Assembly (NCBI RefSeq): GCF_003612125.1
Contig: NZ_RAWI01000047.1
Span: 1-36,818 of the forward strand
Direction of reading: 5' to 3'
DNA from: Corallococcus praedator
GTDB taxonomy: Bacteria; Myxococcota; Myxococcia; Myxococcales; Myxococcaceae
DNA length: 36,818 bases
Shown: in pieces, positions 1 to 36,818 of the stretch
Position numbering within the stretch: position 1 is the stretch's first letter
Layout of the letters: every line of letters starts with the position of its first letter
Made by a program: the position numbers and the translations under genes
The notes under the pieces: generated by a model
What the model saw: only the letters and a program-made list of their open reading frames with translations
What the model was told of the DNA's origin: nothing
The model's database searches: none

Positions 1-19
1 AGATGTGTATAAGAGATAG
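1..19. other. Nextera transposase mosaic-end adapter remnant
   Basis: The first 19 bases match the 19-bp Tn5/Nextera mosaic end with a single difference (T instead of C at base 17). This is library adapter, not genome, so the true genomic sequence starts at about base 20 and the window begins at a contig end. Confidence 0.9.
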
Positions 20-510
20 GTCTGGAGGCCCGCCTTCAGCGAGGGGGCTTCCGGCAGGGCGCCTTCGGCCCGGACTACGAGTTGGCGCGCTTCCAGGTGG
101 CGGGCCCGGTCTCAGTGCCGCTGGCGGAGGCGTCCTTTCCGGAGGGGGCTTCCGCCTACGGGGAGGTGATTCTCAGTTGGGACGCGGTGCGGCTGAGTGG
201 CATGCGCCAGCGACACCTCTTCCTCTCCCTGGGAGTGGAGGCCTTCTCCTGGAGCCGGGTGGACGTGGACGGGCGCGCGGAGGTGCAGCTCTTCCACCGG
301 GACTTGAGTCTGGGTGTCGGCGGGCTGGCGACGGCCATGGGCCAGCCCGGAGCGCGCTACGTCGTCTCGGGGGAGGCCCGGTGGCGCTTCCTGGGAGGCA
401 ACCTCTACGCGTTGGGGCAGGGCGGCACGCTGCTGTTCCCGACGGTGGAAGGGACGCTGCGGCCGTGGGCCTTCGCGGCCGTGGGGCTGGGGGTGGACAA
501 TGCGCGCTGA
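20..510 (+). CDS. Partial barrel-like helper protein upstream of a SitA-like toxin (5' truncated)
   Basis: The open frame runs from the adapter to a TGA at 508-510, so the N-terminus is missing. About 160 residues remain, rich in alternating hydrophobic and polar stretches with glycine turns (for example the run ending GVDNAR). This suggests antiparallel beta-strands of an outer-membrane or periplasmic barrel. Its stop lies inside the start of the next gene (11-base overlap), so the two are translationally coupled. In Myxococcus the SitBAI toxin loci carry an accessory gene (sitB) directly before the lipoprotein toxin gene, and this position fits that role. The assignment to SitB rests on position and coupling only; I do not recognise the sequence itself. 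Confidence 0.55.
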
Positions 511-2701
511 GCGACTGCCGCGCGGGGCAGCGGACTTGGTGTTGGCCCTGGTACTCCTGACGTCGGGGTGTGCCTCGCTGCCCCCACGGGCGGGCCCTGG
601 AGGCGCCCTAGCTGCCGTCTCGGGCGCGGCGCCCATGGTGGCCTTGGGGCGAGGTGCCGTCGCAAGTCTCCCCGAGGACGGTGCGCTTGAGGACTTCGAC
701 GAGGAGTCCGCGGACGGACCGCTTCTGCACCGCCGCCGGGCCATGGAGTCTCCCCCGAATCCCGGCGGAGGAGAGACAGCGCCCCTGCGCGTGGTGGGGG
801 CCTTGGCAGGAGTGTGCGGGGACGTCCCCATGGGCTGGCCGCACCTGGACTCGGAGGAGGCGGTGCTGGCGCCCTTCCTGGAGTGCACCACGCCAGCGGC
901 CTTCCTGGCCTTGCAGCGCCAGGCGGACATGCCCCGGCTGGTGGAGGCCCTCTCGGACTGGAACGCCGTCCGGCTGGGCTCCCTGGGGCCCCTGGAGGCC
1001 GAGGCTGCCCGCGTCCTTCTCCGGAAGCGCGCGGCCTTCCTCTCCACCGCCGTCGAGAAGCACGGCCTGGCCAAGGCGGAAGTCCTCGCCCTCTTCGTCC
1101 TGCACACGTCCCACGACGACGAGGTGCGGCAGCTGCTGCGCCTGTTGGCCGAGGACAAACTGCTCAAGCGCGCCCTGGGGGGCATGGAGGTGGTGCGCGA
1201 GGAGCTGAAGCAGCGGGGCATGGCCCTCACCGCCTTCCCAGAGCGGGACTTCCGCGCTGGCGACATCGCGCGCGGGCTGGGACGGGCCGTAGATGACGTC
1301 GCGGCCTCCATTCCCCTCGTCGGCGGAAGCCGGAGCATCGATGCGTCCGCGCTGCCCGCGCAGCTTCCACTGCCCTATCAGGAAGCGTACCGGGAGGTGG
1401 AGAACGCCCAACTCCTGGGGGCCTTCGCACCGAGCAACGTGGCCCTGGCTTCCTTCGACCACCTCACCTTCGGTGCGCCGCTAGGCTTCTACCACTTAGC
1501 GGCGGGGACGGCGCAGGGCGGAGCCTCCCTCGCCAATGGTGAGTACGAAGAGGCCACGCGGCAGTTGGCGCCCGCGGCCCTCATGGTGGGGCTGTATGCG
1601 GGAGGGAAGGGGGCGCGCGCGCTTCGTGAAGCTGGCGTCTCCCGGCTGGAGCGCGCTCGCCTCCAGGCGGTGGTGTCCCGTGTGGAGTCCCTGAAGGCGG
1701 TGCTGGAGAGGTTGGAGGCGCGAGTCGGGGAGAGCGTCGTGGGGGAGTTGGCGCGCTACCTCCAGCAGGACCGGGACGCAGCCATTCTGGTGGCGGAGTG
1801 GGGCGAGGCGGGCGCGCTGGCGTTGTACGAGGCGCGAGGCAACGCCGCGCAGGCACAGGCCACATTGGCCGTGCGGTATCACGAGCCCACGAGTGCTACG
1901 CCCACAGGAGGGGGCTCCGGGAGAAGGGGAGGTACTCGGCCCTCCGTGCCTCCCGAGGCGGCCGGACTTCCGGCCGAGGTGGCGGAGGCGAAGTTCAAGC
2001 AGTTGGAGGCGGAGTTTCCCGGGGAGCGCCTGTCGGTGAACGTGGCAGAGCTGGAGAAGCACAGCGAGGCTCTGCGGAGGGCGGCTCCCACCGAAGTCAC
2101 TGCGGAGCCCCTCTGGGCCGACTACGTGGCGTACCTGGAGACGAGGGCCGCAGAAATCAAGGAGGGGATCGCGGAGAAGGGGCCCCTGAAGTGGGCTGGC
2201 TACCAGTTCGTTCGTGACAGGTACGCCCGGGGCCTAGCCTTCGAGCGGAAGATGGTCGCCATCCTGGAGGCGGACGCGGCCCTACCGCGGGCGAAGCGGC
2301 GATGGCTCAAGGACTTCGACCGGCCCCGTATCGCGACGCACGTGGGGGTGGCGAAGGTGGACCTGCGCTTCGCGGATGTGCTCGTCATCGAGGAGGGCCC
2401 CTCTGCTGGCTCGCAGCCCCGCGTAGAGACGTTCAGCTTCAAGAGCCGGGAGCTCAATCGCCTGGGGAGGAGTGAGCTGACGGCGCAGATGAGAGCAGAT
2501 GCGGGCGACGCCTTGCTGTACTACGGAGAGACGGTGGACATTAGGCGGCCTGAATTCAAGCTCCGTGGTATGCCGGTAAAGGTCGAAAGGGTCCGCCTCG
2601 TCTATGAACGCAAGCTTGCGCCAAGCGATACGGACATGCTGACGAGTGCGGTGAGGAACGTCAAAGAGGATGTCAAGGGAGTGGAGGTCTTGTTTCAATG
2701 A
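500..2701 (+). CDS. SitA-like lipoprotein polymorphic toxin with nuclease-like C-terminus
   Basis: This 733-residue protein starts at ATG 500, which places a hydrophobic segment and a lipobox-like LTSGC (Cys24) at the N-terminus. A longer frame from 314 would bury that signal. The middle (about residues 250-480, with LGAFAPSNVALASFDH and LAPAALMVGLYAGGKG) resembles the conserved delivery part of myxobacterial lipoprotein toxins passed between kin by outer-membrane exchange (SitA family). The last 190 or so residues look like a restriction-endonuclease-type fold: RFADVLVIE, then ETFSFKSRE, then a Gln-containing helix. The usual E-x-K reads S-F-K here, so catalysis is uncertain. It overlaps the immunity gene by 4 bases (ATGA). 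Base composition falls toward the C-terminal tip, as expected for an exchangeable toxin domain. SitA-like is from architecture; nuclease activity is inferred. Confidence 0.65.
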   Translation: MRAERLPRGAADLVLALVLLTSGCASLPPRAGPGGALAAVSGAAPMVALGRGAVASLPEDGALEDFDEESADGPLLHRRRAMESPPNPGGGETAPLRVVGALAGVCGDVPMGWPHLDSEEAVLAPFLECTTPAAFLALQRQADMPRLVEALSDWNAVRLGSLGPLEAEAARVLLRKRAAFLSTAVEKHGLAKAEVLALFVLHTSHDDEVRQLLRLLAEDKLLKRALGGMEVVREELKQRGMALTAFPERDFRAGDIARGLGRAVDDVAASIPLVGGSRSIDASALPAQLPLPYQEAYREVENAQLLGAFAPSNVALASFDHLTFGAPLGFYHLAAGTAQGGASLANGEYEEATRQLAPAALMVGLYAGGKGARALREAGVSRLERARLQAVVSRVESLKAVLERLEARVGESVVGELARYLQQDRDAAILVAEWGEAGALALYEARGNAAQAQATLAVRYHEPTSATPTGGGSGRRGGTRPSVPPEAAGLPAEVAEAKFKQLEAEFPGERLSVNVAELEKHSEALRRAAPTEVTAEPLWADYVAYLETRAAEIKEGIAEKGPLKWAGYQFVRDRYARGLAFERKMVAILEADAALPRAKRRWLKDFDRPRIATHVGVAKVDLRFADVLVIEEGPSAGSQPRVETFSFKSRELNRLGRSELTAQMRADAGDALLYYGETVDIRRPEFKLRGMPVKVERVRLVYERKLAPSDTDMLTSAVRNVKEDVKGVEVLFQ

Positions 2702-4032
2702 AGCTGCTGACCCTTAAAGACCTGAACGCTGAAGATACGCTGAGGTTTTCGTTCGACGGGTCATTCAGCCATCATGATGCGTTAGAGCGTGAGTTGGAGC
2801 CCTTTCTGCAAGGGCTTGAGTCGTATGCGGGTGATTGGATGCCCGACGTTGTAAAGGGCAGTCGGCCGCGTAGATATTCGCGTGATGCTGTCGTGATGGC
2901 TCTGAAAGAGCGCCAAGATCGGTACGGTTCGACAGTTGGTTTGTATCGCACGACTTTCCCGGCCGTCTCGTTGACGATTGATCTTGGGCTTGCGCTCACT
3001 CCTGCGAAAATACGCATCTGGCTTGATGTGCAGCCCGTATCTTTCTTTTCGGAACAGGAGCGCTGCCAGGAGTTCGTAAAGGCAGTTCGCGGATGGGGTT
3101 CGATGTATCCAGTTCCCTATGCTGTGGCGCACAGTGCAGCGGACAGGCAGTCGGCTGATTTTCCTCGGTTTGGCCGCGATGACGAGACGTGCGAGAGGTA
3201 TGGGACCGACACGGTCTACGACGTATTCTGGCTGAACGTCTTCGGTCCGAAGCTGGTGGAGTCCGTCGGCCGAGAGCGGATGCTCTCGACGCCCGCGTAC
3301 CTCGTGGAGGAGCTTCCCAACGGCTCCGTCCTCCTGGTGCTACGGCCGACTGCCGCGGACTTCGCGAGCGACGAGGCGCGTGTTGCCCAGGCCCGCGCGC
3401 ATGTCCACCTGCGGCCGGACCTCGACTTCGACACGGTGCTGCGCATGCTGAGAGAGCGCAGCGCCGCGCTCGTCCCCGTCGAGCCACGCTTCCACCCTGA
3501 CGTGGCGCCTTTCCTCTCGCGACTGCCGGACGAGTTCGCCATCAGCGAGCGGCAGCGGAAGATTGCCGAACTCAACGCGTTCCGGCCGCCGGTGCCGGAG
3601 GAGTGGCTACCAGTCGGCCTTCCCTCAGATGTGGAGAACCCAGAGCGCGTCCGCAGCTACTACGGCGACTTGGCCGAGAGCCTCGTAGCTGCGCTGCATA
3701 CCAATGTGCCCAGCATCTTCGATGCGACGCCCGAGTCCCTCACGGACCTCGACTTCTACTTCTGGCGGGAGAGCTTCCCGGAGCGGTATGAGCGGGACCT
3801 TATCGACGAGCACACGGCTCCGGCGATCGGGGCCTTCCTGGGCGGCATGCTGGTGCGGCGGCTGGGAGGCACGTGGGTGCCGCGGCAGAAGCTGGAGGAG
3901 TCCCAGGTGCGGGTGGGCAAGCGCGTCTGGCTGCCCTTCCTCCGGGCCCGCCGGTACATGCAGTCCCGACAGGCGCTTTTGGACTACTCGCTCACCCAGT
4001 TCTTCCGGGTGGTGGAGAGGCACGGGGCCTGA
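2698..4032 (+). CDS. Cognate immunity protein (SitI-like), two-part
   Basis: This 444-residue cytoplasmic protein has no signal or membrane segment, and its ATG overlaps the toxin stop (ATGA). Position directly after a lipoprotein toxin is the basis for calling it immunity. It is composite. Codons 1-170 or so are AT-richer (2701-2760 has 31 of 60 G/C). From about 3,200 on the gene returns to host-like composition (3241-3300 has 41 of 60). The C-terminal part (LGGTWVPRQK, GKRVWLPFLRARRYMQSRQ, LLDYSLTQFF) reappears in a broken copy at 6609-6799, so it is a reused module while the N-terminal part probably provides toxin specificity. I do not recognise a named Imm family. Confidence 0.65.
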   Translation: MKLLTLKDLNAEDTLRFSFDGSFSHHDALERELEPFLQGLESYAGDWMPDVVKGSRPRRYSRDAVVMALKERQDRYGSTVGLYRTTFPAVSLTIDLGLALTPAKIRIWLDVQPVSFFSEQERCQEFVKAVRGWGSMYPVPYAVAHSAADRQSADFPRFGRDDETCERYGTDTVYDVFWLNVFGPKLVESVGRERMLSTPAYLVEELPNGSVLLVLRPTAADFASDEARVAQARAHVHLRPDLDFDTVLRMLRERSAALVPVEPRFHPDVAPFLSRLPDEFAISERQRKIAELNAFRPPVPEEWLPVGLPSDVENPERVRSYYGDLAESLVAALHTNVPSIFDATPESLTDLDFYFWRESFPERYERDLIDEHTAPAIGAFLGGMLVRRLGGTWVPRQKLEESQVRVGKRVWLPFLRARRYMQSRQALLDYSLTQFFRVVERHGA

Positions 4033-4260
4033 CTTGGCGCTGCTGTCTCCATACATCCCATGTTGTGCTTGCTGGCGCGTAGAGCGTGGTACGGCAAGTG
4101 CGCGCCGGTGGGCACCTCCCATGCGCTGAGTCAGCCGGCCTGCGCCCTGGGTGCTGCCCCATATGCCGGTGTTCTCGCAACTGCGCACGTCATTATTACG
4201 GTCGCACCGGCGCGTTGGTCAATGGTATGAGCCGCGTTTTGATGTAGCCTTGAGGCATCC

Positions 4261-4290
4261 ATGACGCAGCAACCGAATTTGGGTAGGGAT
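4261..4290 (+). repeat. Shared upstream element, copy 1 (before the HNH gene)
   Basis: The motif ATGACGCAGC-(A/G)-ACCGAATTT followed by GGGTAGGGA recurs at 5357-5386 with a one-base indel and three substitutions. It begins 59 bases before the HNH gene start. The second copy begins 64 bases before the PLD gene start. Equal spacing suggests a common promoter or regulator site. It could also be a relic of a duplicated gene start, since both copies read MTQ-x-PN in frame. Confidence 0.55.
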
Positions 4291-4319
4291 AACGGTTGGT
4301 TGTCCTGGAAGAGGACTAT

Positions 4320-5114
4320 ATGGCGTGTGTCGAGTCCATTCTACTGGCGCCGTTTGCATTTTACGTGATGCTCCCGACGGGGGAGGGAAAGAAAAGGGTT
4401 TCCGAAATGCTAAAGGACTTGGGCCTCAGGCCATATTTTCGGATAACGCTCAACGATACGCTGGGGTTGAATCCCTCTGACAAAGTTGCTTTCACCCTCC
4501 CCGAAGCCCGGGTGGAGGTTCCTCTGCAAGTCCTCCTCAAGCGCTTCGAAACCAGCAAGTCCTGGCTGAAGAGCGGGGTTCATTCGAGTTCCGACTTCCC
4601 AAGATGGCTCGCGTCATACGTCGTGGGACCGGGCAGCACCCCCGGCAAATCGCCCACGTTGGGTCGCAGGACGGGAAGGAGCGATTCGACGGTGATGCAG
4701 TCGGGCGCCACAGGAGCGCAACGAGACGCGTGCTGGAAGGATTTTTATGCTTTGGTGGAAGACCTCTCCAGCAAGCATGGGCTTCCTCCAGAGGCGGTCG
4801 TTCTCGAGATGAGGTACTTTCACCAATCGGCGTCCAATCCGTACCGGACCAACGCATCACTCTCGGATAGAAAAAGGAGTCTGGAGCACTATAGTTTCCG
4901 GTGCCAGGCGCATGGGTGTTCTACCAGCCTAACGCTCAAAGGCCTACGAGGAGCGGTCTTCCATCATCAACGGCGAGGCTTTTCAGGTCAGCACGAGCCA
5001 GACAACCTCCTTCCTTTCTGCGAGCCCTGTCATGACAAAGAGCACCGCCTCCCAGAGGGCAGCAGTTTGGCAAAAGGGTCGCGTAAGAATGCTCTCAAGT
5101 CAGAAGAGGCCTGA
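4320..5114 (+). CDS. HNH endonuclease domain protein
   Basis: This 264-residue protein starts at ATG 4320, which has GGAAGAGG six bases upstream; the in-frame TTG at 4296 has no such site. The C-terminal third is a zinc-supported HNH nuclease: C195-x4-C200, His216, Asn229 (DNLLPFC) and C234-x2-C237-His238, ending CHDKEH. The N-terminal 180 residues have no motif I recognise. It stands alone on the plus strand between a toxin/immunity pair and a PLD-type nuclease. This context suggests a defence or toxin nuclease, but no partner is visible. Its base composition (34 of 60 G/C in 4321-4380) is below that of the flanking chromosome, consistent with transfer. Confidence 0.75.
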   Translation: MACVESILLAPFAFYVMLPTGEGKKRVSEMLKDLGLRPYFRITLNDTLGLNPSDKVAFTLPEARVEVPLQVLLKRFETSKSWLKSGVHSSSDFPRWLASYVVGPGSTPGKSPTLGRRTGRSDSTVMQSGATGAQRDACWKDFYALVEDLSSKHGLPPEAVVLEMRYFHQSASNPYRTNASLSDRKRSLEHYSFRCQAHGCSTSLTLKGLRGAVFHHQRRGFSGQHEPDNLLPFCEPCHDKEHRLPEGSSLAKGSRKNALKSEEA

Positions 5115-5420
5115 CCCGCACGGAGGTGCGACGCCCGGCGAGCACAGCGGAAAAAGCGGGGCTGGACCTACACTTCGTCCCGTTTCACAGGACGCATGAG
5201 TCCCACCGATGCCCGTCAAGTTGTGCGCGGAGCCGCAGTCCTTGTCCCCTGTGTCAGGGAATTTGTTGCCTCGGCGGGCGCACTGAGTTGACGATGCCCT
5301 TCCCGCGCCTCGCTCACTCGCCTTGACGCACTGCCCAATGTGGTCGTGGCGCACCCATGACGCAGCGACCGAATTTTGGATAGGCACAGGTCTAGACTGG
5401 GACGGTAGGCTTCTCGTCAG
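5115..5420. other. Intergenic stretch between the HNH and PLD genes
   Basis: No convincing coding frame is present. The only structured item is the repeat at 5357-5386. Local base composition resembles that of the adjacent nuclease genes. Confidence 0.5.
5357..5386 (+). repeat. Shared upstream element, copy 2 (before the PLD gene)
   Basis: This is the second copy of the element at 4261-4290. It begins 64 bases before the PLD-like gene, against 59 for the first copy. The core ACCGAATTT and the TAGG block are conserved, while the surrounding sequence is not alignable by eye. Confidence 0.55.
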
Positions 5421-6467
5421 ATGAAAGCTCGCTACCTCGACTCTCGGGATGTTGAGACCCTCTCCGAGGCCATGGTCAAGGCCGCCAAGAAGTCCCGGCA
5501 GCTTGACGTTGCAGCAGCCTTTCTGACCAAAGCGGGGGCGAAGCAGGTCCTGCAGCTCATGCTGAACCTTCAAGGCAGTAAGAGGACCCAGCAGGTCCGC
5601 GTGCTGGTCGGGCTATGGCTAGGTGTAACTGAACCTGAGGCTCTCCGCCAACTGCGCCGGGCCCCTGGTGTCCAACTCCGCGTGGCGAAAACTCCGGGCT
5701 TTCACGCCAAGCACCTTTCGTTCAGGGGTACCTCTAGCGTGGTTACCTTCACCGGCTCGGCAAACTTTACCGCCAAGGGGCTGGGAGGTGTGGGCGAACT
5801 GGTGGTTGAGGTGACCGACAAGTTGCAGTCCAGGACCGCCTCCGGGGAGCGTGATGCCTTCCGGAGGGCCTGGGAGGATGCCTACCCCGAACGGCTGACC
5901 GATGAGGTAATCGCTGCGTACAGAGCAAAACGGAAGTCTCCTCAAATCATTTTCGACAAGGCGTCGCGTCTCGGCAAGAGCCTGTTCAAGGAGTTTGGTC
6001 AGGACTCGAACAGGGCGCCCGACTTGGTGGGCGACGGTACCGTCCTCTGGTTTCCCATCTATGGAACGCTCTCGCAGGCCACCGTCAGGGCCCTCGAAGC
6101 AGAAGGGGTCGGGCGGGCGGAGGAGGTTATTGGAATTAGCTCGAAGAGAACCTTCGACCGAATTCAGCTGGGAACCCGGCATCTTTGGGTGATGGATCTC
6201 CGCGGTCGGCCCAAGGACCGCACGCTCAAGTTCCAACGGATTCTCCGGGAGGTCGAACTCGCGACCGAACATGACGGGCGGTACTTCGCCATCGTCTCCA
6301 GCCCTCGTCGCACGATCCGACTGAATATGACGAACCGGCGTCGGCTGCGGGAACTGGGTTTGGTGAATCGCATCGACTCGCTCTCGTGTACCGAGCGCAT
6401 CCTCAGGGCGGGCGCAAGCTCCGTAGCCTCCGCGCTGATGGACATGTCGGTAGCCGAGGGACGCTAG
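5421..6467 (+). CDS. Phospholipase D-fold (HKD) nuclease-like protein
   Basis: This 348-residue protein begins at ATG 5421. One HKD signature is present: H95-A-K97 in GFHAKHL, then G112-S113-A-N115-F-T in TGSANFT. This is the arrangement of single-HKD nucleases that work as dimers, such as Nuc and BfiI. Residues 20-65 (AAAFLTKAGAKQVL and VLVGLWLG) form the usual strands before the motif. The C-terminal 170 residues (about 175-348) are unrecognised and basic, and could bind DNA or a partner. PLD-fold proteins are common in restriction and defence islands, which agrees with the neighbours. A lipid substrate is unlikely given the absence of a signal sequence. The specific role is unknown. Confidence 0.75.
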   Translation: MKARYLDSRDVETLSEAMVKAAKKSRQLDVAAAFLTKAGAKQVLQLMLNLQGSKRTQQVRVLVGLWLGVTEPEALRQLRRAPGVQLRVAKTPGFHAKHLSFRGTSSVVTFTGSANFTAKGLGGVGELVVEVTDKLQSRTASGERDAFRRAWEDAYPERLTDEVIAAYRAKRKSPQIIFDKASRLGKSLFKEFGQDSNRAPDLVGDGTVLWFPIYGTLSQATVRALEAEGVGRAEEVIGISSKRTFDRIQLGTRHLWVMDLRGRPKDRTLKFQRILREVELATEHDGRYFAIVSSPRRTIRLNMTNRRRLRELGLVNRIDSLSCTERILRAGASSVASALMDMSVAEGR

Positions 6468-6608
6468 AACTGGCCCCAATCAAGAGAGGGGACCAACTGA
6501 ATGGAGCCCGCTTGGCCGTTCTTTATTGCACCGGATTGTTGAGACTCCAGATTGGTCGGAATCAGGTTTCCTGCTTCGGATGCATCAGCTTTCGCAGGGC
6601 CTGCCTAG

Positions 6609-6799
6609 GTGACGTGCCGGTGCGGTGACTGGGCGGGACGTGGGTGCTGCGGCAGAAGCCGGAGGAGTTCCAGGTGCGCGTTGGGAAGCGCGTCTGGCTG
6701 CCCTTCCTACGCACTCGCCGGTACATGCAGTCCCGCCAGTCGCTGCTGGACTACTCGCTCACCCAGTTCATCCATGAGGCGGAGCGGTACCGGCCCTGA
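6609..6799 (+). pseudogene. Truncated 3' end of a second SitI-like immunity gene
   Basis: The frame ending at TGA 6797-6799 encodes the same C-terminal module as the intact immunity gene ending at 4032. From LGGTW to the stop, 44 of 56 residues are identical, with the same length. Just upstream the homology continues for a few codons but is broken by an in-frame TGA at 6626-6628, where the intact copy has Arg, and then fades by about 6609. No toxin or immunity N-terminus is attached. It is a remnant of a duplicated or previously resident toxin/immunity cassette. Confidence 0.8.
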
Positions 6800-6835
6800 T
6801 TGCGGAGGCGGCGAGGCAGAAGCTATAGGGGCCAG

Positions 6836-6853
6836 GGCGCCCGTCGACGGGCG
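6836..6853 (+). terminator. Perfect 18-base palindrome after the immunity remnant
   Basis: GCGCCCG-TCGA-CGGGCGC forms a 7-bp GC hairpin with a four-base loop, 37 bases after the remnant's stop. No T-run follows, so terminator function is a guess. Confidence 0.35.
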
Positions 6854-7137
6854 CGCTTGGCGGCTCTTTCCTTCCGCACATTGTCATGGGCCGTCCTGTC
6901 GGATCGCTCGCGGGTCACCTTCTCGGATCGTGGTATCGAGCAGAAAAAGGAGCCCGGGTGCTCGGGAGCATCAAGGATCGGCTTCGCCGAAACCTGAACG
7001 GTTCTGCGCCCTTGACCCTCCCTCCGCGCGCGGGCCCAGGGCAACCGGCCGCCAGCGGCCAGTCCTGATGGATCAGGATTCGCGATCCGTTTGGCCGACC
7101 CCGGCTGCGATCCATGACCCCGGCCCGTTACACCGGC

Positions 7138-9315
7138 TCAACTGACCCGAAAGCTGATCCGAAGTAGCGCATCGAGATCAGTAAGCCTGTCGCCCTTCTC
7201 CTCGCGCTCATCCATGATTGCGGTGAGGAAGGCGGCCTGTTCGGATGATAGGCGCGTGTGGTCTACGACGGAGAGAGGTGGGCCGCTGACGAGGAGGAAC
7301 ATGGCACCGCCTCCTGGGCTGAGATCCACGAAAACGTAACCTTCACCAAGCTTCGAGAACCAGCCCGGAGTGCGGGACGCGGTGCGTACAAGGTAGTCGA
7401 GCCGCAGTGAGATGAACCGGGTAGTCTTGCGGCCCCGCGATGCGGTGGTGTGACCGCGCCCGGCCGGGTAGCTGAGCAGGGAGCGGCTCTGAAGGCCCTT
7501 GAGCCAGGCCAAGTTCCACCGAGGCTCAACGCGCCGGGTGAGCTGGGCCGCGGCATGGTCCGCCGACAGGTCCAACTGCATCAGCGTCGACTCGCCCGCC
7601 GCCTCTCGCAGGAGGTCCACCATGCGCTTCTGACCAATGTTTTGTTGCACGTGAACCCACTCGTGCAGGAAGTACAGCATGGCGGTAGCCAGGAGCTCTT
7701 CCCTGTCAGAGATGCTGGCCACCAGCTGCTGATAGCTCGGCTCGTGAAGGGTGACGCAGTCGCCGCGCACCTCGACTTGAGCCGCCTGGGGCAGAGCCGC
7801 GAAGCGCACGTCTCTCGCCCCCTGGAACATCCGAGGCAGATCGATACCGAAGACGGGCTCGGTCCACGGTAGGTGAAGGACTCGGCGGAACTCATCCTGG
7901 AGCCAACTCAGAGAGGCTGTGGCGCGACGGGTGAAGTCAGGCCGCTCCAACTCGAGGGTGAGCACGGCTCGGAGGGCGTCCGGGGTCCCTCCAAGTTCGT
8001 GGAGAATTCGCAACGCTAGAGGCGTGTCGTCCGTCGGGGGGGCCGCCTTGAGTGCTTCCTCAAGACCGATGGCCACCGCCGCGCCCAGACCCGGCAGGGC
8101 CGTAAGCTTTAAGAGCGGCTCCAAGTCCTTCCTGGCCCGCAGCCCATGAAGACGAATCCATTCTTTGACCAGATAGTGTGCCCAGTCCGCCACCGCTGTG
8201 GGCGCGTTCGTTTCACTTGCTGCGGTGCCCAGAATCTCCAGCGCGCGGGATAGAGGAGGCACATCGAGGAACCGCAAGGGCTTTGACTGCCCTGGAGGAT
8301 GCTGAAAAGCCAGCCGCCAAGTGACTGGATGAAAGCGCTCGTTGGCGCCATGGGCGATGGCCTCGAAGCGCCCCTCGACGAGTCCCTGGAGAATGGCCTG
8401 GCTCGCCCGAGGCAGCTTCTTCGGAACCTGCAGCGGATGGGAACAGTGCTCGGCCCACCAGTTTCCACGGTACATCGCGGCCACCAACTCGCAAATGAGC
8501 GTACCTGTAGCACCTTCCTCGAGCACACGCTCCGCCACCTGCCAGAAGAGTTCCATGTGCTGAGTCTCGACGCCCTCCTCTGGTCTGGCGTGAAGAGAGA
8601 GGAAACGAAGAACGAGCTGAAGCTCCGCAGGCTTTCCCTCGGCGAGGCACTCCAACAGCATGACGAGCAGTGGCCCCTGCCCTGGCTGGCGAAGTTCCGC
8701 TGCGCCCTTTTCGATCATCCACTGAGCCAGGGGAACGAAAGACCTGAGCAGATCGGTGCGTCGGCGCAGCTCCAGGAGGCGCTGCTCTTGTGCGCTCTGC
8801 TCCTGTGCTGTTCTGTCTTTGCTGGATTCTGCTTGTGAGTGGAGGCCGAGGAGCTGACTGATGTTCTCAATTTGCCAGTCTCGATTGCCGGCAACACTTG
8901 AGAGATGGCTCCGGGTGGCATTCAGGATCTTGGCCACCAGTCCCGCGTCTCCAGCCTTGGCGCTCTGCGCAATCCACCCCACCAGCGGATCGAGGACTGG
9001 TCCAATGGAGGCTGCGGTAGTAGGGGCGGCGATGAGCTCCGCGAATACGCGCGGCAGGAAGTCATGAAGGTCGGCGCTAATGGGTACTCCCATCAACTGT
9101 CGGGCCAGCCTAGCCACCAGAGCAGTGGCCATGCCGCTGCGCCCGGAACGTCTGTCGACCCCGCACGCGACCTCGACCCATAGGGCAGCCGTAGCTGTCC
9201 ACGTCTGGTCCTCCAGCCGACTTTCGAGGACGACAGAAGCCTCTTCCGGAGAGAGTCCTGCGGCGTAGTGCAACTGCGCCACAACGTTGCCTTTGAATGC
9301 TTCCGCGGGAATCAT
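7138..9315 (-). CDS. Large helical protein with C-terminal HEXXH metallopeptidase domain
   Basis: This 725-residue protein starts at ATG 9315 behind AGAGGGG, preferred over an ATG 16 codons upstream. Residues 1-480 are almost entirely helical, Leu/Ala-rich and HEAT-like in feel, with a Gln/Glu-rich polar stretch near 160-185. At 551-555 the sequence HEWVH, preceded by LYFL, gives a zincin site. LDLSADHAAA (Asp586) downstream is a plausible third ligand. No signal peptide is seen, so it is probably cytoplasmic. The gene is alone on its strand between nuclease genes and the ABC-3C operon. Large adaptor-like helical regions joined to a peptidase are typical of conflict-system effectors, but I do not recognise a named family. 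Substrate unknown. Confidence 0.65.
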   Translation of the reverse strand: MIPAEAFKGNVVAQLHYAAGLSPEEASVVLESRLEDQTWTATAALWVEVACGVDRRSGRSGMATALVARLARQLMGVPISADLHDFLPRVFAELIAAPTTAASIGPVLDPLVGWIAQSAKAGDAGLVAKILNATRSHLSSVAGNRDWQIENISQLLGLHSQAESSKDRTAQEQSAQEQRLLELRRRTDLLRSFVPLAQWMIEKGAAELRQPGQGPLLVMLLECLAEGKPAELQLVLRFLSLHARPEEGVETQHMELFWQVAERVLEEGATGTLICELVAAMYRGNWWAEHCSHPLQVPKKLPRASQAILQGLVEGRFEAIAHGANERFHPVTWRLAFQHPPGQSKPLRFLDVPPLSRALEILGTAASETNAPTAVADWAHYLVKEWIRLHGLRARKDLEPLLKLTALPGLGAAVAIGLEEALKAAPPTDDTPLALRILHELGGTPDALRAVLTLELERPDFTRRATASLSWLQDEFRRVLHLPWTEPVFGIDLPRMFQGARDVRFAALPQAAQVEVRGDCVTLHEPSYQQLVASISDREELLATAMLYFLHEWVHVQQNIGQKRMVDLLREAAGESTLMQLDLSADHAAAQLTRRVEPRWNLAWLKGLQSRSLLSYPAGRGHTTASRGRKTTRFISLRLDYLVRTASRTPGWFSKLGEGYVFVDLSPGGGAMFLLVSGPPLSVVDHTRLSSEQAAFLTAIMDEREEKGDRLTDLDALLRISFRVS

Positions 9316-10111
9316 GGAGTACCCCTCTTGGCGCAGTCTACACTGCCGACGTCCAACCCACATGCCAGCGGCATTCCTGGGAGTGCTCTCTCTGCCAACG
9401 TGAGTGAGACAGTTCGTACCCGGTAGTTTTGCGTGCAGGGCGAGCTAGGCACTTCGGCCTCGACGTCGCGCTGCTCGCCCAACGCCACCAGGTGTACCAG
9501 CGCGCTCGCGCACGTCATCCTGAGCGTTGGAGCCGCGACACGCGCGACTGGACGCCAGCGGGCCCCGTGCGCCTCAACCCCTCACCGGAAGTGCAGGAGC
9601 TGAAGCGCATCGGCTGAACCCCTTCACGCGACATCTACCTTGACGCTCAACGCTTCCTGGAGACAGTAGCCATCTCCCCATGGTGAGTCGAGGAGCTGCC
9701 GGCCGCCAGGGAATCACCCCTAGGTGGTATGGACCAGCCGGCTCGGCGGTGCCTTCGAACGCGCCGCGCCCGAAGGCGCGGACAAGGGACTTCTGGAGAG
9801 CCTCTGCCCGCGGGCGCAGACAGAGACGTGAGGGCACAGAGCGGCTCTTCGAGTGGGTCTTTGGAGACCAGAGAGACTCACCAAGAGCCGGCCGGCGTCC
9901 ACGCTTGACGCGAGGAGTAGGGAAGGCGCCATCATCCCGGCATGAGTCAGGCCTCTCTTCCTCGACCACCCCCGTCCTTTCTGCCTCCATCGCAGATGCA
10001 GCGATGGCGTTCTTGGAGGGGCGGTATCCACAGAAGGTCGGGCGTTTCTAGCGCGAAGCCCGAAAGGGCAATTGGCTCAACCTCTTCGTCGCGAAGGCTC
10101 TCGGGACCTCG
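9316..10111. other. Gene-poor stretch with transposase remnant
   Basis: It contains the IS3-type tail at 9429-9617. No other coding frame looks real: codon choice in 9,620-10,050 is irregular and frames are interrupted, including a TAG at 10049-10051. It separates the metallopeptidase gene from the ABC-3C operon and probably holds that operon's promoter, which I could not place. Confidence 0.5.
9429..9617 (+). pseudogene. IS3-family transposase C-terminal remnant
   Basis: The last 60 or so codons match the typical end of IS3-family OrfB transposases: a helix like VALLAQRHQVYQRARARHPERW followed by TRDWTPAGPVRLNP. The DDE catalytic core and everything upstream are missing, and no terminal inverted repeats are visible. 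It marks past insertion-sequence activity between two defence loci. Confidence 0.6.
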
Positions 10112-10417
10112 ATGAATTGCATCGCGCCCGACGGGTCGTGGGGCCTCTGGTCGCACATCGGTGCGGCTGGCGTGTCCGCCTCCAAGCACGGCGAGTACCT
10201 CCGCATGTGCCGTGAGTCGCCGGACGAGTCACCTCTTGGCTGCTTCACGTTCCAGTGGTGGGCTCTGACGGCGAATGGGGCGCGCTTGGTTCCAGAGGGC
10301 TGCGACTTTCGGTACAGGCCCAGCCTGCTCATACCTGTGGATCAGGAGACGACCATGCACCGCACTCGGTTCATCATCGAGGTGCTACGCCTCGACAACG
10401 CGGAGGCAGCCGCGTGA
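10112..10417 (+). CDS. Small ORF coupled to the ABC-3C operon, unrecognised
   Basis: This 101-codon frame has its stop overlapping the GTG start of the effector gene (GTGA), the same 4-base coupling used throughout this operon. The product is Trp- and Cys-rich in the middle (SWGLWSH, CFTFQWWALTANG) with no known motif. Its ATG has only a weak ribosome site. It may be a fourth component, a leader that couples translation, or a decayed gene end, since the frame stays open back to a TAG at 10049. Evidence for expression is only the overlap. Confidence 0.4.
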   Translation: MNCIAPDGSWGLWSHIGAAGVSASKHGEYLRMCRESPDESPLGCFTFQWWALTANGARLVPEGCDFRYRPSLLIPVDQETTMHRTRFIIEVLRLDNAEAAA

Positions 10418-11508
10418 GGAAGCCGATACCGACGACAGTTCCAATCCCTCGGCCGCCAGCGCCGCCTCCCGGACTGGCTGCGGATGTCGTCGCGTCGGGT
10501 CTGCCGGTGCACCCCGAGGACCGGATTAAGCTATTTAGCGCGGAGCAATGGGAGCGCTTCGTCCAAGAGTGGGTCGACTCACTTCGCGACATGTACGAAC
10601 TCGTCGAACGATGCGGCAGCGCAGGGGACATGGGGCGCGACGTCATTGCGACGGTGAAAGGGGGGACCACCGGGGCATGGGACAATTACCAGTGTAAGCA
10701 CTACAAGGCCTCGTTGGAGCCCAACGACATTTGGATCGAGTTGGGGAAGCTCGCGTACTACACGAAGCGTGGTGATTACTCGTACCCACGCCGCTATTAC
10801 TTCATCGCGCCGAGAGGGGCAGGCACCAAGCTATCGAACCTCCTGAAGAAGCCGGAGGCGCTGCGCACTGGACTCCTAGCCAACTGGAAAACGGCTTGCC
10901 GAACGAAAATCACGAAGAAGGAGGTGGTCGAATGCGACGCAGCGATGGAGGCGCACATCGCGAGCCTCAACTTCGCCATTTTCGAGGCAACGCCTGTACT
11001 GCGGATCCTCGACGCGCACGCGAAGACTCGCTGGTACGCGGCCCGATTTGGAGGAGGGCTTCCTCTGCGTCCCGAACCGCTCACTCCCCCAGCGGCGCCG
11101 ACGGACAACGAAACCGTCTTCGTTGGTGAACTCCGGCGCGCCTATGCCGAGCATCTAAAGAAAGATGTGAACGACGTCGAGAAAGACCTCGCGGGGTACG
11201 ATGACATTCGCGATCACTTCGCTGACGCCCGCATTGAGTTCTATAGCGCCGAGGGCCTGCGAACGTTCTCTCGCGACACGCTGCCTCCAGGTGAGTTCGA
11301 GAAGCTCCAAGACGAGGTCCACTCGGGCATTAAGGATGACCTGCGGGGCGAATACTCGGATGGCTACCGTCGTGTCCTGGCTGTAGTGAAGACCGCACGC
11401 CTCCTTCCTCTCAACAGCCACCCGCTAAGTACCCGCATCCACAATCGAGATCGTGGCGGTATTTGCCACCAGCTTGCTAACAACGGGAAGTTCCGGTGGG
11501 TCAAATGA
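10414..11508 (+). CDS. ABC-3C system effector: REase-fold nuclease plus ABC-3C C-terminal domain
   Basis: This 364-residue protein uses GTG 10414, seven bases after GGAGG. A proline-rich start (about 1-30) is followed by a restriction-endonuclease-like domain. GRD (Asp76) and QCK (Gln93-Lys95, in WDNYQCKHYK) form the D...Q-x-K site seen in Mrr-type nucleases. Residues 225-364 match the C-terminal domain of ABC-three-component effectors: FYSAEGLRTFSRD, then a conserved end with DRGGICHQLAN. It overlaps the next gene by 4 bases. In ABC-3C conflict systems the effector is thought to be held in check by the middle component and the ATPase and unleashed on invader nucleic acid. That role is from family knowledge, not tested here. 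Confidence 0.85.
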   Translation: MRKPIPTTVPIPRPPAPPPGLAADVVASGLPVHPEDRIKLFSAEQWERFVQEWVDSLRDMYELVERCGSAGDMGRDVIATVKGGTTGAWDNYQCKHYKASLEPNDIWIELGKLAYYTKRGDYSYPRRYYFIAPRGAGTKLSNLLKKPEALRTGLLANWKTACRTKITKKEVVECDAAMEAHIASLNFAIFEATPVLRILDAHAKTRWYAARFGGGLPLRPEPLTPPAAPTDNETVFVGELRRAYAEHLKKDVNDVEKDLAGYDDIRDHFADARIEFYSAEGLRTFSRDTLPPGEFEKLQDEVHSGIKDDLRGEYSDGYRRVLAVVKTARLLPLNSHPLSTRIHNRDRGGICHQLANNGKFRWVK

Positions 11509-12014
11509 CAGCAGATAACCCGAGTCACTTCGTCACTCCGTTCAACGGGCCAGTGGAGATTGGGCTTCGCGCGCTCTGCGTGCTCACGGCAGCGTACCCG
11601 GCGGCGTACGCGCTTCAGCGACTGGTGGTCTTCGACTACCTGCTGGTCCACTCCGATGACGTACCTGGTGGTCCTACCGGTTTGCATCCGCGGACGCCTC
11701 ATCGAGGAGGCGAGATCCTTGTGCGTCGCGGCGTGCTGCAGGATGGGCTCTCGCTCTACGAGAGCCGGGGGCTCATCCTTCGCGCCTTCCAGGAGGGCGG
11801 CATCTTCTTCTCGGCAACCGATAGGTCCGGCGGCTTCCTTGATGCGCTCAGCAGCGAGTACCTCAAGGGGCTTCGCTCGCGGGCTGACTGGGTTGTTGAT
11901 AGCTTTGGGCTGCTGGATGGCGCAGAACTTGACGCGATGGTTCGCGAGAGCATCGGCACATGGGGGGCGGAGTTCGCGATGGAATCTGTCCTCTGGGCAG
12001 AGGAGGCATCGTGA
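11505..12014 (+). CDS. ABC-three component system middle component 2 (MC2)
   Basis: This 169-residue protein starts at ATG 11505, overlapping the effector stop (ATGA). The N-terminal half carries the family signature PFNGPVEIGLRALCVLTAA, YALQRLVVFDYLLVHS and GGPTGLHPRTPHRGGE, which I recognise from ABC-3C middle component 2 proteins. It is cytoplasmic, with no catalytic motif. Its place between effector and ATPase is the standard order of these systems, where it presumably links the two. The stop overlaps the ATPase start (GTGA), so all three products are translationally coupled. Confidence 0.85.
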   Translation: MTADNPSHFVTPFNGPVEIGLRALCVLTAAYPAAYALQRLVVFDYLLVHSDDVPGGPTGLHPRTPHRGGEILVRRGVLQDGLSLYESRGLILRAFQEGGIFFSATDRSGGFLDALSSEYLKGLRSRADWVVDSFGLLDGAELDAMVRESIGTWGAEFAMESVLWAEEAS

Positions 12015-13861
12015 AGTTCGGCTTCGCGCTTCGTCGACTCTCATTGACCGGTCCCGGCAAGCCGTCTGCCGAGGTGGTGTTCACCCGCGGCCTCAATGTC
12101 ATCGCTGGGCCCTCGGACACGGGAAAGAGCTTCATCGCCCAGTGTCTTGACTACGCCCTTGGTGGCGGTGAGGTGCCGAAGGCCATCCCTGAGGCTGCGG
12201 GCTACACAACGGTCGTCCTCGAGATCGAGTCGCACCAAGACCATCGAGTCTACAAACTTGAGCGAAGTCTGCGTGGCGGCGAGGTCCGCTGCACAACTGA
12301 AGGCCAATCGGACCGCATCCTCGCGGCCAAGCACCGAGGGGGCAAGGAGGACTCGGTCTCGCAATTCCTCCTCGACCTATCAGGGCTGAGTGGCAAGAAG
12401 GTTCGAGTTAACGAGCAAGGCAAGACCCGCCCGCTAAGCTTCCGCGACATCGCGCGGCTCGTCATCATCGACGAAGTGACGGTCATCAAGGATGCCTCGC
12501 CCGTGCTGAGCGGACAGCACACATCCAAGACTGTTGAGAGTGGTGTCTTCCGGCTCCTCCTCACGGGGACCGACGATTCATCGGTGATCGCGAAGGAAGA
12601 CCCGAAGGTTGAAAAGGGGCGCCAAGCAGGGAAAGCCGAGCTCCTCGAAAGCCTGCTGATAAGTGCTCGCGAGCGGCTATCTGACCTAGGCGACGTTGGA
12701 AGCCTCACCGACGAGCGCGACCGCCTCGCACGCATCGAGGCTGCGCTGCAGACGGCCATGTCCGAACGAAATGCCGCGCAGGCAAGTGCAGCACCGCTGG
12801 AGGCGAAGCGGCGTGAAGCGTGGACTGCACTGCGCGTCGTAGACTCGAAGCTCGCGGTCATGGCCGAGTTGCAGACGCGGTTCGATCTGCTGCAGGAGCA
12901 GTACTCTTCTGACCTTCGACGTTTGGAAGCGATTGCCGAGGCGGGCGTGCGCCTCGACCAGCTTAAGGAAGAGCGCTGCCCAATGTGCGGTGCCCTCGCT
13001 GAGCACCACGAGAATGCTCACCGAGAAGTGCAGCTCGCTCCTGTAGACGTGTTCCAGGCGTGTAAGGCGGAATCCGCCAAGACTTTCAAACTCCTTCAGG
13101 ATCTGCAGGCGACACGCGTAGCGACCGCCACCGAGGCAGAGCAGCTCCGAAGCGTACGTGCGGCTCGGCAACAAGAGGTCGATGCAATTGCAGCAGAGCT
13201 AAAGTCTCTACTGGAACGGCACGTTGACGTTGCCACGAAGAAGGTCGATGAGCTGCGAGCAGAGGAGGGAACCACTCGCAAGGCACTCGACCTGCTCGAG
13301 CGCGCCCAGGAAATGGAAGCGCTCCTCGAGGAGGCGAACACACCGAAGAAGAGGGAACGAGCCGAGGGCCCGAGTTCGGCGGTGAGCACCGCGCAGGCCG
13401 ACCCCTTCAGCAGAGAGGTCGAAGCGCTCTTGCAGGCCTGGCACTTCCCGAACCTTGATCGAGTCTCCTTCAGCGAGAACGACCAAGATGTCGTCATCTC
13501 CGGTCGTGCACGGAAGAGCCACGGAAAGGGCGTTCGTGCGATTATTAGGGCAGCATTCAACCTTGCGCTCTTGCGCCTTTGCGTGAAGGACGAGCGTCCG
13601 TTCCCGAACTTCGTACTCATCGATTCCCCGTTGATCGTCTATGAAGAGCCGGATGCAGACGAAGCCTCGTTCCCACAGGAACTCAAGAAGCACTTCTGGG
13701 AGAGCGTGAGGTCGTCCTTCGCCGACGCGCAGGTCATCATCATCGAGAACAGCAAGCAGCTTCCGAACAACGGAGCCATCGGCGACGTGAATGTCGTGCT
13801 CTTCACCGGGAACGACCAGGGGCGTAGAGGCTTCATTCCGGAGGCGGGGACCGCTGCTTGA
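12011..13861 (+). CDS. ABC-3C system ATPase, Rad50/SMC-like with zinc hook
   Basis: This 616-residue protein starts at GTG 12011, with AGGAGG four bases upstream. Walker A is GPSDTGKS (33-40). Two coiled-coil arms (about 200-320 and 345-450) flank a zinc hook, C323-P-M-C326. The C-terminal lobe has the Walker B-like strand FVLIDSPL (Asp538). This is the Rad50-like layout of ABC-3C ATPases, which are expected to sense DNA or a nucleoprotein signal and control the effector. The protein looks intact, with no frameshift. It is the last gene of the operon, and no clear hairpin terminator was found after it. Confidence 0.88.
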   Translation: MKFGFALRRLSLTGPGKPSAEVVFTRGLNVIAGPSDTGKSFIAQCLDYALGGGEVPKAIPEAAGYTTVVLEIESHQDHRVYKLERSLRGGEVRCTTEGQSDRILAAKHRGGKEDSVSQFLLDLSGLSGKKVRVNEQGKTRPLSFRDIARLVIIDEVTVIKDASPVLSGQHTSKTVESGVFRLLLTGTDDSSVIAKEDPKVEKGRQAGKAELLESLLISARERLSDLGDVGSLTDERDRLARIEAALQTAMSERNAAQASAAPLEAKRREAWTALRVVDSKLAVMAELQTRFDLLQEQYSSDLRRLEAIAEAGVRLDQLKEERCPMCGALAEHHENAHREVQLAPVDVFQACKAESAKTFKLLQDLQATRVATATEAEQLRSVRAARQQEVDAIAAELKSLLERHVDVATKKVDELRAEEGTTRKALDLLERAQEMEALLEEANTPKKRERAEGPSSAVSTAQADPFSREVEALLQAWHFPNLDRVSFSENDQDVVISGRARKSHGKGVRAIIRAAFNLALLRLCVKDERPFPNFVLIDSPLIVYEEPDADEASFPQELKKHFWESVRSSFADAQVIIIENSKQLPNNGAIGDVNVVLFTGNDQGRRGFIPEAGTAA

Positions 13862-14264
13862 GTTTCGGCGTGGCTTCGCGGCACGGCGCCCAGAGCCCCG
13901 TTCGGACTGCGAGGCACCCGACGCCCGGTACAACCCGTTCGCCGTGTCACGCGCCAACGTAGGTCCCTTTCGCGGCACTCCTTGTGGGCTGCTCCGAGCC
14001 CACCGCTTCTGCCCGGGGCAGCGCGGGCACTGGAAGGCTCAGCACAGGAGAGGGCGAACGTCGGCGCATCCTCGGGCTGTCATTGTGGCCCAGAGGTCTC
14101 TTTCGGAGGCACGCGCCCCGCGTGGAGAAGAGCAGAGAGGCAGGGACAGATGGCTGTGCCGGTCGAGAAGCGCGGCCGAGACAGTCTGAGAGCCGTCTCG
14201 GAGAGTCTGCGCCGCGCGACGAAATCGTGAGCACCCGGTAGGTGCCCGCCGCGTTTCGCTCTCT

Positions 14265-14276
14265 CGGTTAACAGCC
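14265..14276. repeat. 12-base copy of the tRNA-Asn anticodon arm (possible attachment-site remnant)
   Basis: CGGTTAACAGCC here is identical to 14681-14692 inside the tRNA-Asn gene, covering its anticodon loop and part of the stem. The two are 416 bases apart in direct orientation on the side of the tRNA 3' end, where integrating elements sit. Identity stops at 12 bases, so chance remains possible. Confidence 0.3.
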
Positions 14277-14391
14277 ACAAGGGGCCAATCCGTCGCTGAA
14301 AGGCTCCGAGCCGCCCTAGAGACAGGGAAGCGAAGCAACCCTGGAAGGTACGACATCGAAAGCCCTGGATTGTTAGAATCGGTCGCCCGTG

Positions 14392-14415
14392 GTGGTTAAC
14401 AAAACTGTTAACCAC
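14392..14415. repeat. Perfect inverted repeat, possible operator
   Basis: GTGGTTAAC-AAAACT-GTTAACCAC has 9-bp arms and a 6-base spacer. No T-tract follows, so it is more like a protein-binding site or recombination site than a terminator. It lies between the ABC-3C operon and the tRNA cluster. Confidence 0.45.
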
Positions 14416-14602
14416 TCTCGGCCTCTCTCTCCCTAAAACGGGTGAAAGAGCGCTCCAGAGAGCCGAACCGGCGACGGAAAAGAGGGGTATCTCGCTCTGC
14501 AGGGTGGAGAGCCGAGAGGGCCCTCTTCAGCACCGCGAGCCAAAATCCCTTGGGATTCAGCGGATTAAGCACGAAGGCCCCGCGATATTCATCGCGAGGC
14601 CC

Positions 14603-14639
14603 GTGTAAAACAAAAAGGCCCTACCGGTTGGTAGGGCCC
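14603..14639 (-). terminator. Intrinsic terminator of the tRNA cluster
   Basis: On the minus strand a 9-bp stem GGCCCTACC / GGTAGGGCC with an AACC loop is followed directly by TTTTTGTTTT. It lies just past the 3' end of tRNA-Asn and is the clearest Rho-independent terminator in the window. Confidence 0.9.
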
Positions 14640-14648
14640 TTCGTTCAG

Positions 14649-14720
14649 CTCCAGGAGAGGGACTCGAATCCCCAACCCCGCGGTTAACAGCCGCGTGCTC
14701 TGCCATTGAGCCATCCTGGA
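14649..14720 (-). tRNA. tRNA-Asn (GTT)
   Basis: The complete cloverleaf has a 7-bp acceptor TCCAGGA/TCCTGGA, D-stem GCTC/GAGC, anticodon stem CGCGG/CCGCG with loop CTGTTAA, and T-arm loop TTCGAGT. The anticodon is GTT. CCA is not encoded. It is third and last in a minus-strand cluster. Confidence 0.95.
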
Positions 14721-14739
14721 AGGTGTTGCGTGACGGCGT

Positions 14740-14815
14740 TGCCGGGAGCGGGATTCGAACCCGCAACCTCCGCGTTCTGAGCGCGGCGCCTCTACCAAGG
14801 TTGGGCTACCCCGGC
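14740..14815 (-). tRNA. Class I tRNA with CAG (Leu) anticodon, atypical
   Basis: All arms fold: acceptor GCCGGGG/TCCCGGC, anticodon stem CCGCG/CGCGG with loop CTCAGAA (anticodon CAG), and T-arm GCGGG/CCCGC with loop TTCGAAT; the discriminator is A. The anticodon reads leucine CUG, yet the variable region is only five bases. Bacterial leucine tRNAs normally have a long class II variable arm. The loop is one base from CTCATAA of a Met-type tRNA. It may be an unusual Leu isoacceptor, a mobile-element tRNA or one with altered charging. Confidence 0.85.
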
Positions 14816-14831
14816 GTGATGCTGAGAGAAG

Positions 14832-14906
14832 TCGGGACGACTGGATTCGAACCAGCGACCTCGCGCGCCCGAGGCGCGCGCTCTGACCAGACTGAGCTAC
14901 GTCCCG
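14832..14906 (-). tRNA. tRNA-Pro (CGG)
   Basis: Complete cloverleaf with acceptor CGGGACG/CGTCCCG, D-stem GCTC/GAGC, anticodon stem CGCGC/GCGCG with loop CTCGGGC (anticodon CGG), and T-loop TTCGAAT. First gene of the three-tRNA minus-strand cluster. Confidence 0.95.
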
Positions 14907-15014
14907 ATGTGAAGTGGAGCATCGAGGGAGGACCCGGACATGACTGAGGCCGGGTCCCCCCTCGGGAGCCCGGCCTCTGGCCCTGCGTCTTCCCTGGGTT
15001 CCAAGGAGGCGGGG

Positions 15015-15125
15015 TCAGGTGCCGGGTGGACTGCCGTGGAAGGAGGCGATCGCCCATTCCAGGCTGTCGGGAGCGGGGACCGGGTCGGGTAGAGGATTCG
15101 GGTTCAGTTCGTTGCGCGTCGTCAT
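15015..15125 (-). CDS. 36-residue small protein
   Basis: ATG 15125 has AAAGGAG about eight bases upstream, and the frame runs 36 codons to TGA 15015-15017. Codon third positions are mostly G or C (28 of 35 after the start), as in real genes here. The product starts MTTRNELNPNPLPDPVP and ends WAIASFHGSPPGT: a proline/asparagine-rich first half and a short hydrophobic helix. There is no Cys and no signal peptide. It is divergent from the TetR gene. It could be a small regulatory peptide or a modified-peptide precursor; nothing next to it is a maturase. Confidence 0.5.
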   Translation of the reverse strand: MTTRNELNPNPLPDPVPAPDSLEWAIASFHGSPPGT

Positions 15126-15230
15126 GGGCACCGCTCCTTTCGGGGATGAGAGACGCCGCGGAAATCCGGCCCTGACAAGTCCTTGCGACGACGTGCCTGC
15201 CCGCCCGCTTCCGGCTGTCTGAAGGGGTAT

Positions 15231-15259
15231 TTGACCTGGAGGTACAAAATACGTACAAG
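15231..15259 (+). promoter_or_regulatory. Promoter and probable autoregulatory operator of the TetR gene
   Basis: TTGACC, 17 bases, then TACAAG is a good sigma-70-type pair. The expected start site falls on or next to ATG 15266, so the message may be leaderless. The spacer holds GTAC-AAAATAC-GTAC, a repeat well placed for repression by the TetR product. Confidence 0.5.
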
Positions 15260-15265
15260 GCCGTC

Positions 15266-15844
15266 ATGGCACGCCCACGGAAGTTCAAGCCCGAGGCCGT
15301 CGTGGAGAAGGCGATGGAGGTCTTCTGGACGAAGGGGTACGCGGGCACGACGCCGCAGGAGCTGGGCGAGCGGATGGGGCTGGGCCGGGGCAGCCTGTAC
15401 AACACCTTCGACAGCAAGCACGGCCTCTTCGAGCACGCGCTGCGCCACTACCTCGAACACGAGTCGGTGAAGCTGCTCGCGTTGCTGAAACAGCCGGGGT
15501 CGGCCAGACAGCGCCTGCGGGGGCTGATGCTGGCCATCATCCGGTTGGACCTCGCGGATCCGGAGCGCCGGGGCTGCATGGCCATCAACACCGCAATCGA
15601 GCTCGCCGGGCGTGATGAGGCCGCGACGAAGCTTGCCGCTCGCATGTTCGACCAGACCGAGGCGGCGTTCCTGGCCGTCATCGAGGAGGGGCAGCGCACC
15701 GGCGAACTGGCGGCCTCCCTGGATGCGGAGGCGCTGGCGAGCCTGCTGCTCAACACCCTCACCGGACTGCGCGTGCTCGGAAAGACAGCCCAGGACGCCA
15801 CGCGGTTGGAGCGGATTGTCGACACCGTCCTGAAGGTCTTTTGA
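15266..15844 (+). CDS. TetR/AcrR-family transcriptional regulator
   Basis: This 192-residue protein has an N-terminal HTH of the TetR type (residues 10-55: AMEVFWTKGYAGTTPQEL, MGLGRGSLYNTF, KHGLFEHAL). The C-terminal ligand domain contains RGCMAINTAIEL, typical of AcuR/NemR-like members. The start is ATG 15266, close behind a predicted promoter that carries a GTAC repeat. The gene ends two bases before the start of the lactonase-like gene, so the two form an operon and this protein probably represses both. Confidence 0.9.
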   Translation: MARPRKFKPEAVVEKAMEVFWTKGYAGTTPQELGERMGLGRGSLYNTFDSKHGLFEHALRHYLEHESVKLLALLKQPGSARQRLRGLMLAIIRLDLADPERRGCMAINTAIELAGRDEAATKLAARMFDQTEAAFLAVIEEGQRTGELAASLDAEALASLLLNTLTGLRVLGKTAQDATRLERIVDTVLKVF

Positions 15845-15846
15845 GC

Positions 15847-16725
15847 ATGCCCCGAATCCCTCCCATCCGACTCGTCGCGCTCCTGCTCGGGATGGTCACG
15901 GGCGCGTGCGCGAACCGTTCTCCGGTGTCTGGCGAAGCACCGGAGGCCGCGAGCCTTCCCGTCGTGCGCCTCTACGCGCTGGACTGTGGCCACATCGACG
16001 TGAAGGACATGGGGTTCTTCGCGGACCACAGTCCACCGGGAGGACGTCCCGGCGAGCTGGTCGTTCCCTGCTTCCTCATCCAGCACCCTCGCGGCACGCT
16101 CCTGTGGGACACGGGGCTGAGCGATGCCCTGGCCCGGCAGGCGGGCGGCGCGGAGGACCCGGTGGGCAATCGCTTGCGGCTGGAGACATCCCTGGGCGCG
16201 CAGCTCACCCGGCTGGGACTGACGCCCGCGGACGTGCGCTACGTGGGCTTCTCCCACCTGCATGCCGACCATGCCGGCAATGCCAATGCGTTCACGGCGT
16301 CGACGTGGCTGGTGCAACGGCGTGAGTTTGAATGGGCGACCCAGACGCCAGCACCCCTGGGCGTGGACCCGGGAGCCTTCTCCTCCTGGCGTGACGCGAA
16401 GGTCCAGTTGCTAGAGGGGGACTTCGATGTCTTTGGCGATGGCAGCGTGCGCATCGTCTCCACTCCGGGCCATACGCCCGGACACCAGTCCCTGGTGCTC
16501 CGGCTCCGGAAGGCGGGGACCCGGGTGCTCTCGGGAGACCTCTGTCACACGCGTGAGAACTGGGTGCGACATGGGGTGCCCGCGTTCAACACCAGCCGCG
16601 AGGACACCCTTGCTTCCATCACCCGCGTGGAGGCCCTGCTGAAGGGCTCGCACGGACACTTCATCGTGCAGCACGCTCCGGAGGACTTCCAAGCCCTGCC
16701 GGCGTTCCCCTCGGCTCTGGAGTGA
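15847..16725 (+). CDS. N-acyl homoserine lactonase-like MBL-fold lipoprotein
   Basis: This 292-residue protein begins at ATG 15847, two bases after the TetR stop. A hydrophobic N-terminus with VTGAC (Cys21) suggests an exported lipoprotein. The metallo-beta-lactamase site is complete: H137-L-H139-A-D141-H142, a second His in STPGHTPGH, an Asp in SGDLCH and a late His in VQHAPED. The sequence FSHLHADHAGNANAF and the spacing of the motifs match AHL lactonases (AiiA/AttM type), which open the lactone of quorum signals. Hydrolysis of another lactone or ester is possible. Likely role: degrading signals of prey or competitors outside the cytoplasm. Confidence 0.8.
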   Translation: MPRIPPIRLVALLLGMVTGACANRSPVSGEAPEAASLPVVRLYALDCGHIDVKDMGFFADHSPPGGRPGELVVPCFLIQHPRGTLLWDTGLSDALARQAGGAEDPVGNRLRLETSLGAQLTRLGLTPADVRYVGFSHLHADHAGNANAFTASTWLVQRREFEWATQTPAPLGVDPGAFSSWRDAKVQLLEGDFDVFGDGSVRIVSTPGHTPGHQSLVLRLRKAGTRVLSGDLCHTRENWVRHGVPAFNTSREDTLASITRVEALLKGSHGHFIVQHAPEDFQALPAFPSALE

Positions 16726-16736
16726 GCGAAGCGCGT

Positions 16737-16766
16737 CCGTGCCACCGTGGGGGCACGGTGGCACGG
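16737..16766. terminator. Bidirectional hairpin between convergent genes
   Basis: CCGTGCCACCGTG-GGGG-CACGGTGGCACGG is a perfect 13-bp inverted repeat. It lies between the stop of the lactonase-like gene (16725) and that of the converging esterase gene (16784). No T-run on either strand. Confidence 0.7.
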
Positions 16767-16783
16767 GCTCGCGGTCCGGGACT

Positions 16784-17785
16784 TCAGCGCGAGTGCTGCT
16801 TGAAGAAGTCCCACATGATGGTGGTGCCGTCGGGCCCCGCGGGGTCCGCGAACGGATAGGCGGAGTTTCCGCCCGGCCACGCGTGGCCCATGCCCTCAAT
16901 CTCATACTGCTGGACCAGGAGCACTCCGCCGGTGACGTAGTTCCTCACCGTGTACTTGCGGCCTCCCGGCGAGGTGGCGGAATAGGTCTGGGTGGGCGAG
17001 TTCGACACGCTGTTGTTGTTCGCGCCGTCGTCTCCGTAGTCGTTCGTCTGGAGGAACTGGCGCACCGTCTGCGTGCCATTGATGGGATTGACGACATCAT
17101 CGGCCGTGCCGTGGACGACGAGCACCGGCACCTTCCGGCGCGGCTTGCCGGAGCAGGCCCAGGCGTCATACCCCCGGTCGTCCGGCGAATAGATGCTGCC
17201 AAACTTCATGGCGAAGAGGCTGCCGGAGGCCGTGGTGGCTGCCTTGTACATCGCGCCCGCGCCCACCATGCCCGCAGTGAAGACATCCGAGTAGCAGGCC
17301 AGCAGGATGGTCGACATCACCGCGCCAGCGGAGACGCCCCCCACGTAGACACGGCGCTCATCCACCGTGTAGTGGCCCTTCACCCAATCCACCATGCCGA
17401 CAATCACTGACGGCTCCAGACCGCCCCGCTCCTGGTTGATGGAGAACATGAAGTTCCAGCACTGGGTGCCATTGGCGAGCATGGCCTGATTGGGATAGAG
17501 CACCAGGAACTTCTCCTGGTCCGCCTTCTCATTCAGCCGTGCCAGTCCTGCGAACTGGTCTGGATTCTGGAGACAGCCATGGAGCCCGACGACCAGCGGG
17601 AGCCGCTCCCCGGGCTGGTAGCCCGTGGGAACCCAGAGCTGGTAGCTCCGGGTTCCCCCGTTGCCGCTGTAGATGCCATGGACCCACGAGCCCGCCTGGG
17701 CCTGACTGGCACCCAGCACTCCGAACAGCGCGCACAACCCCACGACCGCCCGGCAAAGGGCGCCGACATTCCGAGTCACCGACAT
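16784..17785 (-). CDS. Secreted PHB depolymerase-family esterase
   Basis: This 333-residue protein starts at ATG 17785 with AGGAGG seven bases upstream; a longer frame lacks a signal. Residues 1-31 form a signal peptide ending AQA. The fold is an alpha/beta hydrolase of the LpqC/PHB-depolymerase esterase group: oxyanion strand GLHGCLQNPDQF, nucleophile G-V-S152-A-G, acid in HGTADDVVNP and the final His in EGMGHAWPGG. The substrate could be a polyester, feruloyl or acetyl ester. Seventy-nine bases upstream on the same strand lies another alpha/beta hydrolase gene, possibly co-transcribed. Confidence 0.88.
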   Translation of the reverse strand: MSVTRNVGALCRAVVGLCALFGVLGASQAQAGSWVHGIYSGNGGTRSYQLWVPTGYQPGERLPLVVGLHGCLQNPDQFAGLARLNEKADQEKFLVLYPNQAMLANGTQCWNFMFSINQERGGLEPSVIVGMVDWVKGHYTVDERRVYVGGVSAGAVMSTILLACYSDVFTAGMVGAGAMYKAATTASGSLFAMKFGSIYSPDDRGYDAWACSGKPRRKVPVLVVHGTADDVVNPINGTQTVRQFLQTNDYGDDGANNNSVSNSPTQTYSATSPGGRKYTVRNYVTGGVLLVQQYEIEGMGHAWPGGNSAYPFADPAGPDGTTIMWDFFKQHSR

Positions 17786-17864
17786 CTGACTGCCTCCTGC
17801 TTCAACGAGGCCGCGGGATGCGGCCTCGGGAAGTTGCGGATGCGTCGGAGCCCGGAGGTTCCGC

Positions 17865-18683
17865 TCAGCCCGTATGGAGGGCGTCGCGCGGGGGGCCTTC
17901 GACTTCCCGGAGAAAGCCCTCCACCGCCTCGACGACCTGTCCGGGTTGGTCCACCGGCGCGGCATGGCCGGAGTCCGTCAGCACCTGGAGCCGGGCCTTC
18001 GCGAGCAGGTCCACGTAGGCCTGCTTCTGGGCCTGGGGCGTGTAGTCCCGTTCGGAGTGCAGCACCAGCACGGGGCAGGCCACCTCCTTCAGCCGCGCAA
18101 GGACGCTCCACCCGAGCAACCCCTTCGTCGCGCGCAGGTAGACGTCCGGCGCGTTGGCGCCCAGTCGCTCCACCGCCTGCTGCCGCAGGGACTCCTGCTC
18201 CGGCTTGGGGAACAGCTTCTTCGCCACGAGCTTCGCCAGCCCCCGGGGCCCCAGCGCCCGCAGCGCCAACAGGCGCGTCAGGTACGCGAACCGCTGGCGC
18301 AGGGTGCGCGGCACCATGTCCGGCCCGCTGTTGATGACCACCAGGCTGCGCACCAGGTCCGGCCGGTCCACCGCGAGCTGGAAGCCCATCATCCCGCCCA
18401 TGGACAGCCCGACGATGTGCACCGACGACAGGTCCAGCCCGTCACACAGCGCGGCGATGTCGCGGGCGAAGAGCGCCACGCCGTAGGCCCCCGCCGGCTT
18501 GTCGCTGTGGCCGTGGCCCCGGGCATCCGGGACGACGACGTGGTGGTGCGCGGAGAGGCGCGGCGTCACGTCCTCCCAGTCGCGCCCCGAGGAACCCAGC
18601 CCGTGCAGCAGCAGCACCGGCGTGCCCTCGCCAGTCGCCTCGAAGTGCAGGGTCACGCCTTCCGGGGTGCGAAACGTGGGCAT
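17865..18683 (-). CDS. Alpha/beta hydrolase
   Basis: This 272-residue cytoplasmic protein starts at ATG 18683 behind GAGG; the upstream GTG at 18716 has no ribosome site. Catalytic triad: G-L-S94-M-G nucleophile elbow, Asp in LHSERDYTP and His in DSGHAAPVDQP, with the oxyanion motif LLHGLGSSGRDW near the start. It belongs to the large esterase/dienelactone-like group, and the exact substrate cannot be read. It is divergent from a TetR gene, with matching operators between them, so it is probably the regulator's target. Confidence 0.85.
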   Translation of the reverse strand: MPTFRTPEGVTLHFEATGEGTPVLLLHGLGSSGRDWEDVTPRLSAHHHVVVPDARGHGHSDKPAGAYGVALFARDIAALCDGLDLSSVHIVGLSMGGMMGFQLAVDRPDLVRSLVVINSGPDMVPRTLRQRFAYLTRLLALRALGPRGLAKLVAKKLFPKPEQESLRQQAVERLGANAPDVYLRATKGLLGWSVLARLKEVACPVLVLHSERDYTPQAQKQAYVDLLAKARLQVLTDSGHAAPVDQPGQVVEAVEGFLREVEGPPRDALHTG

Positions 18684-18723
18684 CGTCAGGGCCTCTTCAG
18701 CCTCGGGGGCGGCCACATCGGGA

Positions 18724-18737
18724 TGAACGACCGTTCA
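18724..18737. promoter_or_regulatory. TetR-type operator, hydrolase side
   Basis: TGAACG-AC-CGTTCA is a near-perfect palindrome, 41 bases before the hydrolase start. It shares the TGAACGA half-site with the element at 18783-18798. Confidence 0.6.
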
Positions 18738-18782
18738 GAGGTGCGTTAGACTTCGCTGTTGCTGATGCCGTTGAAGGCTATC

Positions 18783-18798
18783 TGAACGAACGTTCGTT
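18783..18798. promoter_or_regulatory. TetR-type operator, regulator side
   Basis: TGAACGAACGTTCGTT contains a perfect 14-bp palindrome (AACGAACGTTCGTT) 15 bases before the TetR start. Together with 18724-18737 it suggests one repressor controlling both divergent genes. Confidence 0.65.
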
Positions 18799-18812
18799 TC
18801 GCAAGGCCACCC

Positions 18813-19466
18813 ATGTCCGTTCCTCCTCCTCCGTCCAGGCTGCGCGCGCAGAAGGCGGTCCTTCCGGCCTCGGCGGTCCCTGACGGGACGCGTCGTCGCA
18901 TCCTGGAGGCGGCGCTCCAGCTCTTCGCGAGCCGGGGCTTCCACGGCGCGTCCATCCGGGACCTGGCGACGGCGCTGGAGCTGCGGCCCAGCGCGCTCTA
19001 CGCGCACTTTCCTTCCAAGGAACACGTGCTGGCGGAGCTGGTGCGCATGGGCCACGAGGCGCACCACGAAGGGCTGCGCACGGCGCTGCTGGGCGCGGGC
19101 TCGGAGCCCGTCGAACAACTGCGGGCGCTGGTCCGGGCGCACACGTTGCTGCACGCGAACCATCCCCAGCTCGCGGTGGTGGTGAACGAGGAGATCCACG
19201 CGCTGCCCCCGGAGCTGGCGGCGCCCTCCCTGGCCCTGCGGGAACAGTCCGCGGCCCTGCTGCACGCGGTCATCGAGCGGGGCAGGGCGCAGGGGGTGTT
19301 CTCGGTGCCGCACGCGGGGGTGACGGCGGCGGCGATCTCCACCCTGGGGCTGCGGCTGCCGTACTGGTACGAGCCCACCGCCGCGCTCGACGTCGACATG
19401 CTGGCGGACCTGCACGTGGAGCTGTCGCTGCGGATGCTGGGCGTCCAGGGCCCGCCTGCGTCCTAG
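18813..19466 (+). CDS. TetR-family transcriptional regulator
   Basis: This 217-residue protein has a TetR HTH at about residues 25-70 (RRRILEAALQLFASRGFHGASIRDL, then LRPSALYAHFPSKEHVLAEL). The remaining helical domain binds an unknown ligand. The start at ATG 18813 has AAGG six bases upstream. It is divergent from the alpha/beta hydrolase gene, with two palindromic operators in the shared intergenic region, the usual layout for a self-repressing local regulator. Confidence 0.9.
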   Translation: MSVPPPPSRLRAQKAVLPASAVPDGTRRRILEAALQLFASRGFHGASIRDLATALELRPSALYAHFPSKEHVLAELVRMGHEAHHEGLRTALLGAGSEPVEQLRALVRAHTLLHANHPQLAVVVNEEIHALPPELAAPSLALREQSAALLHAVIERGRAQGVFSVPHAGVTAAAISTLGLRLPYWYEPTAALDVDMLADLHVELSLRMLGVQGPPAS

Positions 19467-19577
19467 GCGTTCCCGGGGAATGCGGGCAACATCCCGCCCG
19501 GCCTCCCGCATGCGAGGGCAGACCCGGGAGGACGACTCCTTCCTCGCGGGGCGCGGACGGGCCACCCCGATGCATCC

Positions 19578-21800
19578 ATGACGGCGCCGCGAAAGCGAAG
19601 CAGGGCAGGGGTTCTCACCGCCGTCGGGCTGCTGGCGATGCTCGCCTTCGTGTACAGCCCGGTGCTGCGCGGACAGGTGCTCGCGAGCCGGGATGTGTTC
19701 CGCATCTTCTTCCCGGACTCGGCCTTCCTGCTGGAGTCGCTGCGCGCGGGCGAAGTGCCCCTGTGGAATCCCTACCTCCGGCTGGGCCAGCCGTTCGCGG
19801 CGACGCTCTACTCGCAGGTGTACTACCCGCCGCGCTGGGCGGCGGTGCTGCTGGCCGGCCCCATCGTTTCAATGACGGTGCTGCAGGTGGGGCACGCGGT
19901 GCTCGCGGCGGTGGGCGTGTTCCTCCTGTGCCGGAGGCTGCGGGCGTCCTGGCCAGCGTCCCTGGTGGCGGGGGCGATGTTCGGCCTGTCGCCGATGATG
20001 ACGGGACTGGGCACCCAGCAGAACGTCGTCGATGCCGCCGCGTGGAGCGGCTTCATCCTGGGGGCCGCGTATGACGTCACACGGCGCCCTGGGCGGGGAC
20101 CGGTGCTCCGGCTCGCTGTCTACTCCGCGCTGTCGCTCTTCACGGGCTCGCCGGAGACGACGCTGTGGCAGGGGCTGGTCGCGGTGCTGGTGGCGGGGGC
20201 CGGTTCGCGGATAGTGGCGCGGGCGCGCGCGGTGGCGGTGGCGCGCGTGGCGGGAGGTTTCACGCTGTCGGCGGTGCTGGCGGCGGTGGCGCTGCTGCCG
20301 ACCGCGGAGCTGGCCCGGAATTCGTCGCGCATGCAGCGGGACTGGGCCGGGCAGCTCACCTGGTCCATGTCATGGCCGCAGGTGCTGTCCGCGCTGTGGC
20401 CGCTCGCGGACTGGCCCCGGGGGAAGTACTGGGGCGAGGACCAGTGGTTCATCCTCACCCTGTTCCTGGGCACCGTGTCCTGCGCGCTCGCGGTGCTGGG
20501 CGCCATCCGGGGGCCCCGGCGCGCGCGGCCCTTCGCGGTGGGGGCGCTGGGACTGGTGTTGCTGAGCCTGGGCCGGAACTTCGCGCCCGCGGCCTGGGTG
20601 CTCCAGGTCCTGCCTCCCTTCTCCCTGTTCCGCTATCCGGCGAAGTACTTCGTGGGGGCCGCGTTCTGTCTCGCGGTGCTCTCCGCCTTCGGGCTGGACG
20701 CGGCGGGGAGGCTTGCGCGGCGCATTCGTCCCTCTCGCCTCCGCGCGACCGTGGCCGTCGTCGGGATGGTCGGGGCCATTGCTGCCATTGGACCGGTGGT
20801 GCGCCTGCTGCCCATGCGCGCCTCGGCGGAGGCGGGGGCTCCGTGGGTGCCTTTGTGTCTGGGATTGGCGGTGCTCTGCGTGTTGCTGCCGCTCGGGTCC
20901 TTCGCGCGGCCCCGGCGGGTCCGTTACGGACTGGCGGCGCTCGCGGTGCTGGAACTGGCGGCGGCGCATTCGCTGCTGGGGGTTCCCACGTACACGCCGC
21001 TCGAGCCGTTGCTGCGGCCCCTTACGATGCGGCCCTTTCTTCCCCAGCCCTTCGAGGGGCGCATCAGCACGGACGTCGATGGGCCCGCGGATCCGACCCT
21101 GGGCGTGGCGACGAACACCATCGAGCGCAGTCTGGACCGGCTGATGCCCAACCGCTTCGTGGAGGAGCGCCTGCCCGCGTTGGAGGGCAACGGTGCACCG
21201 GAGCCGCTGTTCTGGGACGAGTTCCACCTCGCGGGGAAGCGGAGCATCTACGACCTCGTGGGCATCACGCACTACGTGCGCTGGGGCCCGCCGCCCTTCG
21301 AGGACCTGGAGCTGCTCTCCAAGGTGGAGGACGGCACGACGTTGTCGCGCACGAACACCGCGCTGCCCCAGGCCTTCCTGGTGCAGCGCGCCCGGGTGGT
21401 GACGGATGCGCAGGCACTCGAAGCGGTGAGCGATCCGGCCCAGCCCTTCCGGGACACCGTCTTCCTGGCCTCCGGCGAACCGCTGGAGCGGCCCCGGTGT
21501 TCGGGCTCGGTGAGCCTTGAGCGCCACGGTGCGCAGCATCTGGAGTTGAAGGTGGAGGCGTGTGACGACAGCTACCTCGTCGTCAGCGACAGCCACCACC
21601 CGGGCTGGGTCGCGACGGTGGATGGGACGGAGGTGCCCGTGCACCGCGCGAACCTCATCGTGCGGGCCGTGCGTGTGGCTCGGGGTTCTCACGTCGTTCG
21701 CTTCGACTACCGGCCCTGGAGCTTCCGCGTGGGGCTGGCCCTGTCGGTGCTCGGTGGGTTGGGGGTGGTGATGGGTTCACGGAGGCGCGTCGGGGCATGA
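19578..21800 (+). CDS. YfhO-family multi-spanning membrane protein
   Basis: This 740-residue protein has about a dozen hydrophobic segments in residues 10-460, then a soluble C-terminal part with one last helix near 720. The first loop holds SRDVFRIFFPDSAFLLESLRAG and VPLWNPYLRLGQPFAA, the hallmark of YfhO/GT-C-type proteins that are linked to glycosylation of cell-wall polymers or lipids. A sugar donor and acceptor cannot be named. The start codon has a weak ribosome site. No co-transcribed glycan genes are adjacent. Confidence 0.8.
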   Translation: MTAPRKRSRAGVLTAVGLLAMLAFVYSPVLRGQVLASRDVFRIFFPDSAFLLESLRAGEVPLWNPYLRLGQPFAATLYSQVYYPPRWAAVLLAGPIVSMTVLQVGHAVLAAVGVFLLCRRLRASWPASLVAGAMFGLSPMMTGLGTQQNVVDAAAWSGFILGAAYDVTRRPGRGPVLRLAVYSALSLFTGSPETTLWQGLVAVLVAGAGSRIVARARAVAVARVAGGFTLSAVLAAVALLPTAELARNSSRMQRDWAGQLTWSMSWPQVLSALWPLADWPRGKYWGEDQWFILTLFLGTVSCALAVLGAIRGPRRARPFAVGALGLVLLSLGRNFAPAAWVLQVLPPFSLFRYPAKYFVGAAFCLAVLSAFGLDAAGRLARRIRPSRLRATVAVVGMVGAIAAIGPVVRLLPMRASAEAGAPWVPLCLGLAVLCVLLPLGSFARPRRVRYGLAALAVLELAAAHSLLGVPTYTPLEPLLRPLTMRPFLPQPFEGRISTDVDGPADPTLGVATNTIERSLDRLMPNRFVEERLPALEGNGAPEPLFWDEFHLAGKRSIYDLVGITHYVRWGPPPFEDLELLSKVEDGTTLSRTNTALPQAFLVQRARVVTDAQALEAVSDPAQPFRDTVFLASGEPLERPRCSGSVSLERHGAQHLELKVEACDDSYLVVSDSHHPGWVATVDGTEVPVHRANLIVRAVRVARGSHVVRFDYRPWSFRVGLALSVLGGLGVVMGSRRRVGA

Positions 21801-21875
21801 CAGCGCAGTGGGCGTTCGTCGCGAATGGTCCGAAGATGCGCCCGGCGGTTCCACCCTTCTTCGCGGGGCGTTCAC

Positions 21876-23036
21876 ATGATGGAGCTGGAAGACCTCACGG
21901 CGTTCGAGCAGCACCTGGCCGGAGGCCGGAGCCTCGCCAACGTCATCCTCCAGGGCCTGGACCTGACGGCGTGGAGCGACGCGCTGCTGCGCTCGGACCT
22001 TACCGGCACCGTCTTCCTGGGCTGCCTCTTGGACGCGAAGACCCTGCTGCGGGTGGTGGAGCAGGGCGCCATGGTGTTCCCGCCGTTCTCGGGCCTGCCC
22101 TATTCGCCCTACCGGGGCAGTCTCTACACGCCGGAGGAGCTGTACGCGGGCTTCGACCCCGCGCACCCCGACACCTATGCGGATACGCCGGATGCCCGCA
22201 TCTACGCGCACTGGAACTCGCGCGGCGGGGCGAACCCTCCGTCCCTGCTGGAGACCCTGGCGCAGCGGCTGCACGACCACGCCATCAGCGATGCCCTGGA
22301 AGATGTGCTCCAGCACGAGGGCCGGCCCCGCAGGGTCGTGGCCATCATGGGCGGACACTCCATGCTGCGCGGCGCTCCGGACTACCGCTCCGTAGCGGAG
22401 CTGGCCCGTGCCCTGGCGCGCCGGGGCTTCTTCCTGGTGAGCGGTGGCGGTCCGGGCGCCATGGAAGCCACGCACCTGGGCGCGTGGTTCGCCGGGCGGA
22501 GTGATGGCGACCTGGACGCGGCGCTCGCGCTGTTGTCCCAGGCTCCGTCCTACAAGGACCGTGAATGGCTGGCCCGGGCCTTCGAGGTCCGTGCGGCCTG
22601 GCCGATGCGCGACGAGGACCGCGCCCTGGGGGACAGCCTGGGCATCCCGACCTGGCTCTATGGCCACGAGCCGCCCAACCCGTTCGCCACGCGCATCGCC
22701 AAGTACTTCGCCAACAGCGTGCGCGAAGAGGGCCTGCTCACCATCGCGCGGGGCGGCGTCGTCTACTCCCCCGGCAGCGCCGGCACCGTGCAGGAGATCT
22801 TCCAGGACGCCTGCCAGAACCACTACAACACGGTGGGCATCATCAGCCCGATGCTCTTCCTGGGCCGCGAGTTCTGGACGCAGACCCGACCGGTGTACCC
22901 ACTGCTGGAGCACCTGGCGCGAGGACACGAGTACGCGCGCCACCTGCTGCTCACGGACTCGCAGGAGGACATTGTCCAGGCGCTCGTGCGCTTTGATCAA
23001 GAGCGCGAAGGGGCGCTGCCTCCGCCCCCTCGCTAA
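21876..23036 (+). CDS. LOG-family Rossmann protein, long form
   Basis: This 386-residue protein starts at ATG 21876. The nucleotide-binding core begins near residue 165: IMGGHSMLRG, then FFLVSGGGPGAMEATHLGA, and later YSPGSAGTVQEIFQDACQNHY. The last is the PGGxGTxxE-type site of LOG/lysine-decarboxylase-like proteins, with S-A replacing G-x. Common LOG proteins are about 190 residues, so the roughly 150-residue N-terminal part is extra and unrecognised. LOG enzymes release free cytokinin bases or hydrolyse nucleotide monophosphates. The altered motif makes activity uncertain. Its stop overlaps that of the converging ThiF-like gene by a few bases. Confidence 0.75.
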   Translation: MMELEDLTAFEQHLAGGRSLANVILQGLDLTAWSDALLRSDLTGTVFLGCLLDAKTLLRVVEQGAMVFPPFSGLPYSPYRGSLYTPEELYAGFDPAHPDTYADTPDARIYAHWNSRGGANPPSLLETLAQRLHDHAISDALEDVLQHEGRPRRVVAIMGGHSMLRGAPDYRSVAELARALARRGFFLVSGGGPGAMEATHLGAWFAGRSDGDLDAALALLSQAPSYKDREWLARAFEVRAAWPMRDEDRALGDSLGIPTWLYGHEPPNPFATRIAKYFANSVREEGLLTIARGGVVYSPGSAGTVQEIFQDACQNHYNTVGIISPMLFLGREFWTQTRPVYPLLEHLARGHEYARHLLLTDSQEDIVQALVRFDQEREGALPPPPR

Positions 23037-23614
23037 TCCGCCGCGACCGGCGTCACGGCCAACAGGTTCACGAAGGCGTCCCGCTTCACCCCGTGCTTGA
23101 GGAAGTCCTGCACCGTCCGGGCGAGCGTGGCCGCCAGCAGTCCCAGGAAGGGCAGGTGCTCGCCGCCTTCACAGGTGGCCTGCCCCTGCGTGTCCTCGGC
23201 GTCCGGGACGAAGCGCTCGTCCCAGCGCACCAGTCCGAACGTCCCGTCCGCGGACACCGCGCCGTGCACCAGCGGCGTGCCCGTCTTCCGGGCGTGGTCG
23301 CTGAGCAACTGACGGCTGTCCTGGTTGTCGAACGCGTCCACCAGCAGGTCCGCGCCCTTGCACAGCGCCTCCACGTTGTCGCGCGTGAGGCGCACGCCGA
23401 AGGACTCCGCCTTCACGCCGTGCAGGTTGTGGAACTGGAGCTTCAGCGCCTCCGCCTTGTTCTTCCCGACGGACGGCTTCACGTACGCCTGCGACAACAG
23501 GTTCTTCGACTCCACCCGGTCGAAGTCGATGAACACCAGCGTCGCGTCCAGGTTGCGACACAGCAGGGCCGCCGTCGAACCGATGGCCCCCACCCCGCAG
23601 AAGACGATGCGCAT
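23033..23614 (-). CDS. E1-like/ThiF-family adenylyltransferase
   Basis: This 193-residue protein starts at ATG 23614. All ATP-site elements of the E1/ThiF/MoeB fold are present: G7-V-G-A-I-G12, D30-x-D32 followed by RVESKNLLSQ, K51/K53, and D93-A-F-D96. A Cys148-E-G-G segment lies where ThiF proteins have their conserved C...GVLGP region. It is shorter than ThiF/MoeB (about 250) and lacks the CxxC zinc pairs. Such enzymes adenylate the C-terminus of ubiquitin-like or sulfur-carrier proteins. An 82-residue beta-grasp-like candidate partner is encoded 8 bases upstream in the same operon. No thiamin or molybdopterin genes are nearby. Confidence 0.85.
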   Translation of the reverse strand: MRIVFCGVGAIGSTAALLCRNLDATLVFIDFDRVESKNLLSQAYVKPSVGKNKAEALKLQFHNLHGVKAESFGVRLTRDNVEALCKGADLLVDAFDNQDSRQLLSDHARKTGTPLVHGAVSADGTFGLVRWDERFVPDAEDTQGQATCEGGEHLPFLGLLAATLARTVQDFLKHGVKRDAFVNLLAVTPVAAD

Positions 23615-23622
23615 GGCGGCCC

Positions 23623-23871
23623 TCAACGCGCCCCGAAGGGCACCTTCGGACGCAGGTAGATGCGCTCGTCACCGCGAGCGCCCCGGAAGCGGTCCACGAC
23701 GTAGTGCTGGAAGGCGTCCTCGCCCAGGTGGATGCGGTGGAGGCCGGGCACTCCGCCCGAGCGCACCAGCTCCACCGCGATGCGGCGCACGTCCGTGTCG
23801 CTGATGGCCCGCTCCAGCTCCACCGGCACGTCGGCCGACAGTCCGTCGAAGGTGATGTTGAGCGTGGCCAT
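23623..23871 (-). CDS. Small beta-grasp-like protein (candidate Ubl partner of the E1-like enzyme)
   Basis: This 82-residue protein starts at ATG 23871 behind AAGGAGG. The pattern of strands and helix reads as beta hairpin (TLNITFDG, ADVPVELE), helix (DTDVRRIAVELVRSG), then strands (LHRIHLG, QHYVVDRF, ERIYLRPKV). This fits a ubiquitin/ThiS-like beta-grasp. The C-terminus is PFGAR, not GG, so adenylation would need trimming or a different chemistry. It sits 8 bases before the E1-like gene, as in PRTRC and other bacterial Ubl/E1 pairs. The fold is inferred by eye only. Confidence 0.6.
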   Translation of the reverse strand: MATLNITFDGLSADVPVELERAISDTDVRRIAVELVRSGGVPGLHRIHLGEDAFQHYVVDRFRGARGDERIYLRPKVPFGAR

Positions 23872-24112
23872 GGTTGCTGCCTCCTTGAAGAGCGCGCCCG
23901 CGGAAGCGCGGCCGGCCGGGAACCCTGGCCCGGGACGCCGTGGCCGCGGCCTTCCTGACAACCCCACCCGTCGGGGCCGCGCGAAGGGGCAAGCGCGCAG
24001 CCGGGCGCCAGCACCCGTGACGTGGCCGTGTCACGAGGCGGCCTGTCCCGGCCCCTCCGTCGACGCTCCGTGTGGGCGTGCACAGTGTTGGGCTCCAGGA
24101 GGAACACAACCC

Positions 24113-24829
24113 ATGGAGTCACCCCCAGCACAGCATCACTGGAACGTCACACCCCGGGAGGCCGTGGCGCTGCAGAAGCGCCTGCGCGAACAGCTCATCC
24201 TCCAGCCGCCTCCGGGCCTGAAGGTCACGCGGCTGGCGGGCGCGGACATCTCCACGGAGAAGGGCAACGACACGGGCTATGGCGGCATGGTGGTGCTGGA
24301 CGCGGCGACGCTCCTGCCCCTCGCGCGGTCCGTGGCGGCGGTGCCGCTGTCCTTCCCGTACGTCCCGGGGCTGCTGTCGTTCCGCGAGCTGCCGGTGCTG
24401 GCGGCCGTCTGGGCGAGGCTGACGGTCCGGCCCGACGTGCTCGTCTTCGACGGCCAGGGCACCGCGCATCCGCGAAGGCTGGGCATCGCCTGTCACGGGG
24501 GATTGCTCTTCGACGTGCCGTCCATCGGCTGCGCCAAGTCGCTCCTGGTGGGCACGCCCGGCAAGCTCGCGGACCGCAGGGGGGCCACGGCCCCGATTAC
24601 ACACCAGGGCGAGGTGGTGGGCATGGCGGTCCGCACGCGCCAGGGCGTCAGCCCCGTGTTCGTCTCCCCCGGCCACCGGATGGACCTGGAGACCGCCGTG
24701 GAGTGGGTGCTCAAGGCGAGCCCGCGCTACCGTGAGCCGGAGACGACGCGCCACGCGCACCGGCTGGTCAACGCCTTCCGCCGGGCAGGAGGTGAGGCGT
24801 CGGAGCTGGAGGAGGGGAGTCCCGGATGA
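24113..24829 (+). CDS. nfi: Endonuclease V (deoxyinosine 3' endonuclease)
   Basis: This 238-residue protein starts at ATG 24113 with AGGAGG ten bases upstream; the frame extending from 23732 is an artefact of high GC. Catalytic residues are in place: Asp45 in GADIS, Glu92 in FRELP and Asp113 in VFDGQGTAHPRR, with the wedge YVPGLLSFREL and the conserved HGGLLFDVPSIGCAKS. The enzyme nicks DNA near deaminated adenine (hypoxanthine) to start repair. Its stop overlaps the next start (ATGA). It is divergent from the Ubl/E1 pair. Confidence 0.95.
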   Translation: MESPPAQHHWNVTPREAVALQKRLREQLILQPPPGLKVTRLAGADISTEKGNDTGYGGMVVLDAATLLPLARSVAAVPLSFPYVPGLLSFRELPVLAAVWARLTVRPDVLVFDGQGTAHPRRLGIACHGGLLFDVPSIGCAKSLLVGTPGKLADRRGATAPITHQGEVVGMAVRTRQGVSPVFVSPGHRMDLETAVEWVLKASPRYREPETTRHAHRLVNAFRRAGGEASELEEGSPG

Positions 24830-25041
24830 AGCCCATGGGGTTGATGCTGGTGGTCGCGGGCCTGGGGCTCGTGGTCGTGGGCCTCCTCGTCTGGGCCGGT
24901 GCCTTCTCCTGGTTCGGACGACTGCCGGGAGACATCCGCGTGGAGAGCGGTCACACGCGCTTCTTCGCCCCCATCGCGTCCATGCTGGTCGTGTCCGTGC
25001 TGCTCAGCCTGGGCGCCTGGGTGCTGCGCCGGTTCTTCTAG
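24826..25041 (+). CDS. DUF2905-family small membrane protein
   Basis: A 71-residue protein with two membrane helices (about 5-28 and 48-66) separated by WFGRLPGDIRVESGHTRFFAPI, the conserved centre of DUF2905. It overlaps the endonuclease V stop by 4 bases and is co-translated. Function of the family is unknown. Confidence 0.85.
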   Translation: MKPMGLMLVVAGLGLVVVGLLVWAGAFSWFGRLPGDIRVESGHTRFFAPIASMLVVSVLLSLGAWVLRRFF

Positions 25042-25318
25042 CCCGCGGCCCCGGCGAAACTCCCGGCCTCGGATTTTCGCTCAAGGATGGGCGCGCTCGC
25101 CGTCTGTCCGACGGGCTCCCACCCGTGGGGTTGCCTGCCTGCTGTCCAGACGGGCAGCGGGGGGCCTGTTCCGGTGCTCCCGGGACGGGCACAAGCCGGA
25201 CGAGGAGTGGATCCAGGCCGGTGAACCGCGCAGCATGCGGCCCCCGTCTTCCCGGCCCCGCCCGGGAATAGAGGCGACGTTCGAAAAGAGGGCGGCGGAG
25301 CAGCCGTCAGGAGCGAGC

Positions 25319-27667
25319 ATGCGCAGGTTGTCGTCCCCATTGAGCGAGCTGGCATCGCACTACCCGGTGGTCGTGGTCGGTTCGGGGTATGGCGGCGGCA
25401 TCACCGCCAGTCGCCTGTCGCGCGCGGGACAGCAGGTGTGCGTGCTGGAGCGCGGCCGTGAGATGCACCCCGGCGAGATGCCGCGCACGCCCGCGCAGGC
25501 CGTGGCCGAGTTCCAGCTCCACTGCGCGCCCGGCCAGGGCGACCTGGACGTGGGCAGCCCCACCGGTCTCATCGAGGTGCACCGCAACGGGGACGTGTCC
25601 GTCATCAACGGGTGCGGCCTGGGCGGCACGTCGCTCATCAACGCCAACGTGACGATGCGGCCGGATCCGCGCGTGTTCGAGGACCCGCGCTGGCCCGAGG
25701 CCCTGCGCGCCGACGTGCACGGCCTGCTGGAGGACGGCTTCGCGCACGCGGAGCTGATGCTGCGGCCCCTGCCGTACCCGGAGGACCACCCGCCGCTTCA
25801 GAAGCTCAAGACGCTGGGCATCTCCGCGGAGAAGCTGGGCGGACGGCTGATGCGGCCGCCCCTGGCCGTGACGTTCGAGGAGGGCGTCAACCCCGCGGGC
25901 GTGCGGCAGCCGGGGTGCTCGTTGTGCGGCGACTGCTCCACCGGCTGCAACACCGGCGCGAAGAACACCATCCTGATGAACTACCTGCCGGACGCGCACG
26001 CGCACGGGGCCCGCATCTTCACCGAGGTGTCGGTGCGCGCGGTGGTTCCGGACGGCGCGAAGTGGCGCGTCTACTACCGCCCCCACCACACCGGCCGCGA
26101 GCGCTTCGACGCGCCCGATGCGTGGCTCACCGCCGACCGGGTCATCCTGGCGGCCGGCACCATGGGCACCGCGGAGATCCTCCTGCGCTCGCGTGAGCAG
26201 GGCCTGTCCGTGTCCTCGAGGCTGGGCCACCGCTTCAGCAGCAACGGCGACGTGCTGGCCTTCGGCTACAACCTGGACATGCCCGTCCACGGCGTGGGCC
26301 ACGGCGAGCAGGACCACGAGGCACGCGACCCGGTGGGCCCCTGCATCACGGGCGCCATCGACCAGCGCGACACGGCGCGGCTGGACGAGGGAATGATCAT
26401 CGAGGAGGGCGCCATCCCCGGCGCGCTGGCCTCGCTGATGCCCGCGGCGCTGGCGGGCGCGGCGGCGATGGTGGGCGAGGACACCGACGAGGGCATCCTG
26501 GACTGGGTCCAGGAGCGGCTGCGTCAGGCCGAGAGCCTGGTGCGCGGACCGGACCACGGCGCGGTGGAGCACACGCAGACGCTGATGGTGATGTCGCACG
26601 ACGAGGCGAGGGGCGAGCTGCGGCTGGAGCACGACCGCGTGCGCCTCCACTGGCCGGACGCGGGCCGGGACCCCCAGTTGATCCGCGTGGAGGAGCGCCT
26701 GCGCCGGGCCACCGCCGCGCTGGGCGGCACCTACGTGCGCTACCCGCTCTGGTCGGAGGCGTTCGGCAGGGAGGTGCTCTGCACGCACCCGCTGGGCGGC
26801 TGCGTGATGGCCGAGCGCGCCGAGGACGGCGTCGTGGACCACGAGGGCCGCGTCTTCTCCGGGGCCTCCGGCCGCGCGGTGCATGAGGGGCTGTACGTGT
26901 CCGACGGCTCGGTGATGCCGCGCTCGCTGGGCATCAACCCGCTGCTCACCATCTCCGCGGTCGCCGAGCGGGCCTGCGCCCTGATGGCCCGTCGCCACGG
27001 CTGGACCATCGACTACGCGCCGCTGTCCGAGCGCGATGCCCGTACGGCCCCCGGGCCCGTGGGCGTGCGCTTCACGGAGACGATGCACGGCTTCGTGTCC
27101 GGCGCGGTGGCCGCCCCGTTCCTGGAGGCCGGCAAGCCGGAGCGCGACGACGCCACGCCCCTGCGCTTCGTGCTCACCGTGACGGCGGAGGACCTGGAAG
27201 CGACGCTGCGTGACGAGCACCACCCCCTGAAGCTGATGGGCACGGTGACGGCGCCCGTGCTGTCCTCGCGTCCGCTGGTGGTGACGAAGGGCGAGCTGCG
27301 CCTGATGACGCGCGAGCACGCCCGGCCGGGCGGCCAGCGGATGGAGTACCTGCTGAACCTGCTCACGGAGGCCGGCGAGCGCTACTACCTGGAGGGCTAC
27401 AAGGACCTCTACGACGACCCGGGCCCGGACCTGTGGAAGGACACCACCACGCTGCTGGTCTCCCTGCACAAGGGCGATGGGGCGGCTGCTCCGTGCATCG
27501 GCCGGGGCTTCCTGCGGCTGACGGCGGCGGAGTTCGCCCGGCAGCTCACCACCCTGCGGGTGCTCAACGGGCGCGATGAGCTGCACCGCCTGGAGACGCT
27601 GGGCCGCTTCGGCAGCTTCTTCTTCGGCGCGCTCTGGGACACCTACGTGCGACGCATGGCTGCCTAG
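25319..27667 (+). CDS. GMC-family oxidoreductase, cholesterol-oxidase type, with four-Cys cluster
   Basis: This 782-residue protein starts at ATG 25319 with AGGAG six bases upstream. The FAD site is GSGYGGG (21-27), followed by INGCGLGGTSLINANV. C200-x2-C203-x2-C206-x3-C210 is a ferredoxin-like spacing found in a subgroup of these oxidoreductases and may bind an iron-sulfur cluster. CTHPLGGCVM and SLGINPLLTISA form the cholesterol-oxidase-like active site. After about residue 560 an extra domain of some 220 residues begins (FTETMHGFVSGAV), as in mycobacterial-type sterol oxidases. The substrate is probably a sterol or other lipid alcohol. No signal peptide is obvious. Confidence 0.85.
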   Translation: MRRLSSPLSELASHYPVVVVGSGYGGGITASRLSRAGQQVCVLERGREMHPGEMPRTPAQAVAEFQLHCAPGQGDLDVGSPTGLIEVHRNGDVSVINGCGLGGTSLINANVTMRPDPRVFEDPRWPEALRADVHGLLEDGFAHAELMLRPLPYPEDHPPLQKLKTLGISAEKLGGRLMRPPLAVTFEEGVNPAGVRQPGCSLCGDCSTGCNTGAKNTILMNYLPDAHAHGARIFTEVSVRAVVPDGAKWRVYYRPHHTGRERFDAPDAWLTADRVILAAGTMGTAEILLRSREQGLSVSSRLGHRFSSNGDVLAFGYNLDMPVHGVGHGEQDHEARDPVGPCITGAIDQRDTARLDEGMIIEEGAIPGALASLMPAALAGAAAMVGEDTDEGILDWVQERLRQAESLVRGPDHGAVEHTQTLMVMSHDEARGELRLEHDRVRLHWPDAGRDPQLIRVEERLRRATAALGGTYVRYPLWSEAFGREVLCTHPLGGCVMAERAEDGVVDHEGRVFSGASGRAVHEGLYVSDGSVMPRSLGINPLLTISAVAERACALMARRHGWTIDYAPLSERDARTAPGPVGVRFTETMHGFVSGAVAAPFLEAGKPERDDATPLRFVLTVTAEDLEATLRDEHHPLKLMGTVTAPVLSSRPLVVTKGELRLMTREHARPGGQRMEYLLNLLTEAGERYYLEGYKDLYDDPGPDLWKDTTTLLVSLHKGDGAAAPCIGRGFLRLTAAEFARQLTTLRVLNGRDELHRLETLGRFGSFFFGALWDTYVRRMAA

Positions 27668-27768
27668 CAGCCGGGCGGGCGGCTCAAGGTCCACCAGGCC
27701 GCGATGACGTGCCCTCCGGGGTGGGCATGGGCACCCTGTTTCCCACCGGGACCGACAGGGAGGACCCC

Positions 27769-28284
27769 ATGGCTGAAGACCGTGACCCGCAGCGCCGCTC
27801 GGGTGCACCCCAGGATGACGAGCGTGCGGAGGAGCACCGCGAGCCGTCCATCGAGGAGCGGCGTGCGCGGCGCAGTGCAATGCGCGCCAGTCAGACCTAT
27901 GCGCGCTTCATCGACCACCTGTGCGAGCGGGGAGGCATGTCGCCCGCCGTCGCCCAGCAGGCGGCCGTCTCCGTCCTCTGCGGGCTGGAGCAGCGGCTGC
28001 ACGCGGAGGAGTCGCACGACCTGGAGGCGCAGCTTCCGCGCAAGCTCACGGAGCTGCTGCACCGGTGCGAGCGCCACGACGCCGAGGCCCGTCCGGAGAA
28101 GTTCGGGCGCGACGAGCTGCTCAAGCAGGTGGGGGATGACCTCGCCCTGCACCCGGACGCGGTGGAGCCGGTGGTGCGAGCGGTGATGGATGCCGTCCGC
28201 CATCAGATCAGCGAAGGCGAGGCCGAGGACGTGAGCGCGCACCTGCCGCAGGACATCCGCCACCTGTGGCTGCCGACGATGTGA
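27769..28284 (+). CDS. DUF2267 domain protein
   Basis: This 171-residue protein starts at ATG 27769 with AGGGAGG five bases upstream. A charged tail (1-40) is followed by the helical DUF2267 unit: YARFIDHLCERGGMSPAVAQQAAVSVLCGLEQRL, then AQLPRKLTELL and a second half-repeat ending VSAHLPQDIRHLWLP. The family resembles a duplicated helical module of unknown function, sometimes linked to stress. A strong hairpin follows the stop. Confidence 0.85.
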   Translation: MAEDRDPQRRSGAPQDDERAEEHREPSIEERRARRSAMRASQTYARFIDHLCERGGMSPAVAQQAAVSVLCGLEQRLHAEESHDLEAQLPRKLTELLHRCERHDAEARPEKFGRDELLKQVGDDLALHPDAVEPVVRAVMDAVRHQISEGEAEDVSAHLPQDIRHLWLPTM

Positions 28285-28290
28285 AGCGGG

Positions 28291-28317
28291 GCCCGCCCGA
28301 CGGTGTGTCGGGTGGGC
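28291..28317 (+). terminator. Hairpin after the DUF2267 gene
   Basis: GCCCGCCCGAC-GGTGT-GTCGGGTGGGC gives an 11-bp stem with one G-T pair, starting 6 bases after the stop. No T-run follows. Confidence 0.5.
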
Positions 28318-28413
28318 TCCATCCCCTGGCCCTTTCGCACGCGCGCGCCACGCGGCGCGTGTCAGGGGGCGCGAGGTGCCTTAAGGTCTCCGGCGCACCC
28401 TGCCGGAGAACGC

Positions 28414-28671
28414 ATGGCCCTCGACGATGACTTCAGCGCCGCCCAGACCCGGGTGAAGACGCTGTCCAAGGCTCCCTCGAACGACACGCTGCTGGAGCTG
28501 TACTCCCTCTACAAGCAGGGCACTGAAGGAGACGTGCAGGGCAAGCGCCCCGGCATGCTCGATATCAAGGGCCGTGCGAAGTACGACGCCTGGGAGAAGC
28601 GCAAGGGCGTGGCGAAGGACGCCGCGAAGCAGCAGTACGTGGCGCTCGTGGACGGGCTGCTGAAGAAGTAG
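28414..28671 (+). CDS. Acyl-CoA-binding protein (ACBP)
   Basis: This 85-residue protein starts at ATG 28414 with GGAG five bases upstream. It shows the full four-helix ACBP pattern: FSAAQTRVKTL, LLELYSLYKQGTEGD, RPGMLDIKGRAKYDAWEKRKG and a last helix ending LVDGLLKK. The Tyr and Lys ligands of acyl-CoA are present. ACBP buffers long-chain acyl-CoA in the cytoplasm. It is common in eukaryotes and rarer in bacteria, though known from myxobacteria. The next gene starts 7 bases later and is probably co-transcribed. Confidence 0.93.
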   Translation: MALDDDFSAAQTRVKTLSKAPSNDTLLELYSLYKQGTEGDVQGKRPGMLDIKGRAKYDAWEKRKGVAKDAAKQQYVALVDGLLKK

Positions 28672-28678
28672 ACGCCCC

Positions 28679-29848
28679 ATGCCTCGCTGGCTCAGCCTCG
28701 CGCTGTTCCTCGTGCCGGTCATCTCGCTGCTCGCGGTGGCCCACGTCTACCTGTACCGCCGCCTCGTGCGGGATGTGACGGCGCGCAAGGGACTGCGCCG
28801 CGCTGGAATCGTGCTCTTCGTCGGAGGCTTCGTGGGCTCCGTGGGGGCCCGCATGCTGGGCGCGATGCTCTCCTCCGAAGTGGCCCGGACGGTGGGCATC
28901 GTGCTGCTCTTGTGGATGGGGCTGGTGCTCTACCTGCTGATGTTCACGCTGGCCCTGGACGTCGGCGGCCGCGTCCTCGCCCGCGTGCGCAAGGCGCCGG
29001 AGCCTCCGTCACCGGAGCGCCGGGCCTTCCTCGCGACGGGCCTGGCGGCGGGCGCCACCGTGGCCGGCGCGGCGGTGAGCACCTACGGCGCCTGGCGTGC
29101 CTTCCATCCTCCGGACGTGCGCGACATTCCGGTGCGACTGCCCCGGCTGCCCAAGGCGCTGGAGGGCTTCACGCTGGTGCAGCTCACGGACATCCACATT
29201 GGCGGGGTGCTGCAGCGCCGCTTCGTGGACGAGCTGGTGGCGCGCACCAACGCGCTCAAGCCGGACCTCATCGCGGTGACGGGGGACCTGGTGGACGGCA
29301 CCGTGGCGGAGCTGGGGCGCTACGCGGGGGGCTTTGGCGCGCTCAAGGCCCGGCACGGTGCATTCTTCGTCACCGGCAACCACGACTATTACTCGGGCGC
29401 GGATGCGTGGGTGGCGTTCGTCCAGGGGCTGGGCATCACGGTGCTGCGCAACCGCTCCGTGTCCATTGGGGACGCGAGCGCGTCCTTTGATCTGCTGGGC
29501 GTGGACGACTGGAGCGCGCAGAAGCTGGGCGAGCCCGGCTACGACCTGGACGCAGCGATGCGCGGGCTGCGTCCGGACCGCGCGTCGGTGCTGCTGGCGC
29601 ACCAGCCCTCCAACTTCCAGGAGGTCGCCCGCCGCGACGTGGGCCTCCAGATTTCAGGGCACACGCACGGCGGACAGATGTTCCCGGGCAACGTGCTGGG
29701 ACACCTCATCTGGGGTGAGCAGAACGCGGGCCTGAGCCAGATGGGCAGCTCCCACCTCTACGTCAGCCGGGGCTGCGGCTTCGTGGGGCCGCCCATGCGC
29801 GTCGCCGCGCCGCCGGAGATTGCCCGCATCATCCTGCTCCCGGGCTGA
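28679..29848 (+). CDS. Membrane-anchored metallophosphoesterase (YkuE-like)
   Basis: This 389-residue protein has three or four membrane helices in residues 5-100, then a hydrophobic segment after SPERRAFLAT. The catalytic domain (160-389) has all metallophosphoesterase blocks: D171-I-H173, G-D203 in TGDLVDG, G-N-H-D (233-236), AHQPSNF and SGHTHGGQM. YkuE-type enzymes act on phospholipid-like substrates such as UDP-diacylglucosamine. The substrate here is not certain. Its 3' end overlaps the converging JAMM gene by 20 bases. Confidence 0.9.
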   Translation: MPRWLSLALFLVPVISLLAVAHVYLYRRLVRDVTARKGLRRAGIVLFVGGFVGSVGARMLGAMLSSEVARTVGIVLLLWMGLVLYLLMFTLALDVGGRVLARVRKAPEPPSPERRAFLATGLAAGATVAGAAVSTYGAWRAFHPPDVRDIPVRLPRLPKALEGFTLVQLTDIHIGGVLQRRFVDELVARTNALKPDLIAVTGDLVDGTVAELGRYAGGFGALKARHGAFFVTGNHDYYSGADAWVAFVQGLGITVLRNRSVSIGDASASFDLLGVDDWSAQKLGEPGYDLDAAMRGLRPDRASVLLAHQPSNFQEVARRDVGLQISGHTHGGQMFPGNVLGHLIWGEQNAGLSQMGSSHLYVSRGCGFVGPPMRVAAPPEIARIILLPG

Positions 29849-30212
29849 GCCGGGGCTGGCCGTACAGCAGCCCTGACGCAATGCGGAGCGGCGCGGCCCA
29901 CGGAGGCTCGTGCCGCACGGGCACGTCCTCCCCGCCGACGCGGGCTACCATTCCGTCGGGCGCCACCACCGAGAAGCGCAGCGGCCGGCCCAGCGCCGCC
30001 TGCAACGCGGCCATCGTCGTCTCATCCTCCGATGAGAAGCCGAGCGGTCCTTCGGGGTGGCTGTGGGTCACCTCTACCAGCGTGTCCCGCAGGCTCCAGA
30101 TGGCCTCCCACCGCGCCCGGGAGTCCGGCAGCGCCACGGGGTCGTCGAACGAGTCGCCCCACAGCACTTCGTCTCCGGGCCCGATGAGCAGGCACACCTC
30201 GCGTGTCGACAT
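29829..30212 (-). CDS. JAMM/JAB-domain metallopeptidase, minimal
   Basis: This 127-residue protein starts at ATG 30212 behind AGAGG; a longer frame adds only a low-complexity start. The JAMM signature is exact: H50-S-H52-P-x6-S60-x2-D63 (H-x-H-x7-S-x2-D), within VEVTHSHPEGPLGFSSED. Glu15 is the likely catalytic base. Bacterial JAB proteins cleave isopeptide bonds or trim ubiquitin-like or carrier proteins. It is the last gene of a three-gene minus-strand operon with an unknown protein and a VWA protein. Its 3' end overlaps that of the converging phosphoesterase gene. An E1-like/Ubl pair lies about 6 kb away. Confidence 0.8.
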   Translation of the reverse strand: MSTREVCLLIGPGDEVLWGDSFDDPVALPDSRARWEAIWSLRDTLVEVTHSHPEGPLGFSSEDETTMAALQAALGRPLRFSVVAPDGMVARVGGEDVPVRHEPPWAAPLRIASGLLYGQPRLSPGAG

Positions 30213-30261
30213 GAGCCCCTCTCTTCTCCGTGGTCCTCCCGGACGCGGGAGGCGCGTGTGT

Positions 30262-31350
30262 TCAGACATGTCGGGTGATGACCAGCGCGCCCGTGTCGAT
30301 GGCTTCCTTCAGCACGGACGGCAGGCTCTCCAACGTCACCCGGTCGTCCGCGCCCGCCAGGCACACGCCCGCGTCGCGCACCCGCAGCGTCGCCATCTCC
30401 ACCACGGTGACGAAGCGCTCGCCCATGAAGCTGTAGACCACTTCCATCAAACCGACTCCCAGCCGGCGGTGGTCGAGCATCCGCGCGCCGGCCTTGCTCA
30501 ACGCGCGCTCCGCCCATTCGCCGGACGCCGCCTCCGCGCGCCGCTGCTGGCCGGACGTGAGGCCCGCTCCGGTCCACGTCCCTTGCGCGGAGGCCCCGCC
30601 GCGAACACCGTGCGCCATCCGCTCCTGGGCCCTCGCTCGGGTCGCGGCATCCTGGCGGAATTCCTGAAGGGTTCGCTCGCGCTCCGTCCGCGCGGACTCC
30701 AACGCCCGGGCCTCCGCGTCCCCACGGGCCTGTTGTTCCGCCTGCATCCGCACGAAACGGACACGCTCGTCCGCGAGCCGCCGCAGACACGCTTCCGCCT
30801 CCGCGCGTCCACCGCGGGCGACGTCGAGCACGCGCGCGCGGGCCTCCACCGGTGCGAAGGGGATGCCCGTGCCGCGCGACGCGACCTCCAGCACCGCGAA
30901 GCTGAACGCCGCGCGCAGGGACGCGCCCACGCCTCGCGCTTCCCCCAGCGGACGGTCCTCTTCCAGCGCGTGTCGCGCCAGTTCCTCCGACTCGCTTTCG
31001 AACTCCACGCCCTCGAACACGAGCGTGCCGTCATGCCAGCGGCGCGCCGTCACCGGCGAGAGGCGCGGCGGCTCTTCCTCCGGCATCAACGCCAGGGGCT
31101 CCGCCACCGCGCCTTCGCGCACCAGTCGCGTGCCCCACAGGTGGCCCCGCACGCGCGGCCGGTCCTCCAGCCCTTCGGCGGAGGCCGGCTCGCGCGCGGT
31201 GGCCTGACGGCCCTTCACCTCGAAGCGCCACCAGCCCGGTGCGACGGGTGTGGTGAGGTGCAGGCGGCGTGAAGGCGCGTCCACGGTCCCGCCGCCGAAA
31301 TACGGCAGCACCGCCGACTCCACCTTCCCGAGCAGCTTCCGGTAGTCCAC
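30262..31350 (-). CDS. Unrecognised 362-residue protein of the VWA/JAMM operon
   Basis: It starts at GTG 31350, seven bases after AAGGAGG and 13 bases after the VWA stop. The N-terminal 150 residues look like a mixed alpha/beta domain (YFGGGTVDAPSRRLHL, GWWRFEVKGRQA, GTLVFEGVEFESE). Residues 175-245 are a charged, Arg/Glu/Ala-rich coiled coil. The last 75 residues are a compact domain (MEVVYSFMGERFVTVVEM, GVCLAGADDRVTLESLPSVLKEAIDTGALVITRH). There is no catalytic motif or signal. It probably bridges the VWA and JAMM proteins. I do not know the family. Confidence 0.7.
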   Translation of the reverse strand: MDYRKLLGKVESAVLPYFGGGTVDAPSRRLHLTTPVAPGWWRFEVKGRQATAREPASAEGLEDRPRVRGHLWGTRLVREGAVAEPLALMPEEEPPRLSPVTARRWHDGTLVFEGVEFESESEELARHALEEDRPLGEARGVGASLRAAFSFAVLEVASRGTGIPFAPVEARARVLDVARGGRAEAEACLRRLADERVRFVRMQAEQQARGDAEARALESARTERERTLQEFRQDAATRARAQERMAHGVRGGASAQGTWTGAGLTSGQQRRAEAASGEWAERALSKAGARMLDHRRLGVGLMEVVYSFMGERFVTVVEMATLRVRDAGVCLAGADDRVTLESLPSVLKEAIDTGALVITRHV

Positions 31351-31363
31351 GCCCCTGCCTCCT

Positions 31364-33124
31364 TCACGCCACCTTCAACAGGGGCGTGCTCATCACACGG
31401 TCCACCCAGCCGGACTGGTGGGCTCCCTCCATGCGCGGCGCATCCATCAACGTCTGGAGCACCCGCGGCACCTGGTAGGGGTCCGCGAACTGCCCCACGC
31501 TCACCTCGCTGAACGGCACGCCCAACTGTGCCGCGCCCGTGCGCACCGTATTGCCGCGCGCACCCGCTACGCTCACCAGCATCGCCATCGCCGCCACGGT
31601 GTAGCCGCACGCGTGGAAGGCCTTGGCGAACTGGTCGCCCGCCTCGCCCGCCTCGTCACCCACCACCATCACCACCAGCTTCGCCTCCGCCGGGATGCGC
31701 ACGCCCGCGCGGTGGAGCGCGTGCACCGCCGCCCCGTGCACCGTGCCACCCGACGCCTTCATGTCGGCCAGCATGTGCTGCACCGCCGTGCGGTTGGCCG
31801 CCTTGGGCTTGAGCACCGTGCCCATGGTGTCGAACGCCGCCACGTGCAGCTTGTCCATCGGGAAGCCCGCGAGGATGCGCGACAGCGCCTCCTTCGACTG
31901 CTCGATGGCACCCTCCATGGACCCCGACTTGTCGATGAGGAACATCACCCGCACGTCCATGTCCGCCGTCGCCTGCGCCACCGCGTGTCGCGCGGCGTTG
32001 TCGCTCGCCTCCTCCAGCTTGCGGCGCAGGTCCTCGCCCCGGACGTTCTTCGCGATGTTCAGCGAACGCTGATCCGTGGCGCGAGACACCGCCCGCTCCC
32101 AGCGCGCCTTCACGCTGGGCTCCTCCATCAGGCCCAGCTCCTCCAGCGTGGGCGTCATCAGCCGCAGGTCGCGGTCCGACAGCGACGGCAACAGCGTCGC
32201 CAGGATGGCCGGCGTGAGCCCCACGTCCTTCGGCAGGCGGCCCACGACCTCCTTGTAGGAGAGGCGCTCCAGTTCAATCCACTCGCAGATCTCCGCCTCG
32301 CTGAGCCCGTCGAAGCGCTCGCGCTTCACCAGCGTGAGCCCGTGCAGGCCCACGTCGCGGTGGCCCCCGTCCGCCTGCTTCTGCTTCCAGCCGAGCACCT
32401 CGAAGAAGCCCTGCGACATGGGCTTGTAGCCGGCCTTGCGCGCCAGCTTCTTCAGCGTCTCCTTGTAGCCGGCCTTCACCAGACCCTGGAGCATGGGCAG
32501 GTTCGCCTCGCGCGCGGCCAGCCACTTGCGCGCCACGCTCTTCCAGCGGCCCATGGGCGGCTTGTGCGACGCGGGGTCGCCGAAGCCCGCCTCACGGTTG
32601 AGGCGCGCGATTTCAGGCACCTCCAGGAGCTCCGCCACGCGCAGCACCGCCTTGGGTGTGAGCATGCGCGTGGAGCGGCGCACGTAGTGCAGCACCATGG
32701 CCTCGCCGATGGCGCGGAAGTCGTCGTCGTGGAAGGCGACCGCGCCCTGGCCGTCGCGCACGGGCAGGCCCGCGTGACCCTGCACCAGCATCAGCGCGCA
32801 CGTGGCGACCTTCAGGTCGCGCCAGTCCGTCTGCGTCAGCGCGTACGACGCGAAGTGCGCCATCAGCGTGGGGTTCAGGCGGTACAGCTCCAGGAGCTGG
32901 CCGTACAGCTTCACCGCCGCGGGCACGAACAGGCCCGGGGCCACCTTGGGCCAGCGCGCGCGGGCCTGCGGATGCGCGTGCGCCGCCGCCTCCCAGGTTC
33001 CGGACACGTTCAGGCCGGGGCGGTGGTGCCACAGGTGCGCGGAGCCGCCGAGCACCACGTCGAGCAGTCGCTCGGCGGGTCCCCGCTGCGTCTCCGGAAG
33101 GGTCGTCTGGGTGCGCGTCGTCAT
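31364..33124 (-). CDS. VWA/MIDAS protein with helical N-terminus, Ro60-like layout
   Basis: This 586-residue protein starts at ATG 33124 with AAAGGGGG six bases upstream. Residues 1-385 are helical and repeat-like. A VWA domain follows, with a complete MIDAS: D398-K-S400-G-S402, Thr461 in SGGT and Asp490 in VVGDEAG. A helical array before a C-terminal VWA is also the layout of Ro60/TROVE proteins, and PSLSDRDLRLMTPTLEELGLM resembles their helical repeats. However, the standard TROVE opening (ERFLxLGTEGGTYY) is absent, so Ro kinship is only possible. It heads the operon with the 362-residue protein and the JAMM peptidase. A hairpin cluster with a T-loop lies 140 bases upstream. Confidence 0.75.
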   Translation of the reverse strand: MTTRTQTTLPETQRGPAERLLDVVLGGSAHLWHHRPGLNVSGTWEAAAHAHPQARARWPKVAPGLFVPAAVKLYGQLLELYRLNPTLMAHFASYALTQTDWRDLKVATCALMLVQGHAGLPVRDGQGAVAFHDDDFRAIGEAMVLHYVRRSTRMLTPKAVLRVAELLEVPEIARLNREAGFGDPASHKPPMGRWKSVARKWLAAREANLPMLQGLVKAGYKETLKKLARKAGYKPMSQGFFEVLGWKQKQADGGHRDVGLHGLTLVKRERFDGLSEAEICEWIELERLSYKEVVGRLPKDVGLTPAILATLLPSLSDRDLRLMTPTLEELGLMEEPSVKARWERAVSRATDQRSLNIAKNVRGEDLRRKLEEASDNAARHAVAQATADMDVRVMFLIDKSGSMEGAIEQSKEALSRILAGFPMDKLHVAAFDTMGTVLKPKAANRTAVQHMLADMKASGGTVHGAAVHALHRAGVRIPAEAKLVVMVVGDEAGEAGDQFAKAFHACGYTVAAMAMLVSVAGARGNTVRTGAAQLGVPFSEVSVGQFADPYQVPRVLQTLMDAPRMEGAHQSGWVDRVMSTPLLKVA

Positions 33125-33655
33125 GGCAGTCCCCCTTTCGGGACATCGAGAACACAAGGCAGAGGCATGCCCGGGAGGGGCAGCCAGGGGTGGAAGGGAA
33201 AGGTGAGCGCCCGAGTGAGGAAGCCGGAAGGCTGAATCAAGAGTTCAGTGTCGGACCGCCGACGGGCTCCCCGCCCTTTCGGGCGGGGAGATGGAGTCGA
33301 ACCATGGCTTGTGGGGCCTCTTCGGCCGGGCGCTCGAAAGCGATGCGCCCCTGGACGCCTCCCTGGCCGGATTCCTGACGGGAAATTTCCCCAGGCTTTT
33401 CCGCTGCTTCCTTCGCCTCCTTAGAGGGCGAAGGGGGCCTGTGCTTTTTCTCGAAAAGGGGCGTCAGGAACCCGCAGCGGGACGCGTCGAGGCATTCCAG
33501 GTGCTCCCGACTGTCCGGTGGTTCCGGCACGCGGGCGCCCACGACTTCATGGGAGGCTGTCCGCGGATGCCAACGTGGTACCTTGCCGCGCCACATCCCC
33601 GCAACCCAACCTCCCGGGATGACGCCCGTCTCGGGACAGCCTCCAGGGCCTTCCG
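33125..33655. other. Divergent intergenic region between VWA operon and sigma-factor gene
   Basis: 530 bases with no convincing gene; long frames here are GC artefacts. It holds the hairpin cluster at 33267-33350 and must contain both divergent promoters, which I could not place with confidence. Confidence 0.5.
33267..33350 (-). ncRNA. Candidate structured RNA with tRNA T-arm mimic
   Basis: On the minus strand four hairpins lie within 84 bases: a 9-bp stem with one bulged A (33328-33350), GGCC-GAAGA-GGCC (33315-33327), ATGG-TTCGACT-CCAT (33291-33305) and CTCCCCGCCC-GAAA-GGGCGGGGAG (33267-33290). The third has a seven-base loop that fits the tRNA T-loop consensus exactly and abuts the 10-bp GNRA-capped helix with no gap, as a T-arm abuts an acceptor stem. 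It may be a leader or a small RNA of the VWA operon. The last hairpin alone might be a terminator. Confidence 0.25.
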
Positions 33656-34327
33656 GTGTACGAGCAGCTCACGGATGAGGAATTGTTCGCGGAGGTGTCA
33701 CGCCGCCGCACCACGGGCGAGCCCGTGGGCAACCCCTTGGGGGCCCTCTGCGCGCGATGGGCGCGCCCGGCCCGCTACGTCATCAGCAGGATTCAAGGCA
33801 GCTACGGACGCGGTTCTCCGGCGGACGCCGACGAGCTCTTCCAGGACGCGGTGGGGAAGTTCCTCGACCGGGGCCTGGATCAGTTCCGCGGCGTGTCCGA
33901 ACAGATGCCGGGCAGGAGCGCGTCTCCCAAGACGTTCTTCCTGCGCATCGTCAAGCACGTCGCCATCGACTTCTACCGGCGACACCGGGAGGAGCTGGCG
34001 CCCGCGCCGGCCTCGCCCGATGACGTCATGGAAGAGACCCCGTCCGAGGTGGCCCGGGCGGTGGAGGGCGCACGGCGTCGCGAGGAGCGCGCCGAGGCGC
34101 AGGAGTTGTATTGGGCCGCCTACGCCAGGCTCCAGCAGGAGCACCCCAAGGAGGCTTCAGCATGGGAGCTGTATCACCACGAGGACGTGGAGGATCACGA
34201 GGAATGCGCACGGCGTTTGGACATCAGCGTGGTGAATTCGTACAAGCGCGTCAGTCGCGCCCAGGCATACCTGCGCCTGTACCTGCTCGAATTGCAGCGG
34301 GACGGACTGCCGGAAGAGCCTTCGTGA
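33656..34327 (+). CDS. ECF-type RNA polymerase sigma factor
   Basis: This 223-residue protein starts at GTG 33656, the only reasonable start after an in-frame TGA at 33620. Region 2 is visible: ADELFQDAVGKFLDRGLDQF, then SPKTFFLRIVKHVAIDFYRRHREE, which matches the sigma-70 region 2 helix that ends DxxRR. A variable linker (about 115-145) precedes region 4-like helices (AYARLQQEHPKEASAWELYHHEDVEDHEECARRLDISVVNSYKRVSRAQAYL). Forty-six bases downstream is a zinc-finger protein that could hold it inactive. It is probably autoregulated, as ECF factors usually are. Confidence 0.85.
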   Translation: MYEQLTDEELFAEVSRRRTTGEPVGNPLGALCARWARPARYVISRIQGSYGRGSPADADELFQDAVGKFLDRGLDQFRGVSEQMPGRSASPKTFFLRIVKHVAIDFYRRHREELAPAPASPDDVMEETPSEVARAVEGARRREERAEAQELYWAAYARLQQEHPKEASAWELYHHEDVEDHEECARRLDISVVNSYKRVSRAQAYLRLYLLELQRDGLPEEPS

Positions 34328-34373
34328 AATCCCTCGGAGGGATGCCGTCCTCCGCCCCGCGCGGGATGCCGCG

Positions 34374-35564
34374 ATGAAGGGCGACGCGCTGTCCCGCTAC
34401 CAGGCCCGTCAAGCACGCCTGGCCGCGGGTCCCGCTCCGGTGGGCGAGCTGTTGGAGGTGGTGGGGGACGTGCTCCGCCGGTCGGACCGGCTGGGCACCG
34501 AAGGGGTGGAAGAGGCCCTGAAGTCGCTGGGCCGCGCGGAGCTGGAAGCCTGGCTGCGCGCGCAGAAGCCCCAGGCGCTCCAGCCGCTGCTGCTACGGGC
34601 CGCCGAGGAGTCGATGGAGGCCGCGCTGGGCGAGGAAGGTGAGGAGGCCGAAGTGTGGCGCGCCTCCGCGCTGGAAGGACTCTCCGCCCGCGACCGGGCC
34701 GCCTCCGCCGCCCGCGCGCTGGTGACGTGGGAGATGCTGAAGGGCCCGCTGGAAGGGGATGCTGCCGCCGCTCGCGAGCGCTTCCTCGGGGCGCTGGGCT
34801 ACCTGGACACCGCGCTGCGCCCCCGGGCGCGCTGGTTCATCCCCCTCAACGCCGAGCGCCGCGCCGAGCGCGACCTGTTGGATCCCGTGGAGCGCCCCGG
34901 CGCCTGGTGGTTCTCCGCGCGGGCCGGCTGCGACGACCTGCTGGCGTCCTGGACGGGCAAGCCCCTGAAGGACACCGAACACCTGAAGGACTGCGCCGGT
35001 TGCCGCGCGGACCGGGCGGAGACCGCGGTGGTGGACATGCCCCCCCGGCGGCACCTCACCGCCGAAGAGCTGTGGCGCCTGGACGCGGGGGAGATGGGCC
35101 GCGAAGAGAAGGCGCGCGTGGAGGCCCACACCGCCTGGTGCGGCGAGTGCGCGCAGGCCGTGCTGGCGCTGGAAGAGGGCGACACCGCCATCGAAGAGGC
35201 GCTGGAATTGGAAGAGGAAGGGCTGTCCGCCCCCCGCGCGGCACGGGACTCCCGCGCGGACGCGGCCCGGCGCCCGGGCGCGGCCCGCCTGCCGGAGCAC
35301 CGTGAGGTGCTGGAGGAGCGGCGCGACTTTCGCGTGGTGCTGGTGCGCGAGCGTCAACGGGTGAGGCTGCTCGTGCAGCCCCTGGGCACGCGCGCCGTGA
35401 CGGCCGCCGTCTTCCTGTCGCCGGGGCGTCCGTCGCTCAAGCCGACGCAGGGACCGGAGGGCTTGTCCTTCGACCTGTCCACGGCGCTGGCCACCGGCGC
35501 GCACGCGGCCCACCTCACGGTGCAGGCCGGACAGGAGACGCTGGAGCGCGACTTCGCGTTCTAG
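34374..35564 (+). CDS. Zinc-finger protein, probable anti-sigma partner
   Basis: This 396-residue protein starts at ATG 34374, just after the sigma-factor gene. The N-terminal half is helical and Ala/Glu/Leu-rich. Two Cys/His clusters follow: CDDLLASW...HLKDCAGC (about 181-210) and HLTAEELWRLDAGEM...HTAWCGECAQAVL (about 226-265). The second has the H-x3-C-x2-C arrangement of zf-HC2 anti-sigma domains. After an acidic stretch comes a beta-rich C-terminal domain (about 310-396). No membrane helix is present, so if it is an anti-sigma factor it is soluble. The role is inferred from the finger and the gene order. Confidence 0.65.
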   Translation: MKGDALSRYQARQARLAAGPAPVGELLEVVGDVLRRSDRLGTEGVEEALKSLGRAELEAWLRAQKPQALQPLLLRAAEESMEAALGEEGEEAEVWRASALEGLSARDRAASAARALVTWEMLKGPLEGDAAAARERFLGALGYLDTALRPRARWFIPLNAERRAERDLLDPVERPGAWWFSARAGCDDLLASWTGKPLKDTEHLKDCAGCRADRAETAVVDMPPRRHLTAEELWRLDAGEMGREEKARVEAHTAWCGECAQAVLALEEGDTAIEEALELEEEGLSAPRAARDSRADAARRPGAARLPEHREVLEERRDFRVVLVRERQRVRLLVQPLGTRAVTAAVFLSPGRPSLKPTQGPEGLSFDLSTALATGAHAAHLTVQAGQETLERDFAF

Positions 35565-35581
35565 CCGTCGCGGGAAAAGGC

Positions 35582-35609
35582 GGGCCGGGGGGAGTCTTCC
35601 CACCGGCCC
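35582..35609. terminator. Hairpin between converging genes
   Basis: GGGCCGG...CCGGCCC with an inner GGGGA/TTCCC extension lies between the zinc-finger gene and the converging secreted-protein gene and could serve both strands. Confidence 0.6.
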
Positions 35610-35627
35610 TTCGCCCTTCGTGGCCTG

Positions 35628-36818
35628 TTACTGACGCTGGGAGGGCGGGATGTAGTTCTCGTTCTCGTCGTAGGACTGCCTGGAGCGCACCGGCGGGTGG
35701 AGCTTCATGGTCTGCGGCGCATCCGCGTCGCTCCGGAAGCCCGCGGACAGGAAGGCCGCCACCAGCTGCGTCAGGGGCGGCCTCGTGGCGAGCGCCACGC
35801 CGCACACGTCCAGCCGGTCCTCGACGTACCTTCCCCGGATCTGCACGTAGGCGTTGCACCCCTTCTCCGTGGAGAGGGTGGGGTCGCGACGCAGGTTGCG
35901 CTTGAGGGTCCCCCAGCGCATCTCGAGCGAGTCCGCGCTGAGCCGCACGAACACCGGCGAGCCTCCCCAGGTGCCTTCAATGAGGGTCGCGACGCCACCA
36001 GCGCGCACCTTCACCGCGAGGTCGCGCACCTCATAGGCGCCGTTCACCTCGATGCCGTGCTCGAAGAGCTCGTCGCCGAAGGAGCCCTTCCACGTCGAGC
36101 CCGTGCCGCGCACGAGCGGCGTCTTCGTCTCCACGCGCTGGCTGTCGAACCAGAATTCGCCCACCCGGCCCAGGGGCATGTTCTTGCGGCCCCAGAGGGA
36201 AGCGGACTCGTCCAGTCCCTGCGGCCCGGAGGGCAGGGGCTGCTGCGCGGCGCTGAGAAGGTCCGTCGTCTTCACCGACGCGTCCACCGCTTCGAAGCGC
36301 ACGCCATCCAGCCACGCCTGGCCCGCGCCGCTCATGATGAGGCCCGCCATGATGGTGGTGGCCTCCCTGGGCACGTCCAGCACCACGTCGTAGCGCTTGC
36401 AGCCGTGGGTGCCCACCAGGGCGCGCGACTGCATGTTGTCGAAGGCGAGCGGCTGCTTGGGGTCCGCTCCCTCCACGCGCATCCACAGCCCAGCCCAGCC
36501 CTTCACGTCCTGGTGGCGCACGGCGGCGGTGAAGCGCAGGCGCTTGCCCAGGAAGTCCTTCGCGTTGAAGGCCTGCATGAAGGTGCCGAAGCTGTCCGTG
36601 GCCTGGGTGCGCGAGCGCAGGAAGGCGCTGCGGCTGCCCTCGCACGGGGCGCTGGCGTCCACGCCCGCCTCGTAGTGCTGCGGCGCGCTCTCCGTGACGT
36701 ACCAGCCCTGCGGCAGCTTCGATTGCGTGGCGCTGGGCGTGGTGGCGGGCAGCCCCCCCGAGGCGGCCGGCGGCGTCGCGGCGGGAGGCGTCGCGGCGGG
36801 TGTGGCCGGGGCTGGCGT
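35628..36818 (-). CDS. Partial exported protein with Pro/Ala-rich linker (N-terminus outside window)
   Basis: The frame is open from the right edge of the window to a TAA next to 35628, giving 396 residues without the start. The first 35 or so visible residues are a Thr/Pro/Ala-rich linker (PAATPPAATPPAASGG), typical after a signal or lipoprotein anchor. Then comes a jelly-roll-like domain (WYVTESAPQHYEAGVD, FTAAVRHQDVKGWAGLWMRVEG, FDNMQSRALVGTHGCKRYDVVLDVP, IMSGAGQAWLDGVRFEAV). This pattern is known from bacterial proteins with a carbohydrate-binding-like module. The C-terminal half (beta-rich, about 190 residues) is unrecognised. Function unknown. Confidence 0.65.
   Translation of the reverse strand, partial: TPAPATPAATPPAATPPAASGGLPATTPSATQSKLPQGWYVTESAPQHYEAGVDASAPCEGSRSAFLRSRTQATDSFGTFMQAFNAKDFLGKRLRFTAAVRHQDVKGWAGLWMRVEGADPKQPLAFDNMQSRALVGTHGCKRYDVVLDVPREATTIMAGLIMSGAGQAWLDGVRFEAVDASVKTTDLLSAAQQPLPSGPQGLDESASLWGRKNMPLGRVGEFWFDSQRVETKTPLVRGTGSTWKGSFGDELFEHGIEVNGAYEVRDLAVKVRAGGVATLIEGTWGGSPVFVRLSADSLEMRWGTLKRNLRRDPTLSTEKGCNAYVQIRGRYVEDRLDVCGVALATRPPLTQLVAAFLSAGFRSDADAPQTMKLHPPVRSRQSYDENENYIPPSQRQ

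Follow-up and report, generated by a model that had tools for sequence, protein, structure and literature searches.

A conserved five-gene cassette with a ubiquitin-like candidate and a distantly Ro60-like protein in myxobacteria and huge phages

Here we report that five genes lying in two loci of Corallococcus praedator are one conserved cassette, encoding a VWA protein, a protein that we call MID, a JAMM peptidase, a small ubiquitin-like (Ubl) candidate and an E1-like enzyme. We lean slightly towards reading it as a reversible Ubl-modification cassette built on a Ro60-like RNA-binding scaffold and working with tRNA or tRNA-like RNA. The window, that is, the whole stretch of DNA analysed, comprises 36,818 nt (GCF_003612125.1, contig NZ_RAWI01000047.1, forward strand, positions 1-36,818) and contains the following features:

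31364..33124, minus strand: VWA protein, with a putative N-terminal helical (distantly TROVE/Ro60-like) array and a VWA domain (PF13519, widened profile)
about 31919-31933, minus strand: MIDAS D-K-S-G-S of the VWA protein (residues invariant)
30262..31350, minus strand: MID protein, modelled by AlphaFold with a beta-rich (OB-like) N-terminal domain, a long helix and a C-terminal domain of helix, four strands, Cys and helix
30358..30375, minus strand: MID motif D-A-G-V-C-L with the candidate catalytic Cys330 (conservation)
29829..30269, minus strand: minimal JAMM/JAB metallopeptidase (Prok-JAB and invariant residues)
30024..30065, minus strand: JAMM motif H-S-H-(x7)-S-x-x-D (sequence)
23623..23871, minus strand: 82-residue Ubl candidate, C-terminus ...RIYLRPKVPFG followed by AR (same 76 genomes as VWA)
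23626..23640, minus strand: Ubl tail P-F-G and two-residue extension A-R, with predicted JAMM cleavage after Gly80 (conservation)
23033..23626, minus strand: compact E1/ThiF-like adenylating enzyme (Pfam ThiF)
about 23171-23173, minus strand: candidate catalytic Cys152 of E1 (conservation)

The VWA, MID and JAMM genes run from 33124 to 29829 with a 13-bp gap between the first two and an 8-bp overlap between the last two, an arrangement consistent with a single transcript and with the operon originally predicted from the sequence. JAMM may have an alternative ATG start at 30215. The E1/Ubl pair sits at 23033-23871, where E1 may likewise start at an ATG at 23614.

The original prediction treated a link between these two loci as speculative; comparison across genomes shows that it is real. 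In a scan of 195 Myxococcota genomes, VWA, MID, Ubl and E1 were found in an identical set of 76, and JAMM in 74 of those 76, with presence or absence of the whole cassette splitting even inside one genus. The five genes are contiguous in the order VWA-MID-JAMM-Ubl-E1, with Ubl between JAMM and E1, at a locus from another family of the order (L034) and at 15 further non-Myxococcaceae loci, and contiguity is the rule in most loci outside Myxococcaceae; within Myxococcaceae, opposite-strand genes separate parts of the set. Because gene order is kept across families and phages, the observation lies far beyond chance, and co-occurrence and contiguity rule out two independent loci. The scans, which were not exhaustive, revealed no actinobacterial homologues.

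Every one of the 27 viral contigs recovered, the largest of 452 kb, also carries the cassette in the same gene order (E1 was not found within the examined stretch in two), as does phage Rctr197k. A 595-kb phage has all five genes and a cyanobacterial plasmid carries the cassette without JAMM. A plasmid search for VWA with the phage-type query found none. A terminase was identified in 15 of the 26 viral records. One contig considered as a bacterial outgroup (G018) proved phage-type by tree and was therefore not counted as evidence for bacterial inheritance.

Most phage and plasmid cassettes lie within large tRNA arrays and point in the same direction as the tRNAs; some bacterial cassettes are associated with co-directional arrays too. 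Surrounding tRNAs are co-directional in 453 cases and opposite in 5, in about 16 loci VWA is preceded by the nearest one at a distance of 52-240 bp, and tRNA density is about 7.6 times that expected (16 viral records). An RtcB ligase adjoins the cassette in three contigs, and in Kovacikia a polyA/CCA nucleotidyltransferase lies inside it. Most Myxococcaceae cassettes, that of the window among them, have no adjoining tRNA; a search upstream of the window VWA gene for a tRNA or Y-RNA-like element gave no Rfam match above chance. We judge the chances that the cassette has a role in tRNA biology to be even.

This distribution bears on the view that the cassette is primarily an anti-defence or defence module, in which a phage Ubl system would act on the host, by inactivating its anticodon nucleases or tagging its proteins, and bacterial copies have been domesticated. 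That huge phages and a cyanobacterial plasmid carry it fits such a view, as do proposals that tRNA arrays are putative anti-defence units (PMC12803027) and descriptions of bacterial Ubl systems acting in phage defence (PMC12660748; BilABCD, PMC11354881). However, most large Myxococcaceae genomes carry the cassette stably on the chromosome, without the patchiness of defence islands, and PADLOC gave no match for VWA, MID or JAMM and only generic E1-E2 matches for E1. We consider a defence function improbable, if still worth keeping in mind.

E1 matches Pfam ThiF (PF00899, E 1.1e-20) and its profile matches the MoeB structure (6e-13). Residues D34, D36, N42, K57 and D100 are invariant, as is C152 in 20 sequences; the Arg of the MoeB N-L-x-R-Q motif is absent, with N42 and Q46 kept, and in the subtype of the cyanobacteria and the 595-kb phage the Cys is present in a different local motif. 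The JAMM protein scores just under the 25-bit cut-off against Prok-JAB (22.3 bits, E 1.3e-4). Across 27 homologues, its residues E24, H69, H71, S79 and D82 do not vary, and the HxH...SxxD motif is present in 134 of 136, the exceptions being one sequence cut by a contig end and one with a longer spacer. The predicted JAMM/JAB metal site, HxH(x7-8)SxxD plus an upstream Glu, is intact, in agreement with the minimal JAMM peptidase first proposed. The two outcomes named beforehand as refuting the operon reading, absence of co-occurrence between the loci and lack of conservation of the JAMM residues, were both checked, and neither was observed.

The Ubl candidate showed no similarity to Pfam, PDB, Prok_Ub or ThiS/MoaD profiles, and a beta-grasp tie was not found. 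It is conserved over its whole 82 residues, beyond any core peptide, with R74, P75, K76, P78, F79 and G80 invariant in 28 (tail RPK-x-PFG). At the four loci without JAMM, Ubl ends exactly at the Gly in every case, whereas at 77 of 84 loci with JAMM it carries a short extension past it (Fisher 2e-4, relatedness of loci not corrected for); Ubl already ends in Gly at the other seven loci with JAMM and in the 595-kb phage. The C-terminal Gly is accordingly exposed or exposable, PFG standing at the very end where JAMM is missing. That the cassette is a protein-modifying Ubl system we regard as fairly probable.

MID has no Pfam family and gave nothing clear against PDB and viral models, with all VIA rows below Z 6; its AlphaFold model has a mean pLDDT of 88. 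In the fold comparison, E2 enzymes scored Z 3.7-3.8 over 87-95 residues, below VirB8/NTF2-like folds at Z 5.5, and by sequence no E2 was among the matches. In the C-terminal domain, the Cys follows strand 4 in both models. G328 and C330 are invariant in 18 diverse members, phage and cyanobacterial ones included, and G-x-C is present in all 144 MID proteins found. The HPN tripeptide is absent before the Cys (alignment A9); absence of the His may also occur among E2-like families of bacteria (PMC1779556). The models weakly suggest an E2-like arrangement with the invariant Cys at the position of the E2 Cys. The earlier statement that the window holds all parts of a tag-and-release system except an E2 may thus be wrong, given this order of elements and G-x-C, although the E2 fold matches themselves are weak.

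The VWA domain scores above the Pfam cut-off (PF13519, E 1.1e-8) and its MIDAS residues are invariant in 26 homologues; a phrog_850 match (2e-6) is limited to this part. The protein has no direct match to PF05731 (TROVE), and the likeness to TROVE was detected with a wider family profile only. The best PDB match of that profile (A8) is to the TROVE proteins 9kop/9l5y (E 3.5e-6), with human RO60 at E 0.014, and the Kovacikia homologue matches TROVE over residues 26-318 (E 0.006). The suggestion that a helical array with VWA recalls Ro60 is borne out to this extent: by sequence, the protein appears distantly TROVE/Ro60-like, with helical repeats fused to VWA. For the predicted binding of Y RNA or a tRNA-like RNA, the relevant observation is the adjacency of tRNA genes in the genome.

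Under our preferred reading of a reversible Ubl-modification cassette, JAMM would trim Ubl to its PFG terminus, and E1 would adenylate the C-terminal Gly and then hold Ubl as a thioester on Cys152. Ubl would pass to Cys330 of MID, acting as E2 (or E2/E3) with its OB-like N-terminal domain, and MID and the TROVE-VWA scaffold would bring charged Ubl to proteins bound to tRNA or tRNA-like RNA. The targets might be factors that damage or repair tRNA, or the scaffold, and JAMM would reverse the bond. The physiological role may lie in quality control or protection of tRNA; phages would probably use the cassette to shield the tRNAs they encode from anticodon nucleases of the host. Only tentatively, and with the chances against it, do we extend this to a complete RNA-guided Ubl pathway, with a Ro60-like scaffold and its tRNA(-like) RNA, its own E1, a single-chain OB-coiled-coil-E2 and a Ubl protease, common to huge phages and myxobacteria and modifying tRNA-touching proteins.

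The same genes could instead supply a sulfur carrier for tRNA thiolation, as with Thermus TtuB or eukaryotic Urm1, with E1 activating Ubl, a thiocarboxylate at the Ubl C-terminus giving sulfur to tRNA, and JAMM recycling adventitious conjugates. The tRNA context and the E1-Ubl-JAMM set are in keeping with this, the invariant MID Cys could carry a persulfide, and archaeal Ubls have been linked to tRNA modification (PMC2948915). We nonetheless think it unlikely, since the Ubl tail is PFG, not GG, Ubl shows no similarity to ThiS/MoaD profiles, and the conserved cassette genes include no rhodanese or recognisable TtuA/Ncs6-type thiolase. A RiPP/MccB-like operon, in which ThiF adenylates the end of a small precursor and JAMM trims it, would account for the small protein, ThiF and peptidase and for a tail that is conserved up to a short variable end, but is very improbable given conservation of all 82 residues, the lack of a co-conserved exporter or immunity gene, and the tRNA and TROVE context. 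Equally improbable is the proteasome-lid analogy first drawn from JAMM plus VWA, for a tag-and-release system: MID residues 10-118 weakly resemble the Mpa/ARC inter-domain (Z 5.7, 99 residues, rmsd 3.3), yet Z below 8 is the tool's stated background, the cassette has no conserved association with any proteasome, AAA+ or unfoldase gene, and its neighbours are tRNAs, RtcB and polyA/CCA nucleotidyltransferase.

Several known systems share parts of this architecture. The row 6d operons of Iyer, Burroughs and Aravind 2006 (Ubl, JAB, E1-like, E2-like with Cys and no classical His, and an alpha-helical protein) resemble it in a stand-alone small Ubl, JAB, E1 and Cys-bearing putative E2, but are described without a VWA/TROVE protein or tRNA array (PMC1779556); Ubl and MID have no profile match to known families. 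BilABCD likewise has Ubl, E1, E2 and a JAB peptidase maturing Ubl to a C-terminal Gly (PMC11354881), but BilA has two Ubl domains, its E1 is a large pseudodimer, and there is no VWA or RNA context. FtsH-ternary vWA-MoxR systems combine a vWA protein with JAB, E1, E2 and Ubl (a tri-ligase Ubl module; PMC7159879) but have MoxR/FtsH ATPases, EAD domains and caspase-like effectors, features not seen in the cassette. Ro60/Rsr RNPs and RNA repair operons share the TROVE-like array with VWA, and RtcB and tRNA genes nearby, and jumbo phages carry TROVE proteins among RNA-repair genes (PMC7824862); the sequence similarity is distant, and the literature searched yielded no Ro operon that includes Ubl, E1 and JAMM. 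The tRNA array units known from phages, plasmids and mycobacteria share with the cassette loci dense tRNA genes accompanied by HNH endonucleases (PMC5966550), and their descriptions (PMC5966550, PMC12803027) do not mention a Ubl cassette.

If the proposed function is correct, ubiquitin-type tagging and Ro60-type RNA surveillance, two eukaryotic hallmarks, would be joined in one prokaryotic cassette, huge phages would own a protein-tagging system, and genes riding inside phage tRNA arrays would have a first testable function. Relatives of Myxococcus xanthus carry the cassette, and it is therefore testable in a genetically workable bacterium.

The five-gene cassette described here is real and conserved. 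Its genes VWA, MID and JAMM are closely packed in the window, while the Ubl/E1 pair lies 6 kb away on the same strand.

Cassette genes in the window
31364-33124, minus strand: VWA, helical array plus VWA domain; strong Pfam support
30262-31350, minus strand: MID, without known family
29829-30269, minus strand: JAMM, minimal metallopeptidase; Prok-JAB score slightly below the Pfam cut-off
23623-23871, minus strand: Ubl, ubiquitin-like candidate without known family; overlaps E1
23033-23626, minus strand: compact E1; ThiF strongly supported by Pfam

The original prediction called the link between the two loci speculative and proposed a survey of Myxococcota for co-occurrence or contiguity of the five genes; the link is now borne out on both counts, and the two loci are one system. 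One set of 195 Myxococcota genomes was searched with each protein: an identical 76 were matched by VWA, by Ubl and by E1, MID matched those 76 plus one weak match, and JAMM matched 74 of the 76 plus one weak match. The cassette genomes lacking a JAMM match are G018 and G068; in G068 the cassette runs into a fragment. One genus (g7) carries all genes in three genomes and none in four. The order VWA-MID-JAMM-Ubl-E1 is contiguous in G155, from another family of the same order. Among 84,980 species genomes scanned, 70 loci were recovered, and outside Myxococcaceae the five genes are contiguous at loci L115, L119, L137, L139, L150, L152, L157-L161, L163, L165, L168 and L171. Within Myxococcaceae, opposite-strand genes (EndoV, GMC oxidoreductase, DUF2267, ACBP, YaeI) separate the cassette halves, whose genes stay on one strand despite the split.

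Several neighbouring features were also observed. An endonuclease V gene (24128-24829) is divergent to the Ubl gene in the window, and in much of Myxococcaceae it is so placed or lies between the two halves. Adjoining VWA, divergent ECF sigma factor and zinc-finger anti-sigma genes (33656-35564), retained in many Myxococcaceae, at L034 and in Polyangiaceae (L120/L124), are a possible stress regulator of the cassette. The first ORF (3-20) reads MCIRDR, which corresponds to the Nextera transposon end, and the beginning of the contig is apparently adapter sequence. A record titled Comamonas sp. KCTC 72670 (L174) is apparently a mislabelled genome: it holds a myxobacterial cassette, and the contig concerned (969165 bp) is equal in size to G125:C2.

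The JAMM residues E24/H69/H71/S79/D82, whose conservation the original prediction had left to be checked, are invariant in 27 homologues. In E1, C152 is invariant and the Arg of the MoeB motif is missing. The Ubl tail R-P-K-x-P-F-G is conserved, usually with a short variable extension beyond Gly. This extension occurs in 77 of 84 loci with JAMM (loci that are not independent of one another), and Gly is the exact Ubl end in loci without JAMM (L108, L110, L127, Kovacikia). This pattern fits a predicted role of JAMM as Ubl maturation protease, with exceptions in which Ubl ends in Gly despite JAMM (L159, L163, five phage contigs and a 595-kb phage).

MID ends in the motif D-x-G-[IV]-C-L, then T-L-E-S-L-P-S-V-I; its G and C are invariant, also in the members from cyanobacteria and huge phages. 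The AlphaFold model of MID (mean pLDDT 88) has a beta-rich, weakly OB-like domain at the N-terminus, then helices, among them residues 182-249, and finally a C-terminal domain ordered helix, four strands, Cys, helix; modelled alone, this domain keeps that order (pLDDT 74). Structure search with it retrieved the E2 enzymes Ubc13 and T. cruzi UBC (87-95 residues, Z 3.8), and VirB8/NTF2-like folds scored higher (Z 5.5 over 60 residues), so from the topology and Cys position we infer a possible E2 likeness rather than membership of the E2 family.

A profile of the myxobacterial VWA family alone matched VWA domains only. The VWA homologue of a Kovacikia plasmid (L200), reached via its neighbouring E1, matches TROVE proteins over residues 26-318 (0.006), and the myxobacterial profile aligns to it over helical part and VWA domain. 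With Kovacikia, phage and myxobacterial members joined, the best PDB match was TROVE proteins (3.5e-6) and human RO60 was matched at 0.014, supporting, distantly, the proposed Ro60 resemblance.

Scanning viral contigs with a profile of the MID C-terminal part matched 27 (41-452 kb); VWA, MID, JAMM and Ubl follow one another in this order in all of them, and E1 is present too in 25. Terminase was present in 15 of 26 viral records. The 595-kb phage has all five genes. In Caudoviricetes phage Rctr197k an annotated tRNA block ends 84 bp before VWA, after which come MID, JAMM and Ubl, then a ThiF-like E1. A quick VWA tree places phage sequences on one side of a long, fully supported branch, the remainder being chromosomal Myxococcota. 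Three MAG contigs with the labels Deltaproteobacteria, Kofleriaceae and Polyangia (L108, L109 and L110) fall among the phage sequences and carry 3-26 tRNAs each, so they are probably phage DNA that was misbinned.

Most viral loci have 8-35 tRNAs within 16 kb. In 16 viral records, 258 tRNAs lie within ~5% of the sequence, where ~34 are expected, an approximate ratio given two tRNA callers. Summed across loci, 453 tRNAs share the direction of the cassette and 5 have the opposite one. In ~16 loci, among them chromosomal L133, L137, L160 and L170, the tRNA closest to VWA precedes it by 52-240 bp. In Kovacikia, 26 tRNAs adjoin the cassette, which includes a polyA/CCA nucleotidyltransferase, and RtcB sits beside it in L205, L211 and L227. 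Directly after E1 stand 26 tRNAs in Hyalangium (L117, 14131-16276) and G098 (L041, 9094-11293), Hyalangium-type genomes that also hold, at another site, a second copy of VWA accompanied by MID/JAMM. In the window there are just three tRNAs, at a distance of 8 kb from E1. Also observed were a 75-nt match to 23S rRNA model positions 1081-1156 just before the Kovacikia MID gene (L200, 6941-7015), and tmRNA genes within viral arrays adjoining the cassette (L206, 13069-13426; L215, 14908-15270).

Bacterial Ubl operons (PMC1779556, row 6d), including BilABCD (PMC11354881) and FtsH-ternary systems (PMC7159879), TROVE proteins of jumbo phages (PMC7824862) and tRNA array units (PMC5966550, PMC12803027) are known, and each covers pieces of the cassette. 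We found no description of the combination in the literature searched; prior mention is possible, for example in RNA repair/TROVE reviews. We consider the cassette a probable new variant among prokaryotic Ubl systems: it includes a putative RNA-binding scaffold and, in phages, has a tRNA-array context.
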